Assembly (NCBI GenBank): GCA_947624295.1
Contig: CANQJV010000007.1
Coordinates: forward strand, 1 to 64,000
DNA from: an uncultured Ruminococcus sp.
Lineage (GTDB): Bacteria; Bacillota; Clostridia; Oscillospirales; Ruminococcaceae
Length of the DNA stretch: 64,000 bases
Direction: 5' to 3'
The first letter of the stretch is position 1; every line of letters begins with the position of its first letter. The position numbers were made by a program, and so were the translations under genes. This document shows positions 1 to 64,000 of the stretch, piece by piece. The notes under the pieces are model-generated. The model was not told the DNA's origin. It did not search any database and worked only from the letters and a program-made list of their open reading frames with translations.

Positions 1-40
1 AAATGTTATAATTATACAAAAAATTACGGAGGTAATTATT

Positions 41-874
41 ATGAAAATGAAAAAACTTGTTGCAGGGATTATGGCTTGCTGTATTGTAGGCGGAGTTACA
101 ACTGCTGTTTATGATGTAAATGGAAATACTGCTGTTATAGCAAATGCAGATGGTACTTATGAAAGCGAAAATTTCAAGTACACAAGTGACGGCACAATAA
201 CAGGGCTTGTTGATGACACTGTATCTGAAATCACTATTCCTGCATTGATTGACGGGACAATTATCACAACTATCGGGGATAATGCATTTGAGGATTGCAG
301 ACTGCTTGAAAATGTTACTTTGCCTGATTCCCTTGAAACAATAGGAAACTATGCTTTTAGTGAATGTATTTCGCTTAAAGAAATAACAATCCCGGAAAAT
401 GTATCAAGTATAGGCGATTATGCTTTCAATGACTGTTCTTCCCTTGAATCGCTTGAATTTCCGTCAGGTGTGAAAACGATAAGTAAATATATTGCGTATA
501 ACTTCGGAAATCTTAAACAGGTTGTAATTAAAGGTGCAAAAACTATTCAAACATTTGCTTTTTCTAATTGCACAAAACTGGAAACTGTTTATATTCCAAA
601 GACTATGGGAGAAATTTATCGTCAATATAGTAATCTTTCTACTAAGGCAGATGCGTTTTCCGGTTGTCCGCTGAAAGCTGTTTATTATGCGGGTACTGCT
701 GAACAGTGGACAAGCATAAATGGAGGAATTTCAATCGAAGTAACAGTACACTATGAATCGTCAACACCTTCATATATGAAATATGACATAAATCGTGACG
801 GAAAAGTTGATGCAAGTGACGCATCGGAAATTCTCCGTATATACTCTATTTTATCAACAGGCGGAACAATTTGA
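41..874 (+). CDS. Secreted BspA-type leucine-rich-repeat protein with C-terminal dockerin-like repeat
   Basis: The protein has 277 residues. Residues 1-36 look like a signal peptide: a basic MKMKK start, a hydrophobic core and Ala-X-Ala near residue 36. Residues 60-215 carry tandem BspA/Treponema-type leucine-rich repeats of the pattern 'IGDNAFEDC..L..VTLPDSL', typical of surface-binding proteins. Residues 246-270 (YDINRDGKVDASDASEILRI) match one calcium-binding repeat of a type I dockerin; a complete dockerin has two, so docking to a cohesin is uncertain. The ATG has a CGGAGG ribosome site 8 bases upstream. It is followed by its own terminator and so appears monocistronic at its 3' end. The role is probably in adhesion or cellulosome-like assembly; the ligand is unknown. 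Confidence 0.8.
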   Translation: MKMKKLVAGIMACCIVGGVTTAVYDVNGNTAVIANADGTYESENFKYTSDGTITGLVDDTVSEITIPALIDGTIITTIGDNAFEDCRLLENVTLPDSLETIGNYAFSECISLKEITIPENVSSIGDYAFNDCSSLESLEFPSGVKTISKYIAYNFGNLKQVVIKGAKTIQTFAFSNCTKLETVYIPKTMGEIYRQYSNLSTKADAFSGCPLKAVYYAGTAEQWTSINGGISIEVTVHYESSTPSYMKYDINRDGKVDASDASEILRIYSILSTGGTI

Positions 875-890
875 TTGAAAAATATATACA

Positions 891-924
891 AAAAGGCGGA
901 TTCTTTACGAGTTCGCCTTTTTTT
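891..924 (+). terminator. Intrinsic terminator after the LRR gene
   Basis: The arms AAAAGGCG (891-898) and CGCCTTTT (914-921) form an 8-bp stem with a 15-nt loop. A run of seven T follows from 918. It lies 17 bases past the stop codon of the LRR gene. Confidence 0.85.
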
Positions 925-973
925 GTGCGGAAATGTAAATTTTTGCCGTATTATAGCTGATATTCTGAATCAC

Positions 974-1002
974 TTGCATAAATTGAATAATTATGATATA
1001 AT
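974..1002 (+). promoter_or_regulatory. Sigma-A type promoter for the GH95/GH26 genes
   Basis: TTGCAT (974-979) is separated by exactly 17 bases from a consensus TATAAT (997-1002). The start codon of the glycosidase gene lies 35 bases further on, with AAGGAG as its ribosome site. Confidence 0.75.
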
Positions 1003-1036
1003 AGAAATGAAAATCCGTTAATTTAAGGAGCAACAT

Positions 1037-3352
1037 ATGTCAAAAAATATAATTAAATACAAATCACCTGCACAAAATCTTGATGAGGCTATTCTGACAG
1101 GCAATGGCAATATCATTGGAATGATTTACGGCAAGCCTGCTGACGAAACTATAAAACTTAATCTTGATAGTTTCTGGTCGGGACGACGGCAAGAGTCAAG
1201 CAATGATTATTTCTGTAACGGTATGGAAGAAGTACGGGATTTTGTGGATAACGGCGATATTGTTTCGGCTGAAGCAAAAACTGTTGATATTTTGCAGAGG
1301 ACATCTGCCAATATGCAATGGTGTGTGCCGTTCCCGGAATTCCGCATTGACTGCATTTTCAGCGGTAAAGCTAAAAATTACGCACGTTGTCTTGACCTTG
1401 AAACTTCTGTTGCGAGTGTCTGCTTTGATGCCGATGAAAAGCATTTTCAGCGGGATTATATCTGTACAGGCGATGACGGTATTGTTATCAATTTCTGTTG
1501 CGATGAGGACGAAAGTATATCGTTTGATGCGTGGCTTGAAAGCAAAATGAAGATATACAGTACAGCTTGTATTGACAGAACAGACACACTCATATGCACG
1601 GGAAGTGCATACGATAAGAACGAAATCAATTTTGTTGCTTGTATTGCTGTAAAAGCAACAGGCGGTGAAGTTAAAATTGTGGAGAACAAAATTTCCGTAA
1701 GAAATGCCGATTCTGTTATGCTTGTATTAAATGCCGGAAGTGATGTCAATACAGAAAATATTCAGGAAACTGTCGGCATAGTCAGGGAACATATTGAAGA
1801 TACTATGGGTATGTGTTTTAACAAAATAGCTGAGAATTATATTTCGTGGTATCAGAACATATACAACAGGGTTGAGTTTAGTCTTGAGGACAACAGCAAG
1901 GAAAATCTTGATATAATGGCGACTGATGAGAGATTACTCCGCTTGCAGGGCGACAAAATGGACAGCAAGGAATGTACACGCCTTATCAATGACAACAAAC
2001 TTGTGGAACTTTATTTCAATTTTGGGCGATACCTGATGATTACACTTGGCACGGCAACTTACCCTATGAATTTATGCAGTTTCTGGAATGACAGCGAAGA
2101 TTCGCATTACAGGTATCGTATTACAGGGAATTTGCAAATGTGTTACTGGGCAGCTGATGTTTGCGGAATAGTTGAATGCCTGAATCCGTTATTTGATTTT
2201 ATAAAACGTATCGCAATCACAGGCAGGGAAACTGCTAAAGAAATGTACGGTGTAAATGACGGCAGTGTGTGTCATACGGAAACAGATTTATGGGGTAATT
2301 CCGCTCCGCAAGGCTATTCGCCTGATTCATTGTGGTGTATGAGCCTCGCATGGCTTGCAATCCATTTCTTTGAACATTATGAGTATATAATGGACAGGGA
2401 TTTTCTGGAGGACAAATATCTCACAATGAGAAGTGCAGCAATGTTTTTTGTAAATTATCTTACAAAAGACGATAATGGTAAACTTATTGTTTCGCCGTCT
2501 GTTTCCCCGACAAGCGCATATATTGCGGAAAATGACTCAAAAGTACATCTCTGTAAAAGTTCATCAGTTGATTCACAAATTTTAAGAGTATTGTTTGATG
2601 ATATAATCAAATCTTGTGATATAATTGGTTTTGATAATGAATTTGCAGAAGTACTTAAACCGCTTTTAGCTTGCCTTCCTGAAATAGAAACAGGGAAATA
2701 CGGGCAAATTAAAGAATGGAACGAGGATTTTGATGAGGCTGAATCTGTCAATAAAATCCCGTATCATCTTTTTGCGCTCTATCCTGCTGACCTCATAACT
2801 CCTGCTAAAACTCCTAAACTTGCCGATTCCGCAAGAACTACGCTTATAAGGCGGTTTATTCAGGAAAATCTTGATAAAGGTTTTGGTTGTGCGTGGATTG
2901 CCAATATGTGGGCAAGGCTCTATGACGGGAATATGGTCTATGAAAATATAAAAAATATGCTTGTCAATTCAACTGCTCCGAACCTCGTGAATACTTACCC
3001 TGATTTGTCTATTGACGCAAATATGGGCGTTGTATCAGCAATTGCCGGTGCTGTTCTTCAGTGTACAGGCGGTGAAATTGTTCTTCTTCCTGCGCTTCCG
3101 CACGAGTGGTCAAACGGTTATGTCCGTGGATTCAGAGCTAAAGGCGGTTTTGAAGTAAGTATGGAATGGGCAGACGGTAAATTGAAAAGTGCCGAAATCA
3201 AGTCGAATGCAGGCGAAGAATGCCATTTGCGTTTAGTAGACAATATCGCTGTAAGCATTATCAGCGATGACGAAGATATAAACCCTCGAATTGAAAACGG
3301 TGCTGTTGTGTTCAATACAACGGCAGGAATAACTTATACAATAAGGTGTTGA
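1037..3352 (+). CDS. Glycoside hydrolase family 95-like protein (alpha-L-fucosidase type), cytoplasmic
   Basis: The 771 residues have the usual length and order of GH95: an N-terminal beta domain opening 'AILTGNGNIIGMIYGKP...LNLDSFWSGR', an (alpha/alpha)6 core with 'ETDLWGNSAPQG', a 'SIDANMG' segment carrying the likely catalytic Asp, and a C-terminal beta domain ('LLPALPHEW'). There is no signal peptide, so it should act on imported oligosaccharides. The family removes alpha-L-fucose or alpha-L-galactose by inversion. The segment that in family members normally contains closely spaced Asn residues before QMNYW reads TGNLQMCYW here, so substrate specificity is open. The next gene starts 2 bases after its stop, suggesting one transcript with the mannanase. 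Confidence 0.8.
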   Translation: MSKNIIKYKSPAQNLDEAILTGNGNIIGMIYGKPADETIKLNLDSFWSGRRQESSNDYFCNGMEEVRDFVDNGDIVSAEAKTVDILQRTSANMQWCVPFPEFRIDCIFSGKAKNYARCLDLETSVASVCFDADEKHFQRDYICTGDDGIVINFCCDEDESISFDAWLESKMKIYSTACIDRTDTLICTGSAYDKNEINFVACIAVKATGGEVKIVENKISVRNADSVMLVLNAGSDVNTENIQETVGIVREHIEDTMGMCFNKIAENYISWYQNIYNRVEFSLEDNSKENLDIMATDERLLRLQGDKMDSKECTRLINDNKLVELYFNFGRYLMITLGTATYPMNLCSFWNDSEDSHYRYRITGNLQMCYWAADVCGIVECLNPLFDFIKRIAITGRETAKEMYGVNDGSVCHTETDLWGNSAPQGYSPDSLWCMSLAWLAIHFFEHYEYIMDRDFLEDKYLTMRSAAMFFVNYLTKDDNGKLIVSPSVSPTSAYIAENDSKVHLCKSSSVDSQILRVLFDDIIKSCDIIGFDNEFAEVLKPLLACLPEIETGKYGQIKEWNEDFDEAESVNKIPYHLFALYPADLITPAKTPKLADSARTTLIRRFIQENLDKGFGCAWIANMWARLYDGNMVYENIKNMLVNSTAPNLVNTYPDLSIDANMGVVSAIAGAVLQCTGGEIVLLPALPHEWSNGYVRGFRAKGGFEVSMEWADGKLKSAEIKSNAGEECHLRLVDNIAVSIISDDEDINPRIENGAVVFNTTAGITYTIRC

Positions 3353-3354
3353 TT

Positions 3355-5145
3355 ATGAAATTAAACAAAATATTTGCTTTTGTAATGGCAACAACTGTTG
3401 TCATTTCAGGGCTGACTTCCTGTAAAAATAAAAACAAAATTGTGGACGAAGTTCAGGAAACAAGCAGTACTTCAGAAACTGAATCCGCAACAGATACGGC
3501 TGATAACTCAACAGGCACTTCTTCAGCCGTGTCAACTTCACCGCCCGAAACTTATCCCGATTTCCCTGTAACTTACCCCGAAATCGAAAAGAAAAGTACA
3601 GGCGACCTGTATGAGGCTGAACTCGCAAAACTCAGTGACGGGCTTGAAATCAAAGGTGCTGAACCGTCCGATGATTCCGCAACAGGCAATATCCCCGAAA
3701 ATAACATCGTTTTCAGCGGTGACGGCTATGTTACGGGGTTCAAATCAAATGGCAATTCCTATATCACTTTTGACGTAAACGCTCCGAGTAATCAGCACTA
3801 TGATTTGTCGTTCAGCATAGCATCTGACAGTATCGTCAACTGCAAAGTTTCGCTGAACGGCTCCGAAATAAGCAATTTCAAGACGGTTGATGACGGGGAA
3901 TTTACTCTCATAACGCTTTACGGCGTATTTCTTGTAAAAGGACAGTCTGAAATTGAACTCCGTGCGACAGACGGCGATATAAAGGTTGACTATCTTAAAC
4001 TTGCTGATAATACGTCGCTCAGCGAGATAAAATATAACGCTGGCACTGAACCTGTAAATAAACAGGCAGGGGAATCAGCTAAGGAATTGTTAAATTTTAT
4101 GACTGAAAATTACGGCAGATATACAATTACAGGGCAATACGCTTCAAGCCCCGAAAATAAGGAGTTGGAACTCGTCTATCAGACTACAGGAAAATACCCT
4201 GCAATAAGATTTTCAGCACTTCATACGTCAGGCGATTCATTTGACAGTATGTTCAAAGAAATTGATGCCTGCGCTGATTGGTACAGAAAAGGCGGTATTG
4301 TCGGACTTATGTGGTACTGGGAATCACCGTCAAAAAAATCGTCTGTATATGCGGAAGAATCTGATTTTGTGCTTGCTGATGCCGTGACCGATATTGATAT
4401 AGCAAATCTCACTCAAGAGGAAATACGAGGGCTTTACGGTGAAGGGAAAATATCTGAACAATGTTACGGACTTATTCTTGATATTGACAATATGGCAGGA
4501 CAGCTTATGTCCCTGAAAAATAAAGGCGTTCCTGTACTATGGAGACCTCTGCACGAATCAGCAGGCGAATGGTTCTGGTGGGGAGGCGATACAGAATCAT
4601 ATAAATGGCTCTGGAATCTCATGTACAGGCGTTTTACTGAATATTTTCAGCTCGATAATCTTATATGGGTGTGGAACGGTCAGAGTGAAAGCACGCTTGT
4701 TGACAAAAATACTTTTGATATAGCGTCACTTGATATTTATATGAGCAATGAAAAGGATTTCGGCAGTCGCTATGAGCAATTCCTTGCGTTACAGAAGATT
4801 GTGGGCGAGGATAAACTCATAGCACTAAGCGAGTGCAGTAAAATCCCTGATATTGATTTGTCATTCCGTGATAATTCTGTGTGGTCATTTTTCGGCTTGT
4901 GGTACGGTAAGTACCTTATGGACGAAAATGGCGGATTTTCTGAGGAATTTATGGACAAAGACCAGTTTATAAAAATATATAATTCAGACGGCGTTATTTC
5001 CCTTGATGAGTATATCACTCTTTGCGGAGGAAATGAACTCACACCGCAGTATAATACAGATACAGATACGGAGATTTCAACAGTTTCAACAGAAGTTTCA
5101 ACAATTTCAACATCTGAGGAAACAACGGAATACAGCGGAGAATGA
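3355..5145 (+). CDS. Lipoprotein GH26 endo-beta-mannanase with N-terminal CBM6/35-like domain
   Basis: The start is taken as ATG 3355 (596 residues) because AAGGTG lies 6 bases before it; an in-frame GTG at 3346 is less likely. Residues 1-23 are a lipoprotein signal with lipobox LTSC (Cys23). A Ser/Thr-rich linker runs to about residue 70. A jelly-roll carbohydrate-binding module of the CBM6/35 kind follows (about 82-215, opening 'LYEAELAKL' and ending 'DYLKL'). The GH26 barrel covers about 225-565: 'LWRPLHESAGEWFWWGG' holds the acid/base Glu and 'IALSECSKIP' the nucleophile Glu. The tail is Ser/Thr rich. It should hydrolyse mannan or glucomannan at the cell surface, feeding oligosaccharides to cytoplasmic glycosidases such as the one upstream. 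Confidence 0.88.
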   Translation: MKLNKIFAFVMATTVVISGLTSCKNKNKIVDEVQETSSTSETESATDTADNSTGTSSAVSTSPPETYPDFPVTYPEIEKKSTGDLYEAELAKLSDGLEIKGAEPSDDSATGNIPENNIVFSGDGYVTGFKSNGNSYITFDVNAPSNQHYDLSFSIASDSIVNCKVSLNGSEISNFKTVDDGEFTLITLYGVFLVKGQSEIELRATDGDIKVDYLKLADNTSLSEIKYNAGTEPVNKQAGESAKELLNFMTENYGRYTITGQYASSPENKELELVYQTTGKYPAIRFSALHTSGDSFDSMFKEIDACADWYRKGGIVGLMWYWESPSKKSSVYAEESDFVLADAVTDIDIANLTQEEIRGLYGEGKISEQCYGLILDIDNMAGQLMSLKNKGVPVLWRPLHESAGEWFWWGGDTESYKWLWNLMYRRFTEYFQLDNLIWVWNGQSESTLVDKNTFDIASLDIYMSNEKDFGSRYEQFLALQKIVGEDKLIALSECSKIPDIDLSFRDNSVWSFFGLWYGKYLMDENGGFSEEFMDKDQFIKIYNSDGVISLDEYITLCGGNELTPQYNTDTDTEISTVSTEVSTISTSEETTEYSGE

Positions 5146-5191
5146 TAATTTTATGACAATCTTTCAACAATCTTTCAACATATTTTCAACA
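5075..5191 (+). repeat. Seven copies of TTTCAACA across the end of the mannanase gene
   Basis: Exact copies start at 5075, 5084, 5096, 5105, 5162, 5173 and 5184. Four lie inside the mannanase reading frame, where they encode the Ser/Thr-Val/Ile tail. Three lie in the spacer before the next gene. Spacing is irregular (9 to 12 bases within clusters). Confidence 0.7.
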
Positions 5192-5207
5192 ATCGGGAGG
5201 TGATAAG

Positions 5208-6479
5208 TTGAAAACTATTCCGGAAATAAAAATTTCTGTTTCGGAAGAACAGAATAAACTTATCAGGAAAATGACAGCTGAAATAGATAACCCTCGCATA
5301 AAAGCCGTAAGTTTCAGGTTTTCGGGGATTCTTGTGAATATGCCGTTTTCCGAAAGAGAAGATTTGTTTCTTTTAATGGAAAATGATTTCCGCCGTATCT
5401 ACAAAGGCAGGAAAAATTTCGTTGATATGAGGATTTCCGCCGAAAATAAGGCTTCTACTATTGACGGGATTTATGATTTGATTATGAAACAGGCGAAAAT
5501 CTCAAAAGCTGAACGTGATACGCTTATGAGTACAGAATGCCGTCTGTTTAAGCAGTCAGCTTTTTCACGTAATTTCGGCAAAATACTTTTCAACGAGGCA
5601 AAACATAAAAATAAAAAAATTATCATTGTTGCGGATACGGTCTACCCCGAAAATTTAATTGCGGATATTCTTGCCGAATGCGGTTACGAATACAAAAAAA
5701 TGACCGTTGTAAGCAAGTCCGCTGATAAATCGGTATATGATACTGCTCTCGAAAATTCCGGCGTATTGCCTGAAAAGTTACTCCATATAGGCGGTAATAT
5801 TGTGGAAGATGTAGAAAAATCTATCGCAAACGGTTCAAAAGCACTTCTTATGTCCGATGTAATTCCGCTTATGGTGAAATCAGGCAGGCTAAGGGGATAT
5901 ATTCAGTCAGAACGCCTTTACGACTACGATTCAGCTGATTTTCTTGCACTTCATTACGCTTTTGGGCTGTATGCATCATATTTGTTTGATTTACCGAAAA
6001 ACAAAGTCTACCAGAGCGATTTTTGTGCAGATTGCTATATGCTTGGGTTTATTGTATTCGGGACGCTGAATCTCGCAAATAATTTCAAGCCGACTGATTT
6101 TCAACAGAAAATCATATCTTCAGCTGAAAAAAATCACGAAATAATGCGTGGAGCTGATGATTTTGCAACGCTTTTCAAGGCTCACACAAAAAATATTTCG
6201 TTTAATTCAGGTAATAACGGCTTTGAACTTCCGTTCGTATTTTTTGCGAATCATGGGGCAGTAGTCGACAGGAATATGCTGAAAAATCTGCTTGACGATG
6301 ATACGTCCGAACAGTGGAAAAATGCCGTGACAGAACCTAAAACAGCTCCCGTTTATCTGAAAGAAGCAAGCCCTAACAAATTATCAGAACTCGCCGACAA
6401 AATGTTTCCTCCGGGTACAAAAGTACGCAGCATTGCCGACGGTATTCTTGTTAAAATTAAACAAAAAGCTAAATTCTGA
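5208..6479 (+). CDS. Degenerate HAD-superfamily protein (COG5610-like), probably catalytically inactive
   Basis: The TTG start has a strong GGGAGGTG ribosome site. The 423 residues align by pattern with the HAD-like hydrolases that open 'SFDIFDTLL.RPF': here the segment is 'VSFRFSGILVNMPFSERED', so both motif I aspartates are lost (Asp to Arg and Asp to Gly). Motif II is 'IIIVADTVYPENLI' instead of a Ser/Thr-Asp form. Motif IV is 'LLHIGGNIVEDVEKSI', with Gly where Asp binds metal. The Rossmann-like core is otherwise recognisable at about residues 30-230. The remaining ~190 residues are unassigned. Relatives often sit beside glycan-synthesis genes. It follows the mannanase by 62 bases and may be cotranscribed. 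A non-catalytic role is inferred. Confidence 0.6.
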   Translation: MKTIPEIKISVSEEQNKLIRKMTAEIDNPRIKAVSFRFSGILVNMPFSEREDLFLLMENDFRRIYKGRKNFVDMRISAENKASTIDGIYDLIMKQAKISKAERDTLMSTECRLFKQSAFSRNFGKILFNEAKHKNKKIIIVADTVYPENLIADILAECGYEYKKMTVVSKSADKSVYDTALENSGVLPEKLLHIGGNIVEDVEKSIANGSKALLMSDVIPLMVKSGRLRGYIQSERLYDYDSADFLALHYAFGLYASYLFDLPKNKVYQSDFCADCYMLGFIVFGTLNLANNFKPTDFQQKIISSAEKNHEIMRGADDFATLFKAHTKNISFNSGNNGFELPFVFFANHGAVVDRNMLKNLLDDDTSEQWKNAVTEPKTAPVYLKEASPNKLSELADKMFPPGTKVRSIADGILVKIKQKAKF

Positions 6480-6552
6480 AATATCGACATAATATGACGG
6501 CAGTAAACCCGTATTTCAGATAAAAATAGTCATAAATCTACAATAAAAACTG

Positions 6553-6581
6553 TTGCCGATAAAATTATAATGTGATAAGAT
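6553..6581 (+). promoter_or_regulatory. Possible promoter of spo0A
   Basis: TTGCCG (6553-6558) and TAAGAT (6576-6581) are 17 bases apart, 50 bases before the spo0A start. The region is very AT-rich, so other -10 boxes are possible. No clear 0A box (TTGTCGAA-like) was seen. Confidence 0.35.
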
Positions 6582-6630
6582 ATAATTATGGAAAATTTAA
6601 TATAATATACATAATCCGGAGGTAAAAAAA

Positions 6631-7386
6631 ATGAATAATAAGATAAAAGTACTTATCGGCGACGACTCTGCTTTAACAGGTGTAAGCACTGCTAACAAAC
6701 TGCGTGAACGTGGTATGTATGCCTACACAAGACGTAAGGATTCAGACGTTATTGTTGAATCCATAAGAAATGATATGCCTGATGTTGCCGTGCTTGATAT
6801 TACAGCACAAAATGGCGATGCGGTCACTATCATGAAAAAAGTAAGGGAAATGGGCGGTAAATTCCCTGCATTCATAATAACATCAGCTTTCGACAATGAG
6901 TTCATTGAACGTCAGGTTATGGAAAATGGTGCTTCCAAATTCCTGCTTAAACCGTACGATGCAGATGACCTGTTTTGTGCTATAAGCTCCGCACTTGGCG
7001 ATAAAGCGAACAGTTTAAGCGATGATATGGAAATCATTGTCACTGATATGATTCATCAACTCGGTGTACCTGCTCACATAAAAGGCTACCACTACTTAAG
7101 AACAGCGATACTCTATTCAATAAATGACAAGACTTTGCTTGACAGCGTTACGAAATTACTCTATCCGACTGTCGCAAGAATCTATGATACAACATCATCA
7201 AGAGTTGAAAGAGCTATCCGTCATGCAATAGAAATCGCATGGAATAGGGGTAACGTTGATACTCTCAACGCCTTTTTCGGCTACACGGTCGATACGGGTA
7301 AAGGTAAGCCGACTAATTCAGAATTTATCGCCCTTATTACCGATAAATTACGGCTCAGATATAAGTCTGTGCTGAAACTCAAATAA
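6631..7386 (+). CDS. spo0A: Sporulation master regulator Spo0A
   Basis: The 251 residues comprise a CheY-like receiver (about 1-120; acidic pair GDDS near residue 11, phospho-acceptor Asp in 'VAVLDITAQNG', Lys in 'FLLKPYDADD') and a Spo0A-type DNA-binding domain. The latter has the family-diagnostic strings 'LGVPAHIKGYHYLRTAI', 'SRVERAIRHAIEIAWNRG' and 'KGKPTNSEFIALI'. Phosphorylated Spo0A switches cells into sporulation by binding 0A boxes. The usual Met-Pro after the phospho-Asp is absent. GGAGG lies 7 bases before the ATG. The flavin reductase-like gene starts 12 bases downstream and is probably cotranscribed. Together with spoVAD/spoVAE it argues for a sporulation-competent lineage. Confidence 0.95.
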   Translation: MNNKIKVLIGDDSALTGVSTANKLRERGMYAYTRRKDSDVIVESIRNDMPDVAVLDITAQNGDAVTIMKKVREMGGKFPAFIITSAFDNEFIERQVMENGASKFLLKPYDADDLFCAISSALGDKANSLSDDMEIIVTDMIHQLGVPAHIKGYHYLRTAILYSINDKTLLDSVTKLLYPTVARIYDTTSSRVERAIRHAIEIAWNRGNVDTLNAFFGYTVDTGKGKPTNSEFIALITDKLRLRYKSVLKLK

Positions 7387-7398
7387 GGAGATTTTATT

Positions 7399-7905
7399 AT
7401 GTTCAGGAAAATTGATATTACAGAACTTCGGTTCAATCCGTTCACGAAAATAGGCAAGGAATGGACACTGATTACAGGCGGAAATATGGAGAAATTCAAC
7501 ACAATGACCGCATCATGGGGACAACTTGGCGTAATCTGGAATAAGAACGTTTTCACGTGCTATATCCGCCCTAACCGCTATACATACGAATTTATCGAAC
7601 AGGGCGAATCTTTTGCAGTTTCGTTTTTAGGCGAGGAATACAGAAATGCACTTGCTTTCTGCGGTTCACATTCAGGCAAGGATTGCGATAAAATGGCTGA
7701 AACAGGTCTTGTTCCCGTTGAAATGGACGGCTGTGTGGGATTTGAACAGGCTGATATGATTCTCGTGTGCCGTAAATTGTACAGCTACGATTTACAGGAA
7801 AAAGGATTCCTCACAAACGACGGAATACAGGAGCAATTTTTCAGTTCAGACCCTTATCACCGTGCATATATCTCTGAAATTACAGGCGTATACGTGAAAG
7901 ACTGA
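7399..7905 (+). CDS. Flavin reductase-like / FMN-binding split-barrel protein
   Basis: The 168 residues match the flavin reductase-like family (FMN-binding split barrel). An N-terminal strand segment 'WTLITGG...FNTMTASWGQLG' is followed by 'YIRPNRYTYEFIEQGESFAVSF' and 'CGSHSGKDCDK'. These proteins bind FMN and reduce flavins or act as small oxidoreductases; the physiological substrate cannot be read from sequence. AAGGAG precedes the ATG. It lies 12 bases after spo0A and ends before a strong hairpin facing dnaJ. Confidence 0.8.
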   Translation: MFRKIDITELRFNPFTKIGKEWTLITGGNMEKFNTMTASWGQLGVIWNKNVFTCYIRPNRYTYEFIEQGESFAVSFLGEEYRNALAFCGSHSGKDCDKMAETGLVPVEMDGCVGFEQADMILVCRKLYSYDLQEKGFLTNDGIQEQFFSSDPYHRAYISEITGVYVKD

Positions 7906-7947
7906 ATACAGGTGATGTTGTATCATATTTTAACAAAAATCAACAAA

Positions 7948-7974
7948 AAAGTCCTGCTTGATTTGCAGGACTTT
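7948..7974 (-). terminator. Terminator of the heat-shock operon, possibly bidirectional
   Basis: The arms AAAGTCCTGC (7948-7957) and GCAGGACTTT (7965-7974) form a perfect 10-bp stem with a 7-nt loop. Read on the minus strand, it is followed by six T, fitting termination after dnaJ. The plus side has only a short T run, so it may also stop the spo0A transcript less efficiently. Confidence 0.85.
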
Positions 7975-7995
7975 GTTATATATTTATATATATAA

Positions 7996-9162
7996 TCAAA
8001 AATCAAATTTTGCTTTTATTTTATCAAAGAAACTCTGTCTTTTTGCGTAATTTTTTTCTGTAAGCGAATCTTCAAATTCTTTGAGGAGGTCTTTTTGCTT
8101 TTTGGAAAGATTTTTCGGCACTTCAACATAAATCTTGACATACTGGTCACCACGTTCATTGCGGTTGAGTTTCTTTATTCCCTTGCCTTTAAGCCTGAAA
8201 ACTGAGCCGTTTTGTGTGCCTTCGGATATTGTGAATCCTACATCACCGTCAATTGTAGGGACTGTTATTTCCGCACCGAGAACAGCCTCTGTATACGTTA
8301 TCGGAATATCGCAGTTTACGTCATAGCCGTCACGAGTGAAAATGGGGTGTTTTTTCACGGAAATATTAAGCAGTAAATCTCCTGCAACTCCGCCGTTGAA
8401 ACCGCAGTCGCCCTGACCGCTTAACTTGATTATCTGTCCGTTGTCAATTCCGGCAGGAATATCAACAGATACTGTTTTCTGTACTCTTATTCTGCCAAGA
8501 CCTTTGCACACTGAACACGGATTTTTTATGATTTTGCCCTTGCCGTTACAGCGTGAACATTGTCTTGTTGAGGAAATATTGCCGAAAGGTGTACGCTGTG
8601 CAACTCTGACACTTCCTCTGCCCTGACAATCGGGGCATATTTCGGGAGAAGAGCCGTTTTCAGCACCGCTTCCGTGACATGATTCACATACAGCCATACG
8701 ATAAAGTTTAATATCTTGTTTTTTACCCGTGCAAGCGTCCATAAAGTTGATAAGTACAGATTCCTGAATATCAGAACCACGGCGTGGTGCATTGGCATTT
8801 GAACGGGAACTGCTTGAAAATCCGCCGAAACCTCCGCCAAAACCGCCGAAAATACTTTCGAGAATGTCGCCCATATCACCAAATCCGCCCATTCCGCTGA
8901 AACCGCCTGCACCGCCACCGGCATTATAGTTAGGGTCAACTCCTGCGTGACCGAACTGGTCATAGCGGGCTTTTTTCTCAGAATCCGAAAGAACTTCGAA
9001 AGCCTCGTTGACTTCTTTCATTTTTTCCTCGCAGGTAGGGTCATCGGGGTGCAAATCGGGGTGATATTCTCTGGCTTTTTTCTTGTAAGCCTTTTTTATT
9101 TCGTCCTCTGATGCGCCTTTCTGTATGCCGAGAACTTCATAATAATCTCTTTTATCTGCCAT
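7996..9162 (-). CDS. dnaJ: Chaperone protein DnaJ
   Basis: The 388 residues have the full type I Hsp40 layout. The J domain (1-70) has the HPD motif at 34-36. A Gly/Phe-rich linker (about 73-115) follows. Four CxxCxGxG zinc motifs lie at about 150-215 (CESCHGSG, CPDCQGRG, CSRCNGKG, CSVCKGLG), then the C-terminal substrate-binding domains. It stimulates DnaK ATP hydrolysis and delivers unfolded clients. It is the last gene of the hrcA operon, 76 bases after dnaK with a hairpin in the gap, and is followed by a strong terminator. Confidence 0.97.
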   Translation of the reverse strand: MADKRDYYEVLGIQKGASEDEIKKAYKKKAREYHPDLHPDDPTCEEKMKEVNEAFEVLSDSEKKARYDQFGHAGVDPNYNAGGGAGGFSGMGGFGDMGDILESIFGGFGGGFGGFSSSSRSNANAPRRGSDIQESVLINFMDACTGKKQDIKLYRMAVCESCHGSGAENGSSPEICPDCQGRGSVRVAQRTPFGNISSTRQCSRCNGKGKIIKNPCSVCKGLGRIRVQKTVSVDIPAGIDNGQIIKLSGQGDCGFNGGVAGDLLLNISVKKHPIFTRDGYDVNCDIPITYTEAVLGAEITVPTIDGDVGFTISEGTQNGSVFRLKGKGIKKLNRNERGDQYVKIYVEVPKNLSKKQKDLLKEFEDSLTEKNYAKRQSFFDKIKAKFDF

Positions 9163-9197
9163 ATATACTCTCCAGTCTGCCTAATTCATAATACACC

Positions 9198-9226
9198 AAT
9201 CAGGGCGAAGTTAATCCGCCCTGATT
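9198..9226 (-). other. Intercistronic hairpin between dnaK and dnaJ
   Basis: AATCAGGGCG (9198-9207) pairs perfectly over 10 bp with CGCCCTGATT (9217-9226), with a 9-nt loop. In the operon (minus) direction no U run follows, so it is more likely an mRNA stability or processing element than a terminator. In the plus direction it is followed by TTTTATT. Confidence 0.6.
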
Positions 9227-9238
9227 TTATTGCAAATA

Positions 9239-11089
9239 TCAGTTGACTTCAGTGAAATCAGCATCAACAACACCGTCATCATTTGAAGGAGCTTCTCCGC
9301 CCATATTTCCCGTGAATTGTGACGGGTCTACGCCTTGTGCGCCGTTTGGAGCTGCCTGCTGATATATTTTCGATGAAAGGTCATAGAAAGCCTTCTGTAA
9401 ATCTTCCTTGAGGGATTTGATTTCAGAACTGTTGTTTGCTGAAATTGCTGATTTAAGTGCTGAACATTTCTGTTCGATAGCTGATTTTTCGTCAGCGGAA
9501 ACTTTGTCGCCGAAATCAGCAAGAGCTTTTTCGCACTGGAATACAAGGTTTTCAGCCTCATTCTTTGTATCAACTTCCTCACGGCGTTTTTTATCTTCAG
9601 CTGCGAATTGTTCAGCTTCTTTTACAGCCTTGTCAATATCATCTTTCGACATATTTGTTGAAGAAGTGATAGTTATATTCTGTTCCTTGCCTGTACCTAA
9701 ATCCTTTGCGGAAACGTGAACGATACCGTTTCTGTCAATATCAAAAGTAACTTCAATCTGCGGTACTCCACGTGGAGCAGGAGCAATGCCGTCAAGTCTG
9801 AATGTTCCGAGTTGTTTGTTATCTCTTGCAAATTCACGTTCGCCCTGAAGTACATTGATGTCAACAGCAGGCTGATTATCAGCGTATGTTGAGAATACTT
9901 GTGATTTCTTTGTAGGAATTGTTGTATTTCTCTCAATCATTCTTGTGCATACACCGCCGGCAGTTTCGATACCGAGAGAAAGCGGAGTAACATCAAGGAG
10001 AAGAAGTCCGTTTTCAACTTCACCGCCGAGAATACCGCCCTGATATGCGGCACCAAGTGCAACGCATTCATCAGGATTTATGCCTTTGAACGGGTCTTTG
10101 CCAGTGAATTTCTTTACAGCTTCCTGTACAGCAGGTATTCTTGATGAACCGCCTACCATGAGGACTTTGTTAATATCTGAAATTGAAAGACCGCTGTCGC
10201 TTAATGCCTGACGTACAGGACCCATTGTAGCCTCAACAAGGTCTGCTGTAAGTTCGTTGAATTTAGCTTGTGTGAGTGTAAGGTCAAGGTGTTTAGGAGT
10301 ACCTGTTGAATCAACAGTAATGAAAGGTATATTGATATTTGAAGTTGTTGTTGAGGAAAGTTCAATCTTAGCTTTTTCAGCTGCATCTTTAAGTCTCTGA
10401 CCTGCCATTTTGTCGTTTGAAAGGTCAATGCCTTCTGTTTTCTTAAATTCGCTGATAATCCAGTCAATTATACGCTGGTCGAAATCATCACCGCCAAGAC
10501 GGTTATTACCTGCTGTAGCAAGTACCTGCTGAACGTCCTCGCCCATTTCAATGATAGATACATCAAATGTACCGCCTCCGAGGTCGTACACCATAACAGT
10601 CTGGTCTTCTTCCTTGTCGATACCGTAGGAAAGTGCTGCTGCTGTAGGTTCATTGATGATACGTCTTACGTTAAGTCCTGCGATTTGTCCTGCATCTTTT
10701 GTAGCCTGTCTCTGCGAGTCCGTGAAGTATGCCGGAACAGTGATAACAGCTTCAGTAACGGGCTGACCGAGGTAATCTTCAGCAGATTTCTTGAGGTTCT
10801 GGAGAATCATAGCTGAAATTTCCTGCGGAGTATATTTTTTATCGTCAATAGTAACCTTGTAATCAGTACCCATATGTCTCTTGATTGAAGAAACAGTTCT
10901 CTCATGGTTAGTGATAGCCTGTCTTTTTGCAACCTGTCCGACAAGACGTTCGCCGTTATTTGTGAAAGCAACTACAGACGGAGTAGTTCTTGCACCCTCA
11001 TTGTTGGGGATAACTACAGCATTTCCGCCTTCCATAACGGAAACGCAAGAGTTTGTTGTACCTAAGTCAATACCTATAATTTTGCTCAT
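9239..11089 (-). CDS. dnaK: Molecular chaperone DnaK (Hsp70)
   Basis: The 616 residues begin '[19 protein letters not shown]', the phosphate-1 motif of Hsp70. The ATPase domain also contains '[13 protein letters not shown]' and '[12 protein letters not shown]'. The substrate-binding domain has '[14 protein letters not shown]' and the helical lid follows. The acidic C-terminus ends '[11 protein letters not shown]', typical of DnaK. It is an ATP-driven chaperone working with GrpE and DnaJ, both in the same operon. The start has a GGAGG ribosome site. Transcription is expected from the CIRCE-controlled promoter near 13160. Confidence 0.98.
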
Positions 11090-11156
11090 AACAAATTCCT
11101 CCTGAGAATTTAATCTTTATTTGTTTATAGTTTATATTTTAATTAAACTTGAAAAA

Positions 11157-11381
11157 TTATTCAACAATATCTGCTTTTTTTGACTCTTTGATTCTCTTCA
11201 AATCGTCCTTGTCAATCCATTCTTCAACATATCCGCAATCACAACAGACATATCTATGAATATAGACATTTTTCAGAGCACTGATACTTATATAGTTGCC
11301 CGTGCCGTAAGCACCAAGTTCGCTCTCAAAGCGTACTATATTACTGAATCCACATTTTGGGCAGACTTTTTTGTATTTCAT
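11157..11381 (-). CDS. Small zinc-ribbon protein within the heat-shock operon
   Basis: The 74 residues contain CPKC at 8-11 and CCDC near 46-49, the two knuckles of a zinc ribbon, followed by an acidic/basic tail. It has a good AGAGGTGA ribosome site. It lies between grpE (24 bases upstream on the transcript) and dnaK, where B. subtilis-type operons have nothing. Because the spacings are operon-like it should be heat-inducible through HrcA. I recognise no named family; a nucleic-acid or protein-binding adaptor is a guess. Confidence 0.75.
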   Translation of the reverse strand: MKYKKVCPKCGFSNIVRFESELGAYGTGNYISISALKNVYIHRYVCCDCGYVEEWIDKDDLKRIKESKKADIVE

Positions 11382-11405
11382 ATGAAATCACCTCTGAAAA
11401 ATTTT

Positions 11406-12029
11406 TCATTCAGCAACTGCCACCATAGCAGGTCTTACAAGTTTTTCGCCTATTACATAGCCTTTCTGGAATACCTGACATACATAGCCTGAAGCGTAAT
11501 CAGTATCACTGATTTTCTGTATAGCATTATGAAAATTCGGGTCAAATTCCTTACCTACGGCATCAATTTCAGTGACATTCATTTTATTCAGAAATTCTTT
11601 CAGCTGATTGAAAATCATATTGATACCGTTTCTGAAATTCTCATCTGCACATTCAATCTGCATACAGCGTTCGAAACTATCGATTACAGGCAGAAGATTT
11701 TCAATGCATTTTGCGGATGCGTTTGAATAAGTTTCTGTTTTTTCCTTGGCAGTGCGCTTTCTGTAGTTGTCATATTCAGCGAAAAGCCTGATGTAGTCAT
11801 TTTTAGCCCTTGAAAGTTCCTCTTCCATTTCGGCGAATTGTGCAGCTGTATCGTTGTATTCGCTTACAGCGTCCTCCTCGTCAGCAGATTCGTTTTCATT
11901 TTCAACGCTTTCGGCGTTTTCAGCATTTTCAACAGTTTCTTCGGGCTCTTCGGAAAATTTTTCTGTTATTTCTACAGAATCATCTTCTTCAGTGATTTCT
12001 TCACTGCAATTTTTTTCTTTTTCTTCCAT
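11406..12029 (-). CDS. grpE: Nucleotide exchange factor GrpE
   Basis: The 207 residues open with a long Glu/Asp-rich disordered stretch (1-65). A coiled coil with 'YIRLFAEYDNYRKRTAKEK' and the beta domain ending 'GYVIGEKLVRPAMVAVAE', the GrpE signature, follow. It releases ADP from DnaK and acts as a thermosensor in some species. It lies 12 bases after hrcA. The acidic N-terminus is longer than usual but common in Clostridia. Confidence 0.96.
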   Translation of the reverse strand: MEEKEKNCSEEITEEDDSVEITEKFSEEPEETVENAENAESVENENESADEEDAVSEYNDTAAQFAEMEEELSRAKNDYIRLFAEYDNYRKRTAKEKTETYSNASAKCIENLLPVIDSFERCMQIECADENFRNGINMIFNQLKEFLNKMNVTEIDAVGKEFDPNFHNAIQKISDTDYASGYVCQVFQKGYVIGEKLVRPAMVAVAE

Positions 12030-12041
12030 TTCTGCTCCTTT

Positions 12042-13085
12042 CTACGAATCCGGCGAATTATCGTCCGAATAAGTGATATTGTCATCGTCCTCAGACATAA
12101 GGTCAGAAATCTTATGTGTGAGGTATTCGATATACGGAATAATCTTTTTATAATCAACTCTCATAGGACCTATAATTCCGAGAGAGCCGGCTTCTTTACC
12201 TTTTTTGCGGTATTTTGAAACAATCATACTTGAGTTGCCTATAGCGAAATTATTATCTGCCCCGAATTTTATCTGTACTCCGCTGAAAGAGTCTTCGAGG
12301 AGGTCAACAAGTTCATGTTTGTGTTCGATAAATCTTACGACTTCCATTTTATCGAGTTCATTGCATGACAGGAGTTTTTCACTTCCGCTTACAGTAAGCT
12401 GCTGTTGTTTCAAATCCTCTGAAAGTTCACATATGCCTTTTACGAGAGGCGACAGGCTCACCATATAAGCGGAAACTGCTGTAATCATTTTGTCAAGCAT
12501 TTCTTCAGAAAGTTCGTCAACAGAAACACCGCTTAAATTCTGTTCGACGTAGTGTGTGAAAAATTCAAGCTGTTCGTTAGTGAGGTCAAATTCCAGACGG
12601 CAGGCTTTATTTTTGATACTGCCGTTTGAGGTGATGAGGAGGATAACATAAAGTCTTTTTCCTGTAGGGATGACCTCAACTTTTGAGATAACTGAAAATC
12701 TTGGTGCGGAATTTGTAACGACAGCTGCGCATTGCGTGAGTTCGGTGAGTGCGGCAGCGGCGTTCTGAATAAGGAGTTCTTCGGGAGTATCCTCACCGCC
12801 GAGGAGTTCATCAAGTCTTGATTTTTCGCTGTCCGAAAGTTCGGGCAAAGTCATAAGTTCATCAATATATAGCCTATAGCCGAGATAAGTTGGTATTCTG
12901 CCTGCTGAAGTGTGAGGCTGTTCAAGATAACCGAGTTGTTCAAGCACTGCCATATCATTTCTTATAGTAGCGGCAGAAACTTTTATATGTTCCAGTTTAG
13001 CGATTGCTTTTGAACCGACAGGTTCTCCTGTTCTGATAAACTCGTCAACTACAGCAGCAAGAACTTTCAGCTTTCTGTCGTCCAC
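12042..13085 (-). CDS. hrcA: Heat-inducible transcription repressor HrcA
   Basis: The start is set at GTG 13085 (347 residues): GGAAAGG lies 9-10 bases upstream and the protein then begins MDDRKLKVLAAVVDEF, as HrcA proteins do. An in-frame GTG at 13124 falls inside the CIRCE operator and is unlikely. The N-terminal winged helix includes 'TGEPVGSKAIAKLEHIKVS' and 'LEQPHTSAGRIPTYLGYR'. HrcA binds CIRCE and represses this operon, its stability being linked to GroE availability in B. subtilis. It is first in the operon hrcA-grpE-zinc ribbon-dnaK-dnaJ and thus autoregulated. Confidence 0.95.
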   Translation of the reverse strand: MDDRKLKVLAAVVDEFIRTGEPVGSKAIAKLEHIKVSAATIRNDMAVLEQLGYLEQPHTSAGRIPTYLGYRLYIDELMTLPELSDSEKSRLDELLGGEDTPEELLIQNAAAALTELTQCAAVVTNSAPRFSVISKVEVIPTGKRLYVILLITSNGSIKNKACRLEFDLTNEQLEFFTHYVEQNLSGVSVDELSEEMLDKMITAVSAYMVSLSPLVKGICELSEDLKQQQLTVSGSEKLLSCNELDKMEVVRFIEHKHELVDLLEDSFSGVQIKFGADNNFAIGNSSMIVSKYRKKGKEAGSLGIIGPMRVDYKKIIPYIEYLTHKISDLMSEDDDNITYSDDNSPDS

Positions 13086-13117
13086 AATAACACAACCTTT
13101 CCAAGTTCCTGATGCTA

Positions 13118-13144
13118 TTAGCACTCTATGTCTTTGAGTGCTAA
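13118..13144 (-). promoter_or_regulatory. CIRCE operator (HrcA binding site)
   Basis: TTAGCACTC (13118-13126), nine spacer bases and GAGTGCTAA (13136-13144) match the CIRCE consensus perfectly. It overlaps the expected transcription start of hrcA, immediately downstream of the -10 box, the classic repressing position. Confidence 0.98.
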
Positions 13145-13148
13145 TACT

Positions 13149-13177
13149 AATTTACCACTATTATTTCACTTTGTCAA
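13149..13177 (-). promoter_or_regulatory. Sigma-A promoter of the hrcA operon
   Basis: On the minus strand, TTGACA (13177-13172) is 17 bases from TAAATT (13154-13149). The CIRCE element begins five bases beyond the -10 box. Confidence 0.85.
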
Positions 13178-13285
13178 GTGTTTTATTCATTTTCAGCTTT
13201 TTTAACTATTTTTAACAGTTTTATTTGTTCATTTTATGAATATTCACAATTAAAAACAAACAAATTTTTTAATACAAATTTCGTC

Positions 13286-13314
13286 TTGACTATGTACAAA
13301 ATATGTGATACAAT
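13286..13314 (+). promoter_or_regulatory. Sigma-A promoter of glmM
   Basis: TTGACT (13286-13291) and TACAAT (13309-13314) are separated by 17 bases. Initiation near 13321 would give glmM an untranslated leader of about 250 nt. The promoter is divergent from the hrcA promoter. Confidence 0.8.
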
Positions 13315-13373
13315 TAACTTGATATATGCTGACTGTTATAACAGTTTGTAATATATCGGCATATCAGCAGATT

Positions 13374-13533
13374 TATAGTAAGTCTACTTGGAAATCGGAC
13401 AAAAGTAACTGAATAAAAATTTTTCATAGCAAGGCGGAGGAGGAAAGCGTGCTGTCGCACGGTGACGACGACAACGTAGCTATGGGAAATTTTTATCAGT
13501 GAACTTGTTTGATTTTCAAGTAGGGTTACTATA
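13374..13533 (+). ncRNA. Long hairpin in the glmM 5' leader (candidate cis-regulatory RNA or palindromic repeat element)
   Basis: The left arm (13374-13430) and right arm (13479-13533) are complementary over most of their length: about 44 Watson-Crick pairs, six G-U pairs, one mismatch, a short internal loop and one bulge. All six wobbles pair only if the RNA is read in the glmM direction. The 48-nt apical region (13431-13478) is GC-rich, unlike the arms, and contains a small hairpin CGTGC-TGTC-GCACG (13448-13461) and a GGAGGAGG sequence. It lies between the glmM promoter and start codon. No known riboswitch class is recognised. A MITE-like repeat is the main alternative. Confidence 0.65.
13449..13502 (+). 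CDS. Candidate 17-residue leader peptide in the glmM leader
   Basis: GTG at 13449 follows an exact GGAGGAGG (13436-13443) by five bases. The frame reads MLSHGDDDNVAMGNFYQ and then TGA. The ribosome site lies in the apical loop of the long hairpin and the frame runs into its right arm, so translation would unfold the stem. This supports a translation-coupled switch but there is no conservation evidence; the frame may be fortuitous. Confidence 0.3.
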   Translation: MLSHGDDDNVAMGNFYQ

Positions 13534-13573
13534 TGTCAATAAATTAAAATAATTATAATTGAGGAGAAATATC

Positions 13574-14959
13574 ATGGGAAAATATTTTGGTACAGACGGA
13601 TTCAGAGGAACAGCAAACGAAAATCTTACAGCTGACCACGCTTATAAAGTCGGCAGATTTCTTGGCTGGTATTACGGTGAACTTAAAAAGCGCAAAGGCG
13701 ATGATACTCCTGCACGCATTGTAATAGGCAAGGATACACGCCGTTCAAGCTATATGTTTGAGTATTCCCTTGTAGGAGGTCTTACCGCTTCGGGAGCAGA
13801 TGCATATTTGCTTCACGTTACAACAACTCCGTCTGTTGCGTATATATCAAGAGTTGACGGATTCGACTGCGCTGTAATGATTTCGGCAAGCCATAATCCG
13901 TATCACGATAACGGTCTTAAGCTCATCAACAGTAAAGGCGAAAAAATGGAAGATGATGTCATAGAACTTGTTGAATCATATCTTGACGGGAAACTTAACG
14001 TATTCGGGCAGGACTGGGAAGAAATCCCGTTCGCAAAAAATGATAAAATCGGACGTTCTGTTGACTACGTTGCAGGAAGAAACAGGTATATTGGCTATCT
14101 TATTTCACTTGGCGTGTATTCTTTCAGAGGTATGAAAGTCGGTCTTGACTGCGCAAATGGTGCATCGTGGACTATTGCAAAAGCTGTATTTGACGCACTT
14201 GGTGCTGAAACTCACGTAATCAACGCAAATCCTAACGGTGTGAATATCAATGAAAATGCAGGTTCAACTCATATCGAGGGTTTACAGCAGTATGTTGTTG
14301 AAAATGGTCTTGATGTAGGATTTGCATACGACGGTGATGCTGACCGCTGTTTGTGTGTTGACGAAAATGGAAGTGTCGTTACAGGTGACCATATCCTCTA
14401 TATTTACGGCTGTTATATGAAAAAACGGGATAAGCTGCTGAATAATACGATTGTTGCGACTGTTATGTCAAATTTCGGCTTTTTCAAGGCACTTGACGAG
14501 GCTGGAATAAATTACGCAAAAACAGCAGTTGGTGATAAATATGTTTACGAATATATGAAAGAACATAACTGTTGTATTGGCGGTGAACAATCGGGACATA
14601 TCATATTTTCAAAATACGCCTCAACAGGTGACGGTATACTCACAAGTCTGAAGATTATGCAGGCTATGATTGGCAGTAAAAAGACTCTCAGTGAACTTGC
14701 TGCACCTCTTACAATATTCCCGCAGGTACTTGTCAATGTCAAAGTCAAAGATAAAGCACTTGCGCAGGCTGATACAGACGTACAGGAGGCTGTTGCAAAG
14801 GCTGAAAAGGAACTCGGTACAACAGGCAGAATGCTTGTCCGTGAAAGCGGTACAGAACCGCTTATAAGAGTAATGGCGGAAGCTCCTACAGAGGAAATAT
14901 GCCGTAAATATGTTGACAGTGTTGTTGATGTGATAAAAGCGAAAGGACATACTGTATGA
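13574..14959 (+). CDS. glmM: Phosphoglucosamine mutase GlmM
   Basis: The start is ATG 13574 (461 residues, the normal family length), with GAGGAG 8 bases upstream; an upstream in-frame TTG at 13559 lies in the ribosome site. It opens 'MGKYFGTDGFRGTANENL'. The phosphoserine loop is 'VMISASHNPYHDNG' with the catalytic Ser near residue 100. The metal loop is 'AYDGDADRC' and the sugar loop 'GGEQSGH'. The phosphate-binding loop 'RESGTEPLIRVMAE' lies near the C-terminus. It converts glucosamine-6-phosphate to glucosamine-1-phosphate for UDP-GlcNAc and peptidoglycan. Its last four bases overlap the start of the GH43 gene (ATGA), implying translational coupling. Confidence 0.96.
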   Translation: MGKYFGTDGFRGTANENLTADHAYKVGRFLGWYYGELKKRKGDDTPARIVIGKDTRRSSYMFEYSLVGGLTASGADAYLLHVTTTPSVAYISRVDGFDCAVMISASHNPYHDNGLKLINSKGEKMEDDVIELVESYLDGKLNVFGQDWEEIPFAKNDKIGRSVDYVAGRNRYIGYLISLGVYSFRGMKVGLDCANGASWTIAKAVFDALGAETHVINANPNGVNINENAGSTHIEGLQQYVVENGLDVGFAYDGDADRCLCVDENGSVVTGDHILYIYGCYMKKRDKLLNNTIVATVMSNFGFFKALDEAGINYAKTAVGDKYVYEYMKEHNCCIGGEQSGHIIFSKYASTGDGILTSLKIMQAMIGSKKTLSELAAPLTIFPQVLVNVKVKDKALAQADTDVQEAVAKAEKELGTTGRMLVRESGTEPLIRVMAEAPTEEICRKYVDSVVDVIKAKGHTV

Positions 14960-16413
14960 AAAAAATGAAAAAGCAGGTCTTTAATCCGTTTTTACCGCTT
15001 GATGAATATATTCCCGACGGAGAACCGCATATTTTCGGCGACAGAGTGTATCTTTACGGCTCACACGATTACGAAGGCGGATATACTTTCTGTATGGGCG
15101 ATTATACGGTGTATTCCGCACCTGTTGACGATTTATCGGACTGGCGTTGTGACGGAGTTATATACCGTGCTGAACAAGACCCCGATTACAGTGAAGACCG
15201 CCCGTATATGTATGCACCTGATGTTGTTCAGGGGAATGACGGCAGATATTATCTTTACTATTGCCTTTCGGGAGATTACGGTTTCGGCGGATATTTTGGA
15301 CCTATAGCCGTTGCTGTATGCGATACTCCGGCAGGGAAATATGAATATCTGGGATATGTTCACTATTCTGACGGCACACCGATGAAAAAATATGTTTGTT
15401 TTGACCCGTGCGCATTCAATGACAATGGTACAATCAGAATTTACTATGGTACGCAGTATATTGGCGAAAACAATGATATTCTTGCAAATGATTCCGAAAA
15501 ATTGGCAGAAGTAATGAAAAGATACAACAAAACAGCAGAAGAAATATTGAATACGCCCGACAATGTAAACGGTGCCTGTATGGTTGTACTTGAGGACGAT
15601 ATGCTCACTGTAAAAGAAGATGCAAAGCATATTATCCCGTATGATGCGGATTTCGGCGGTCATGAATTTTTCGAGGCGAGTTCGATGCGTAAAGTCGGAG
15701 ATAAATATTATTTTATTTTCTCATCACAGAAAAATCACGAGTTATGTTACGCAGTAAGCGATTACCCCGACAGAGATTTTATTTACGGCGGAACTATTGT
15801 TTCGAACGGTGATGTCGGCGTGAACGGTGTTGACGAGGCGCACCGAATGAATATGACGGGAACAACTCACGGCAGTATAATTAACATAAATAACCAATGG
15901 TATGTATTTTACCATAGACTCACCCATAAATCAGACTACAGCAGACAGGCTTGTGCGGAGAAAATCAACATAGCTGACGACGGAAGCATAAAGCAAGTTG
16001 AAATAACGAGCTGCGGACTGAATGACGGCGAATTGAGATCGGAAGGGCGGTATCCTGCTGTAATCGCCTGCTGTATCACTAACGGCAATATGCCGCACGG
16101 TTCGAATAAAATTTTTGATACGCCGTTTCCGAACGTGAACCACAAAGATAATGAGCGATTTATTGCGGAAATCAGCGGCGAAACTCTTGTTATATACAGG
16201 TATTTTTCAGGTAATCCCCGAAAAATCGGCATTTCATACCGTGGAGCAGGAGAGGGTACTGTTAAAATAAACGGAGTTCCCTGTAAAATTCCGCCTGCTG
16301 AAAACTGGACTGATATTGCGGTTACAGCCGGAGAATACAGCGGTAAATTTGATGTAAGGCTTGAATTTTCCGTAACGGGAAATATAGAAATGAAAGAGTT
16401 GTTTTTTGAGTAA
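14956..16413 (+). CDS. Glycoside hydrolase family 43 protein (arabinosidase/xylosidase type)
   Basis: The 485 residues have no signal peptide. The five-bladed propeller of GH43 is recognisable: 'EYIPDGEPHIFGDRVYLYGS' carries the catalytic base Asp, 'YMYAPDVVQG' the pKa-modulating Asp, and 'GHEFFEASSMRKVGDKYYF' the acid Glu. Residues ~355-485 form an additional beta-rich domain. The likely activity is removal of arabinose or xylose from imported hemicellulose oligosaccharides; the exact substrate is open. It starts inside the glmM stop (ATGA overlap), an odd pairing of a wall-precursor enzyme with a catabolic glycosidase. Confidence 0.85.
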   Translation: MKKMKKQVFNPFLPLDEYIPDGEPHIFGDRVYLYGSHDYEGGYTFCMGDYTVYSAPVDDLSDWRCDGVIYRAEQDPDYSEDRPYMYAPDVVQGNDGRYYLYYCLSGDYGFGGYFGPIAVAVCDTPAGKYEYLGYVHYSDGTPMKKYVCFDPCAFNDNGTIRIYYGTQYIGENNDILANDSEKLAEVMKRYNKTAEEILNTPDNVNGACMVVLEDDMLTVKEDAKHIIPYDADFGGHEFFEASSMRKVGDKYYFIFSSQKNHELCYAVSDYPDRDFIYGGTIVSNGDVGVNGVDEAHRMNMTGTTHGSIININNQWYVFYHRLTHKSDYSRQACAEKINIADDGSIKQVEITSCGLNDGELRSEGRYPAVIACCITNGNMPHGSNKIFDTPFPNVNHKDNERFIAEISGETLVIYRYFSGNPRKIGISYRGAGEGTVKINGVPCKIPPAENWTDIAVTAGEYSGKFDVRLEFSVTGNIEMKELFFE

Positions 16414-16489
16414 AATAGTAAAAAAATTATGTTTTGGGAAATAATGTTTTGTGGAATTGTTGGAAAATATCAGAAAATCAAAATAATTA

Positions 16490-16518
16490 TTGACTTTTTT
16501 GAAATAAAGTGCTATTAT
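16490..16518 (+). promoter_or_regulatory. Sigma-A promoter of the Wzz-like gene
   Basis: TTGACT (16490-16495), 17 bases, TATTAT (16513-16518), about 70 bases before the start codon. Confidence 0.7.
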
Positions 16519-16588
16519 TATTTACGGTCGGAGTTATTCCGCTCATACGAAACTTTATAAAACATATATGACAAAACAGGAGGAAAAA

Positions 16589-18091
16589 ATGGCAAAAAAA
16601 GATGAACGCAATGTGAGCATTGTGATACAGAATCCCGAAGATGAAAAAGATTTAATCGTTTCTTTTTCAACATTGCTTAAAAAGCTGAAAAAATATTTTT
16701 TGATATGGATAGTAATAGCAGTTGTCCTTGTGGGTGCTGCATTCGGATATTCCGGAGTTACTACCCATGCAAACAGACCTGACCTTCATGCTCTTGTAGG
16801 ATTTTCATATAAAGGCATTGAAAAAGGTCTTGACCCGGCAGGAAATACATTTGACCCGTATTCAATCAAAAATCCTGCTGTAATTGAAAACGCTCTCACT
16901 TCACTCGGAATAAACGTTGAGGAACTTGAATCAATCAGACAGGGTATTACCATAAAGAGCGTTGTTCCGAGAGATGCAGTAGAGAGACTTACCGTATATA
17001 ATCAGGTTCTTGAAAACGGAGGTGTAAACGCTGCAGAGAAAATTCTTGAAACAACGTATTTCCCTACACAATTCCATATATATTTCAACTATGGTGCTAC
17101 TTCATTTTCGGAAGATACAGCCGTAGACGTGTTCAATGCAATACTCAACCAGTATAATGAGTATTTCTATGAAACATACGGATATAACGAATCACTTGGA
17201 AATGCCGTTGCAATTATCAACTACGAGGACTACGACTATTCCGAATCAATTGACCTTTTCGAGAATAGTCTCGCAATACTTGAACAGTATGTAAAACAGC
17301 TTTCAAATGAGGATAAGACACGTTTCCGTTCATCGAGTACAGGATATACATTTTCAGACTTGTATCAGGCGATAGATACTGTTAAAACAATTGACCTTGA
17401 TAAAATTTCTTCTTATGTTTCTGTAAATAATCTTACAAAAGATAAAGAATCCGCACTTGCTTATTATGAGTACAGAATAAAAGACCTCACACGCCGTAAA
17501 GCACAATATGAAGAAGAAATAAAGTCCTATGACGAATCTATCAAAAACTATGAAAAAGACCAGATATATGTATTTGGCAACGGTTCAGATGATACAAATA
17601 CACAGTCATCTGTTGCATCAGCACAATATGATAAAATGATTGACGAAAAGAATCAGATTGTTGTAAGCCTTGCTGAAACAAAACAGAATATAAACTCCTA
17701 CAAAGAACGTCAGGAAGCATTGAAAAGCAAAAACGTAGGTTCTTCCAAAATGCTCGAAAAAGTTGAAACAGACCTTGCCTCACTCAACGAAAAAGTTGAT
17801 AATCTCATCAACCTTGTTGCTGATACATCGGAAGATTACTACAAAAATGTAACATTCAAAAATGCGTACAGCGTTCTTGTTCCGGCAACAGGTACAGCAT
17901 CAAGCAATACATCACGTATTATTGCAAATGCAAAGAAACCACTTATTATCTTTGAAGGTTTTGCATTTGTAGTGTACTTCGCAGCAGCATTCATAGAAGC
18001 ATTTATTACTGACAGCAAGAAAAAGAAAAAAGCAATTGCTGCTGAATCTGAATTAGATGCTGATAAAGAAGAAGAACATTATCTTGAATAA
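16589..18091 (+). CDS. Wzz/chain-length-determinant-like membrane protein with long coiled coil
   Basis: ATG 16589 is chosen (500 residues) because AGGAGG sits 6 bases before it; the ATG at 16568 has no ribosome site. A short cytoplasmic N-terminus precedes a membrane helix at about 37-57. A large extracytoplasmic part has Lys/Glu-rich heptads at about 290-420, and a second membrane helix is at about 460-480 with a charged C-terminal tail. This is the topology of polysaccharide co-polymerases (Wzz/CapA type), which set glycan chain length. No tyrosine-kinase partner or polymerase is adjacent, so the substrate is unknown. Its own promoter and a downstream hairpin suggest a single-gene unit. 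Confidence 0.65.
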   Translation: MAKKDERNVSIVIQNPEDEKDLIVSFSTLLKKLKKYFLIWIVIAVVLVGAAFGYSGVTTHANRPDLHALVGFSYKGIEKGLDPAGNTFDPYSIKNPAVIENALTSLGINVEELESIRQGITIKSVVPRDAVERLTVYNQVLENGGVNAAEKILETTYFPTQFHIYFNYGATSFSEDTAVDVFNAILNQYNEYFYETYGYNESLGNAVAIINYEDYDYSESIDLFENSLAILEQYVKQLSNEDKTRFRSSSTGYTFSDLYQAIDTVKTIDLDKISSYVSVNNLTKDKESALAYYEYRIKDLTRRKAQYEEEIKSYDESIKNYEKDQIYVFGNGSDDTNTQSSVASAQYDKMIDEKNQIVVSLAETKQNINSYKERQEALKSKNVGSSKMLEKVETDLASLNEKVDNLINLVADTSEDYYKNVTFKNAYSVLVPATGTASSNTSRIIANAKKPLIIFEGFAFVVYFAAAFIEAFITDSKKKKKAIAAESELDADKEEEHYLE

Positions 18092-18112
18092 AGAACAACA
18101 GAAAGATATATA

Positions 18113-18136
18113 AGGACTGCCTTAAATGGCAGTCCT
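18113..18136. terminator. Hairpin between convergent Wzz-like gene and spoVAE
   Basis: AGGACTGCC (18113-18121) pairs perfectly with GGCAGTCCT (18128-18136), with a 6-nt loop. It lies between two genes that end towards each other. Neither flank has a strong T run, so efficiency is uncertain. Confidence 0.6.
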
Positions 18137-18143
18137 GAATTAT

Positions 18144-18503
18144 TTATGCCTTGTCTTTTTGCTTGAAAATCAGTGAGGCGGCAAGTCCTGCTATAAGTGC
18201 GGCGGTTATTCCTGCTGATGACGCAGTAAGTCCGCCAGTGAAAATCCCGACAAAACCGTCTTTGTCAACGGAATCACGTACACCGTCCGCAAGCAAATGC
18301 CCGAATCCTGTCAATGGTACAGTTGCACCTGCACCGGCAAAATCAGCCAGCGGTTTGTAAATCCCAACAGCTGAAAGAAATACGCCTGCTACGACGAATC
18401 CCGTGAGTATACGTGCAGGGGTAAGTTTAGTGTAATCAATAAGAAGCTGACCGACAGCACAGATAATTCCGCCAACTAAAAATGCCTTTAATATTTCAAT
18501 CAT
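18144..18503 (-). CDS. spoVAE: Stage V sporulation protein SpoVAE
   Basis: The 119 residues are almost wholly membrane helices of the SpoVAC/SpoVAE type, with the conserved 'GGIICAVGQLLIDYTKLTPARIL' region (shown in part), 'GAGATVPLTGFGH' and 'DGFVGIFTGGLTASSAGITAAL'. It belongs to the SpoVA channel for dipicolinic acid uptake into the forespore and release at germination. It lies 2 bases after spoVAD. Confidence 0.92.
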   Translation of the reverse strand: MIEILKAFLVGGIICAVGQLLIDYTKLTPARILTGFVVAGVFLSAVGIYKPLADFAGAGATVPLTGFGHLLADGVRDSVDKDGFVGIFTGGLTASSAGITAALIAGLAASLIFKQKDKA

Positions 18504-18505
18504 AA

Positions 18506-19513
18506 CTAATCTCTCCTTATATGAACAAGATGTGCCACAGCAGGAATACTTTCGCCTTGCTGGACGGACATTGTTGACATCAACGCTCCTGTTGCGATAA
18601 ACAGCATATTTTTTATTTCTTTTCTTTCAAGCATGGGAAGAAAATAACCGCACAGAACGCTTGCACTGCACCCACAGCCTGAACCTCCGCAATGCGTATC
18701 TTGTGTATCATTGTCGAAAATCAGTACACCACAGTCCTTGTGTTGTTTAGAAATATCAATCCCTTGTTTTTGCAGGAGTTCCACAAGCAGACTGCTCCCC
18801 ATAACACCTAAATCGCCTGTAACAATGCAGTCATAGTCATCGGGAGAAGTCCCTGTTGCTTGCAGATAACGTTGAATTGTAGCAGAGGCGGCAGGAGCCA
18901 TAGCACTGCCCATATTAGTTATATCATTTACACCCATATCAGCTATTTCCCCGATACAGCAACCCTGAATCCCACAATTTCCGCTATCCGACAGGAGTAC
19001 AGCTCCCGATGCAGTACACGTCCATTGAGAAGTAGGAGTACGCTGACCGCCGTAAGACAAAGGCGCACGGAATTGGCGTTCTGCCGTTGAGAAGTGCGAT
19101 GAAGTCACAGCGGCGGAACGTTTTGAAGCACCTGATTCTATTGTAAGCGATGCTGTAATAAGCCCTTCCGCCATTGTCGAACAAGCTCCGTAAAGCCCAA
19201 GAAACGGGATAGCGAGTTCACGTAAACCGTATGAAGAACCTGTACATTGATTTATCAAGTCGCCGGCGCAGATAATATCGACATCTTCTTTAGTTAAATT
19301 TTTTTTGCGTATGGCAAGGCTTACCGCCTCAAGCTGGAATTTGCTTTCAGCCTGCTCCCAAGTCTGCTGACCAAAATGACTGTCATTCACGATTTCGTCA
19401 AAAAATTCACCTAAAGGACCCTGACCTTCTTTTTCACCGACAACAGCGGCATAACTCTCGATTTTTACAGGAGAATCGAGTAAAAAAACTCCCTGAGATA
19501 AATATTTTGCCAT
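18506..19513 (-). CDS. spoVAD: Stage V sporulation protein SpoVAD
   Basis: The 335 residues have a thiolase-like fold as in known SpoVAD. It contains 'GDLINQCTGSSYGLRELAIPF' (shown in part), 'GLYGACSTMAEGL', 'VTSSHFSTAERQFR', 'YDCIVTGDLGVMGS' and a Cys/Gly run 'HCGGSGCGCSASVL'. SpoVAD binds dipicolinic acid in the SpoVA complex of the spore inner membrane. A spoVAC gene normally precedes it, but none lies upstream here. The start has a GGAGG ribosome site, and a sigma-G-like promoter lies just upstream. Confidence 0.95.
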   Translation of the reverse strand: MAKYLSQGVFLLDSPVKIESYAAVVGEKEGQGPLGEFFDEIVNDSHFGQQTWEQAESKFQLEAVSLAIRKKNLTKEDVDIICAGDLINQCTGSSYGLRELAIPFLGLYGACSTMAEGLITASLTIESGASKRSAAVTSSHFSTAERQFRAPLSYGGQRTPTSQWTCTASGAVLLSDSGNCGIQGCCIGEIADMGVNDITNMGSAMAPAASATIQRYLQATGTSPDDYDCIVTGDLGVMGSSLLVELLQKQGIDISKQHKDCGVLIFDNDTQDTHCGGSGCGCSASVLCGYFLPMLERKEIKNMLFIATGALMSTMSVQQGESIPAVAHLVHIRRD

Positions 19514-19532
19514 TCTGTATACCTCCTGTATT

Positions 19533-19561
19533 TATTATTTCATTTATATAAAAAATTATAC
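19533..19561 (-). promoter_or_regulatory. Possible sigma-G promoter of spoVAD-spoVAE
   Basis: On the minus strand, GTATA (19561-19557) is 17 bases from AATAATA (19539-19533). This resembles the forespore sigma-G pattern (GNATA, CATNNTA), but with A for the first C of the -10. SpoVA operons are sigma-G controlled in Bacillus. In such AT-rich DNA this is weak evidence. Confidence 0.3.
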
Positions 19562-19598
19562 TGATTATTTAAGCAATTTATTTTCAGGAAGTTAATTT

Positions 19599-19716
19599 GC
19601 AATTTATTTTATATAACTCTTGTAATATGAGTGAAAATGTGTTATAAGCGGTGAGCCACCGCAGGCAATTTATTTTATTATAAACTCTTGTAATATTGGT
19701 GGAAATGTGTTATAAT
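19599..19716 (+). repeat. Tandem ~66-bp duplication carrying two promoters
   Basis: The stretch from 19599 (GCAATTTATTTTAT...) recurs from 19665 with about six differences over 50 bases. Each copy holds a promoter with a 17-base spacer: TTGTAA-TATAAG (19620-19648) and TTGTAA-TATAAT (19688-19716). The 16 bases between the units are GC-rich (GGTGAGCCACCG). Both promoters point at the gene starting at 19746. Confidence 0.75.
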
Positions 19717-19745
19717 ATTAAAAAACAGCAAAGGAAGTGCATTTT

Positions 19746-20177
19746 ATGCCTGAAAAACTAACTGATTGGCAAATGATAGCAGGATTATACAGAAAAGTTG
19801 CGGAAAGTACAGATATATCGGGGCAGGCAGTAGACCTTGCCATAGGAACAAAACTTGCGTTTATGGTGAAAGAGGGTGCTGAAGTCATTGCTGAAACTAA
19901 CGGCGAGGCGAAAGCAACAGATGACGGCTATAATTATCAGCTTGCTATTGGCAGACACGACGGGAATCATTATTTTATAGTATTCCCCGATATAGCGACA
20001 GCTGTAGTAATGGGCAGACCGTACATCAAGTGTAAAATAGAGGAATTGTTAAGGCTTATATATAATACTCCGCAAATGAAAGGGATACAGCTTGTTATTG
20101 ATTACGACAAGGAAACCGGGAAATTTGAAACAGGCGAAATAACTAAAAATATGGCAGTAATAGCGTTAGGAATATAA
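19746..20177 (+). CDS. Hypothetical protein, 143 residues
   Basis: ATG 19746 follows AAAGGAAG by 8 bases; an in-frame GTG at 19737 lies within that site. The protein is soluble, mixed alpha/beta, with no signal peptide. Notable strings are 'DGYNYQLAIGRHDGNHYFIVF' (shown in part) and 'IQLVIDYDKETGKFETGEI'. I do not recognise a family. It is transcribed from the duplicated promoter region, divergent from spoVAD and convergent with the regulator gene downstream. Confidence 0.7.
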   Translation: MPEKLTDWQMIAGLYRKVAESTDISGQAVDLAIGTKLAFMVKEGAEVIAETNGEAKATDDGYNYQLAIGRHDGNHYFIVFPDIATAVVMGRPYIKCKIEELLRLIYNTPQMKGIQLVIDYDKETGKFETGEITKNMAVIALGI

Positions 20178-20275
20178 GACAACACTGCATACGTCTGAAT
20201 TTTCGTTATTTTGCACTGAAATTTCTTGTTTGCCGGTTAAAATATATTGCTTTATATAATTTAGCGGAAATCTGA

Positions 20276-20307
20276 TTGCACAATTTTTCATTGTAAATTT
20301 TGTGCAA
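20276..20307 (+). terminator. Weak hairpin after the 19746 gene
   Basis: TTGCACAA (20276-20283) pairs with TTGTGCAA (20300-20307). Only a short T run follows, so this could be a weak terminator or a chance hairpin. Confidence 0.35.
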
Positions 20308-20323
20308 TGTTTCAAAAAGAAAA

Positions 20324-20342
20324 TCCCTGAACGAATCAGGGA
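20324..20342 (-). terminator. Terminator of the Cro/C1-type regulator gene
   Basis: TCCCTGA (20324-20330) and TCAGGGA (20336-20342) form a 7-bp stem with a 5-nt loop. On the minus strand it is followed by a TTTTCTTTTTG tract, 8 bases beyond the stop codon. Confidence 0.75.
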
Positions 20343-20349
20343 ATAATAA

Positions 20350-21072
20350 TCAGGATTTTTCTGTTGTACTATGGTATTTTTCACGTGTTCTTGCGATACT
20401 TTCCTCACTTCTTTTAATGAGGTTCAGCAGGGAAGAAGAATATTGCGCATAATCTTTTTGCAGAGTAGCTGTCGTAATATACAGCGTTTCAAAATTATTG
20501 ACACAATCGTTACCGTCAAGGGCGATACCTGAAGAAGCAGCTTTTATATCAGCCTCACTCATTGATATAATGGCATTTGAACTGTCATTGGCGATTACTT
20601 TGGGTATTTTGAAAAGTTTCTGGTCATTATGCGGATTTGCGTTGTATACGATGCGGAACAGCTTATAGACAGAAAGCATCAGATAGCTTGAAACCTGCTT
20701 GATAAGGGTGATACTATGAGCTTTTTGTGCGAGGCTGAAAAGCAGGCTGATTGAGTTGTTGATGATACGCCTGTTGAAATTGATGATAGCAGGTGACGGC
20801 ATTTCGAGGTTATTGTTTCCGTCGTCGTCGGGAATATCCTCAATAGTAATGACTTTTCCCTCAGGTTCGGGAGTACGTCCGAGGAGGTAATCGCATGATA
20901 CGTTATAGTAGTCGGCGATTTTCACAAGGAAATTAAGACCGCATTCACGTATGCCTTTTTCATAGTGGGAAAGGAGTGCCTGCGAAATACCTAAATCGGT
21001 AGCAGCTTGTTTCTGGCTTATGTGGCGTTCTTTTCTTTGCAGGGTGATGATACGGGCGAAATCAGAGTTCAT
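20350..21072 (-). CDS. XRE-family (Cro/C1-type) transcriptional regulator
   Basis: The 240 residues start with a helix-turn-helix of the Cro/C1 type (about 8-65: 'ISQKQAATDLGISQALLSHYEKG...LVKIADYYNVSCDYLLGR', abbreviated). A long C-terminal helical domain of unknown type covers about 90-240. GGAGG precedes the ATG. It is divergent from the histidine-phosphatase gene across 156 bases of very AT-rich DNA with several near-palindromic TATAAT-like stretches, where it may bind. Targets are unknown. Confidence 0.85.
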   Translation of the reverse strand: MNSDFARIITLQRKERHISQKQAATDLGISQALLSHYEKGIRECGLNFLVKIADYYNVSCDYLLGRTPEPEGKVITIEDIPDDDGNNNLEMPSPAIINFNRRIINNSISLLFSLAQKAHSITLIKQVSSYLMLSVYKLFRIVYNANPHNDQKLFKIPKVIANDSSNAIISMSEADIKAASSGIALDGNDCVNNFETLYITTATLQKDYAQYSSSLLNLIKRSEESIARTREKYHSTTEKS

Positions 21073-21228
21073 AAATAAATCCTCCTAAAGATTGGTTTTT
21101 AACATATAGTATATTTTTGGTATAATATTATTATAATACAAAATGTATAATATGTAAATATAAATATTATTCAAATTTGAAACACAATTTTAATAATAAT
21201 TTGTCGAAAGGAGACAAAAAACGGTAAA

Positions 21229-21855
21229 ATGAGAGCTTACAGGATAAGTATTATACGTCACGGTCTGACTGAAGCAAATGAAAAAGGAATATACATAGGG
21301 TCAACTGATATGCCGTTATCGCAGAAAGGTGCAAGTGAACTTGCGATGAAAATGGATGAATTTGACTATCCGTCAGTACAAAGAGTATACAGCTCACCTC
21401 TTAGCAGGTGTACTGAAACGGCGGAGATTTTATTCCCCGAAATAGAACTTGTAAGGGCGGACGGCTTGCGTGAACTGGATTTAGGCGAATTTGAGGGGAA
21501 AACGGTTGACGAACTCGTAAACCGCAGTGACTATAAAGATTGGCTGAAAGGCGGATTTGATACACGAGCCCCGAAAGGTGAGAGTTTCGGCGAAATGACA
21601 GCAAGAATATTTTCAGCACTCCATAGCATTATAAACGATATGATGCAGGAGGGTATCACAAATACAGCGATTGTAACTCATGCGGGAATAATAACAAATA
21701 TGCTTGTGGGATTCGGTTTACCGAAATATGAGCCGAAATATCTACAGGCGCAAGCAGGAGAGGGCTTTGACATAATGGTGACAACGCAAATGTGGCTTAA
21801 TTCGCAGGCGTTTGAGATTATAGGGTATTGCCCTTACGAAAAGACTGCTGAATAA
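21229..21855 (+). CDS. Histidine phosphatase family protein (phosphoglycerate mutase-like)
   Basis: The 208 residues start with the RHG motif 'ISIIRHGLTEAN' holding the phospho-acceptor His. 'SSPLSRCTETAEIL', 'LRELDLGEFEGKTVDEL' and the second catalytic His in 'AIVTHAGIITNML' follow, all standard for the superfamily. Possible substrates include sugar phosphates, cobalamin precursors or a nucleotide; none can be chosen from sequence. It heads a tight run of five plus-strand genes to 25.8 kb. Confidence 0.88.
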   Translation: MRAYRISIIRHGLTEANEKGIYIGSTDMPLSQKGASELAMKMDEFDYPSVQRVYSSPLSRCTETAEILFPEIELVRADGLRELDLGEFEGKTVDELVNRSDYKDWLKGGFDTRAPKGESFGEMTARIFSALHSIINDMMQEGITNTAIVTHAGIITNMLVGFGLPKYEPKYLQAQAGEGFDIMVTTQMWLNSQAFEIIGYCPYEKTAE

Positions 21856-21909
21856 TTTGTTATAATTTTCATATAATAACAGCAAATCTTTCTACAGGAG
21901 AGAACTGTT

Positions 21910-22743
21910 ATGAAAACAATTGAACTTATCGGCTATTCATTGAAAAAAGTAAAAGGCAGACGGCGTGAAGTTTTAATGATATGTTTACCGCCGATAATAG
22001 CGGAAATATTTTTCAGGCTTGCGGAAACAGCAATATATAGCCTTATGCTTTATTTCGGATTACTCACTCCGGCAGGGCTTTTCATTGGCGGAAATATAGG
22101 GCAGATTGTTATCGCTGTAATTTTTACGCTGATGCGATGGGGAATTTCAGCACCGCTATGGTGCGGAACAGCAGTCCGCCTGCTTGAATTTGCAGGGGAT
22201 AACAGCGAAAAATCGCTTTTTTCGGATATGCTTTTAAGCGGACGTTTTATCAGGCGGAGTTTATCGTCATTTTTTATGTGCAAACTGATAAGTATGGCAA
22301 TACTTACGCCCTGTATTATTTCGGGAATCTGTACAGTAAGTATTTTATCATCGTCATCGGACAGCGGTCAGCTTTTCATCGCCTCGAATACGGGTGCATT
22401 ATGTATAGCAATGTTTTTCTGTTGGATTTCGGCGAAAATAACTATGAGTGCAGTACCGTTCCTGTTGGCGGAGTACCCCGAAAAAAGCGGAATCAAAGCA
22501 GTATTTATGTCATTTCGCTTTATGAGAGGGCGCAAAAAAATGTTCGTCGGAGTGGGAACAGTATTTTTTATACCGTTTCTGACGGTAATCGCAATACCGT
22601 TTATTATCCCTGTAATTGCATCGGCTTATGCGGTAGGGATTTCCATTTTCTTCAAAGAAGACGAATATGCAGGGAAAATCAGTTATGCACATAGGAAAAA
22701 GCGGTCAATTGCTCGTAAAATCAGACAGCGAGGTGAAATATGA
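21910..22743 (+). CDS. Multi-pass membrane protein of unknown function
   Basis: The 277 residues have about six hydrophobic segments (near 22-45, 52-75, 120-145, 160-185, 210-240) and a strongly basic C-terminus ('AHRKKRSIARKIRQRGEI'). The layout resembles DUF975-like integral membrane proteins, but I cannot assign it. GGAGAG precedes the ATG. Its stop overlaps the start of the RluA gene by four bases (ATGA), so it is translationally coupled. Confidence 0.75.
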   Translation: MKTIELIGYSLKKVKGRRREVLMICLPPIIAEIFFRLAETAIYSLMLYFGLLTPAGLFIGGNIGQIVIAVIFTLMRWGISAPLWCGTAVRLLEFAGDNSEKSLFSDMLLSGRFIRRSLSSFFMCKLISMAILTPCIISGICTVSILSSSSDSGQLFIASNTGALCIAMFFCWISAKITMSAVPFLLAEYPEKSGIKAVFMSFRFMRGRKKMFVGVGTVFFIPFLTVIAIPFIIPVIASAYAVGISIFFKEDEYAGKISYAHRKKRSIARKIRQRGEI

Positions 22744-23585
22744 GTGAACTTGTATTCGAAGTTGAAACGGAAAATCCCGTTACAGTGCAGGATTATCTCC
22801 GTGGGAAATGCGGAGTATCACGGCGGTTATTGCAGAAACTCAAGCAGATTGACGGCGGTATTACTTGTAACGGCGGATTTATCCGTACAATTGACACTGT
22901 AAACGGCGGAGATATTATAGTCCTCAACAGCGAGGAGAAAAACGAAATAGAGCCTAACGGGAATCTTAACGCAGAAATTGTATTTGAAAATAAAAGCCTT
23001 GTGATTTTCGATAAACCGTGCAATATGCCTGTACACCCGTCAGCACGTCACCGCAATGATACGTTAGGTAATTTTTTTGCGTATCTGTACCCGGAGTTGA
23101 CATACCGCCCGATTAACAGGCTTGACAAGGATACATCGGGACTTTGTATTGTCGCTAAAAATCCGTATTCAGCGAATATTTTGCAAGGGAAATGCGAAAA
23201 GACATATTATGCGGTTGTTCACGGGGAAATCAGCGGAGAAGGTGTTATAAATGCGCCTGTTGCAAGGGAAAAGGCGAGTATAATAATTCGTTGCGTGCGT
23301 GAGGACGGTCAGCAGGCGGTTACTCACTACAGAAGCATAAAGGCAAATGACAAATATACACTGCTTGAGATACATCTTGAAACAGGTCGGACACATCAGA
23401 TACGAGTGCATTTTGCGCATATAGGGCACGCACTTGCAGGAGATGATTTGTACGGCGGAAGTCGGGATGATATACAACGTCAGGCACTTCATTGCGGGAA
23501 AGTAAAATTCCCCTTGCCGGAATCAGGTGAGGAAATAACAGTTTGTTCTGAATTGCCAAAAGATATTATTAAATTACTTAAATAG
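22740..23585 (+). CDS. RluA-family pseudouridine synthase
   Basis: The 281 residues have an S4-like N-terminal part (1-65) and the catalytic domain with 'INRLDKDTSGLCIVAKN', whose Asp is the nucleophile. 'LETGRTHQIRVHFAHIGHALAGD' (shown in part) follows, also a family hallmark. It isomerises uridine to pseudouridine in rRNA or tRNA; the exact site (RluC/RluD-like) cannot be settled. Confidence 0.92.
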   Translation: MSELVFEVETENPVTVQDYLRGKCGVSRRLLQKLKQIDGGITCNGGFIRTIDTVNGGDIIVLNSEEKNEIEPNGNLNAEIVFENKSLVIFDKPCNMPVHPSARHRNDTLGNFFAYLYPELTYRPINRLDKDTSGLCIVAKNPYSANILQGKCEKTYYAVVHGEISGEGVINAPVAREKASIIIRCVREDGQQAVTHYRSIKANDKYTLLEIHLETGRTHQIRVHFAHIGHALAGDDLYGGSRDDIQRQALHCGKVKFPLPESGEEITVCSELPKDIIKLLK

Positions 23586-23599
23586 GAGAGTTGAAAAAA

Positions 23600-24073
23600 A
23601 TGGAAAAAATAGAGAGTTTTAAGGTTGACCACACAAAATTTGGCATAGGAATGTACATATCCCGTATTGACGGCGATATTGTGACATATGACATACGTAT
23701 GGTGAAACCTAACGGCGGAACATATATTTCGAATCCGTCACTTCACACGATAGAGCATCTTTTTGCAACGTATGCGAGGAACAGCAAATATAGTGACAGT
23801 ATAATATATGTTGGTCCGATGGGTTGCAGGACAGGCTTTTACCTGCTTACGAGGGACAATATGAGCGGAGAAGATGCTATAGAGCTTGTAAAATCATCGT
23901 ATAAATTCATATCTGAGTACGACGGCGAAATCCCCGGCTGTACCGTGGAGGAGTGCGGTAATTATCTGGAGCATGACCTTGAATCGGCACGGAAAGACGT
24001 TTTACCGCTGCTTGAGAAATTGGACGGCTATACAGAGGAAATGCTTGATTACAGATACCATACAGGTGAATAA
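23600..24073 (+). CDS. luxS: S-ribosylhomocysteine lyase LuxS
   Basis: ATG 23600 is preferred (157 residues) because AGGAG is about 10 bases away, whereas the in-frame TTG at 23591 would touch it. The metal site is complete: 'HTIEHLFATYAR' gives two His and the catalytic Glu region, and 'EECGNYLEHD' lies near residue 120. The active-site Cys is in 'GPMGCRTGFYL'. It cleaves S-ribosylhomocysteine to homocysteine and the autoinducer-2 precursor in the activated methyl cycle. No pfs or methionine gene is adjacent. Confidence 0.96.
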   Translation: MEKIESFKVDHTKFGIGMYISRIDGDIVTYDIRMVKPNGGTYISNPSLHTIEHLFATYARNSKYSDSIIYVGPMGCRTGFYLLTRDNMSGEDAIELVKSSYKFISEYDGEIPGCTVEECGNYLEHDLESARKDVLPLLEKLDGYTEEMLDYRYHTGE

Positions 24074-24088
24074 AAGGAGCGTGTTATT

Positions 24089-25792
24089 TTGAAATTACTG
24101 GTAGCTCTTGCGGTAAGGGCAGGACATTGTACAGTTAAATTTTTTGCAGCGATACTTTTAGCAATAATTAAAACTATTAAGTTTATTTTTTCTGAATTCC
24201 GTGAACTGTTTGGATTTGCAGGCAGGGCGATAAAGTGGATTTTCAGGGAATCGACTGAATCATACAGGAACAGGGTGCGTATTTCGAGGGAACTCTCGCA
24301 CGAAGTGAAAATCACACGGAAACAAGGCGGTAAAGAATACAGACAGGCTGTTGCGAAACTGATATGTTCATTTTTTTTCGGCGAGGACGGCGTAATGTAT
24401 ACGGCTTTCAACTGGATTTTGCCGATAATATCAATAGCGTTTCTTGTCGGAGTTGTGGGTTACGGTTCAGGGCTGGAGTACGGTATAGCAGTCGAATATA
24501 ACGGCAAGGATATAGGGATAATTTCAGCGGAGGCTGATTTCACGAAAGCCGAAAAAGATGTACAGCAAAGGATTTCATACGCTGACAGAGATGAAATGAT
24601 AGATTTATCAGCTAAATTTTCACTGAAAATAATTTCAGACGGCGATAAAGTCATAAGTGCAGGACAGCTTGCGGATAAAATGCTTGAGGCATCGGACGAG
24701 GAACTCTCAAAGGCGTACGGGATATATATTGACGGGGAATTTATAGGAGCAGTCAAGGATAAGAATAAAATCGAAAATGCGCTTGACGACAGGCTGATAA
24801 ATTACGATGTTGAGGGAATAGTGCATGATATTGAATATGTAAACAAAGTTGAATTTACAGAGGGAATATATTTACAAAGCAGTATCAGGACTGAAGAAGA
24901 AACAATAGACTTACTCACATCGGCAAAAGAGAAAAAACACGTTCATGTTGCTGAAAAGGGCGAAACTGTAATAGATATTATACAGCAGTACGGTATGACA
25001 GTTGAAGAATTTAACGAAATGAATCCCTCCGCAAAAGACGGCATAAAAGAGGGAAAATTGCTTTATGTTGTGGAAAGAGAAAGCTATTTGCCGATAAAGT
25101 ACGTGCGTGAAATGGAAACAATTTCATTTCTTGACTATCAGACGCTTGAAGTCGAAACGAGTTCGCTCAACGTAGGGACGAGAGCAGTCCTTGTGAAAGG
25201 CGAACGTGGCGAAAAGAAAAGTACTGTAGAGATAACATATGTTGACGGCATAGAATCAGCAAGAAAAGTCCTGAGCAGTGAAGTCACGAAAAAACCTGTA
25301 GTTGAAACAATCGGCATAGGAACATATTCAGCTTGTCCCGATGACCCGCAGACTGTTTACTTTGGTTCGCCGTTGACCGGAAGCGGTGAAATGGGCTGGC
25401 CTGTTGACGGAGGCTGGGTAAGCGATAGTTTTATCAGCGACAGAAATCATAAAGGTATGGATATAGCAGCTCCCGAAAGTACAGAGATATATGCGGCACA
25501 AGAGGGAACAGTTATTGCGGCAGGCTGGAATTCCGGCGGTTACGGTAATGTCGTGATGATTGAACACGAAAATGGGTATGCAACGCTTTATGCCCATATG
25601 ATAAGCACATATGCTGTAGAAGGGCAATATGTTTCAAAAGGACAGCTGATAGGTTTCGTCGGTAATACGGGAAATTCTTTCGGAAATCATTGTCATTTCG
25701 AAGTGCGTTATCAGGGTATATGCCTTGACCCTGCATCTTTCCTGAATACAACCAATATGGTCAAGCAGGAACACGATGATGATGAGCAATAG
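24089..25792 (+). CDS. LysM-G5-M23 cell-wall peptidase
   Basis: TTG start with AAGGAG 8 bases upstream; 567 residues. A helical, basic N-terminus precedes a membrane segment at about 110-130. A LysM-like repeat is near 288-330 ('HVHVAEKGETVIDIIQQYG'), a G5 domain near 335-410, and the M23 (LytM) zinc peptidase at 455-560. The catalytic motifs are 'HKGMDIAAP' (His and Asp ligands) and 'HCHFEVR' (HxH). This matches wall-bound endopeptidases that cut peptidoglycan cross-links, including SpoIIQ-like relatives. The long cytoplasmic region before the membrane helix is unusual. Confidence 0.88.
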   Translation: MKLLVALAVRAGHCTVKFFAAILLAIIKTIKFIFSEFRELFGFAGRAIKWIFRESTESYRNRVRISRELSHEVKITRKQGGKEYRQAVAKLICSFFFGEDGVMYTAFNWILPIISIAFLVGVVGYGSGLEYGIAVEYNGKDIGIISAEADFTKAEKDVQQRISYADRDEMIDLSAKFSLKIISDGDKVISAGQLADKMLEASDEELSKAYGIYIDGEFIGAVKDKNKIENALDDRLINYDVEGIVHDIEYVNKVEFTEGIYLQSSIRTEEETIDLLTSAKEKKHVHVAEKGETVIDIIQQYGMTVEEFNEMNPSAKDGIKEGKLLYVVERESYLPIKYVREMETISFLDYQTLEVETSSLNVGTRAVLVKGERGEKKSTVEITYVDGIESARKVLSSEVTKKPVVETIGIGTYSACPDDPQTVYFGSPLTGSGEMGWPVDGGWVSDSFISDRNHKGMDIAAPESTEIYAAQEGTVIAAGWNSGGYGNVVMIEHENGYATLYAHMISTYAVEGQYVSKGQLIGFVGNTGNSFGNHCHFEVRYQGICLDPASFLNTTNMVKQEHDDDEQ

Positions 25793-25865
25793 ACTTTTGT
25801 TGAAAGTGCATAAAAAATAAGATAAAAAGTCAGGATATTTCTGTATATAAAAATATGGAAATGTC

Positions 25866-25894
25866 TTGACTTATTCTGTAATATGTGGTAAAAT
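25866..25894 (+). promoter_or_regulatory. Sigma-A promoter of the S10-spc-alpha operon
   Basis: TTGACT (25866-25871), 17 bases, TAAAAT (25889-25894). Initiation near 25901 gives a leader of about 330 nt before rpsJ. Confidence 0.8.
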
Positions 25895-25900
25895 GTTATT

Positions 25901-26228
25901 TGTTGAGTACAGTTTTTGATTGTACTGACTGCGAAGATATGCAATGAAGCGGAAGGTTGCTGTCGGTATGGCAGGGAATTTCCGTGGAGTATGTCCGATT
26001 TTCAAACCGGGCGACAGGGATAACGGACACAGTTTGTGGTTTTTAATGGTAATATGCTGAGCATCATTATCTCAATTTGTGTCTGATTGTCTGTACTTGC
26101 CCGAAAAAATAAATTTTTCGGGTGTTTTTTATTTTAATTTAATTTTTAATCTGAAAGTACAGACGGTACACGTGGAGGCGTGTGTATCTCATCAGCGTCC
26201 CCGAAAATTTTTCAAGGAGGCGAAAAAA
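25901..26228 (+). ncRNA. Structured leader of the ribosomal protein operon (candidate S10/L4-type leader)
   Basis: The 5' part contains short complementary pairs: GTACA/TGTAC (25917-25925 region), TGTCGG with CGACA, and TGTCCG with CGGACA. The order of the last two is interleaved, suggesting a pseudoknot. A terminator hairpin follows at 26100-26122. TGTCTGTACTT before it can pair with AAAGTACAGAC after it. GTACACG/CGTGTGTA forms another hairpin near 26167. Position and structure fit an autogenous ribosomal-protein leader as known upstream of rpsJ in Clostridia. Family membership was not tested. Confidence 0.6.
26100..26130 (+). terminator. Intrinsic terminator (attenuator) inside the S10 operon leader
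   Basis: CCCGAAAAA (26100-26108) pairs with TTTTTCGGG (26114-26122) and is followed by TGTTTTTTATTTT. It lies 107 bases upstream of rpsJ, so it must be bypassed for ribosomal protein synthesis. CCCCGAAAA at 26199-26207 repeats the 5' arm and could pair with the 3' arm instead. Confidence 0.75.
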
Positions 26229-26543
26229 ATGGCAGTCAACGAAAAAATCAGATTCAAAATCAAGGGCTATGACCACGCTACTGTTGATATTGCAGCAGCT
26301 AAAATAGTTGAAGCAGCTAAAAGAAGCGGTGCAAGAGTTTCAGGACCTATACCGCTCCCGACAAATAAGGAAATTGTTACTATCCTTCGTGCTACTCATA
26401 AGTACAAGGACAGCCGTGAACAGTTTGAGATGAGAACTCACAAAAGACTTATCGATGTTCTCCGTCCTACAGAAAAAACAACTGCTGCTCTTGATAAGCT
26501 CGAAATCCCTGCAGGCGTAGACGTTGTTATGGAGATTAAGTAA
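26229..26543 (+). CDS. rpsJ: 30S ribosomal protein S10
   Basis: The start is ATG 26229 (104 residues), with AAGGAGG 8 bases upstream; the open frame extends further 5' but that part is leader. Diagnostic strings are '[17 protein letters not shown]' and '[20 protein letters not shown]'. S10 is in the head of the small subunit and also acts in transcription antitermination as NusE. First gene of the superoperon. Confidence 0.98.
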
Positions 26544-26662
26544 TTTAATCTGCATTATGCCTGTATAATAAACCGTCCGGGAAACGGAATGGCGGTAAAC
26601 CGCCGGTCATGTTGGTGCGTAAACAAGCATTAACCAATAACCAGTTTAGGAGGAAAATCAAA
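26544..26662 (+). other. Spacer between rpsJ and rplC with a GC-rich hairpin
   Basis: This 119-base gap is long for the operon. It contains GGCGG-TAAA-CCGCC (26591-26604) and flanking ACCGTCCGGGAAACGG, which can form a second small stem. It may be an RNA element controlling L3 translation. No T run follows, so it is not a terminator. Confidence 0.35.
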
Positions 26663-27295
26663 ATGCAGAAAGGCATTATCGGAAAGAAAATCGGTATGAC
26701 CCAGATTTTCAACGAAGCAGGAAAAGTGATTCCTGTAACAGTAATCGAAGCCGGTCCATGCGTGGTAGTTCAGAAGAAAACAGTCGAAAAAGACGGCTAC
26801 AATGCACTTCAGCTCGGTTACGGCGATGTAAAGGTTCAGAGAGTAAACAAGCCTATGAAAGGTCACTTCACAAAAGCAGATGTAGCCTGCAAAAAAACTC
26901 TCAAGGAATTTAGACTTGATGACTGCGATACACTCAATGTCGGCGATATTGTAAAAGCTGATACTTTTACAGCAGGCGAGGCAGTTGACGTTGTAGGCAT
27001 CAGCAAAGGTAAAGGATTCCAGGGTGCAATAAAACGTCACAATCAGCACAGACTCAAGGAAACTCACGGTACAGGTCCTGTTCATAGACAGGCAGGTTCA
27101 ATGGGTGCATGTTCCTCACCGTCCAGAATTTACAAGGGCAAGGGCATGGCAGGTCATATGGGTGCTGAACAGGTTACAGTACAGAACCTCGAAATCGTAA
27201 AAATTGATACAGAAAACAATCTCATCGCTATCAAAGGTGCAGTTCCGGGTCCAAAGGGCGGAATCGTCTATATCGTTGACAGCGTTAAGGCTTAA
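26663..27295 (+). CDS. rplC: 50S ribosomal protein L3
   Basis: ATG 26663 (210 residues) with TTAGGAGG upstream. It starts '[16 protein letters not shown]'. The central loop '[20 protein letters not shown]' reaches the peptidyl transferase centre. L3 is an early assembly protein of the large subunit. Confidence 0.98.
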
Positions 27296-27312
27296 GGAAG
27301 GAGGAAACGAAA

Positions 27313-27936
27313 ATGTCTACAATTTCAGTACATGATATGGCCGGCAATCAGGTTTCCGAAACAGAGCTTAACGATGCAGTTTTCGGAATTACTCCAAATC
27401 AAGGCGTTATGCACGCTGCTATAGTAAATTATCTTGCAAACCAGAGACAGGGCACTCAGTCAACTCTTACAAGAACTGAAGTAAGAGGCGGAGGCAGAAA
27501 GCCTTGGAGACAAAAAGATACAGGTCACGCAAGACAAGGTTCAACACGTGCTCCTCAGTGGGTTCACGGCGGAGTTGCACTCGGACCTAAGCCCAGAAGT
27601 TACAGATATACCCTTAATAAAAAAGTAAAAAGACTTGCAATGAAGTCCGCACTTTCAACAAAAGTCCTCGACAATAATATGATTGTCCTCGATTCTCTTA
27701 CACTCGATAGTTACAAAACTAAGACAGTTGTTGAAATGCTCAAGGCTCTCGGCGTAAACGGTAAGGCTCTTATCGTTACAGCAGAAGCTGATGCAAAAGT
27801 TATCAAAAGTGCAGCAAATATCCCCGGCGTTAAAACAGCTGCTGTAAATACTCTTAACGTATACGATATTCTCAACTATGACAAGTTCATCGTTGTAAAG
27901 AATGCTGTAGGAAAGATTGAGGAGGTGTACGCATAA
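27313..27936 (+). CDS. rplD: 50S ribosomal protein L4
   Basis: The 207 residues include the extended loop '[20 protein letters not shown]' and '[13 protein letters not shown]', which lines the exit tunnel. In several bacteria L4 represses its own operon by binding the S10 leader, making it the first candidate effector for the structured leader here. AGGAGG precedes it; its stop overlaps the rplW start by one base. Confidence 0.97.
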
Positions 27937-28229
27937 TGAAAACTGCTCAGGATATTGTTATAAAACCTGTTATCACTGAAAAATCAATGGATAATCTTCA
28001 GGCAGGCAAGTACACTTTCAAGGTTGCAAAAGACGCTACAAAGCCCGAAATCAAAAAGGCTGTAGAAAAACTTTTCGGCGTTGAAGTCGCAAAAGTTACT
28101 ACTATGAACGTCAGAGGTAAAATGAAGCGTGTCGGCAGATTTGAAGGCAGAACAGCTTCATGGAAAAAGGCAATCGTTACTCTTACACCCGATTCAAAAA
28201 CTATTGAATTCTTCGAGGGTATGTATTGA
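27936..28229 (+). CDS. rplW: 50S ribosomal protein L23
   Basis: The 97 residues begin '[18 protein letters not shown]' and contain '[19 protein letters not shown]' and '[13 protein letters not shown]', the L23 pattern. It lies at the tunnel exit, where trigger factor and SRP dock. Starts on the last base of the rplD stop codon (TAATG). A 73-base gap with a GGGAG/CTCCC hairpin (28254-28268) follows. Confidence 0.97.
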
Positions 28230-28302
28230 TTCCCACTGTAATACGGGAAAGTATGGGAGTAATGCTCCCGCAAACAACGCATTATAACAAGGAGTGAAAT
28301 AA

Positions 28303-29136
28303 ATGGCTATCAAATCCTATAAGCCTACGACGCCTTCAAGACGTCAGATGACTGTAACTGATTACTCAGTTCTCTCAAAGGTTGAGCCGGAAAAAAGCCT
28401 TCTCGAACCCATGAAGAAAAAGTCGGGAAGAAACAGCTACGGCAGAATAACAGTCCGCCATAGAGGCGGCGGTAACAGAAGAAAATACCGTGTAATCGAT
28501 TTCAAGCGCAATAAGGACAATATGATTGCAACAGTCCTTACACTTGAATATGACCCTAACAGAAGCGCATTCATCGCTCTCGTACAGTACGAGGACGGCG
28601 AAAAAAGATATATTCTTGCTCCGAACGGTCTTAAAGTCGGCGACAAGATTGAATCAGGCGCAGAGGCAGATATAAAGCCCGGCAACGCACTTCAGCTTGC
28701 TGATATACCTGTTGGTACTTTCATCCATGCTATCGAACTTTACCCCGGTAAAGGCGCACAACTCGTAAGAAGTGCAGGAAATCAGGCACAACTTATGGGC
28801 AAAGAAGATAAGTACGCACTTGTAAGACTTCCTTCGGGCGAAATGAGAAAAATCCCGATTAACTGTAAGGCAGCTATCGGACAGGTTTCCAATATCGACC
28901 ACGAAAATGTAAACTACGGTAAAGCAGGCAGAGTCCGCAATATGGGCTGGAGACCTACTGTACGTGGTTCAGTTATGAACCCTTGTGACCACCCGCACGG
29001 CGGTGGTGAAGGTAAATCACCTGTCGGCCGTCCCGGACCTGTAACCCCATGGGGTAAACCGGCACTCGGTTACAAGACTCGTAAGAAACACCACAGAACA
29101 GATAAATTTATCGTAAAACGCCGCAACGGCAAATAA
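28303..29136 (+). CDS. rplB: 50S ribosomal protein L2
   Basis: The 277 residues carry '[18 protein letters not shown]', '[19 protein letters not shown]'-like sequence and '[19 protein letters not shown]', the peptidyl-transferase-proximal L2 signature. L2 helps subunit association. Normal length. Confidence 0.98.
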
Positions 29137-29156
29137 TCGGAAGGAGGAACTGAATA

Positions 29157-29441
29157 ATGAGCAGAAGCACTAAAAAAGGACCATACGTTCAGGAGGTTCT
29201 CCTTAAGAGAGTTGTGGCTATGAATGAAGCAGGCGAGAAAAAAGTCCTCAAGACATGGAGCCGTTCTTCTACAATTTTTCCTGATTTCGTAGGTCATACG
29301 TTCGCTGTTCACGACGGACGCAAACACGTTCCGGTATACGTGACAGAAGATATGGTAGGTCATAAACTCGGTGAGTTTGCACCTACAAGAACCTACAAAG
29401 GTCACGCAGGTTCAAAAACATCAAATAACGGTAAGAAGTAA
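29157..29441 (+). CDS. rpsS: 30S ribosomal protein S19
   Basis: The 94 residues start '[18 protein letters not shown]' and include '[20 protein letters not shown]' and '[18 protein letters not shown]', all typical of S19 in the 30S head. GGAGG precedes the ATG. Confidence 0.98.
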
Positions 29442-29459
29442 GCGGAAGGAGAAGCTATA

Positions 29460-29795
29460 ATGGAAGCAAGAGCTTATTTGAGAAATGCCCGCATATCACC
29501 AAGAAAGGTGCAGATTGTTCTTGACCTTATCAGAAACAAGCCTCTCGATACCGCACTTGCCGCTCTGGAACTCACTCCAAAAGCAGCAAGTCCTATCGTT
29601 GCAAAACTGGTAAAGTCCGCTCAGGCAAATGCTGTAAATAACTTCAGCATGGACGGCGATAATCTCTATGTAGCAGAGTGTTTCGTAACACCCGGCTCAA
29701 TTATGAAGAGAATTATGCCGAGAGCACGGGGCAGAGCATATAGAATATTAAAGAGAACATCACACATTACAGTTGTTCTTAAAGAAAAAGAATAA
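29460..29795 (+). CDS. rplV: 50S ribosomal protein L22
   Basis: The 111 residues begin '[20 protein letters not shown]' and end in the tunnel-lining hairpin '[20 protein letters not shown]'. That hairpin is a macrolide-resistance hot spot in other species; no insertion is seen here. Confidence 0.98.
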
Positions 29796-29814
29796 TCCCG
29801 AGGAGGTCTGACTA

Positions 29815-30597
29815 ATGGGACAGAAAGCTAATCCGCACGGTCTTCGTGTCGGCATTATTAAGGATTGGGATTCACGCTGGTATGCAAGCAAGGCAGACTT
29901 CGGCGATACTCTCGTTGAGGACTACAATGTCCGTAATTTCATTAAGAAGAGCTTGTATGCTGCCGGTGTTCCCAGAATTGAAATCGAAAGATTCGCTGAT
30001 AAAGTAAGAATCCACATTCATTGCGCAAAGCCGGGTATCGTAATCGGCAGACAAGGCGCAGAAATCGAGAAACTCAGAACACAGCTCGGCAAAATGATGA
30101 AGATGGACAGGGAAAGAATCTACATCAACATCATCGAAGTAAAACAGCCTGATATGGATTCCCAGCTTGTTGCTGAAAAGATTGCTCTTGACCTTGAAAA
30201 CAGAGTATCTTTCAGACGTGCAATGAAACAGTCAATCGGCAGAACAATGCGTCTCGGCGCAAAGGGTATCAAGGTTAAGGTTTCAGGCAGACTTGCCGGA
30301 GCTGAAATCGCAAGAAGTGAAAGTTACCACGAAGGTACAATACCGCTCCAGACAATCCGTGCAGATATTGACTACGGTTTTGCTGAGGCTGATACAACAT
30401 ACGGAAAACTCGGCGTAAAAGTATGGATTTACAAGGGCGAAGTTCTCAAGGGTGACGCTGCAAAGGCTGCCGCTCAGAGAGAAAAAGTTGAAAGAAAAAG
30501 CGAACGTTCCGACAGACGCCGCCGTGACGACAGACGTGACGGTAACAGACGTGGCGGAAACAGACGTGACAGCAAAAGAGAAGGAGGTAATCAGTAA
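29815..30597 (+). CDS. rpsC: 30S ribosomal protein S3 with Arg-rich C-terminal extension
   Basis: The 260 residues have the KH domain ('[20 protein letters not shown]') and the C-terminal S3 domain ('[17 protein letters not shown]'). After about residue 216 there is an extra basic tail rich in Arg, Asp and Gly ('[18 protein letters not shown]'). Common S3 proteins end near 215-220. S3 lines the mRNA entry tunnel and has helicase-like activity with S4 and S5. Stop overlaps the rplP start by one base. Confidence 0.97.
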
Positions 30598-31022
30598 TGC
30601 TTCTTCCAAAAAGAGTTAAATACCGCAGAGTTCACAGAGGCCGCCTTAAGGGTAAGGCTTACAGAGGTAACAAGGTAACATACGGCGATTACGGTCTTCA
30701 GGCTCTCGAACCGTCATGGATTACTTCAAATCAGATTGAAGCAGCCCGTATCGCTATGACCCGTTACATCAAAAGAGGCGGACAGGTATGGATAAAGATT
30801 TTCCCGGATAAGCCGGTAACAGAAAAACCTGCTGAAACACGAATGGGTTCAGGTAAAGGTTCACCGGAATATTGGGTTGCAGTAGTAAAACCGGGCAGAG
30901 TTCTCTTCGAAATCAAAGGCGTTTCAGAAGAAATTGCAAGAGAAGCTATGCGTCTTGCTATGCATAAACTGCCTATCAAATGTAAGTTCGTTACAAAAGC
31001 AGAGCAGGAGGTTGAGCAGTAA
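30597..31022 (+). CDS. rplP: 50S ribosomal protein L16
   Basis: The 141 residues begin '[20 protein letters not shown]' and include '[19 protein letters not shown]', the L16 signature near the A-site tRNA elbow. Overlaps rpsC and rpmC by one base at each end (TAATG), indicating translational coupling. Confidence 0.98.
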
Positions 31023-31219
31023 TGAAGGCATCAGAGATAAGAGAAATGTCGGTTGAGGAGCTCAACGAGAAGCTCTCAAGCCTTAAAGAAGAGCTTTTCG
31101 CTCTCCGTTTTCAGCACGCTGTAAATCAGCTTGAAAATACGGCTCGTCTTAAGGCTGTAAAAAAAGATATTGCCCGTGTAAAGACTATTCTGCGTGAAAC
31201 AGAACTTGCACAGCAGTAA
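31022..31219 (+). CDS. rpmC: 50S ribosomal protein L29
   Basis: The 65 residues form a two-helix hairpin: '[20 protein letters not shown]' then '[19 protein letters not shown]', typical L29 at the tunnel exit. Confidence 0.97.
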
Positions 31220-31239
31220 GAAAAGGAGGATTCAGCTAA

Positions 31240-31500
31240 ATGTCTACTGAAAGAAACCTTAGAAAAACAAGAGTAGGTAAGGTTGTAAGCGATAAAATGG
31301 ACAAAACAGTCGTAGTAGCTATCGTTGATAACGTAAAACACCCTCTTTACAAAAAAATCATCAAGCGTACCGTAAAACTCAAGGCTCATGATGAGAAAAA
31401 TGAGTGCAGAATCGGTGACCGTGTTGAAGTTATGGAAACACGCCCGCTTTCAAAAGATAAAAGATGGCGTGTAACAAACATAATTGAAAAGGCTAAGTAA
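31240..31500 (+). CDS. rpsQ: 30S ribosomal protein S17
   Basis: The 86 residues contain '[20 protein letters not shown]' and '[20 protein letters not shown]', diagnostic of S17 (OB fold, 16S 5' domain). AAAGGAGG lies before the ATG. Confidence 0.98.
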
Positions 31501-31539
31501 TTTTTATAAGAGCTTTATGCTTGAAAGGAGGAACTCGCT

Positions 31540-31908
31540 GTGATTCAGATGCAGACTTATTTGAAAGTCGCTGATAACACAGGCGCAAAAGAACTTATGT
31601 GTATCAGAGTTCTGGGTGGTACAAGACGCAGATATGCAAATATCGGCGACGTAGTTGTGGCTTCTGTTAAGAAAGCAACACCCGGAGGCGTTGTAAAAAA
31701 AGGCGACGTTGTAAAGGCAGTTATCGTTCGTTCAGCAAAGGGTCTCAGAAGAGAAGACGGAACTTATATCCGCTTCGATGAGAACGCTGCTGTTATTATC
31801 AAAGAAGACAAAAACCCAAGAGGTACACGTATTTTCGGACCTGTTGCCAAGGAGCTTCGTGAAAAAGAATATACAAAAATTCTTAGTCTTGCTCCGGAAG
31901 TTCTTTAA
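31540..31908 (+). CDS. rplN: 50S ribosomal protein L14
   Basis: GTG start at 31540 with AAAGGAGG upstream; the N-terminus [19 protein letters not shown] aligns with other L14 proteins (122 residues, standard length). '[20 protein letters not shown]' is the conserved core. L14 lies at the subunit interface. Confidence 0.98.
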
Positions 31909-31925
31909 TCGGAGGTGTCACAATT

Positions 31926-32270
31926 ATGAATAAAAAAGTTCACGTAAGAACCGGTGACACTGTTATTCTTCTCACGGGTAAATATGAGGATAAATACGAG
32001 AAGAACGGCGACAGAAAAACCGGTAAAGTCGTAGAAGTAAGCCCTAAAGAGGGTAAGGTTATCGTTGAAAATATCAATATGATAACAAAACACGTTAAAC
32101 CCACAAGAATGGGTCAGCAGGGCGGTATCATAAGAACTGAAGCCCCTGTATATGCTTCAAAAGTTCAGCTTGTATGCCCTAAGTGCGGTAAGCCTACAAG
32201 AATAGGCCACGTTTTTGAGGACGGTAAAAAACTCCGCCTCTGCAAAAAATGCGGTAAATCTTTTGAATAA
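31926..32270 (+). CDS. rplX: 50S ribosomal protein L24
   Basis: The 114 residues have a KOW motif ('[20 protein letters not shown]') and a C-terminal zinc ribbon with CPKC and CKKC (near 83 and 108), a form seen in many Firmicutes. L24 starts 50S assembly. Confidence 0.97.
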
Positions 32271-32288
32271 TTAAAAGGAGAAACGACA

Positions 32289-32828
32289 ATGGCAAGATTA
32301 AAAGATTTTTATGTTAGCGACGTTGCTCCCGCAATGATGAAGAAATTCGGCTATAAGAGCGTTATGCAGATTCCGAAACTCGATAAGGTCGTTATAAATG
32401 TCGGCGCAGGCGAGGCAAAGGATAATGCAAAAGTTATCGACGCTATCATGAATGATGTCGCTGCAATTACAGGTCAGAGACCTATCGTGTGCAGAGCAAA
32501 AAAGTCGGTTGCTAACTTCAAACTCCGTGAGGGTATGCCGATCGGTGTTAAAGTAACACTCAGAGGCGAAAAGATGTATGAATTTGTTGACAAACTCTTT
32601 AACGTTGCGTTCCCTCGTGTACGTGACTTCAGAGGTATAAGTGCGGATTCCTTCGACGGCAGAGGAAATTATTCCACCGGTATCAAGGAACAGCTTATCT
32701 TCCCTGAAATCGAATATGATAAGATTGATAAAGTAAGAGGTATGGATATCAATTTCATCACCACGGCTAATACCGATGAGGAAGGCAGAGAACTTCTCTC
32801 ACTCCTCGGAGCACCGTTCATCAAGTAA
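32289..32828 (+). CDS. rplE: 50S ribosomal protein L5
   Basis: The 179 residues include '[20 protein letters not shown]' and '[20 protein letters not shown]', typical of L5, which binds 5S rRNA and contacts P-site tRNA. Standard length. Confidence 0.98.
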
Positions 32829-32846
32829 TTCAGGGAGGAAAATATT

Positions 32847-33032
32847 ATGGCTAAAAAGGCAATGATTAACAAACAAAAGAGAACTCCCAAGTATTCCACA
32901 AGAGCATATAACAGATGTAAGATTTGCGGAAGACCACACGCATATCTCAGAAAATTCGGCATCTGCCGTATATGCTTCAGAGAACTTGCTCACGACGGTC
33001 AGATACCCGGCGTGAAAAAAGCAAGCTGGTAA
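32847..33032 (+). CDS. rpsN: 30S ribosomal protein S14, zinc-binding type Z
   Basis: The 61 residues have the short C+ form: CKIC at 24-27 and CRIC at 40-43 bind zinc, with '[20 protein letters not shown]' around the first pair. Many Firmicutes also have a zinc-free copy induced under zinc limitation; this is the zinc-dependent one. Confidence 0.98.
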
Positions 33033-33055
33033 AATACAAAAAGGAGGTCATCTGA

Positions 33056-33454
33056 ATGCAAATCACAGATACAATCGCTGATTTATTAACAAGAATCCGC
33101 AATGCGAATACTGCTAAGCACCCCACAGTTGACGTTCCCGCTTCAAATGTAAAGAAGGCTATTACTCAGATTCTCGTTGATGAGGGTTATGTAAAAAGCT
33201 TTCAGGTTATTGAGGACGGAAAGCAGGGTGTTATAAGAATTACGCTTAAATACGGCGACAATAAGTCACCCGTTATTACAGGACTCAAAAGAGTTTCAAA
33301 ACCCGGTCTGCGTATCTATTCAAGCTGCGCAGATATGCCTAAAGTAAGAAAAGGTCTGGGTATAGCAATCGTTTCAACTTCAAAGGGCATCGTTACCGAT
33401 AAAAAAGCAAGAGAGCTTAACGTCGGCGGCGAAGTTCTTGCATACATCTGGTAA
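33056..33454 (+). CDS. rpsH: 30S ribosomal protein S8
   Basis: The 132 residues begin '[20 protein letters not shown]' and end with '[20 protein letters not shown]', the S8 signature. S8 binds 16S helix 21 and in E. coli represses the spc operon. Confidence 0.98.
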
Positions 33455-33468
33455 GGAGGAACTACATT

Positions 33469-34014
33469 ATGTCAAGAATCGGCAGAATGCCCATTACAGT
33501 TCCGGCAGGTGTGGAAGTTAAAAACGATAACAACTGCATCACTGTAAAAGGACCTAAGGGCGAACTTACAAAACAATTCAGCACGGAACTCGGTATAGAA
33601 ATCGCAGACGGTGCTGTAACAGTAACAAGACCAAGCGACGATAAAAAACATCGCTCACTTCACGGTCTTACAAGAACTCTCATCGCAAATATGGTTGAGG
33701 GTGTAACAAACGGCTTTTCAAAGACACTTGAAATAGAAGGTGTCGGTTATCGTGCCGCAAAATCAGGAAATAAAATCACGCTTAACCTCGGTTTCTCACA
33801 TCCTGTTGTCTTTGAGGAAACAGCAAGCATAAAACTCGATGTTCCTCAGCCTAACAGAATAGTCGTAAGCGGTATAGATAAACAGGCTGTAGGTCAGTTT
33901 GCAGCCGAAATCCGTGAAAAACGTCCGCCTGAACCGTATAAGGGTAAGGGTATCAGATATGCCGGCGAACATATTATCCGCAAGGAAGGTAAAGCCGGTA
34001 AGGGCAAGAAGTAA
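33469..34014 (+). CDS. rplF: 50S ribosomal protein L6
   Basis: The 181 residues start 'MSRIGRMPITVPAGVEVK' and have the C-terminal 'RPPEPYKGKGIRYAGEHI' motif of L6, near the factor-binding site. Confidence 0.98.
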   Translation: MSRIGRMPITVPAGVEVKNDNNCITVKGPKGELTKQFSTELGIEIADGAVTVTRPSDDKKHRSLHGLTRTLIANMVEGVTNGFSKTLEIEGVGYRAAKSGNKITLNLGFSHPVVFEETASIKLDVPQPNRIVVSGIDKQAVGQFAAEIREKRPPEPYKGKGIRYAGEHIIRKEGKAGKGKK

Positions 34015-34033
34015 TTAAAAGGAGCAGATTGCT

Positions 34034-34393
34034 ATGATAAAGAAATTCGACAGCAATAAGGCAAGAATCAAAAGACACCAGAGAATCCGCAATAAGATTT
34101 CAGGTACTCCGGAATGTCCTCGTCTGAATGTTTTCCGTTCGTCTAAGCACATTTATGCTCAGATTATCGATGACGTAAACGGTGTTACTCTTGCTTCGGC
34201 ATCAAGTATGGACAAAGGCTTTGAGGGTAACGGCGGAAACGTTGAGGGTGCCCGCAAAGTCGGCGAAATGATTGCAAAAAATGCCGCTGAAAAGGGTATC
34301 AGTGCAGTCGTTTTCGACAGAGGCGGTTACCTCTATCACGGCAGAGTAAAAGAACTCGCTGAAGGTGCCCGTGAAAACGGCTTAAAGTTCTAA
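34034..34393 (+). CDS. rplR: 50S ribosomal protein L18
   Basis: The 119 residues contain '[20 protein letters not shown]', '[10 protein letters not shown]' and end '[19 protein letters not shown]', all L18. It binds 5S rRNA with L5. Confidence 0.98.
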
Positions 34394-34408
34394 GAGGGAG
34401 GTAAAATA

Positions 34409-34909
34409 ATGGCTAATATTGAAACACAAGCTCCTGAACTTCAGGAAAAAGTTGTTGCTATCAACAGAGTTTCCAAAACAGTCAAGGGCGGCAGAATTAT
34501 GAAATTCTCAGCTCTCGTTGTTGTCGGCGACGGTAACGGCACTGTAGGCTTTGGTCTTGGTAAATCCGGAGAAGTTCCGGACGCTATCCGCAAGGGTATC
34601 GAAGACGCTAAGAAAAATCTCTGCAAAATTGCCCTCAAGGGAACTACAATTCCTCATGAAATCGTTGGCGAATTTGGTGCAGGCAGAGTTCTCATGAAAC
34701 CTGCAGCACCCGGTACAGGTGTTATCGCAGGCGGTCCTGTCCGTGCAGTAATTGAAGTTGCAGGCATAAAGGATATAAGAACCAAGTCACTTCGTTCAAA
34801 TAATCCCTGCAACGTTGTAAGAGCTACAATAAACGGTCTTAAATCATGCACTTCCGCAAAAGAAGTAGCTGAAAAAAGAGGCAAGTCCGTTAAGGAAATT
34901 TTAGGTTAA
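34409..34909 (+). CDS. rpsE: 30S ribosomal protein S5
   Basis: The 166 residues include the double-stranded RNA-binding part '[20 protein letters not shown]' and '[19 protein letters not shown]' with '[15 protein letters not shown]'. S5 functions in decoding fidelity. Confidence 0.98.
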
Positions 34910-34922
34910 GGAGGCATTGACA

Positions 34923-35099
34923 ATGGCTAAGAACATCAAGCTCATCAAAAGCCTCATTGGCAGAAAAAAAGACCAGATTGCTACAGCAAATTCTCTCGGT
35001 CTCAGAAAAATCGGCGATGTAACTACACAGCCCGACAATGCTCAGACTCAGGGCAAAATAAACAAGATTTCACACCTCATCGAGGTTACAGAAGCGTAA
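34923..35099 (+). CDS. rpmD: 50S ribosomal protein L30
   Basis: ATG 34923 (58 residues) with AAGGAGG upstream; a TTG two codons earlier is too close to that site. '[20 protein letters not shown]' and 'LGLRKIG' are diagnostic of L30. Confidence 0.96.
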
Positions 35100-35118
35100 A
35101 CAAGGAGGTGCAAACAAA

Positions 35119-35559
35119 ATGAAAATTCATGAATTAACTCCGGCCGCTGATTCAAATAAGGCTGTAAAACGTGTAGGCAGAGGTCACGGCTCAGGTAACG
35201 GCAAAACTGCCGGTAAAGGTCACAAAGGTCAGAACGCACGTTCAGGCGGCGGCGTAAGAATCGGCTTTGAAGGCGGTCAGATGCCTCTCGCAAGACGTAT
35301 CCCTAAAAGAGGTTTCAATAACATCTTCGCAACAAAATATGCTGTCGTAAATGTTTCAGACCTCAATAAGTTTGAAAACGGTACAGTTGTAGATGCAGAA
35401 CTTCTTAAGGCTTCAGGTCTTATCAAAAAGGTTTATGACGGCGTTAAAATTCTCGGAAACGGAGAGATTACTGCTCAGCTTACAGTCAAGGCTGCAAAGT
35501 TCTCTCAGAGTGCTGTTGAGAAGATTGAAAAGGCAGGCGGAAAGACTGAGGTGATGTAA
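35119..35559 (+). CDS. rplO: 50S ribosomal protein L15
   Basis: The 146 residues start '[20 protein letters not shown]' and continue with the Gly-rich '[18 protein letters not shown]', then '[18 protein letters not shown]'. Typical L15, a late assembly protein. Confidence 0.98.
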
Positions 35560-35560
35560 T

Positions 35561-36871
35561 GTGTTCCAGACACTGAAACGTGCGTGGAGTGTTCCGGAAA
35601 TCAGGAAAAAACTCCTCTACACATTGCTCATGATTATTATCTTCAGATTCGGAAGCGCAGTATCTGTACCGTTCCTTGATACAACAGTCGTAAGAAGCTG
35701 GATGGAACAGAACGCTACAAACGGAAACTTTCTCGAATACCTCAATACAATCACCGGCGGTGCACTTTCACAAGCAACATTATTTTCGCTTTCAATTACA
35801 CCGTATATCAACGCATCAATTATTATGCAGTTATTGACATATGCCCTTCCTCCTCTGGAACGACTGCGTGACGAGGGTGAAGAGGGCAGGAAAAAAATTG
35901 ACAAAATCACGGCATGTGTCGCATTGGCATTGTCGGTATTTATGGGATTTGCTTATTATCTTACTCTTAAATCGCAAATGCACGCCGTAAAATATACAAC
36001 AGGCTGGCAAATGTATTTCTGCGCTGTTGTTATAATCGCCTGTTTCGTGGCAGGAGCGTCATTCGTCGTATGGATGGGCAACAGAATCAGTGATAAGGGA
36101 ATAGGAAACGGTGTTTCTATGATACTCTTTGCAGGTATCGCCGCACGTTTCCCTGTTGATGCAGGCACACTCGTCCGCCTTATCGGACAACAGCCTTCAA
36201 AATATCTCTTCGTTACTATTGGTTATCTCGTTTTCATTGTTTTTGAATTTGCTTTCATCGTATTTATGAACGAGGCTGAAAGACGTATTCCTATACAGTA
36301 TGCTAAACGTGTTGTCGGCAGAAAACAGTATGGCGGACAGAAAACTCATATCCCGATAAAAGTAATGATGAGCGGTGTAATGCCTATCATCTTCGCAATG
36401 TCATTCATGTCACTTCCGCAGACTATACAGCTTTTCGCAGGACAGCCTGAACAAGCAAGCGGTTTCTATTATCACTTCTGTAAATTCTTCTCAACAAGAA
36501 GCTGGTCATATGCAATACTTTACTTCATTCTTATCATCGCTTTCAACTACTTCTACGTATCAATTCAGTACAATCCCGTTGAAATTGCAAATAACCTCAG
36601 ACAGAGCAACGGCGGTATCCCCGGTATAAGACCCGGCAAACCTACTTCTGACTATATCCAGAGAGTTCTCTCGAAAATAGCACTTGTCGGAGCAATATTC
36701 CTCGGAATTATCGCTATTATACCGATATTCTTCAGTATGGCAGACGAAAATCTGCATTCGCTTTCAATGGGCGGTACGACAATTCTCATCGCAGTAAGCG
36801 TTGCCCTTGAAACAACTCGTACACTGGAATCACAGCTTATGATGAGACATCACAAAGGTTTCTTGTCATAA
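35561..36871 (+). CDS. secY: Protein translocase subunit SecY
   Basis: GTG start one base after rplO, with GAGGTGATG upstream (436 residues). It has ten hydrophobic segments, the plug region near residues 60-75, the 'GISNG'-like string 'GIGNGVSMILFAGI' and 'AERRIPIQYAKRVVGRK' in the cytoplasmic loop. SecY is the core of the membrane secretion channel; yajC downstream belongs to the same pathway. Confidence 0.97.
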   Translation: MFQTLKRAWSVPEIRKKLLYTLLMIIIFRFGSAVSVPFLDTTVVRSWMEQNATNGNFLEYLNTITGGALSQATLFSLSITPYINASIIMQLLTYALPPLERLRDEGEEGRKKIDKITACVALALSVFMGFAYYLTLKSQMHAVKYTTGWQMYFCAVVIIACFVAGASFVVWMGNRISDKGIGNGVSMILFAGIAARFPVDAGTLVRLIGQQPSKYLFVTIGYLVFIVFEFAFIVFMNEAERRIPIQYAKRVVGRKQYGGQKTHIPIKVMMSGVMPIIFAMSFMSLPQTIQLFAGQPEQASGFYYHFCKFFSTRSWSYAILYFILIIAFNYFYVSIQYNPVEIANNLRQSNGGIPGIRPGKPTSDYIQRVLSKIALVGAIFLGIIAIIPIFFSMADENLHSLSMGGTTILIAVSVALETTRTLESQLMMRHHKGFLS

Positions 36872-36892
36872 GTTAAATAAGGAGGCAAAAAT

Positions 36893-37528
36893 ATGAATCT
36901 TATTTTCTTAGGACCGCCCGGTGCCGGAAAGGGAACTCAGGCAGAAGTTGTTGCCGATACTCTCAAAATCCCACAGATTTCCACAGGCAATATTCTCCGT
37001 GAAGCCGCTAAAAACGGTACAGAGTACGGGCTTAAAGCAAAGGCAGCTATGGACGCAGGCGCACTTGTTTCCGACGATATCGTTATAGGTATTCTCAAGG
37101 AAAGAATCGCTGAGGACGACTGCAAAAACGGCTTTATCCTCGACGGTTTCCCGAGAACGGTACCACAGGCAGAAGCTCTCGACTCTATGGGCATAAAAAT
37201 TGACAAGGTAATCGAAATATACGTTCCCGATGAAACTATCAAACGCCGTGTATCAGGCAGACGTGTATGTCAGGGTTGTGGTGCATCGTACCACATCGAG
37301 TATAAGCCTTCAAAAGTTGAGGGTGTTTGTGACAAGTGCGGTGACAAGACTGTAATCCGTAAGGATGACCAGCCGGAAGTCGTTCTTGACCGCCTTGCTA
37401 CTTATCACGAAAAAACTGCTCCTCTTAAAGATTACTATACGGCACAAGGCAAACTTGTTACTGTAGAGGGTCAGGAGGAAGTTGCTGAAACATCAAAACT
37501 CACTCTTGCTGCTGTAGGGGTAGAGTAA
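36893..37528 (+). CDS. adk: Adenylate kinase (zinc-containing LID)
   Basis: The 211 residues open with the P-loop 'IFLGPPGAGKGTQAE' and include 'FILDGFPRTVPQAEAL'. The LID has four Cys ('RVCQGCGASYHIE' and 'VCDKCGD') expected to bind structural zinc, as in Gram-positive enzymes. It interconverts ATP + AMP and 2 ADP. One-base overlap with map. Confidence 0.98.
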   Translation: MNLIFLGPPGAGKGTQAEVVADTLKIPQISTGNILREAAKNGTEYGLKAKAAMDAGALVSDDIVIGILKERIAEDDCKNGFILDGFPRTVPQAEALDSMGIKIDKVIEIYVPDETIKRRVSGRRVCQGCGASYHIEYKPSKVEGVCDKCGDKTVIRKDDQPEVVLDRLATYHEKTAPLKDYYTAQGKLVTVEGQEEVAETSKLTLAAVGVE

Positions 37529-38280
37529 TGAGCATAACTATTAAATCACCGTCCGAATTATCCATAATGCGTGAGGCAGGTAAAATAACCTGCGGCGCAA
37601 TATGGTATGCGGGCGAAAGATTAAAGCCGGGTATGTCTACTCTTGACGTTGATAAACTCGTAGGAGAATATTACGCAAGACACGGCTGTAAATCCTGCTT
37701 TAAGGGTCTTTACGGATTTCCGGCAAATGCCTGTATATCGGTAAACGATGAGGTAATACACGGAATCCCGAAAGCAAACCGCAGGCTTAAAGAAGGCGAT
37801 ATTGTCAGCATAGATACGGGAGCTGCGTACAAGGGCTTTAACGGCGACAGTTGCTGGACTTTTCCTGTCGGTAAAATTTCTGACGAGGCAAAAACATTGC
37901 TTGAGATTACTGAAAAAAGCCTCTATGAAGGTATAGCTCAGGCTCAGGTTGGCGCAAGAATCGGAGATATTTCTCATGCTGTAGAAGAATATTGTGCTTC
38001 ACGAGGCTACGGAATCGTAAGAAATTACTGCGGCCACGGAATCGGCAGAGAGGTTCACGAATCACCGGAAATACCAAACTGGGGACGTGCAGGCCACGGA
38101 CCAAGACTTGTTTCCGGAATGACCATATGCATAGAACCTATGATAAATCAAAAAGGCGACGATGTGAAAACTCTCAAGGACGGCTGGACCGTGGTTACCA
38201 CAAATGGTTCTCTGTCGGCTCATTTTGAGCACACAATCGCAATAACTCCTGACGGTCCCGTCATTCTGACCAAACCTTGA
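37528..38280 (+). CDS. map: Methionine aminopeptidase type I
   Basis: The 250 residues have the pita-bread fold with all five metal ligands: 'SIDTGAAYKGFNGDSCWTF' (two Asp), 'GHGIGREVHESPEIP' (His), 'ICIEPM' (Glu) and 'SAHFEHTIAIT' (Glu). It removes the initiator Met from new proteins. The active-site lid His is in 'NEVIHGIP'-like 'DEVIHGIP'. Confidence 0.97.
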   Translation: MSITIKSPSELSIMREAGKITCGAIWYAGERLKPGMSTLDVDKLVGEYYARHGCKSCFKGLYGFPANACISVNDEVIHGIPKANRRLKEGDIVSIDTGAAYKGFNGDSCWTFPVGKISDEAKTLLEITEKSLYEGIAQAQVGARIGDISHAVEEYCASRGYGIVRNYCGHGIGREVHESPEIPNWGRAGHGPRLVSGMTICIEPMINQKGDDVKTLKDGWTVVTTNGSLSAHFEHTIAITPDGPVILTKP

Positions 38281-38296
38281 CGGAGGAAAATTTATT

Positions 38297-38548
38297 GTGA
38301 AGCTGAATACTGGTTCTGTTGTAAGGGCTTCTGCGGGACGTGATAACGGAGGTTTTTTCGTAGTCGTTTCGCCGGAAGAAAATGGGTATTGCTTTATTGC
38401 GGACGGTAAAAGCAGAAAAATCGCTTCGCCGAAACGCAAGAATATAAAGCATATCCGCCCGACAAACAGTGTGATTGATATTAACGGTATAACTGATAAA
38501 AAGCTCCGGTCACTCCTTAAAGACTTTAAGGACGGAAAAGAGCAATGA
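38297..38548 (+). CDS. KOW-domain RNA-binding protein (L14e/L6e/L27e-like)
   Basis: GTG start with GGAGG upstream; 83 residues. A KOW-like SH3 barrel ('LNTGSVVRASAGRDNGGFFV' and 'KSRKIASPKRKNIKHIRPTN') followed by a short helical tail. Genes like this recur between map and infA in Clostridia and resemble the eukaryotic/archaeal L14e group (COG2163). A ribosome-associated role is inferred from position. Confidence 0.85.
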   Translation: MKLNTGSVVRASAGRDNGGFFVVVSPEENGYCFIADGKSRKIASPKRKNIKHIRPTNSVIDINGITDKKLRSLLKDFKDGKEQ

Positions 38549-38561
38549 GGAGGTTATTTAA

Positions 38562-38780
38562 GTGTCAAAAGAAGATGTAATCGAGGTTGAGGGCGTTGTC
38601 ACAGACGCACTGCCAAACGCAATGTTCAAAGTACAGCTTGAAAACGGTCACGAGGTTCTCGCACACGTTTCAGGCAAACTCAGAATGAATTATATCAGAA
38701 TAGTGCCGGGCGATAAGGTGAAACTTGAAATGTCACCGTATGACCTGTCAAAAGGCCGTATAACCTGGCGAGTTAAGTAA
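38562..38780 (+). CDS. infA: Translation initiation factor IF-1
   Basis: GTG start (38562) with GAGGAGG upstream; 72 residues, a single OB fold. '[20 protein letters not shown]' and '[20 protein letters not shown]' are diagnostic. It occupies the 30S A site during initiation. Confidence 0.98.
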
Positions 38781-38800
38781 AAAAGAGGAGGTATTTCCTA

Positions 38801-38914
38801 ATGAAAGTCAGACCTTCAGTAAAACCTATTTGCGAAAAGTGCAAGGTTATCAAACGTAAGGGCAGAATAATGGTAATCTGCGAAAATCCAAAGCACAAGC
38901 AGCGTCAGGGTTAA
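38801..38914 (+). CDS. rpmJ: 50S ribosomal protein L36 (zinc-binding form)
   Basis: A 37-residue gene starting '[20 protein letters not shown]' and ending '[10 protein letters not shown]'. C11, C14, C27 and H32 are the zinc ligands. GAGGAGG lies 7-8 bases before the ATG. Its place between infA and rpsM is universal in Firmicutes. Confidence 0.98.
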
Positions 38915-38945
38915 TCCTGAACAAATTCCAATGGAGGTATAATTT

Positions 38946-39314
38946 ATGGCAAGAATAGCCGGTGTTGACCTTCCGAAGAATAAGAGAATTGAGATTGGTC
39001 TCACTTATATCTACGGAATCGGTCGTCAGACTGCAACAGATATCCTCAAAAATACAGGCGTGAATCCTGACGTGAGAGTCAAGGATTTGGCAGAAGAGGA
39101 TTTAGCTAAACTTCGTGACTATATTGATGAAAACTACACCGTAGAGGGTGACCTCCGCCGTGAAGTTGCACTCAATATCAAGAGACTTGTCGAAATCGGA
39201 TGCTACAGAGGCGTTCGTCATAGAAAGGGTCTCCCGGTAAGAGGTCAGAGAACTAAAACAAACGCAAGAACCCGCAAAGGTCCTGTAAAGACAATCGCTA
39301 ACAAGAAAAAGTAA
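38946..39314 (+). CDS. rpsM: 30S ribosomal protein S13
   Basis: The 122 residues begin '[20 protein letters not shown]' and include '[20 protein letters not shown]', typical of S13, which contacts P-site tRNA and 50S at the head bridge. Confidence 0.98.
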
Positions 39315-39328
39315 GGAGGTTATGAGCT

Positions 39329-39733
39329 TTGGCACAGCAGAAAGGTAAAAAGGTTACTACGGTCAGAAGACGCAGAGAACGTAAGAATATCGAAAGCGGC
39401 GCAGTTCATATTCAGTCCACTTTCAACAATACAATCGTTACAATCACTGATACTCAGGGCAATGCCATTTCATGGGCAAGTGCAGGAGAACTTGGATTCA
39501 GGGGTTCAAAGAAATCTACTCCTTTCGCAGCTCAGACAGCAGCAGAAACAGCTGCAAAAGCTGCTATGGAACACGGACTCAAGTTCGTTGAAGTTTACGT
39601 AAAAGGACCGGGCGCAGGACGTGAAGCCGCAATCAGAGCCCTTCAGACTGCCGGTCTTGAAGTAAGAATGATTAAGGACGTTACTCCTATCCCGCACAAC
39701 GGATGCCGTCCTCCCAAAAGAAGACGTGTCTAA
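39329..39733 (+). CDS. rpsK: 30S ribosomal protein S11
   Basis: TTG start at 39329 with AAGGAGG about 9 bases upstream; a nearby ATG (39322) is out of frame. 134 residues with '[20 protein letters not shown]' and '[18 protein letters not shown]' at the C-terminus. Confidence 0.97.
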
Positions 39734-39754
39734 TCAAATCGGAGGTGTTTTTTA

Positions 39755-40354
39755 ATGGCAGTACAGAAAGAACCTATTCTTAAAAAGTGCAGAGCTTTGG
39801 GCATCAGTCCTGCTGTTATGGGCGTTTCAAAAAAGGAATCAATCCGCTTTAAGAATGTCAATAACAGAAAAAAAGTTTCTGAATACGGACTTCAGCTTAA
39901 AGAAAAACAAAAGCTGAAATTTATCTACGGCGTACTCGAAAAGCCTTTCTATCACTATTTCGAGATTGCTTCAAAAATGGAGGGCAAGGCAGGTGACAAC
40001 CTCATTACTTGCCTCGAATCAAGACTTGACAGCGTTGTTTTCAGAATGGGACTCGCTCTCACAAGACGTGAGGCAAGACAACTCGTTTCACACGGTCACT
40101 ATACTGTAAACGGCAAAAAAGTCAACATTCCTTCTTATAGAGTAAAAGTCGGTGACGTTATCGCTCTCAGAGAAAAAGATAAGACTTCCGAAAAATTCAA
40201 GACTACAGTTGAGGAAACTAAAGACAGAATCGTTCCGGTATGGCTCGATGCTAAAAAAGACGATTTTTCTGCAACAGTTACTCGTCTTCCTTCAGCTGAA
40301 GATATTGATTATGAGGTAGCTACACACCTCATCGTTGAGCTTTATTCTAAGTAA
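39755..40354 (+). CDS. rpsD: 30S ribosomal protein S4
   Basis: The 199 residues have an N-terminal helical part that lacks the four-Cys zinc site of other S4 proteins and an S4 domain ('RLDSVVFRMGLALTRREARQ', 'VSHGHYTVNGKKVNIPSYRV'). S4 nucleates 30S assembly and often regulates the alpha operon. Confidence 0.97.
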   Translation: MAVQKEPILKKCRALGISPAVMGVSKKESIRFKNVNNRKKVSEYGLQLKEKQKLKFIYGVLEKPFYHYFEIASKMEGKAGDNLITCLESRLDSVVFRMGLALTRREARQLVSHGHYTVNGKKVNIPSYRVKVGDVIALREKDKTSEKFKTTVEETKDRIVPVWLDAKKDDFSATVTRLPSAEDIDYEVATHLIVELYSK

Positions 40355-40420
40355 TCAGCCGATTACTGATATTACTGAAATTAAACTCATAAACATTTAT
40401 TGCGAAACAGGAGGGTTTTT

Positions 40421-41389
40421 ATGCTGGAAAAAATCAACAAGCCGGATATCGATATTGTAGAACTTAAAAGTGACGGCAAATACGGCAAATTCGTTTTAGC
40501 ACCGCTTGAGCGTGGATATGGTATAACTCTTGGAAACAGCCTCAGACGTGTGCTGCTCTCCTCACTTCCGGGTGTAGCTGTTACATCAGTGAAACTTTCC
40601 GGCAAAGACGGTACGGTTCACCATGAGTTGTCAACAATTCCGGGTGTCAAGGAAGATGTTACAGAAATTATCCTCAGTATTAAAGGTCTTACCGCAAAAC
40701 TCTACGGAGAAGGTCCAAAGACTGTCTACATTGAAGCAGAGGGTGAATGTGAAATAACAGCCGATGACATACAGAATGATTCGGAAGTCGTCATTCTTGA
40801 CCCCGGTATGCATATCGCTACTTTAAGCAAAGATGCAAAACTCTATATGGAAATCACTATCGATAAGGGCAGAGGCTATGTTTCCGCAGAAAGAAATAAA
40901 AAGCTCAACCCGAATATGCCTGTTGACGTTATCGCTGTAGACAGCATCTATACACCTGTTCTGAAGGTTAATTATACTGTTGAAGATACTCGTCTCGGTC
41001 AGGTTACAGACTATGACAAACTAACTATGGAAGTATGGACTGACGGTACAGTTTCCGCAAAAGAGGCACTTTCACAAGCAGCAAACCTCCTCAATGAACA
41101 CCTTAAACTGTTCATTGACCTCTCGGAAGAAGCAGGTCTTACTGAAATCCTTGTTGAAAAAGACGAAAAGGGTAAGGAGAAAATCCTTGAAATGACTATC
41201 GAAGACCTCGATTTGTCGGTACGTTCATTTAACTGCCTTAAACGTGCAGGAATCAATACAGTAGATGACCTCATCAACAAGTCAGAGGAAGAAATGATGA
41301 AGGTCAGAAACCTTGGAAAGAAATCCTTCGACGAGGTTAAGGAAAAACTCCAGTCACTGGGCTTTGACCTCTCCTCCGAAGAAGAATAA
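40421..41389 (+). CDS. rpoA: RNA polymerase subunit alpha
   Basis: ATG 40421 (322 residues) with AGGAGGG upstream. The N-terminal dimerisation domain has '[20 protein letters not shown]'. The C-terminal domain (about 250-315) has '[20 protein letters not shown]' and '[16 protein letters not shown]' for UP-element and activator contact. Confidence 0.98.
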
Positions 41390-41423
41390 TACTATTATCA
41401 CTTAAAGAAAAGGAGTGAATTAC

Positions 41424-41768
41424 ATGCCGGGTACAAGAAAGCTGGGAAGAACTTCTGACCACAGAAAAGCAATGCTCAGAGGCATGGTTACTTTCCTTCT
41501 CGAAAACGGTAAGATTGAAACTACCGTCACAAGAGCTAAGGAAGTCCGTGCTGTTGCAGAAAAAATGATTACTATCGGTAAGAATAATGACCTGCATTCA
41601 AAGCGACAGGTAATGTCTTATGTAACTAAAGAATCTGTTGCAAAGAAACTCTTTGATGAGATTTCACCAAAATATGCAGACAGAAACGGCGGTTATACAC
41701 AAATTATCAAAATCGGTCCTCGCCGTGGCGATGCCGCTGAAATGGCTATAATTAAACTTGCTGACTAA
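41424..41768 (+). CDS. rplQ: 50S ribosomal protein L17
   Basis: ATG 41424 (114 residues) with AAGGAG upstream; the in-frame GTG at 41415 lies in that site. Starts '[20 protein letters not shown]' and includes '[19 protein letters not shown]'. Last gene of the superoperon, followed by a terminator. Confidence 0.97.
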
Positions 41769-41779
41769 TCAGTAAATAT

Positions 41780-41811
41780 AATCCGTTCTCGCCAATGGGA
41801 ACGGATTTTTT
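41780..41811 (+). terminator. Terminator of the S10-spc-alpha superoperon
   Basis: AATCCGTTC (41780-41788) pairs with GAACGGATT (41799-41807), loop 10 nt, followed by a run of T to 41811. It lies 11 bases past the rplQ stop and 18 bases before yajC. Confidence 0.88.
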
Positions 41812-41829
41812 GTAAAAAAGGAGATAATT

Positions 41830-42345
41830 ATGAAAAACAAAGTTACTATGATTTTATCAACAGCTTTATCCACTGCATTGACAGCTTGTTTTTTTGCAAT
41901 GAATGCGTTTGCGGAGGGCGAAACGGCAACTGATACTGCACAACAGGCAACAGCCGGAAACAGCTTTTTTAGTTTTATACTCCCACTCCTGCTGATGTTC
42001 GTACTGCTCTATTTTCTGGCGATAAGACCTCAGAGAAAACAGGAAAAAGAAGCTAAGGAAATGCAAAGCAGTATACAGATAGGCGACGAAATCGTTACAA
42101 ATGGCGGTATTATCGGAATGGTGGTTCGTATAGGCGACGATAACATCGTTATTGAAACAGGCGGTGAAAGAAATAAAATCAGAATAAAAAAATGGGCAAT
42201 TGCTGAAAACGTTTCCGCAAATGAACGTGCAAAACAGGCTCAGCCTAAACCTAAGTCACCAATTGAATCAGCTTCTGTTTCGGAAAATGATGACGACAAA
42301 AAGAAAAAGAAATCAAAAAAATCCGATGATTCCGGAAAGGAATAA
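41830..42345 (+). CDS. yajC: Preprotein translocase subunit YajC
   Basis: The 171 residues start with a hydrophobic signal-like stretch (1-30), then the characteristic membrane helix at about 43-62 ending 'LLYFLAIRPQRKQEKE'. The YajC domain 'MQSSIQIGDEIVTNGGIIGM' follows. The C-terminal ~45 residues are Lys/Asp/Ser rich and longer than usual. YajC accompanies SecDF; neither is adjacent. The N-terminal extra hydrophobic segment is unusual, since YajC normally has only one. Confidence 0.92.
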   Translation: MKNKVTMILSTALSTALTACFFAMNAFAEGETATDTAQQATAGNSFFSFILPLLLMFVLLYFLAIRPQRKQEKEAKEMQSSIQIGDEIVTNGGIIGMVVRIGDDNIVIETGGERNKIRIKKWAIAENVSANERAKQAQPKPKSPIESASVSENDDDKKKKKSKKSDDSGKE

Positions 42346-42354
42346 TAAAACAAG

Positions 42355-42396
42355 CCTCCGCATAGAATGTAGTAATTCTAATTGCGGAGGTTTTTT
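42355..42396 (+). terminator. Terminator whose 3' arm is the ribosome site of the next gene
   Basis: CCTCCGCA (42355-42362) pairs with TGCGGAGG (42383-42390) and TAGAAT (42363-42368) with ATTCTA (42375-42380), giving a 14-bp stem with a 2-nt bulge and a 6-nt loop. TTTTTT (42391-42396) follows, and the next ATG is at 42398. The GGAGG of the 3' arm is the only ribosome site for that gene. Confidence 0.85.
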
Positions 42397-42397
42397 C

Positions 42398-42790
42398 ATG
42401 CGCCGTCATCGCCAGAGTTTGTGGACAAACACTTTTTTCAGTTTCGCCGTGCCCGTTTCAGCAGGAATTGCCTGTATTCTTTTATGCAGTGTGATTTTTT
42501 CGGTACTTGCTTTTTTTGTGTTCGGGAATATGATGTTTGCAGATATATTTACTATACTTTCCCTCTCAGCAGGAGGAGTTTCAAGCGGTTGGATTTGCGG
42601 AAAATACCGCCGTCACCGTGGATTGATTGACGGGATTATATGCGGTTGTGCATTATATGCAATTATTTTTGTTACAGGGGATATTTTTGGTGAAATTGCC
42701 GATATAAGAAAATTACTCCTGCTTGTAGTTGCAGGAGCAATTGGCGGAATATCGGGAGTTAATTCCAAACGCCCGAAAAATCTTATGTAA
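42398..42790 (+). CDS. TIGR04086 family membrane protein
   Basis: ATG 42398 is used (130 residues); the reading frame stays open further upstream only because it overlaps yajC. Four hydrophobic helices (about 15-40, 45-68, 82-102, 107-122) are linked by short loops, including 'GGVSSGWICGKYRRHRGLID' and ending 'GAIGGISGVNSKRPKN'. This fits the TIGR04086 family, which in Clostridia often sits next to yajC. Function unknown. Expression may depend on read-through of the hairpin overlapping its ribosome site. Confidence 0.8.
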   Translation: MRRHRQSLWTNTFFSFAVPVSAGIACILLCSVIFSVLAFFVFGNMMFADIFTILSLSAGGVSSGWICGKYRRHRGLIDGIICGCALYAIIFVTGDIFGEIADIRKLLLLVVAGAIGGISGVNSKRPKNLM

Positions 42791-42805
42791 TTGTTTTAAC
42801 TGATA

Positions 42806-43525
42806 TTAGCTTTTTGATTTTATGTATTGGGAAATTTCGTATTCTATCTGTTGTATATCACCGTAAGTGCGAATTATTTTGTAACCGCATCTTATTACAA
42901 TTTCATTAACAAAATTATCACGCTCTATTCTGCTGATTCTGTTGTGTGTACTGTCATCAAGTTCAATCAGAATGACAACTTTAGTTTCGTCAATTATTGC
43001 AAAATCGATATGTTTTGATGATATTTTGTTGAAATATTTATAAAAATCGCTTTTAGGCACACTGTCTTTTACTTTCACTAAATCGGCGAGTCTTATTTTC
43101 ATTAACACATTTAAGTCATTTCTTTGAGCGATGATTTTTAATGCCCTGAAAAAATTATACTCTTTGTTTGTGAGAAGATTAACAGCTTGATATGGGAAAT
43201 ACTGATTGTTGTTGTAAGTTGTGTTATAATAATTATTTACAGGCGGTATATAATTTTGGGGTGAATTGTAGTTATATTGTCCTTGCTGATTATTGTTAAA
43301 TGTTGATACTGTATTTTGCGGAGGGACGTAATTTTGTCCTGTTTGCATTTGCTGATTATTTTGGTATTGTTCAGGTGTATTTATTGGCGGTAAATAGTTG
43401 TTATTATTGTTGTCATTTGATTTCTTTTCTGAATCAATTGAATTTAATATTACAATTATTGCTATTATAATTAAAACTACAGTTACTATTGCGCCGAATA
43501 TTAGATATATAATAAGAGAATCCAT
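42806..43525 (-). CDS. Membrane-anchored DUF2726 protein with Asn/Gln-rich linker
   Basis: The start is taken at ATG 43525 (239 residues), preceded by GGAG; an earlier in-frame start would add 15 residues. A membrane helix lies at 4-30. A low-complexity Asn/Gln/Tyr/Pro linker spans about 38-115. The C-terminal domain (about 118-235) has the DUF2726 pattern: 'LLTNKEYNFFRALKII', 'DFAIIDETKVVILIELDD' and 'FVNEIVIRCGYKIIRT', a fold related to very-short-patch-repair-like nucleases. The linker is unusually Asn-rich. It is the last gene of the two-component/protease operon; its link to stress response is inferred from position. Confidence 0.75.
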   Translation of the reverse strand: MDSLIIYLIFGAIVTVVLIIIAIIVILNSIDSEKKSNDNNNNNYLPPINTPEQYQNNQQMQTGQNYVPPQNTVSTFNNNQQGQYNYNSPQNYIPPVNNYYNTTYNNNQYFPYQAVNLLTNKEYNFFRALKIIAQRNDLNVLMKIRLADLVKVKDSVPKSDFYKYFNKISSKHIDFAIIDETKVVILIELDDSTHNRISRIERDNFVNEIVIRCGYKIIRTYGDIQQIEYEISQYIKSKS

Positions 43526-43566
43526 ATTTTTACTACTCCATGTATATGTTTTGTTAATTATGTAAA

Positions 43567-44919
43567 TCAATAATCACCCGAAGTATCTTCCATAAGTTTG
43601 AACTCTATCTCGTATGTTGTAATTTTACCGCTTTTGTCAATATGAGCGCATTTTGCAGGGACTTTATCGCCTGCTTTGTATTTGTTGGTGAGTGCGTTGA
43701 AAAGCTCGTCATATGAAGTAACGGGAGTACCGTCTATTTCAGTAATAAAATCGCCCGGTTTGAGTTCAGTGTTAGCAATATCGCAGTCAGGGGAAATCTG
43801 GTCTATATATATTCCACGGAAATCCTCAGGCAAATCAAAGCCGAGTTTTTGCTCAATTGACTCAATGCTTAACTCGTTATTCATACCGATAAGCGTAATA
43901 CCTATTCTGAAACGTCCGCTTACAAAGCCGTTATTTATGAGTTCCTCGATAATAGGCTTAGCCTCGTTTATAGTTATTGCGAAACCAAGACCTTCATAGA
44001 AAGTGCTTGCGTATTTTGAAGATGTAATCCCGATAACCTGCCCGTACATATTCACCAATGCACCGCCTGAATTTCCGGGGCTTATATCGGCATTTGTCTG
44101 TATGCAGTTCATTTCGAATCCGGTCGAATCGCTTTTTATTTTCCTGTTTACAGCCGAAACAATACCGTCAGTGACTGTATTTGAAAGCCCAGCGGGATTT
44201 CCGACAGCAATAACCTGTTCGCCGACTATTACTTCATCAGAATCGCCGAGAACAGCAGGTGATAAGTTATCAGCTGTAATTTTAAGCACGGCAATGTCAG
44301 TTTTGGAATCCCTGCCGATTACTTTAGCGGAGTACACTCTGCCGTCAGCAATATGCACATCATGATAACCGTTTGCGTTGAGAACATGGGCATTTGTGAC
44401 GATATATCCCTCATCTGAAAGGATAACGCCTGAACCTGTACCCAGAAGAGTCTGATGCATTGCGTCTGAATACGTGTATATTTCGACGATTGAGTCACGT
44501 ACAGCAGCAGCAGCACCTTCTGTAGTGTATCTGCCGTCTTCGTCAACAAAATTTTCAGTTTTATTTGCACCGGCAGGTTTAGCACTTTGGTAAATTATCA
44601 CATTATTTTTGCTTAATGTTGAAAGAGCTTTTTCACTTTTGACTATATCGGAAATAATCCCGTAAGTGCCGATAATTAAAGTAATCAGAACAAGTATAAA
44701 GAATATGATAATAATTGTATGTTCATGGCGGATATGTTGTTTTTTGAGTTTCAATTCCTCAAGTTTTATATTTTCAGTGATATTCACATCGGAATTTTGC
44801 CGAAATCCTATCGGTTCATACATAAACGGTTCATATTGCGGAGTTTGTTCAATTTGTCGGGGATTTTCCGTCGGTTGGGGATTTTCGGTATTGTTATATA
44901 TATTATCTTTTTCGTCCAT
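43567..44919 (-). CDS. HtrA/DegP-type membrane serine protease with PDZ domain
   Basis: ATG 44919 is used (450 residues), with GGAG 7-8 bases upstream; the GTG at 44925 overlaps the kinase stop. A cytoplasmic Pro/Gln-rich N-terminus (1-60) precedes a membrane helix (about 64-86). The trypsin-like domain has His in 'VTNAHVL', Asp in 'SKTDIAVLKI' and Ser in 'DISPGNSGGALVN'. The PDZ domain covers ~345-430 ('ISPDCDIANTELKPGDFITE'). Such proteases degrade misfolded exported proteins. It lies two bases downstream of a histidine kinase gene, like the CssRS-HtrA logic in Bacillus. Confidence 0.92.
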   Translation of the reverse strand: MDEKDNIYNNTENPQPTENPRQIEQTPQYEPFMYEPIGFRQNSDVNITENIKLEELKLKKQHIRHEHTIIIIFFILVLITLIIGTYGIISDIVKSEKALSTLSKNNVIIYQSAKPAGANKTENFVDEDGRYTTEGAAAAVRDSIVEIYTYSDAMHQTLLGTGSGVILSDEGYIVTNAHVLNANGYHDVHIADGRVYSAKVIGRDSKTDIAVLKITADNLSPAVLGDSDEVIVGEQVIAVGNPAGLSNTVTDGIVSAVNRKIKSDSTGFEMNCIQTNADISPGNSGGALVNMYGQVIGITSSKYASTFYEGLGFAITINEAKPIIEELINNGFVSGRFRIGITLIGMNNELSIESIEQKLGFDLPEDFRGIYIDQISPDCDIANTELKPGDFITEIDGTPVTSYDELFNALTNKYKAGDKVPAKCAHIDKSGKITTYEIEFKLMEDTSGDY

Positions 44920-44921
44920 AA

Positions 44922-46343
44922 TCACTTCTCCTTTGCAATTGTCGGATTTTCGGGAATCTGAATCTGAAACTCCGTGTATTCACCGTAAACGCTTTTAACA
45001 ACAATATGACCGTTATGAAGATGCACGATTTTACGTGATATTGACAGCCCAAGTCCAAGACCTGTTTTATCTTTGCCACGAGAAGAATCGGTTTTATAGA
45101 AACGGTTGAAAACCTGCTGTATTTCGGAATCTCTAAGCCCTTCGCCTGTATTTCTTATGCCGATTATACATATGTCATCTTTTTTATCAAATGAAAACGA
45201 CAATTTACCGCCATCATTGACAAATTTCACAGCATTTTCCACAAGATTATATACAACTTGCTGCATAAGGTCAGGGTCAATGATTGCAGTAAGGCGACTG
45301 CTGTCGAGTTCCTCTATTTCAAGGTGTTTTTCTTCAATTTTCTTTTCGAACATAAATACTACTTTTATAACAAGGTCAGTGAGGTTAGTTTCCTGAAAAT
45401 TGGGCGACATGGTACCTGATTCGAAACGGCTCATATTAAGCATTGAAGTTATAAGGACTTTCAGGCGTTTTATTTCCTGCGATACAAGAACAAGATATTC
45501 CTGTTGTTTGCTTTTTTTGATAGTGCCGTCAAGTATACCGTCAACAAAACCGCCTATTGTAGTCATAGGAGTGCGGAGTTCGTGCGAAACATTTGCGATA
45601 AAAGTCTTGCTTATTTCCTCAGATTTCTCGAAATTCGAGGCGAGCATATTCACACTTTCGGAAATATGCTTCAGATTTGGCGATAAATCGGTTTCAAGTT
45701 TTTCTGAAAAGTCACCCTTTGTATATTTGTCGATAATCCTGTAGAAATCGCTCTCAAATTTAATATGTCTGCTGATTTGTTTTTTCATAACGAAATAGCA
45801 TACTAAAAGCGAAATAATGGCAAGGATTATATAGAAAACAGTGATTTTTATTGTAAAATTATTTATATTATCCGTATCGCCGTACACAAGAAGATAAAAG
45901 CTGTTATTTTGCACGTTGAATTGTCTGCCGAAAAACAAATACGGTTTACTGTACGATAGCGAGGGCGAACAAAGTTCTAAAACTTCAGCATTATAATCAA
46001 TGCGCATACGCATACTTTCGTCAAGAGGGGTATTTTCGGGGCAGTCTGAAACGATACATTTGCCGTTGACATCATACATACAGATTCTTAAATTATGATT
46101 ATCCATAAGTTTCTGCCTGAGATTATTGGAATAGTCAATATAATTTTCGTTATCTGATATATATTCAGAAGAAATTGCACTTATGTAGAAATTCCCGACA
46201 TCTTTAAGACCATTCAGCCTTGAATTTTCGAAAAGTTTTGAGCAGAAACTGATGATTATTATTCCCGTAACAAGTATGACAAGGAGAATTATAATCATAG
46301 TGTAGCGGAAAAGCCTGTAATAATTGCTGTCCTTGACATTCAA
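44922..46343 (-). CDS. Sensor histidine kinase
   Basis: The 473 residues have a membrane helix at 13-34, an extracellular sensor region (about 35-165) and a second helix (167-190). A HAMP-like linker and the HisKA domain with 'FIANVSHELRTPMTTIGGF' (phospho-acceptor His) follow. The ATPase domain has N box 'VYNLVENAVKFVNDGG', G1 'IGIRNTGEGL' and G2 'GLGLGLSISRKIVHLHNG'. It lies 77 bases after the response regulator and 2 before the HtrA gene on the same transcript. The signal is unknown; envelope stress is suggested by context. Confidence 0.93.
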   Translation of the reverse strand: MNVKDSNYYRLFRYTMIIILLVILVTGIIIISFCSKLFENSRLNGLKDVGNFYISAISSEYISDNENYIDYSNNLRQKLMDNHNLRICMYDVNGKCIVSDCPENTPLDESMRMRIDYNAEVLELCSPSLSYSKPYLFFGRQFNVQNNSFYLLVYGDTDNINNFTIKITVFYIILAIISLLVCYFVMKKQISRHIKFESDFYRIIDKYTKGDFSEKLETDLSPNLKHISESVNMLASNFEKSEEISKTFIANVSHELRTPMTTIGGFVDGILDGTIKKSKQQEYLVLVSQEIKRLKVLITSMLNMSRFESGTMSPNFQETNLTDLVIKVVFMFEKKIEEKHLEIEELDSSRLTAIIDPDLMQQVVYNLVENAVKFVNDGGKLSFSFDKKDDICIIGIRNTGEGLRDSEIQQVFNRFYKTDSSRGKDKTGLGLGLSISRKIVHLHNGHIVVKSVYGEYTEFQIQIPENPTIAKEK

Positions 46344-46366
46344 AGAGCATCACCTCCGAAATAAAC

Positions 46367-46388
46367 AGGGGACAGTGTTAAGTCCCCC
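46367..46388 (-). other. Hairpin between the response regulator and histidine kinase genes
   Basis: GGGGAC and GTCCCC near 46370-46387 form a 6-bp GC-rich stem in the 77-base gap. On the minus strand only a weak T-rich stretch follows, so partial termination or mRNA processing between regulator and kinase is possible. Confidence 0.4.
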
Positions 46389-46420
46389 TTGAATTATTTT
46401 ATTGCCTGAATTATTACTGT

Positions 46421-47128
46421 TTATTCTTCTTCGTCAGCCTCAAATTTATAGCCTACGCCCCATACTGTTTTGAGAGCCCACTTATCAGAAACATTCTCCA
46501 GTTTTTCACGGAGCCTTTTAATATGCACGTCAATAGTTCTCGAGTCGCCATAGTACTCAAATCCCCATACTTCGTCAAGGAGCTGGTCACGGGTGTAAAC
46601 TCTGTTAGGATTTGATGCAAGGTAGTAGAGTAATTCGAGTTCTTTCGGCGGAGTATCTATATTTTTGCCGTTGACTTTCAGTTCATATCGAGTCATATTC
46701 ACGGACAGTTTATCGTAGTGAACCTCTTTTATTTCGGGTTCAACGTTGACGTATCCTGCACGCCTTGTTACAGCGTTTATACGAGCAATGACTTCTTTAG
46801 CGTCAAAAGGTTTAACAATATAGTCATCTGCGCCGAGTTCCAGACCTATAACTTTATCAATAGTTTCGTCTTTAGCGGTAATCATTATAATCGGGACATT
46901 TGATTTTTTGCGGATTTCCCTGCAAACCTGCCAGCCGTCCATACCGGGAAGCATTATATCAAGCAGAACCATATCAGGTTTCAGTGCATTGAATTTCACG
47001 ACAGCTTCCTCACCGTCGTGGGAAAGAATAACGCTGTAATTATCTTTTTCGAGGTAGAGGCGGAGAAGGTCGCAAATATTTTTGTCGTCGTCAACAATCA
47101 GGACTTTCAGATTTTTTTCGTTAGCCAT
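46421..47128 (-). CDS. OmpR/PhoB-family response regulator
   Basis: The 235 residues have a receiver domain (1-120) with 'VLIVDDDKNICDLL', the phospho-Asp in 'DMVLLDIMLPGMDGWQV' and Lys in 'DDYIVKPFDAKEV'. The winged-helix effector (about 135-230) has 'PPKELELLYYLASNPNRVYT' and 'YYGDSRTIDVHIKRLREKL'. It is the first gene of the operon with its kinase and an HtrA protease, and has its own consensus promoter. Confidence 0.95.
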   Translation of the reverse strand: MANEKNLKVLIVDDDKNICDLLRLYLEKDNYSVILSHDGEEAVVKFNALKPDMVLLDIMLPGMDGWQVCREIRKKSNVPIIMITAKDETIDKVIGLELGADDYIVKPFDAKEVIARINAVTRRAGYVNVEPEIKEVHYDKLSVNMTRYELKVNGKNIDTPPKELELLYYLASNPNRVYTRDQLLDEVWGFEYYGDSRTIDVHIKRLREKLENVSDKWALKTVWGVGYKFEADEEE

Positions 47129-47164
47129 TTTATTACCTTCTTTCAGTAATGATTATATAATTAT

Positions 47165-47193
47165 ATTATACCGCAAATAAAACAAAATGTCAA
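47165..47193 (-). promoter_or_regulatory. Sigma-A promoter of the response regulator operon
   Basis: On the minus strand, TTGACA (47193-47188), 17 bases, TATAAT (47170-47165): both boxes match the consensus exactly. Confidence 0.88.
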
Positions 47194-47242
47194 TATGAAT
47201 TTTTTTGATTTTTATACAAAAACAAATTTTATACAAAACTTA

Positions 47243-47270
47243 AAAAGCCGTCCATTGAGGAACGGCTTTT
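47243..47270 (-). terminator. Terminator after the helical-repeat gene
   Basis: AAAAGCCGT (47243-47251) pairs with ACGGCTTTT (47262-47270). On the minus strand it is followed by further T. It lies 3 bases past the stop of the gene at 47274-48344. Confidence 0.85.
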
Positions 47271-47273
47271 CTG

Positions 47274-48344
47274 TTATGATTCAGGATTTTTATTGTCAGT
47301 TTTTTTGATATTTTCCCTTGCGGAACGGTAATTAGCGGATTTCGGGTCTAATTTCAGGATAAGATTTTTAACATCTTCGTCAAGCGTGAGATTATACAGG
47401 ATTTTCAGCGTATTGACTGCATTGAGATTATCTTTTTGCGCCATATAATAAGCTGAAAGTTGTGATGCCATTTCGATTACTTTCTGGTCAGCACCGAAAT
47501 TTATATCATATTTTTTCATTGTTTTAATTATCTCATTGCGTGACTTCATTGTGACCGGTGTACCCTTGAGTGATGCAACGTGCTGCATTTCAAGCGGAAC
47601 AGCGGGATTTGCGTGGAACATTGTACTTGCGATGTAGAAAGTAATCGCATCTTCATATTCACCAAAATCCGTAAGAGTATAGCCGACATTTTCGTAACAT
47701 CTGGCAATAGCTACGGGAGATGAGGCGATTTCGAGAGTTTGCCTTGTTGTTTCGAGAACCATTTTCTTATTGCGTATGATTTTATAGACTTCTGTCAGTT
47801 CAAAGCGGGGTCCTACGTCAACAGGGTTATATTCTATAGCTTTTTCGAGTACGGGGATAGCATCTATATTTGCGCCTGTTTCGATAAGCAGGTAAGCGTA
47901 CGTCGTGATATACGTGGCGAAATCAAAAGGTGTGCGGTGGAGTTCTTTCTCCTGTTTGAACAAAAGCTGACAGAGGTTTTCCTCAAAGGGATTCCTCAGG
48001 GAAACATATTTTATTTTATCTGTTTCAGCGTATTCAAGTATAATTTTTTTGTAAAGTTTTTCAGCAAGAGGAATCGCCTCAAGAGGTTTCTTTGCGTTAA
48101 TAAGATTTACAATATTTTGGTGCATTTCGTCAAGGCGCACACCGTCAATACGTGTAAGGCGTTCAAACTCGTTGCGCTGTTCAGGAGACATATTTTCGAG
48201 GATAAGTTCCCCGACAGCTTTAAGCCCGTCAAAATCTCCTGCTTTAGCAAATTTTTCGCCTTCGCTTTTAAGTATCTTGTCATTTTCTTCAGGTGAATCG
48301 CCGAGTTTCTTCCTGAGTTCAGCGATTATATCTTTGTATTCCAT
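47274..48344 (-). CDS. TPR-like helical-repeat protein, cytoplasmic
   Basis: The 356 residues are soluble and mostly helical. Degenerate 34-residue repeats are visible: 'INAKKPLEAIPLAEKLYKKI', 'LLIETGANIDAIPVLEKAIE' with 'YNPVDVGPRFELTEVY', and 'ARCYENVGYTLTDFGEYEDA'. The pattern is TPR-like; no enzymatic motif is seen. It follows the 777-residue repeat protein by 17 bases and ends in a terminator, so it probably shares a transcript with that protein. A scaffold role is inferred. Confidence 0.7.
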   Translation of the reverse strand: MEYKDIIAELRKKLGDSPEENDKILKSEGEKFAKAGDFDGLKAVGELILENMSPEQRNEFERLTRIDGVRLDEMHQNIVNLINAKKPLEAIPLAEKLYKKIILEYAETDKIKYVSLRNPFEENLCQLLFKQEKELHRTPFDFATYITTYAYLLIETGANIDAIPVLEKAIEYNPVDVGPRFELTEVYKIIRNKKMVLETTRQTLEIASSPVAIARCYENVGYTLTDFGEYEDAITFYIASTMFHANPAVPLEMQHVASLKGTPVTMKSRNEIIKTMKKYDINFGADQKVIEMASQLSAYYMAQKDNLNAVNTLKILYNLTLDEDVKNLILKLDPKSANYRSARENIKKTDNKNPES

Positions 48345-48361
48345 TGAATTACCTCATATAA

Positions 48362-50695
48362 TTATTTTTTTCTTTTAGCCATTTCTTTCTGGAATTTGGC
48401 ATCAATTTTCTGTTGTTTCTTCAATTCCTTTTGTTGTGCTTTTGTAAGCGGTAAATCAGACATACTTGATGAAGATGAAGGACGTGAAGAAGACGGAATA
48501 GGTCTTGAGAAAGATGAGGACTGTTGTCTTGAAGGAGTTTTGAATTCCTCATATGTAGGCACATTTTTATTCATTTTTGCTTCAGCCTCTTTCTTTTTCT
48601 TGAGCGAATCATCGCCAAGCTGAGAAAGAACGTCCTCAATTGAATCAAGAACCATAGATTTCGGCTTAAGACCTTGTGATTCTGTAAGGCTCTTTGTATC
48701 GTCTTTTGACTCTGAAATCGCATTGATGAAAGCCTGCGAAGTTGATTTGGAATGCGGATTTGTTGCGATTTTAGAGACATTAGCGGTAACAGGCGAACCT
48801 TTAGCGGCATCAGCAGCGGCAATTTTCTGACCGATAGTCATATCTTTTTCCGCAACAGGTTCATCGAGAGAGTCGAGAACTGCCTGAAGCCTTGAATTTT
48901 TATCAAGTGAAGAATATTCAGGCTGAGCGGGCTGAGCAGGCATTTGCATAGGCATACCCATTTGAGGCATAGGCATACTCATCTGAGGCATAGGCATCAT
49001 TATAGGCTGACCGTTCTGGTCGTATCCCTGTAAAATCATCTGCATATAAGCGTAAACAGGCTGACCGTTCTGGTCGTATCCTGTAATTTGCGGAACAGTA
49101 ACTATCTGACCCATACCCATATTCATACCTGCTATAGCAGGAGCAGGCTGAGGCATAGGAGCTACAGGCGGAGGAGTTACAGGCACAGTCTGAACAGGTG
49201 CAGGCTGAACAGGCTGAGATACAGGCTGTTTTGGTGCTGTCTGTTTTGGAGCAGATTGCTTTTGCTTTTTAGCAGAAACAGGTTCAGGAGCAGGTTTAGG
49301 AGTTTCAGTGGCTGGAATTTTAATATCTTCTATTTTCGTAGTCGGTATTTCGGGAGCAGGAATTGCAATATCATCAATTTCAGCAGACGGAATTTCAACA
49401 GCATCAATTTCAGTTGACGGGATTGCAATATCATCGATTGCAGGAACGGCAATATCATCAATTTCGGGAACCGATGTATTGTCAGCTACAGGAGCAGTAA
49501 TATCCTCAATTTCGGGGATTGCAATATCATCGATTGCAGGAACAGCAATATCTTCGATTTCGGGAACAGATGTTCTGTCAGTTACAGGAGCAGTAATATC
49601 CTCGATTTCGGGGACTGAAATATCGTCAATTACAGGCGGAGTCTGCTGTTCATCGAAAATTTTGTTTGCAATGTTATCCCATTCGCTTGCGCTGTCTGAA
49701 TTTGTATCGTACATTGAATCGAAAAGGCTTTCGTCATCATCGTCCATATTTATGTAATCTGTTGAATTAGTTTTTTCAGATTCTGCTGAATTATCTATAG
49801 AGAACATACTTAAAATATCATCATCAGCTTTATTCTCCTGTTTTTGGCTTAAAGCAGGATTATTCTGCATAGCTGAAAGTGCGTCGGAAATATCATCGAT
49901 TACAGGCGGAGCAGGTTCTTCGTCGTAAGATGTATTGTTTTCGGAAGATGATACAGAAAACTGCGCAAGAAAATCATCGCTGTCATCTTTTTCAGGAGTG
50001 CCGGCTTCTTCAGCAGGCTTATTGATAGCAAACTGTGCAAGGAAATCTTCTTCTTCGGGTTCTTCAGCAGGCAGTTCAGGTTCTTCAGTAGGTTTTTTGA
50101 TAGCGAACTGTGCAAGGAAATCTTCTTCTTCAGGTTCTTCAGCAGGCTGAACAGGTTCTTCTGTAGGTTTCTTGATAGCAAACTGCGCAAGGAAATCGTC
50201 ATCAGATTCTTCTTTTGCAGGCGGTTCAGGTTCTTCTACAGGTTTCTTGATAGCGAACTGTTTGAGGAAATCGTCATCAGATTCTTCTTTTGACGGCTGA
50301 GGAGGAGCTGATTGTGTGTAATTATCGGTATTTGCCTGAACATTTTCTGTTGTGGGAGCATTGTATTCAGGTTCAGGAGGAGCAGTGGAAGTCGGTTTAA
50401 CAGCTAATTCAGACAATTGCACAAGACCTTCATCGTCCATACCTTTTTTAGCTCTTGCTTTTTCTTCTTTAAGGAGAGCCTTCATTTCTTTAGAGTCAGC
50501 TTTAATCATTTCTTTAGCGATTTTAGCCTTACATTTTTCGCAGGTCAATTCGCCGAGGTAATTCATTTCACCGCCTTTGCGGTAGCGTGATGCAGTTTCG
50601 GGTTTCATGAGATTGATTCCGCAGGCAGTTTTCTTATCGTTGTAAGTGCCGTGAACCAAATCATTGAAAGAAGCCGTTACAAGGGTAATTTTCAT
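48362..50695 (-). CDS. Large low-complexity repeat protein with a Cys-containing N-terminal domain
   Basis: ATG 50695 is used (777 residues) with GGAG 6 bases upstream. Residues 1-80 form a small domain with one Cys ('KKTACGINLMKP') and CEKC ('ELTCEKCKAKIAKEMIK'), a possible zinc site, shared with the gene at 50747. Then come five copies of an acidic repeat around 'DDFLAQFAIKKP' (about 140-260) and a longer array of Ile/Pro/Asp units such as 'VPEIEDIAVPAIDDIAIP' (about 355-450). A Pro/Gln/Met-rich part includes two 'GYDQNGQP' copies (about 500-600), and the C-terminus is basic. No signal peptide. No known family recognised; probably disordered. Confidence 0.7.
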   Translation of the reverse strand: MKITLVTASFNDLVHGTYNDKKTACGINLMKPETASRYRKGGEMNYLGELTCEKCKAKIAKEMIKADSKEMKALLKEEKARAKKGMDDEGLVQLSELAVKPTSTAPPEPEYNAPTTENVQANTDNYTQSAPPQPSKEESDDDFLKQFAIKKPVEEPEPPAKEESDDDFLAQFAIKKPTEEPVQPAEEPEEEDFLAQFAIKKPTEEPELPAEEPEEEDFLAQFAINKPAEEAGTPEKDDSDDFLAQFSVSSSENNTSYDEEPAPPVIDDISDALSAMQNNPALSQKQENKADDDILSMFSIDNSAESEKTNSTDYINMDDDDESLFDSMYDTNSDSASEWDNIANKIFDEQQTPPVIDDISVPEIEDITAPVTDRTSVPEIEDIAVPAIDDIAIPEIEDITAPVADNTSVPEIDDIAVPAIDDIAIPSTEIDAVEIPSAEIDDIAIPAPEIPTTKIEDIKIPATETPKPAPEPVSAKKQKQSAPKQTAPKQPVSQPVQPAPVQTVPVTPPPVAPMPQPAPAIAGMNMGMGQIVTVPQITGYDQNGQPVYAYMQMILQGYDQNGQPIMMPMPQMSMPMPQMGMPMQMPAQPAQPEYSSLDKNSRLQAVLDSLDEPVAEKDMTIGQKIAAADAAKGSPVTANVSKIATNPHSKSTSQAFINAISESKDDTKSLTESQGLKPKSMVLDSIEDVLSQLGDDSLKKKKEAEAKMNKNVPTYEEFKTPSRQQSSSFSRPIPSSSRPSSSSSMSDLPLTKAQQKELKKQQKIDAKFQKEMAKRKK
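49310..49640 (-). repeat. Coding repeat array (Ile-Pro-Asp units)
   Basis: Units of about 36-48 bases encode variants of 'AIPEIEDITAPVADNTSVPE' and 'IDDIAVPAIDDIAIP'. Some blocks recur almost unchanged (for example around 49500 and 49590), suggesting recent slippage or unequal recombination within the 777-residue gene. Confidence 0.7.
49960..50290 (-). repeat. Coding repeat array (acidic FLAQFAIKKP units)
   Basis: Five units of about 60-75 bases encode 'DDFLxQFAIKKPxEEPExPAEE'. The two middle units are nearly identical. Each pairs a short hydrophobic segment (FLAQFAI) with an acidic spacer, like a multivalent short linear motif. Confidence 0.75.
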
Positions 50696-50746
50696 AACAT
50701 TCTCCATTCTTTATTTTAGTTTTTAGTTTTTACAGTTAGGGCAGTC

Positions 50747-51034
50747 TTAAGACTTATTATTGCTGTCATCGTCCGTACCGTTTTGAGATTTAAGTCTTTC
50801 TTCTTTTAGAAGTGCTTTCATTTTTTTAGAGTCGGCTTTAATCATTTCCTTAGCGATTTTGTTTTTACATTTCGGGCAGGTAATTTCGCCGAGGTAATTC
50901 ATTTCATTGCCTTTCTGACATCGTGAAACGTTATCAGCTTTAGTAATATTTATTCCGCATCTTGTTTTTTTATCATCGTCATAAATTCCGTGGGTCAAAT
51001 TTTTCAGAGAATCTGTAACAAGGATAATTTTCAT
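50747..51034 (-). CDS. Small Cys-domain protein, paralogue of the N-terminus of the 777-residue protein
   Basis: ATG 51034 is chosen (95 residues) because 'MKIILVTDSLKNLTHGIYDD' aligns with 'MKITLVTASFNDLVHGTYND' of the neighbour; the open frame extends 12 codons further. It shares 'CGIN', 'RxxKGxEMNYLGE' and CxxCK. 'KIAKEMIKADSKKMKALLKE' is almost identical to the neighbour. It has no repeat region. The two genes are 51 bases apart on one strand, so one arose by duplication and fusion or truncation. Three Cys suggest metal binding. No known family recognised. Confidence 0.75.
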   Translation of the reverse strand: MKIILVTDSLKNLTHGIYDDDKKTRCGINITKADNVSRCQKGNEMNYLGEITCPKCKNKIAKEMIKADSKKMKALLKEERLKSQNGTDDDSNNKS

Positions 51035-51473
51035 AATATACTCATATACTCCGTTTCTTTGAAATTTCACTTTTCTGAAAGTTTTCTGAAAGTGAGGGAA
51101 ATAATCAATACTATACAGATATATTATAACTCATATATAAAAAAAAATCAACCTTTTATTGAAAATTAAAGTGCAAAATTATACTTAAAATTAAATTTTC
51201 GTCAAAAATAACAAAATGTTATTGACTTTTTTGTTAAAAATCCCACTTGAAATTTTGAATAAATGTGTATACACTGCAAAATATAGTTAAAATATATAGT
51301 AAATTTGCAATATAATTTTATTAAAAAAAGTTTTTTCAGGAAAAAATAAAAATACTATTGCAGAATTTGTGAATTTGTAGTATAATAATAATGTATTTAT
51401 TGTTATCGGATATGCGGACTGAATTACATCATGACATTATTGTTCAGACGTTTCCGGAATGGAGGTCTAATAT
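51035..51473. other. AT-rich divergent intergenic region
   Basis: This stretch separates the minus-strand repeat-protein cluster from the plus-strand glycosyltransferase. It is very AT-rich with poly-A/T runs. Apart from one good plus-strand promoter (51358-51386) and scattered TTGAC-like boxes, no reading frame, tRNA or stable hairpin is evident. Confidence 0.6.
51358..51386 (+). promoter_or_regulatory. Sigma-A promoter of the glycosyltransferase gene
   Basis: TTGCAG (51358-51363), 17 bases, TATAAT (51381-51386); the start codon follows 88 bases later. Confidence 0.75.
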
Positions 51474-52439
51474 ATGAAACTTATTTCAGTTGTTGTGCCA
51501 TGTTACAACGAACAGGAAGTTCTCCCGATGTTCTATGAGGAGATTACAAAAGTTACCGGCGAAATGAAAGAAAAAAATCCTGAACTTGAGTTTGAGTACC
51601 TGTTTATAAACGACGGTTCAAAAGATAGAACGCTTGAAATTTTCAGGGAACTTGCCTCGAAAGACAAGCGTGTAAGATATATATCTTTTTCGAGGAATTT
51701 CGGTAAGGAATCAGGTATATATGCAGGTTTGAAAAATTCTAAAGGGGACTATGTTGTTGTTATGGACGCTGATTTGCAGCATCCGCCGGCTTTTCTCCCG
51801 CAAATGTACGATTACGTCAAGGACGGCGAATATGATTGTGCTACGACACGGCGTATCAGCAGACAAGGCGAATCAAAAGTACGGTCATTTTTCGCACGTA
51901 TGTTCTATAAAATAATGAACAAAATTTCCGATACCGAAATTGTTGACGGTGCGCAGGATTTCCGTTTTATGACAAGACAAATGGTTGACGCTGTACTTTC
52001 GATGTCTGAATATAACCGTTTTTCAAAGGGTATTTTCAGCTGGGTAGGGTTCAGAGTAAAATATATGCCCTATGAAAACGTTGAACGCCCTGCCGGAACG
52101 ACTTCGTGGTCATTTTGGGGACTTTTCAAGTACTCGCTTGAGGGAATCATGGCTTTTTCGACTTTCCCACTTGCAGTGTCGATTTTCATGGGAATAATCT
52201 GCCTTGTTCTTTCAGTGATTGTGTTCATGGCAGGTATTGCCGTATCACTTGTCACGGATAAGAAATTCAGCGGTTTTGCAGGCATTTCATTAGCACTTGC
52301 AATAGGCGGTATTCAGCTTGGCTGTATGGGTATTATGGGGCAGTATATCTCAAAAATGTACCTTGAAGTCAAAAAACGTCCCATTTACATTGCAGGCGAA
52401 ACCGATGAGGATTTCAGAAACAAGGATAAGGTTGAATAA
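51474..52439 (+). CDS. Family 2 glycosyltransferase, polyprenyl-phosphate type (GtrB/DPM1-like)
   Basis: The 321 residues have a GT-A domain ('SVVVPCYNEQEVLPMFYEEI', 'VVVMDADLQHPP' with the metal-binding DxD, 'GAQDFRFMTRQMVDAV'). Two C-terminal membrane helices (about 232-258 and 270-295) follow. This is the layout of enzymes that put a sugar from a nucleotide donor onto undecaprenyl phosphate for wall or teichoic-acid decoration. No flippase lies next to it. GGAGG precedes the ATG. The stop overlaps the next start by one base. Confidence 0.88.
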   Translation: MKLISVVVPCYNEQEVLPMFYEEITKVTGEMKEKNPELEFEYLFINDGSKDRTLEIFRELASKDKRVRYISFSRNFGKESGIYAGLKNSKGDYVVVMDADLQHPPAFLPQMYDYVKDGEYDCATTRRISRQGESKVRSFFARMFYKIMNKISDTEIVDGAQDFRFMTRQMVDAVLSMSEYNRFSKGIFSWVGFRVKYMPYENVERPAGTTSWSFWGLFKYSLEGIMAFSTFPLAVSIFMGIICLVLSVIVFMAGIAVSLVTDKKFSGFAGISLALAIGGIQLGCMGIMGQYISKMYLEVKKRPIYIAGETDEDFRNKDKVE

Positions 52440-53515
52440 TGAATAAGCGGACAAGGCTTATTGTATCGCTTCTTTTTGCTGTAATTATCGTTCTTGCTGC
52501 TGCAATTACAAGGTTTTATGTGAATGTCCCCGAAAATATGCAGAGTGACAATAATAAGTCCGAAATAGTCAGCACTGTTGAAACGGACAGCGCAGGGAAT
52601 ATAATTTTCAGCAACGGCAAGGGCAGTTTTGGGATTGCCGATTCTGTGAGAATCACCGCAAATCCTGAATGGCAAATGCTGGAGTTCGCAGGCGACGGAA
52701 GATGTATCGCCTCAAAAAAAATAGGCAGTGAGATTCTTTTCGGCTGTATCGATTACGACGGAAACGTTATCACACCGTTCATATACCGTGAAATAAAACA
52801 GTATATTATAAATAATTCAACAATATATTGTGCAGAAAGTGCTGTTGACGGTTCATACGTTCTGTATAACGAGAACTTTATGCCGTTTTTTAGGCGTTCG
52901 TGGGATACGTGTGATTTTGGTGAAGATGGAATTGTAATTACCGATAAATCGGGAACATACACATTTTCAGCTGATTCAGGCGAACTTCTTTTCAAGAGCG
53001 CATCAGTTTCGGGTGAAGTAATGGCTTGCCCGTATAATCTCAATATATACAGCCGTGTACTTCTCTCGAAATTATCGCCCTCTATCATTGAGAAAATGAT
53101 TTCCGACGCTGAAAAGTACCTTGAATATGCGTATACACTGAAAGACGGGATTTTACCCGAAATAACATCAGGGAATTTTTCATCATTTGTTCCTGCATTT
53201 GCAAATGATACGAATATAATTTCACGGAAAATGCTGGGGATTCCTGAAATACACATATATTCCGTGAGTTCAAATGACGGCATACCGAAATATGATGTTT
53301 CAGTGAATGCCGATACCGAAATTATATATTATGACGAATACGGCGAAAGAAAATCCCTTTATGACAACTACAGGATTTCCGTGAAATTCAGCGGAAGTTC
53401 AGAGAATGACATTTACGCTGTTTCAGGGAAATTTGAACTTGATTCGCCGGTATACCCTGAACCTGAACCGGTTATTGAAGAAAATCAGGAGCAGAATATT
53501 ATGACTGTCAATTGA
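52439..53515 (+). CDS. Membrane-anchored extracytoplasmic protein of unknown function (WG-repeat-like)
   Basis: The 358 residues have an N-terminal membrane anchor (5-28). The outer part has beta-rich stretches resembling WG repeats ('SEILFGCIDYDGNVITPFIY', 'GTYTFSADSGELLFKSAS'). It ends in a Pro/Glu-rich tail. It starts on the last base of the glycosyltransferase stop (TAATG), so the two are translationally coupled, and a partner in surface glycan assembly is plausible. Confidence 0.65.
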   Translation: MNKRTRLIVSLLFAVIIVLAAAITRFYVNVPENMQSDNNKSEIVSTVETDSAGNIIFSNGKGSFGIADSVRITANPEWQMLEFAGDGRCIASKKIGSEILFGCIDYDGNVITPFIYREIKQYIINNSTIYCAESAVDGSYVLYNENFMPFFRRSWDTCDFGEDGIVITDKSGTYTFSADSGELLFKSASVSGEVMACPYNLNIYSRVLLSKLSPSIIEKMISDAEKYLEYAYTLKDGILPEITSGNFSSFVPAFANDTNIISRKMLGIPEIHIYSVSSNDGIPKYDVSVNADTEIIYYDEYGERKSLYDNYRISVKFSGSSENDIYAVSGKFELDSPVYPEPEPVIEENQEQNIMTVN

Positions 53516-53560
53516 TTTTTTTTTTATAATTTTTACAAAGTTACAGAAGGAGTTTTTGTT

Positions 53561-54061
53561 ATGTCAAAAAAAGTTGCAGTAATTATGGGAAGCGACAGCG
53601 ATTTCCCAATTGTCAAGTCTGCTGTAGAAGAACTGAAAAAATACGGTGTTGAAACTGAATGCCGTGTAATGAGTGCACACCGCACACCTGCTGAGGCTGC
53701 ACAATTTTCAGCTGATGCAAGAAAAAACGGATTTGGTGTTATTATATGTGCGGCAGGAATGGCGGCTCATCTTGGCGGTGTTATTGCCGCACATACAACA
53801 TTGCCTGTTATCGGCATTCCCATGAAATCATCAGTACTTGAGGGCATGGACGCTCTGCTTGCTACTGTTATGATGCCTCCGGGAGTACCTGTTGCTACAG
53901 TAGGCATAAACAGTGCAAAAAATGCGGCTATCCTTGCGGTGCAGATACTTGCCGTGGAAGATGAAGTGCTTGCCGGAAAACTTGAGGCTGAAAAGAAAAA
54001 AACAGCGGACGGTGTACGTCAGAAAGATGCTGAATTACAGGAGAAAATCAAAAATGTTTGA
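53561..54061 (+). CDS. purE: N5-carboxyaminoimidazole ribonucleotide mutase PurE
   Basis: The 166 residues have class I PurE motifs: '[15 protein letters not shown]', '[14 protein letters not shown]' with the catalytic His, and '[24 protein letters not shown]' (shown in part). It interconverts N5-CAIR and CAIR. Class I enzymes work with PurK, which is not in the window. The stop overlaps the next small gene by 8 bases. It is the first recognisable gene of the purine cluster. Confidence 0.96.
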
Positions 54062-54236
54062 TAAAAATAATAAACGCTTTGTTATCAAGGAAAAACAGAC
54101 TTTCGGTGTATCTGAGATACAGATTATTGTTGATACCGTTACAGGTGTCAACTATATCTGCACATCAATATCAGGGCTTACACCTCTTCTTGACAGCAGC
54201 GGAAATGTAGTTATTGACAAAATTTCAGATAAATAA
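54054..54236 (+). CDS. Small DUF6440-like protein
   Basis: The 60 residues start at ATG 54054 with CAGGAGA upstream, inside the end of purE. The pattern 'EIQIIVDTVTGVNYICTSIS' and 'GLTPLLDSSGNVVID' is that of DUF6440. No known function. It is coupled to purE and lies before purC, so it is cotranscribed with purine genes. Confidence 0.75.
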   Translation: MFDKNNKRFVIKEKQTFGVSEIQIIVDTVTGVNYICTSISGLTPLLDSSGNVVIDKISDK

Positions 54237-54304
54237 TCGCTTAACCTGTTCACAAATATGTGAACTTGTATATATTTCATAAATTCTCAAGGAGGAATTT
54301 CAAA

Positions 54305-55024
54305 ATGGAAAATGTAACAAAAATGGAACAGCTTTATGAGGGCAAGGCTAAGAAAGTCTATGCCACAAACAACCCTGAACTTGTCATCGTTGATTACAAA
54401 GACGATGCTACCGCTTTCAACGGCGAAAAGAAAGGTACTATTTCAGGCAAGGGCGCAATCAACAACAGAATGACAAACTATATGTTCAAAATGCTTGAAA
54501 AAGAGGGCGTTCCGACTCATCTCGTAGAGGAAATCAGCGACAGGGAAACTATTGTTAAAAAAGTTTCTATCGTTCCCCTTGAGGTTATTATCAGAAACGT
54601 TGCCGCAGGAAGTTTTTCAAAGAGAATGGGCGTTGAGGAAGGTAAAAAACTTCTCACACCTATTCTTGAATACAGCTACAAAAATGACGATTTGGGAGAC
54701 CCTTTTATAAACGACTACTATGCGCTTGCACTTGGTCTTGCAACAAAGGAAGAACTTGATACTATCGCAGAATACGCATTCAAAGTAAATGATTTTATGG
54801 TTAAATTCTTTAAGGGACTTAACATTGACCTTATCGACTTCAAAATCGAATTTGGCAGGACTTCTGACGGTAAAATTATTCTTGCCGATGAAATTTCACC
54901 TGATACCTGCCGTTTCTGGGACAGCACAACTCACGAGAAACTTGACAAAGACCGTTTCCGCAGAGATATGGGCGGAGTTGAAGAAGCATATCAGGAAATT
55001 ATGAAAAGACTTATGGGAGAATGA
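54305..55024 (+). CDS. purC: SAICAR synthetase PurC
   Basis: ATG 54305 (239 residues) with AAGGAGG upstream. It has '[20 protein letters not shown]', '[15 protein letters not shown]' and '[14 protein letters not shown]', standard for PurC. It joins aspartate to CAIR with ATP. Next gene begins 3 bases after its stop. Confidence 0.97.
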
Positions 55025-55027
55025 TTT

Positions 55028-56452
55028 ATGGGCGGATTTTTTGGTGCAGCCTCAAAAAACGACTGTATTGTTGATGTTTTTTACGGTACTGATTATCATT
55101 CACATCTTGGCACAAGACGTGGCGGTATGACTTCATATTCCGATGACATTGGTTTTCAGAGGAATATCCATAGTATTGAAAATTCGCCGTTCAGGACAAA
55201 GTTTGAAGATGATGTCGTAAATATGCGTGGCAGACTTTGTATTGGCTGTATAAGCGATACTGACCCTCAGCCTATTATGGTTCGTTCGAAACTCGGCTTG
55301 TATGCGGTGTGTTCTGTCGGGATTATCCGTAATTCAGATGCGCTTGTTGACGAACTCCTGCAAAACGGTTGTGCGAATTTCGAGGCAATGAGCAGCGGCA
55401 ACATAAATTCAGGCGACTTGATTGGCGCATTGATTGCTCAGAAAGATAATTTTGTTGACGGAATACGATACGCACAAAGTAAAATCGAGGGTACAATGTC
55501 GCTTATCATACTCACGAAAGACAGTATTATTGCTGCCCGTGACCTTTACGGCAGACTTCCCATCATTATCGGTAAACGCTGGGACGGTTACTGTCTGTCA
55601 ACGGAATCGTTTGCATTCCAGAAACTCGGCTATGAAACTTACAAGGAACTCAAAGCAGGCGAAATTGTTGAAATAACGGCTGATGAGTGCAAAGTGCTTG
55701 CGGAAGGCGACCCTTCCAAAATGAAAATATGTACTTTTTTGTGGACGTATTACGGTTATCCTACAGCTTGTTACGAGGGCGTGAATGTAGAAGTAATGCG
55801 CACGAGAAACGGCGAAATAATGGCTGAAAACGATATAAGAGCCGGTAAATTGCCTGATGTTGACTACGTATGCGGTGTACCTGATTCAGGTACTCCTCAC
55901 GCAATAGGTTACGCTAACAGGAGTGGTATACCGTTTGCAAGACCGTTCATAAAGTACACACCTACATGGCCACGCAGTTTTATGCCTACTAACCAGAGTA
56001 TGCGCAATAAAGTTGCGAAAATGAAACTTATTCCTGTACACGAACTAATAGAGGGCAAGAAACTGCTTTTTGTTGATGACAGTATAGTACGTGGTACGCA
56101 AATGCGTGAAACAGTGGAATTTCTGTACGAAAACGGCGCAAAAGAAGTCCATATGCGTTCAGCTTGTCCGCCTATTATGTACGGCTGTAAGTATCTGAAT
56201 TTCTCAAGAAGCCATTCGGAACTTGAACTGATTGCACGTCAGATTATTGACGAATCAGAGGGTGAGGAAGGCGTAAAATATCTTGCTGAATACAGTGACT
56301 CAAGTACTGAAAGAGGCAAGAGACTGCGTGACGAAATATGCAGGCGGTTGAAACTCACATCTCTTGAATTTCAGTCACTTCCGGGCAAAGTAAAAGCTGT
56401 AGGACTGCCCGAATGTAATTTGTGTACATATTGCTGGAGCGGTAAAGAATAA
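55028..56452 (+). CDS. PurF-like amidophosphoribosyltransferase homologue lacking the catalytic cysteine
   Basis: The 474 residues have an intact PRPP-binding domain: 'VCGVPDSGTPHAIGYA', 'RSFMPTNQSMRNKVAKMKL' and the PRPP loop 'LLFVDDSIVRGTQM'. The C-terminal Cys cluster 'CNLCTYC' fits the iron-sulphur type of PurF. The glutaminase domain is altered: the N-terminus is MGGFFGAAS instead of CGVFG after processing, so the Cys nucleophile is absent. The Arg/Asn glutamine-binding strings are also degraded (for example 'CIGCISDTDPQP'). It may make phosphoribosylamine from ammonia, have another amine donor, or be regulatory. It sits in the expected place between purC and purM. Confidence 0.85.
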   Translation: MGGFFGAASKNDCIVDVFYGTDYHSHLGTRRGGMTSYSDDIGFQRNIHSIENSPFRTKFEDDVVNMRGRLCIGCISDTDPQPIMVRSKLGLYAVCSVGIIRNSDALVDELLQNGCANFEAMSSGNINSGDLIGALIAQKDNFVDGIRYAQSKIEGTMSLIILTKDSIIAARDLYGRLPIIIGKRWDGYCLSTESFAFQKLGYETYKELKAGEIVEITADECKVLAEGDPSKMKICTFLWTYYGYPTACYEGVNVEVMRTRNGEIMAENDIRAGKLPDVDYVCGVPDSGTPHAIGYANRSGIPFARPFIKYTPTWPRSFMPTNQSMRNKVAKMKLIPVHELIEGKKLLFVDDSIVRGTQMRETVEFLYENGAKEVHMRSACPPIMYGCKYLNFSRSHSELELIARQIIDESEGEEGVKYLAEYSDSSTERGKRLRDEICRRLKLTSLEFQSLPGKVKAVGLPECNLCTYCWSGKE

Positions 56453-56471
56453 TAATAAATATATTTACAAG

Positions 56472-56502
56472 GGCAGGAGGAGGATAATTTTTTCTTCCTG
56501 CC
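56472..56502 (+). other. Hairpin between the purF-like gene and purM
   Basis: GGCAGGA (56472-56478) can pair with TCCTGCC (56496-56502). Some T follow (TGCTTTATT), but the stem is short and the loop long; partial attenuation is possible. Confidence 0.35.
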
Positions 56503-56533
56503 TGCTTTATTAAGTAAAAGGAGTTAAATTGCT

Positions 56534-57571
56534 ATGAACAACAGTTTTTCTGAAAGTTACAAAAAAGCGGGAGTTGATGTTACAGCCGGTTACAAGTCGG
56601 TGGAACTCATGAAACAGCATATCGCAAGAACAGTGCTTCCGGGGTGTATATCGGGAATCGGAGGTTTCGGCGGTCTGTTTGAACTTGATATGACGGGAAT
56701 CAAAAAGCCTGTACTTGTATCGGGAACAGACGGTGTCGGCACGAAAATAAAGATAGCATTTATTATGGATAAGCACGATACTGTCGGAATTGATTGTGTT
56801 GCAATGTGCGTCAACGATATTATCTGTTGCGGAGCAAAACCGCAGTTTTTCCTTGACTATATAGCTTGCGGGAAAAATATCCCCGAAAAAATTGCTGAAA
56901 TAGTTTCGGGAGTTGCTGAAGGCTGCGTGCAGGCGGAATGTGCATTAGTCGGCGGAGAGACGGCTGAACACCCGGGACTTATGCCTGAAGATGAATATGA
57001 TTTGGCAGGTTTTTCAGTCGGAGTAGTTGACAAAGACAAGATACTTCAGCCTGATACGCAGAAAGCAGGAGATGTGCTTATAGCTATAAAATCAAGCGGA
57101 GTGCATTCGAACGGATTTTCGCTTGTAAGGCGTGTATTTGACGTGAATGAGCAGAAACTGAATATGTATTTTGACGATTTAGGGGCAACTCTCGGGGAAA
57201 CACTGCTTACACCGACGAGAATTTATGTCAAAGCTGTTATGAAACTGCTTGATGCTGTAAAAGTCAAATCAATTTCCCATATAACAGGCGGAGGATTCTA
57301 CGAAAATATTCCACGTTCACTTCCGGAGAATCTTTCCGCAAAAATAGAGCGTAATGCGGTACAGGTATTACCCATTTTCGACCTGATTGCACGCAGTGGA
57401 AATATTCCTGAGCGTGATATGTTCAATACGTTCAATATGGGAGTAGGTATGGTAGTATCAGTTGATAAAAACGATGCTGACAAGGCGGTAGAAACTATAA
57501 AATCGGCAGGTGAAGATGCTTATATTCTTGGTGAACTCGTTGAATCGGAAGAGGGCGTAATTATCTGCTGA
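56534..57571 (+). CDS. purM: Phosphoribosylformylglycinamidine cyclo-ligase PurM
   Basis: The 345 residues include '[20 protein letters not shown]', '[16 protein letters not shown]', '[11 protein letters not shown]' and '[14 protein letters not shown]'-like '[16 protein letters not shown]'. It closes the imidazole ring to form AIR using ATP. ATG preceded by AAAGGAG. Confidence 0.96.
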
Positions 57572-57586
57572 AAAGGGGCAGATTTT

Positions 57587-58054
57587 ATGAACGTAGAAAA
57601 AATAGATTATATATGGGCAATTGTATCATTTATAACAGTCGGAGTTACATATCATTTCGGCTACTTGCTTTACGGACTTCTGGGAATATATGTTCTTATG
57701 GCAGGGGTATTCGTGTATCATATACTTAAAGTAAAAAAGCGTATAAAGAACAGTATAGCGGTTTACGGCAGAGTAGTTGACTACCACACGGAAAAAGGCA
57801 CACATAAGCATTATTACCCTATATTGCGTTACGAAACAGAGGACGGCGTTGAAATAAGCTCAGCTTATACGATTGCGGATTCAGAGCAAAAGTATGATAT
57901 AGGCGACGAGGAAATGATATGTTATGACCCTGAAGATGAACTTTTCTTTTATTTTGCGGACAGAGAAGCTGAACTTACAGCGAATTATTACAGGTACATA
58001 ATTTTCGGCGGAATATTTGCACTTTTTGTACTTATAGCAATTTTCGCTTATTAA
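57587..58054 (+). CDS. DUF3592-like membrane protein
   Basis: The 155 residues have a membrane region at the N-terminus (about 10-48) and one at the C-terminus (134-153). Between them is a beta-rich domain 'YGRVVDYHTEKGTHKHYYPI' and 'SEQKYDIGDEEMICYDPEDE' matching DUF3592. Function unknown. Within the purine cluster, 15 bases after purM. Confidence 0.75.
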   Translation: MNVEKIDYIWAIVSFITVGVTYHFGYLLYGLLGIYVLMAGVFVYHILKVKKRIKNSIAVYGRVVDYHTEKGTHKHYYPILRYETEDGVEISSAYTIADSEQKYDIGDEEMICYDPEDELFFYFADREAELTANYYRYIIFGGIFALFVLIAIFAY

Positions 58055-58066
58055 GGAGATACTTTT

Positions 58067-58614
58067 ATGTTTACAGAAAATGCAGAAACTTTTATTAAAT
58101 CCAGACTTCTCGAATATCGTGCAGAACTTGAATCAGTCCTTAACGGCGGTAACATTTCGCAATATAATTATTGTGAATGTACAGCTGATGACGGTGAAAG
58201 ATATGACAGAAATGAAAAAACAGACTGAGAATTTCACTTGCTTTATGGTATATGTCAAATGGTCTTGACGTTGAATTTCTGACAGTTTCTCTGATAAATG
58301 AGGAAATAAAATGGCTTAGAAATGCTCCTTATGGGGGAACAAGTATAACAATATACCTGCTTTTACAAAAACTGCTAAAATATAAAAAATCCTCATATAA
58401 AGACCTTTTCAAATGTGCTAAAAATGCAAATTTTGATTGCTTTTGTGAAATTGACATTTATTATATAAAAAAATTCGCAAAACGTTTGGAGGATTGGCAA
58501 AATTTTGACTTTTATATTTTTGACTGGAATTATGTTTTCTGTCAGCTTGATGATAAGGAAGGTCAGGAAATATTTAAGGCAATACCGCATAGAACTGAAA
58601 ATGCAGATACATAA
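58067..58614 (+). pseudogene. Apparently frameshifted gene of unknown function (A6 run)
   Basis: ATG 58067, with AAGGAGA upstream, opens a frame that reads to 'DDGERYDRNEKTD' and stops at 58228. A second frame, shifted by -1, is open from just after a TGA at 58213 and reads 'KNRLRISLALWYMSNGLDVE' on to a stop at 58614. The two join naturally at the run of six A at 58215-58220: one extra A, or a -1 slip, gives a protein of about 181 residues. The upstream stop in the second frame leaves no good ribosome site of its own except ATG 58252. I do not recognise the family. It could be a real inactivation, a sequencing error, or recoding. Confidence 0.6.
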
Positions 58615-58772
58615 ACAAATTTTTCGTCAAATCATATAAAAACAGTACATTTCAACTGACATTCAGCAAGGAATTTTAGTGCAAAATAACGAAAATATTA
58701 GCGGATATGCTGTCAAGCGGAATTTGTGCGGTGTTACTGAAAAACTTAAATAATTCAAAGGAATGAAAAAAT

Positions 58773-59402
58773 ATGAAAAAAAATATAATTGTTCTTGTTT
58801 CAGGCGGAGGAACTAATTTGCAGGCGTTGATTGATGCTGAAAAAAAAGGCGAGATTATCGGCGGAAAGATTACTTGTGTAATATCGTCAAAACCTGATGC
58901 ATATGCGCTTGAGAGAGCTAAAAACAACGGTATTGCAACGAGAGTTATTCCCCGTAAAGAGTACGCTGACAGCAAGTCATACAGTGAGGCGATACTTGAG
59001 GCACTTGAGGCGGAAAAGGCTGATTTGGTAGTACTTGCGGGATTTATGACAATACTTGACGAATGCGTGACGAGCAGATATGCGTATAAAATAATAAACG
59101 TTCACCCGGCACTTATCCCGTCATTTTGCGGAGAAGGCTATTACGGGCTTAAAGTACACGAAAAAGCCCTTGAATACGGCGTAAAAGTGTCAGGCGCAAC
59201 GATTCATTTTGTCAACGAAAAGGCAGATGCAGGAGCGATAATATTACAGGGAGTTGTTGACGTGGAAAAGGGCGATACACCGGAGATTTTACAGAGGCGT
59301 ATCATGGAAAACGTTGAGTGGAAATTACTACCAAAAGCGGTTTCACTTTTCTGTCAGGATAAGATTGAAATTATTAATGGAAAGGCGTATGTAAAATCAT
59401 GA
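58773..59402 (+). CDS. purN: Phosphoribosylglycinamide formyltransferase PurN
   Basis: The 209 residues start 'MKKNIIVLVSGGGTNLQALI', with the catalytic 'INVHPALIPSFCGEGYYGLK' (Asn, His) and 'VSGATIHFVNEKADAGAII' (catalytic Asp). It transfers formyl from 10-formyl-THF to GAR. AAAGGAATG precedes the ATG. Its end overlaps the next start by four bases (ATGA). Confidence 0.96.
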   Translation: MKKNIIVLVSGGGTNLQALIDAEKKGEIIGGKITCVISSKPDAYALERAKNNGIATRVIPRKEYADSKSYSEAILEALEAEKADLVVLAGFMTILDECVTSRYAYKIINVHPALIPSFCGEGYYGLKVHEKALEYGVKVSGATIHFVNEKADAGAIILQGVVDVEKGDTPEILQRRIMENVEWKLLPKAVSLFCQDKIEIINGKAYVKS

Positions 59403-59890
59403 TTACAGATATAAGAAAAACAGAATTCGGCATTGAGGGAAAATTATACTCCAAAGTATTCAATACTGAAATGGAAGTTATGATTGACGAGGGAGTAAAC
59501 ATTGAATATGCACAGAAATGTGCCGAACATTTCAACAGTCTTAACAGTGAACTTGTTGAAACTATATGCAAGGGTGCAAAAGCCTACTGTCTTGACTTTA
59601 TGGAAATGGCATTGGGAAACTTTGATGAGGAACTAACAATTCCCGTAACTTCTGAAACTCCGCCACTTGAAATGCTGAAATGTTTCAGTCCTACTCTTCT
59701 TATAATCGAAGAACCCGACGACGAAAATAAAATCGGCTATCAGCTTGAATGTTGCTGTGACTGGGAAATTGAACATGGCATGGAAATTGACATACTTGAC
59801 AATAAAGTTGTTTATCTCAGCTCATTCAATGGTTATTCGCCATGGCTTGAATACGATACCGATGAATACAATTATATAAATCAAATATAA
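59399..59890 (+). CDS. DUF6985-like protein
   Basis: The 163 residues are soluble and acidic. The N-terminus 'FGIEGKLYSKVFNTEMEVMI' and the middle 'SPTLLIIEEPDDENKIGYQL' with 'CCCDWEIEHGMEI' fit a DUF6985-like domain, often seen in small stand-alone or immunity-like proteins. No function can be stated. Translationally coupled to purN through an ATGA overlap. Confidence 0.65.
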   Translation: MITDIRKTEFGIEGKLYSKVFNTEMEVMIDEGVNIEYAQKCAEHFNSLNSELVETICKGAKAYCLDFMEMALGNFDEELTIPVTSETPPLEMLKCFSPTLLIIEEPDDENKIGYQLECCCDWEIEHGMEIDILDNKVVYLSSFNGYSPWLEYDTDEYNYINQI

Positions 59891-59903
59891 AGGAGAAATT
59901 AAA

Positions 59904-60617
59904 ATGATTAAACTTGATTTAGCTAAGGAACTCAATTCAAACGCATACCCCGGCAGAGGTATCATCATAGGCAAATGCGCTTGCGGAAAATATGCAGTTA
60001 CAGCGTATTTCATAATGGGCAGAAGCGAAAACAGCCGTAACCGTGTCTTTGTTGAGGACGGCAAAGGCATACGCACACAAGCATTTGACCCGTCTAAACT
60101 TACAGACCCGCATCTCATCATCTATGCGCCTGTAAGGGTATTAGGCAACAAACTTATTGTTACGAACGGCGACCAGACTGACACAATATATGAACTTATG
60201 GATAAGCAGTTTACGTTTGAACAGTCCCTCCGTACCCGTGAATTTGAGGACGATGCCCCGAACTACACACCCCGAATTTCAGGCATTCTGAGATTTGAGG
60301 AAAACGGTTTCAATTATGCGATGTCAATAATAAAGAGTGCGAACGGTAATCCCGACTCTTGTCAGAGATACACATTCAGCTACAGCAATCCCGTTGCAGG
60401 CGAAGGGCATTTTATTCACACATATATGGGTGATGGAAATCCTTTGCCGAGTTTTGAGGGAGAGCCGAAACTTGTTGAAATAAAGGGGAATATTGATGAA
60501 TTTACGGAAATGCTCTGGAATAATCTGAACGAGGATAACAAGGTATCACTTTTTGTCAGATATGTGAACCTTGAAACAGGCGAATCGGAAACAAGAATTG
60601 TGAACAAGAACCGGTGA
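59904..60617 (+). CDS. purO: IMP cyclohydrolase, PurO type
   Basis: The 237 residues match the archaeal-type IMP cyclohydrolase family: 'NSNAYPGRGIIIGKCACGKY', 'YFIMGRSENSRNRVFVEDG' and 'LIIYAPVRVLGNKLIVTNGD'. It closes FAICAR to IMP, the last step of de novo synthesis, replacing the N-terminal domain of bifunctional PurH. This fits the stand-alone AICAR transformylase 0.9 kb downstream. Confidence 0.88.
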   Translation: MIKLDLAKELNSNAYPGRGIIIGKCACGKYAVTAYFIMGRSENSRNRVFVEDGKGIRTQAFDPSKLTDPHLIIYAPVRVLGNKLIVTNGDQTDTIYELMDKQFTFEQSLRTREFEDDAPNYTPRISGILRFEENGFNYAMSIIKSANGNPDSCQRYTFSYSNPVAGEGHFIHTYMGDGNPLPSFEGEPKLVEIKGNIDEFTEMLWNNLNEDNKVSLFVRYVNLETGESETRIVNKNR

Positions 60618-60639
60618 TGACAAACTCCAAAAAACAAAA

Positions 60640-61008
60640 ATGAAATTTCTGCTTTCGTTCAATAAACTGCTTATTTTCCCGTTATGTATAACATATATAA
60701 TTATAAATTCTATAACGATTTTATACTATGACCCAAATCTTAGAATTTATTATGATGTATGGAAAATTTGTGAAAATCTCGGCATAGAAGAATATTTCAT
60801 CCGTCTTGAAAATATAGGCATGAATTTTGCCATACATTACAATGACAAAATATCAATTATACTCATGCTCATGATGATTGCCGACATAGTTTTCAGTATA
60901 AAAAACGGCAAAAAACAAGTTCTAAAGTGGATTCTGTATGGAATAATAACAGTAATTATTTTGTTTATCGGTTTTGTTGCCTCACCGAATTGTTATGACA
61001 GTGTATAA
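60640..61008 (+). CDS. Small membrane protein of unknown function
   Basis: The 122 residues have three hydrophobic segments (about 8-30, 70-88, 98-116). There is no clear ribosome site of GGAGG type before ATG 60640, only weak purine-rich sequence, so expression is less certain. No family recognised. Confidence 0.55.
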   Translation: MKFLLSFNKLLIFPLCITYIIINSITILYYDPNLRIYYDVWKICENLGIEEYFIRLENIGMNFAIHYNDKISIILMLMMIADIVFSIKNGKKQVLKWILYGIITVIILFIGFVASPNCYDSV

Positions 61009-61022
61009 AAAGGGCGTAAATT

Positions 61023-61499
61023 ATGATAATTTCTTTTGATTTAGACGAAACGCTTTTTGTAAATCCTGAAAAAATTCCGGCGGAAAATAAGCTGAAATTT
61101 CCGCTGGACAGGATTTACAGGGACAGACTTAGGGCAGGTACAGTTGAATTACTTAAATGGATAAACAAATCCGATATACAGCTTTGGATTTATACTACTT
61201 CATACCGTTCGGAGAGATATATCCGAAATATTTTCAGGCATTACGGCATAAGGCTTGACAACATCATAAACGGAAAACGTCATGCAAAGGAAGTGCAGGG
61301 CGATAAAAAAGAGATTATGCCGTCTAAATATCCTGCGAAGTATCATATTGATTTGCACATAGACGATGAAATTTCCGTATATCAGAATGGAATTGCACAC
61401 GGATTCAGAGTATATCTTCTGAAAGAAAATGATACTGAATGGGTTGATAATATCAGAGCTGAAATCGAACGCATAAAAAGAATAGTGGAATTAAATTAA
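61023..61499 (+). CDS. HAD-like hydrolase
   Basis: The 158 residues start 'MIISFDLDETLFVNPEKIP', with motif I DLDET intact. Motif II is 'LWIYTTSYRSERYI'. A Lys-rich middle and 'YHIDLHIDDEISVYQNG', with the acidic motif IV, follow. The short length suggests no large cap. It is probably a small-molecule or nucleotide phosphatase; the substrate is unknown. The downstream gene completes purine synthesis. Confidence 0.8.
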   Translation: MIISFDLDETLFVNPEKIPAENKLKFPLDRIYRDRLRAGTVELLKWINKSDIQLWIYTTSYRSERYIRNIFRHYGIRLDNIINGKRHAKEVQGDKKEIMPSKYPAKYHIDLHIDDEISVYQNGIAHGFRVYLLKENDTEWVDNIRAEIERIKRIVELN

Positions 61500-61519
61500 A
61501 TTAAAAGGAGGACATTATT

Positions 61520-62701
61520 ATGTCAAATGAAATGCAATTAAAATACGGCTGTAATCCTAATCAGAAGCCGTCAAGAGTTTACATGGCAGACGGTTCAGAA
61601 CTGCCGATAGAGGTACTTTGCGGAAAGCCGGGATATATCAATCTTCTTGACGCACTCAACGGCTGGCAGTTGGTGAAGGAACTGAAAACAGCGACGGGAG
61701 TATGTGCCGCAACATCATTCAAGCACGTTTCACCGGCAGGAGCAGCGATAGGCAGACCGTTATCAGACGACCTCAAGAAAATCTACTGGGTAGATGATTT
61801 AGGGGAACTCACACCGCTTGCAAGTGCGTATGCGAGAGCAAGAGGCGCAGACAGAATGTCATCATATGGTGATTTCATAGCACTTTCAGACAAAGTGGAC
61901 GTATGTACAGCGAAGATGATACAGCGAGAGGTATCAGACGGAATTATTGCGCCTGATTACGATGACGAGGCACTTGAGATACTGAAATCAAAGAGAAAGG
62001 GCACATATTGTATACTGAAGATAGACGAAAATTACAAGCCTGCTCCGATAGAAACAAAGCAGGTATACGGTGTATCATTTGAGCAGGGCAGAAATGAACT
62101 TGCAATTAACAAGGAACTGCTTGCGAACGTAGTAACAGCGAATAAAGAGATACCTGCTGACAAGTTAGACGACCTTATGATTTCGCTCATCACGCTGAAA
62201 TACACGCAGTCAAATTCTGTATGTTACGTAAAGGACGGTCAAGCAATCGGCATAGGAGCAGGACAGCAGTCGAGGATACATTGCACGAGGCTTGCGGGAC
62301 AAAAGGCTGATAACTGGTGGTTAAGGCAGTCACCGCAGGTAATGGGTCTTGAATTTGTGGACGGAATCCGCCGAGCAGACCGTGACAATGCGATAGACGT
62401 TTATATAGGTGACGAATATGAAGATGTATTGCGAGAGGGTGAATGGCAGAAGATATTCAAGACAAAGCCTGAGATTTTCACTGTTGAGGAGAAGAAAGCG
62501 TGGTTAGCGAAGAATACGGGAGTATGTCTGGGTTCTGATGCATTTTTCCCGTTTGGTGACAATATCGAGCGTGCGAAGAAGTCGGGAGTTGAGTATATAG
62601 CAGAGCCGGGCGGTTCAATCCGTGACGACAATGTTATAGAAACTTGTAACAAGTATAATATAGCAATGGCATTCACGGGAATCAGGCTTTTCCACCACTG
62701 A
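61520..62701 (+). CDS. Stand-alone AICAR formyltransferase (PurH transformylase domain only)
   Basis: The 393 residues cover only the AICAR transformylase half of PurH: 'LKYGCNPNQKPSRVYM', 'ATSFKHVSPAGAAIG' with the catalytic Lys-His pair, 'RARGADRMSSYGDFIALS', 'YTQSNSVCYVKDGQAIGIGA' and 'DAFFPFGDNIERAKKSGV'. The N-terminal MGS-like IMP cyclohydrolase domain is absent. It formylates AICAR to FAICAR with 10-formyl-THF; ring closure would be by the PurO protein upstream. AAAGGAGG precedes the ATG. Confidence 0.93.
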   Translation: MSNEMQLKYGCNPNQKPSRVYMADGSELPIEVLCGKPGYINLLDALNGWQLVKELKTATGVCAATSFKHVSPAGAAIGRPLSDDLKKIYWVDDLGELTPLASAYARARGADRMSSYGDFIALSDKVDVCTAKMIQREVSDGIIAPDYDDEALEILKSKRKGTYCILKIDENYKPAPIETKQVYGVSFEQGRNELAINKELLANVVTANKEIPADKLDDLMISLITLKYTQSNSVCYVKDGQAIGIGAGQQSRIHCTRLAGQKADNWWLRQSPQVMGLEFVDGIRRADRDNAIDVYIGDEYEDVLREGEWQKIFKTKPEIFTVEEKKAWLAKNTGVCLGSDAFFPFGDNIERAKKSGVEYIAEPGGSIRDDNVIETCNKYNIAMAFTGIRLFHH

Positions 62702-62723
62702 TATACAGGAGGAATCAGATAAT

Positions 62724-63359
62724 ATGAAGACATATGATAAGATAGACACAATTTTTGAGCGAGATACAGAGGGCACAAAAAAACTGATAGAAGGAAAATA
62801 CCGTGATATAACAGTAGAATTTCTTTCAAACAGCGTAGAATGGGTATTTACTGAAAAAATTGACGGAACGAACACACGTATTTATTGGGACGGACATAAA
62901 ATTTCATTTGGAGGCAGAACAGAAAACGCTCAGATTCCGCAGCATTTGTTAGATAAACTGACTGAAATTTTTCTTAATAATGAAACAGAGGAACTGTTTG
63001 AGCAGAAATTCGGCGAAAAAGAAGTTATTCTTTTTGGTGAGGGCTATGGTGCGAAAATTCAGAACGGAGGAAAATATCGTTCAGATGTCGGCTTTATTCT
63101 GTTTGATGTTATGATTGGGGATAACTACCAGAGCCGTGAGAGTGTTGAAGATGTAGCGAAATGTTTTGGGTTGGAGATTGTACCTGTAGTTTTATGCGGT
63201 ACAATACAGGATGCTGTTGATTTTGTCAAAAAGAATCCTGATTCTACAATCGGCACTGCAAAAATGGAGGGTGTTGTAGGCAGACCTAAAATAGAACTGC
63301 GTGACAGATGCGGAAAGCGTATCATTGTCAAGATTAAGGCGTGTGATTTTTCGAAATAG
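62724..63359 (+). CDS. RNA ligase-family protein (nucleotidyltransferase core)
   Basis: The 211 residues contain the covalent nucleotidyltransferase motifs in order: motif I 'TEKIDGTNTRIYW' (KxDGTN, nucleophile Lys near residue 45), 'ISFGGRTENAQIP', motif III 'LFGEGYGAKIQNGG', motif IV 'MEGVVGRPK' and motif V 'IIVKIKACDF'. It has no extra C-terminal domain, so it is a minimal ligase core. It could ligate RNA ends with ATP. It lies 22 bases after the AICAR transformylase gene with AGGAGG upstream; the association with purine synthesis is unexplained. Confidence 0.85.
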   Translation: MKTYDKIDTIFERDTEGTKKLIEGKYRDITVEFLSNSVEWVFTEKIDGTNTRIYWDGHKISFGGRTENAQIPQHLLDKLTEIFLNNETEELFEQKFGEKEVILFGEGYGAKIQNGGKYRSDVGFILFDVMIGDNYQSRESVEDVAKCFGLEIVPVVLCGTIQDAVDFVKKNPDSTIGTAKMEGVVGRPKIELRDRCGKRIIVKIKACDFSK

Positions 63360-63383
63360 TATATGGAAATGAGGAATTTATAA

Positions 63384-63875
63384 ATGGAACGAAGTAAATC
63401 TTTGAAGATAATGAACATAACAGCAACATCATTATTTGCGCTTGTTATTCTGCTGTATATAGCGGTGATTCTTTTTCCGCAGGGTATTTTGCGGGCTTTT
63501 ATCGGGCAAACTGAAATACAGATATCAGCGTTGGCGAACGTATACATATTGATGGGAGCAATAAAACCGCTTATATTTGCGGTTATCGGCTTAACAGGGT
63601 TCAGAAGAAAGGATATGTCGTTCAAATGGGGCATGACGACGGCTGTTACAACGGGTATACTGAGCATATTTCCGCCGGCTTTTCTGAGGATGTACTTTAG
63701 TAATATCATAGTACGCTTTACCGGTATGGAGCAACTTGCGTATATCGCGTATATCGCAATGGGAAATGCGGTAGCGATGTTTAGTTTTCTGAGTACTATC
63801 GGAATACTATTGATATTTGGTTCAGCCGTTGCCGAAGTATATGCTGTAAAGAAATTGCAGGAGATTAAGGAGTAA
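63384..63875 (+). CDS. Membrane protein of unknown function
   Basis: The 163 residues have four hydrophobic segments (about 11-33, 48-70, 80-105, 125-152) separated by short charged loops. GAGG lies upstream of the ATG. No family recognised; it follows the RNA ligase-family gene by 24 bases. Confidence 0.65.
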   Translation: MERSKSLKIMNITATSLFALVILLYIAVILFPQGILRAFIGQTEIQISALANVYILMGAIKPLIFAVIGLTGFRRKDMSFKWGMTTAVTTGILSIFPPAFLRMYFSNIIVRFTGMEQLAYIAYIAMGNAVAMFSFLSTIGILLIFGSAVAEVYAVKKLQEIKE

Positions 63876-63885
63876 TTTGCAACAT

Positions 63886-64000
63886 ATGTATAGTGACGAA
63901 GATATTTACAATGCGCATAGTTACAGTATGCACAACAGGGAACATATAGAAAAGAGTTATTATTGTGGCTGTTTCTACTGCGGGAAAATATTCAGACCGA
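63886..64000 (+). CDS. Partial gene: small Cys-rich (zinc-ribbon-like) protein, cut by window end
   Basis: ATG 63886 reads 'MYSDEDIYNAHSYSMHNREH' and then 'YYCGCFYCGKIFRP' before the edge. An in-frame TTG at 63877 is better placed relative to AAGGAG (63867-63872) and may be the true start. The CxCxxC pattern suggests metal binding. The 3' end is missing. Confidence 0.55.
   Translation, partial: MYSDEDIYNAHSYSMHNREHIEKSYYCGCFYCGKIFRP

What the first reader, a model, noticed from the sequence alone, without database searches (positions are those of the whole stretch)
13374..13533. A ~57-bp imperfect palindrome in the glmM leader, with wobble pairs that favour an RNA on the glmM strand
Seen: the arms 13374-13430 and 13479-13533 pair over about 50 positions. 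Of seven single-base differences between the arms, six are G-U pairs when read in the glmM direction; on the other strand these would be C-A mismatches. That asymmetry is what selection on an RNA hairpin would leave, not what a DNA palindrome decaying at random would. The hairpin lies in a ~250-nt leader between a good promoter and glmM. The apical part is GC-rich and contains GGAGGAGG and a 14-nt sub-hairpin. Inference: a cis-regulatory element for amino-sugar/wall precursor supply. Alternative: a MITE-like repeat copied elsewhere in the genome.
Basis: partly seen in the sequence, partly recalled or inferred. Interest (0 to 1): 0.8.

Follow-up and report, generated by a model that had tools for sequence, protein, structure and literature searches.

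The report
Mobile hairpin with conserved folded core
The hairpin in front of glmM is one copy of a small jumping element, not a glmM switch, but the element carries a folded core that is kept from gut Ruminococcus relatives to soil Streptomyces while the rest of the element changes, which points to an unrecognised functional RNA (or single-stranded DNA) that travels on transposons.

Summary
The palindrome is real: 13374-13533, 45 Watson-Crick and 6 G.U pairs. It is very unlikely to be a glmM regulator. The genome has 7 full copies (94-100% identical) beside different genes on both strands; 15 of 16 other glmM loci checked in the genus lack it, and one holds a different subfamily in reverse. 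It is a 160-bp TA-ended MITE; ends of this and related subfamilies resemble IS630-family ends in genus genomes.

Subfamilies with different arms and ends share one apical core, CAAGG-P2-GAAAG-P3-GUGA-P2'-RACGCAG. P2 changes sequence with compensation, alternating between Watson-Crick steps and tandem G.A. The core is found across the class (89 of 381 genomes), elsewhere in the phylum, and in Streptomyces. Rfam searches of the window and ten member loci gave no credible match to the core; ten paper searches surfaced no description.

Ordinary MITEs keep ends and lose middles; this family does the reverse. I conclude that an IS630-type MITE superfamily carries a selected single-strand fold, probably RNA. 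Mobility and fold are well supported; partner and benefit are unknown.

The parts
13374..13533 (+). whole element, 160 bp, ends TATAGTAA...TTACTATA; core strand = glmM strand
   Evidence: 7 full copies in the genome, same ends in 6 of 7 (one reads TTACTATG)
13374..13429 (+). 5' arm including the left terminal inverted repeat (about 13374-13401)
   Evidence: pairs with 13480-13533; first 28 nt 21/28 identical to an IS630-type element end in G027
13430..13434 (+). CAAGG, 5' side of the basal internal loop; C13430 closes with G13479
   Evidence: invariant in 18 genus sequences and in 32 sequences of two phyla
13435..13442 (+). P2, 5' strand, CGGAGGAG (tandem-G.A type)
   Evidence: pairs with 13466-13473; Watson-Crick or tandem G.A in other members
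13443..13447 (+). GAAAG, 5' side of the upper internal loop
   Evidence: invariant in the 18 genus sequences, varies in distant members
13448..13461 (+). P3 hairpin CGTGC-TGTC-GCACG
   Evidence: pairs in 89% of cells in 32 sequences, five of five pairs changed on both sides somewhere
13462..13465 (+). GTGA, 3' side of the upper internal loop
   Evidence: invariant in the 18 genus sequences
13466..13473 (+). P2', CGACGACA
13474..13479 (+). ACGTAG (family RACGCAG), 3' side of the basal internal loop
   Evidence: A, C and the last G invariant in 32 sequences
13480..13533 (+). 3' arm including the right terminal inverted repeat
13286..13314 (+). glmM promoter-like site into whose leader the element is inserted (host, not element)
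   Evidence: TTGACT-17-TACAAT, kept in five relatives without the element

Best explanation
A non-autonomous transposable element (MITE). IS630-family (Tc1/mariner-type) DDE transposases, supplied in trans, recognise its terminal inverted repeats and insert it at TA-containing sites. Inside sits a conserved hairpin core that works as a folded single strand: a closing C-G pair, a basal internal loop CAAGG/RACGCAG, helix P2 (Watson-Crick or stacked tandem G.A), an upper loop GAAAG/GUGA and a small hairpin P3. The core was kept while the ends were replaced repeatedly to suit different transposases. Shown: dispersal, a family-wide fold, compensatory change, wobble bias on one strand, spread over the phylum and into Streptomyces. 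Inferred: IS630-type transposition; action as RNA when transcribed (about 0.6, against single-stranded DNA); recognition by a widely conserved host component such as ribosome, RNA polymerase or an RNase, so that insertions are tolerated or transcripts protected (about 0.35). The glmM copy is a chance insertion between promoter and ribosome-binding site. The confidence below is for MITE plus selected single-strand fold, not for the inferred partner.
For: Dispersed copies. Core shared by hairpins with different arms and ends. Pairing and covariation above shuffles and slid controls: 18 genus sequences 83.1% vs 58.0%, 0.678 vs 0.202; 32 sequences of two phyla 80.9% vs 54.2%, 0.659 vs 0.204, slid at most 0.212; 14 Streptomyces sequences found by BLAST, not by the model, 0.291 vs 0.142. 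Tandem G.A or Watson-Crick at P2 steps in 29 of 32 and 25 of 32. G.T over A.C in 63 vs 7 of 77, 50 vs 11 of 75 in the outer arm. MITE ends like IS630-type ends in four pairs. Filled and empty sites at two loci.
Against: IS630 DDE_3 is in 20 of 125 genus genomes, and elements are no commoner there (9 of 20) than elsewhere (52 of 105). A strict TA duplication is not established: at least six copies lack TA just outside the 3' end, and empty sites were too diverged to read. No expression data. Orientation to genes is random, which does not favour a role within neighbouring mRNAs. In 9 of 28 distant stretches, flanks included, the opposite strand folds slightly better.
Confidence: 0.8

Rival explanations
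1. The selected fold is single-stranded DNA: the core strand, exposed during replication or transposition, is read by a transposase or host protein.
For: The pairing and wobble bias fit either molecule; tandem G.A is known in DNA hairpins (recalled); orientation to genes is random; head-to-head pairs and tandem copies occur (L354, L355, L368, L372, L369).
Against: The ends look like those of double-strand cut-and-paste IS630 elements; no single-strand (HUH) transposase was found beside copies, but none was searched for systematically.
Confidence: 0.25
2. An ordinary MITE: the palindrome is a by-product of how it arose and the core is neutral.
For: Copies within a genome are near identical, so recent spread alone explains similarity inside one subfamily.
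Against: It does not explain one core with unlike ends across a class and Streptomyces, compensatory P2 change or the one-strand wobble bias.
Confidence: 0.08
3. A dispersed transcription terminator or insulator placed at gene ends.
For: Of 14 annotated Streptomyces loci, 6 lie between convergent and 0 between divergent genes (incomplete gene tables, some loci not independent).
Against: Among 151 contexts, mostly of the window's phylum, convergent and divergent are equal, 26 and 25 (crude ORF calls). A terminator needs no conserved internal loops.
Confidence: 0.1
4. A cis-regulatory leader of glmM that senses amino-sugar or wall-precursor supply.
For: It lies between promoter and glmM on the mRNA strand; G066 has another superfamily member in its glmM leader.
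Against: Six other full copies elsewhere; absent from 15 of 16 other glmM loci scanned; the G066 copy is reversed and of another subfamily.
Confidence: 0.03

Closest known systems
RUP, repeat unit of pneumococcus (IS630-Spn1-type MITE)
   Same: Short dispersed element with TIRs like those of an IS630 element, TA-containing targets and a tightly folded transcript (passages of PMC3049150, and PMC2229807)
   Different: RUP is 107 bp and known from pneumococcus and close relatives in those passages, which report no functional motif; here 160-281 bp, one conserved core over a class and Streptomyces, several unlike TIR sets
REP elements (GTAG- and CGTC-tagged) and BIMEs
   Same: Dispersed hairpins over several phyla, often in head-to-head pairs (passages of PMC3733652)
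   Different: 20-40 bp with an unpaired terminal tag; here long arms, TIRs and an internal conserved core
NEMIS/Correia, ERIC and similar MITEs
   Same: Palindromic MITEs of about 100-200 bp with TA at their termini; some transcripts cut by RNase III (passages of PMC2229807, and PMC10969869)
   Different: Described there in single genera or enterobacteria; no core shared between families with unlike ends is reported in the passages seen
Cis-regulatory leaders and riboswitches in Rfam 15
   Same: Structured RNA with conserved internal loops
   Different: No credible Rfam match to the core; copies are dispersed and not tied to one gene

Membership tests
MITE (non-autonomous transposable element) | Short, non-coding, many near-identical dispersed copies with terminal inverted repeats | tested here: met
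   7 full 160-bp copies on both strands, palindromic ends; other subfamilies likewise
MITE (non-autonomous transposable element) | Filled and empty sites | tested here: met
   Two sites with orthologous flanks and no element; glmM leaders without it
IS630/Tc1-mariner-type MITE | TA target-site duplication | tested here: inconclusive
   Ends begin and end with TA, but 3' flanks of at least six copies (L298, L299, L300, L303, L304, L307) lack a further TA, so the duplicated base pairs could not be placed
IS630/Tc1-mariner-type MITE | Terminal repeats shared with an autonomous IS630 element | tested here: met
   24/26, 21/27, 19/26 and 21/28 identical letters, 0, 0, 1 and 0 of 20000 shuffles reach them; the pairs were picked by eye after the ends were seen and are between genomes; 3 of 12 IS630 loci gave no end pair
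IS630/Tc1-mariner-type MITE | A matching transposase in the same genome | tested here: not met
   No DDE_3 hit in the own genome, which is 85% complete; no association in the genus (9 of 20 vs 52 of 105)
RUP | RUP sequence | not tested
   No RUP sequence was fetched
REP | 20-40 bp hairpin with GTAG or CGTC tag | tested here: not met
   160-281 bp; length and architecture differ
Known Rfam family | Covariance-model match at the gathering score | tested here: not met
   None over the core in the window or in ten member loci searched by E-value; in the window stretch six matches at E 2.2-10, all far below gathering scores
glmM cis-regulatory leader | Conserved upstream of glmM in relatives | tested here: not met
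   15 of 16 other glmM loci without a model match; the one match is reversed and of another subfamily

The most novel reading that the evidence does not exclude
A previously unnamed structured RNA family, conserved at least across Bacillota and Streptomyces, that persists by riding on IS630-type MITEs and changing carrier ends as transposases change: a bacterial counterpart of RNA-bearing short interspersed elements, whose fold contacts a universally conserved host machine.
Probability: 0.35. Interest if true: 0.92.

Novelty: new variant of a known kind. Interest (0 to 1): 0.76.

Why it matters
Bacterial MITEs are usually taken as decayed transposons with disposable middles. A MITE superfamily whose middle is the conserved part, with base-pair compensation across two phyla, implies selection on a folded strand and suggests a common partner. 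It makes testable what that partner is, and why some genomes hold dozens of copies without a visible transposase. It also supplies covariance models for annotating copies that otherwise look like leaders or sRNAs, as happened here at glmM.

Tried and rejected
glmM riboswitch or leader: rejected, with the G066 copy as the one result that leans towards it. Known Rfam RNA: none over the core. SRP-RNA (Alu-like) origin: suggested by a recalled 4.5S RNA stretch that resembles the core of L023; no SRP match in the Rfam calls, but L023 itself was not scanned; dropped. Kink-turn: bulge and G.A order do not fit (by eye). tRNA-like 3' end of long forms (GGGTTCGACTCCC): ARAGORN found no tRNA or tmRNA in 7 loci; it is part of the terminal repeat. 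Autonomous copy between the same lone ends in G000 and G064: no transposase recognised by eye in the ORF starts of 9 loci, no domain search. Phages: no BLAST match; viral contigs: 0 with one strict pattern; E. coli genomes: no match; core of L366 against plasmids: no match. Transposase gene beside the Streptomyces copy in L409: an open frame was listed; by eye not IS630; not pursued. A first wobble count used a filter that favoured G.T and let in false matches; it was discarded, which filters on identity alone. still holds one false row (L128) and one doubled row (L374); both are left out. An own sRNA promoter and orientation to replication were not tested.

Full report
What is there. The arms 13374-13430 and 13479-13533 pair with 45 Watson-Crick, 6 G.T and 1 A.C pairs, 3 other mismatches and 2 gaps. 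The glmM-strand RNA folds at -76.5 kcal/mol, z -11.7; the other strand at -53.0, z -9.5. The sighting and its strand asymmetry hold.

It is a dispersed element. A 186-base query gives 14 matches in the own genome, 7 of them full copies, four on one strand and three on the other, 94-100% identical over 160 bp. The ends are TATAGTAA...TTACTATA in 6 of 7 (one copy reads TTACTATG), and the nearest ORFs differ from copy to copy. L008 is a 65-bp internally deleted copy. In the genus 9 of 100 sampled genomes, own included, match the element.

It is not specific to glmM. The five nearest glmM leaders (G065, G069, G091, G049, G105) keep the promoter and the ribosome-binding site and lack the element. 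Model R2 over 16 glmM loci of other genus genomes (of 124) finds nothing in 15. In one, G066 (L340:1379-1455), it finds a member about 70 nt upstream of glmM. That copy has other arms and the opposite orientation. It may be coincidence in a genome with at least 32 copies, or a preference for such leaders; it does not put the core on the glmM mRNA.

The unexpected part. Several genus matches covered only the middle of the query. They are other hairpins, with different arms and ends, that share the apical core. A degenerate apex pattern with one mismatch allowed occurs in 24 of 125 genus genomes, 24 times in the own genome; read backwards it gives 0 in every genome listed. One Gammaproteobacteria match lacks the rest of the core and looks like chance. 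General form: arm - CAAGG - P2 - GAAAG - P3 - GUGA - P2' - RACGCAG - arm. P2 is, for example, CGGAGGAG/CGACGACA, CGGACGAC/GGAGGACA, AAAACUUUU/AAAAGUUUG, AAAGGCUCC/GGAGGCUUG or CGAAAAAGU/ACUUUUUCA.

Fold statistics. On 18 diverse genus sequences 83.1% of cells pair against 58.0% in shuffles, and covariation is 0.678 against 0.202; slid controls reach at most 0.196. On 32 sequences of two phyla: 80.9% against 54.2%, 0.659 against 0.204, slid at most 0.212. Most of these sequences were collected with a pattern or model, which favours pairing. The 14 Streptomyces sequences came from BLAST with a core; they give 92.1% against 84.2% and 0.291 against 0.142, slid at most 0.088. In P2, one pair of neighbouring steps is Watson-Crick in 13 and tandem G.A in 16 of 32, the other 9 and 16 of 32. 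The pair between them is standard in 28 of 32, changing among G-C, A-U, C-G and G-U. This exchange is hard to explain without a folded single strand. In one search all 26 invariant columns lie in the core and none in the 12-nt arms.

Wobble bias. Of 181 distinct elements, 77 have arms under 70% identical (ungapped comparison). In these G.T outnumbers A.C 275 to 93: 63 elements against 7, with 7 ties. In arm positions more than 14 nt from the core, outside the search model, it is 168 to 77, and 50 elements against 11 with 14 ties, of 75 after dropping one false and one doubled row. Mutation biased by transcription could contribute, but the elements show no clear orientation to neighbouring genes: of 151, 39 ++, 31 --, 26 convergent, 25 divergent, 25 inside ORFs, 5 at edges, by crude ORF calls. 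Folding energy is a weaker guide: of 28 distant stretches with flanks the core strand folds better in 19.

Spread. Own genome included: model R1, built from genus sequences, reaches E<=1e-3 in 61 of 125 genus genomes and in 30 of 295 order genomes, 20 of 148 genera; E<=1e-4 in 32 of 391 class genomes, 24 of 223 genera, and 8 of 299 phylum genomes. Model R2, built partly from those finds, reaches E<=1e-4 in 89 of 381 class genomes, 58 of 218 genera; this is partly circular, and E-values of both models are rough. Distant members keep CAAGG...ACG.AG by eye with a few departures. BLAST of one such member against plasmids hit 5 records, all Streptomyces; a Streptomyces core then hit 21 records at 43 places, all Streptomyces. 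Model R1 finds only one of the first four Streptomyces loci (E 8e-4). Those elements are GC-rich hairpins of roughly 165 bp with other ends. No match in phages, E. coli genomes, plasmids with another core or, with one strict pattern, viral contigs.

Long form. In G388, G305, G155, G183 and G213 the repeated unit is about 268-285 bp: the same core and 3' arm plus about 118 nt on the 5' side with their own hairpins. TA-bounded ends are clear in G388 and G305; in the other three I could not place them.

Mobiliser. Four IS630-type ends in genus genomes match MITE ends: 24/26 (G066 against G028), 21/27 (G017 against G066), 19/26 (G112 against own-genome L307) and 21/28 (G027 against the window copy), reached by 0, 0, 1 and 0 of 20000 shuffles. 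The pairs were picked by eye after the ends were seen, and they join different genomes. Against this, DDE_3 is found in 20 of 125 genus genomes; compared, 9 of these 20 and 52 of the 105 others carry elements. So the transposase need not be present now: copies may be relics of past bursts, it may lie in missing parts of incomplete genomes, or another enzyme acts. A target duplication could not be placed, because at least six copies lack TA outside the 3' end and the two empty sites are too diverged.

Mechanism. Shown: mobile, folded, selected on one strand, carrier ends exchanged. Inferred: IS630-type transposition in trans; RNA rather than DNA; a host partner common to both phyla. Random orientation to genes argues that the fold does not simply work as part of neighbouring mRNAs.

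Literature. Ten searches of the open PMC library listed no paper whose title or shown abstract describes this family; one search showed 15 of 60. I read passages only of PMC3049150, PMC10969869, PMC3733652 and PMC2229807. Subscription papers and preprints were not searchable, so an earlier description cannot be excluded. That 4.5S RNA, kink-turns, IS630's taste for TA and G.A pairs in DNA were considered rests on recall.

Noticed in passing
13118-13144: CIRCE-like inverted repeat TTAGCACTC-N9-GAGTGCTAA in front of the hrcA-like gene that runs away from glmM (motif recalled).
   Followed up: no
25936-26017: S10-Clostridia ribosomal protein leader, Rfam RF03136, above its gathering score.
   Followed up: no
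L340:1379-1455: A different subfamily of the same superfamily lies in reverse in the glmM leader of G066: second, independent insertion in this leader.
   Followed up: partly
G116, G043, G064, G018, G086: 35 to 39 model matches per genome (39 is the scoring ceiling) but no IS630 DDE_3 hit in the assembly; what moved them is unexplained.
   Followed up: no
L369:1136-1419: Three copies in tandem, 104 bp apart; head-to-head pairs in L354, L355, L368, L372 and L353.
   Followed up: no
L267-L286, L325, L326: Long-form elements with an extra 118-nt 5' branch holding conserved blocks such as GCGYCAGC and AAAATC.
   Followed up: partly
L099:3079-3238: T-box match of 50.4 bits, below its gathering score of 93, begins inside the 3' arm of the element at about 2959-3121.
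   Followed up: no
L128, L164: A 1.49-Mb contig labelled Alistipes carries typical Ruminococcus-type copies; the label may be wrong or the copies transferred.
   Followed up: no
G027 contig ends, e.g. C25, C43, C91: Many contigs start or stop at TATAGTTATCCTATTTG or TATAGTAATCCTATTTT, as if a high-copy repeat with similar ends broke the assembly.
   Followed up: no
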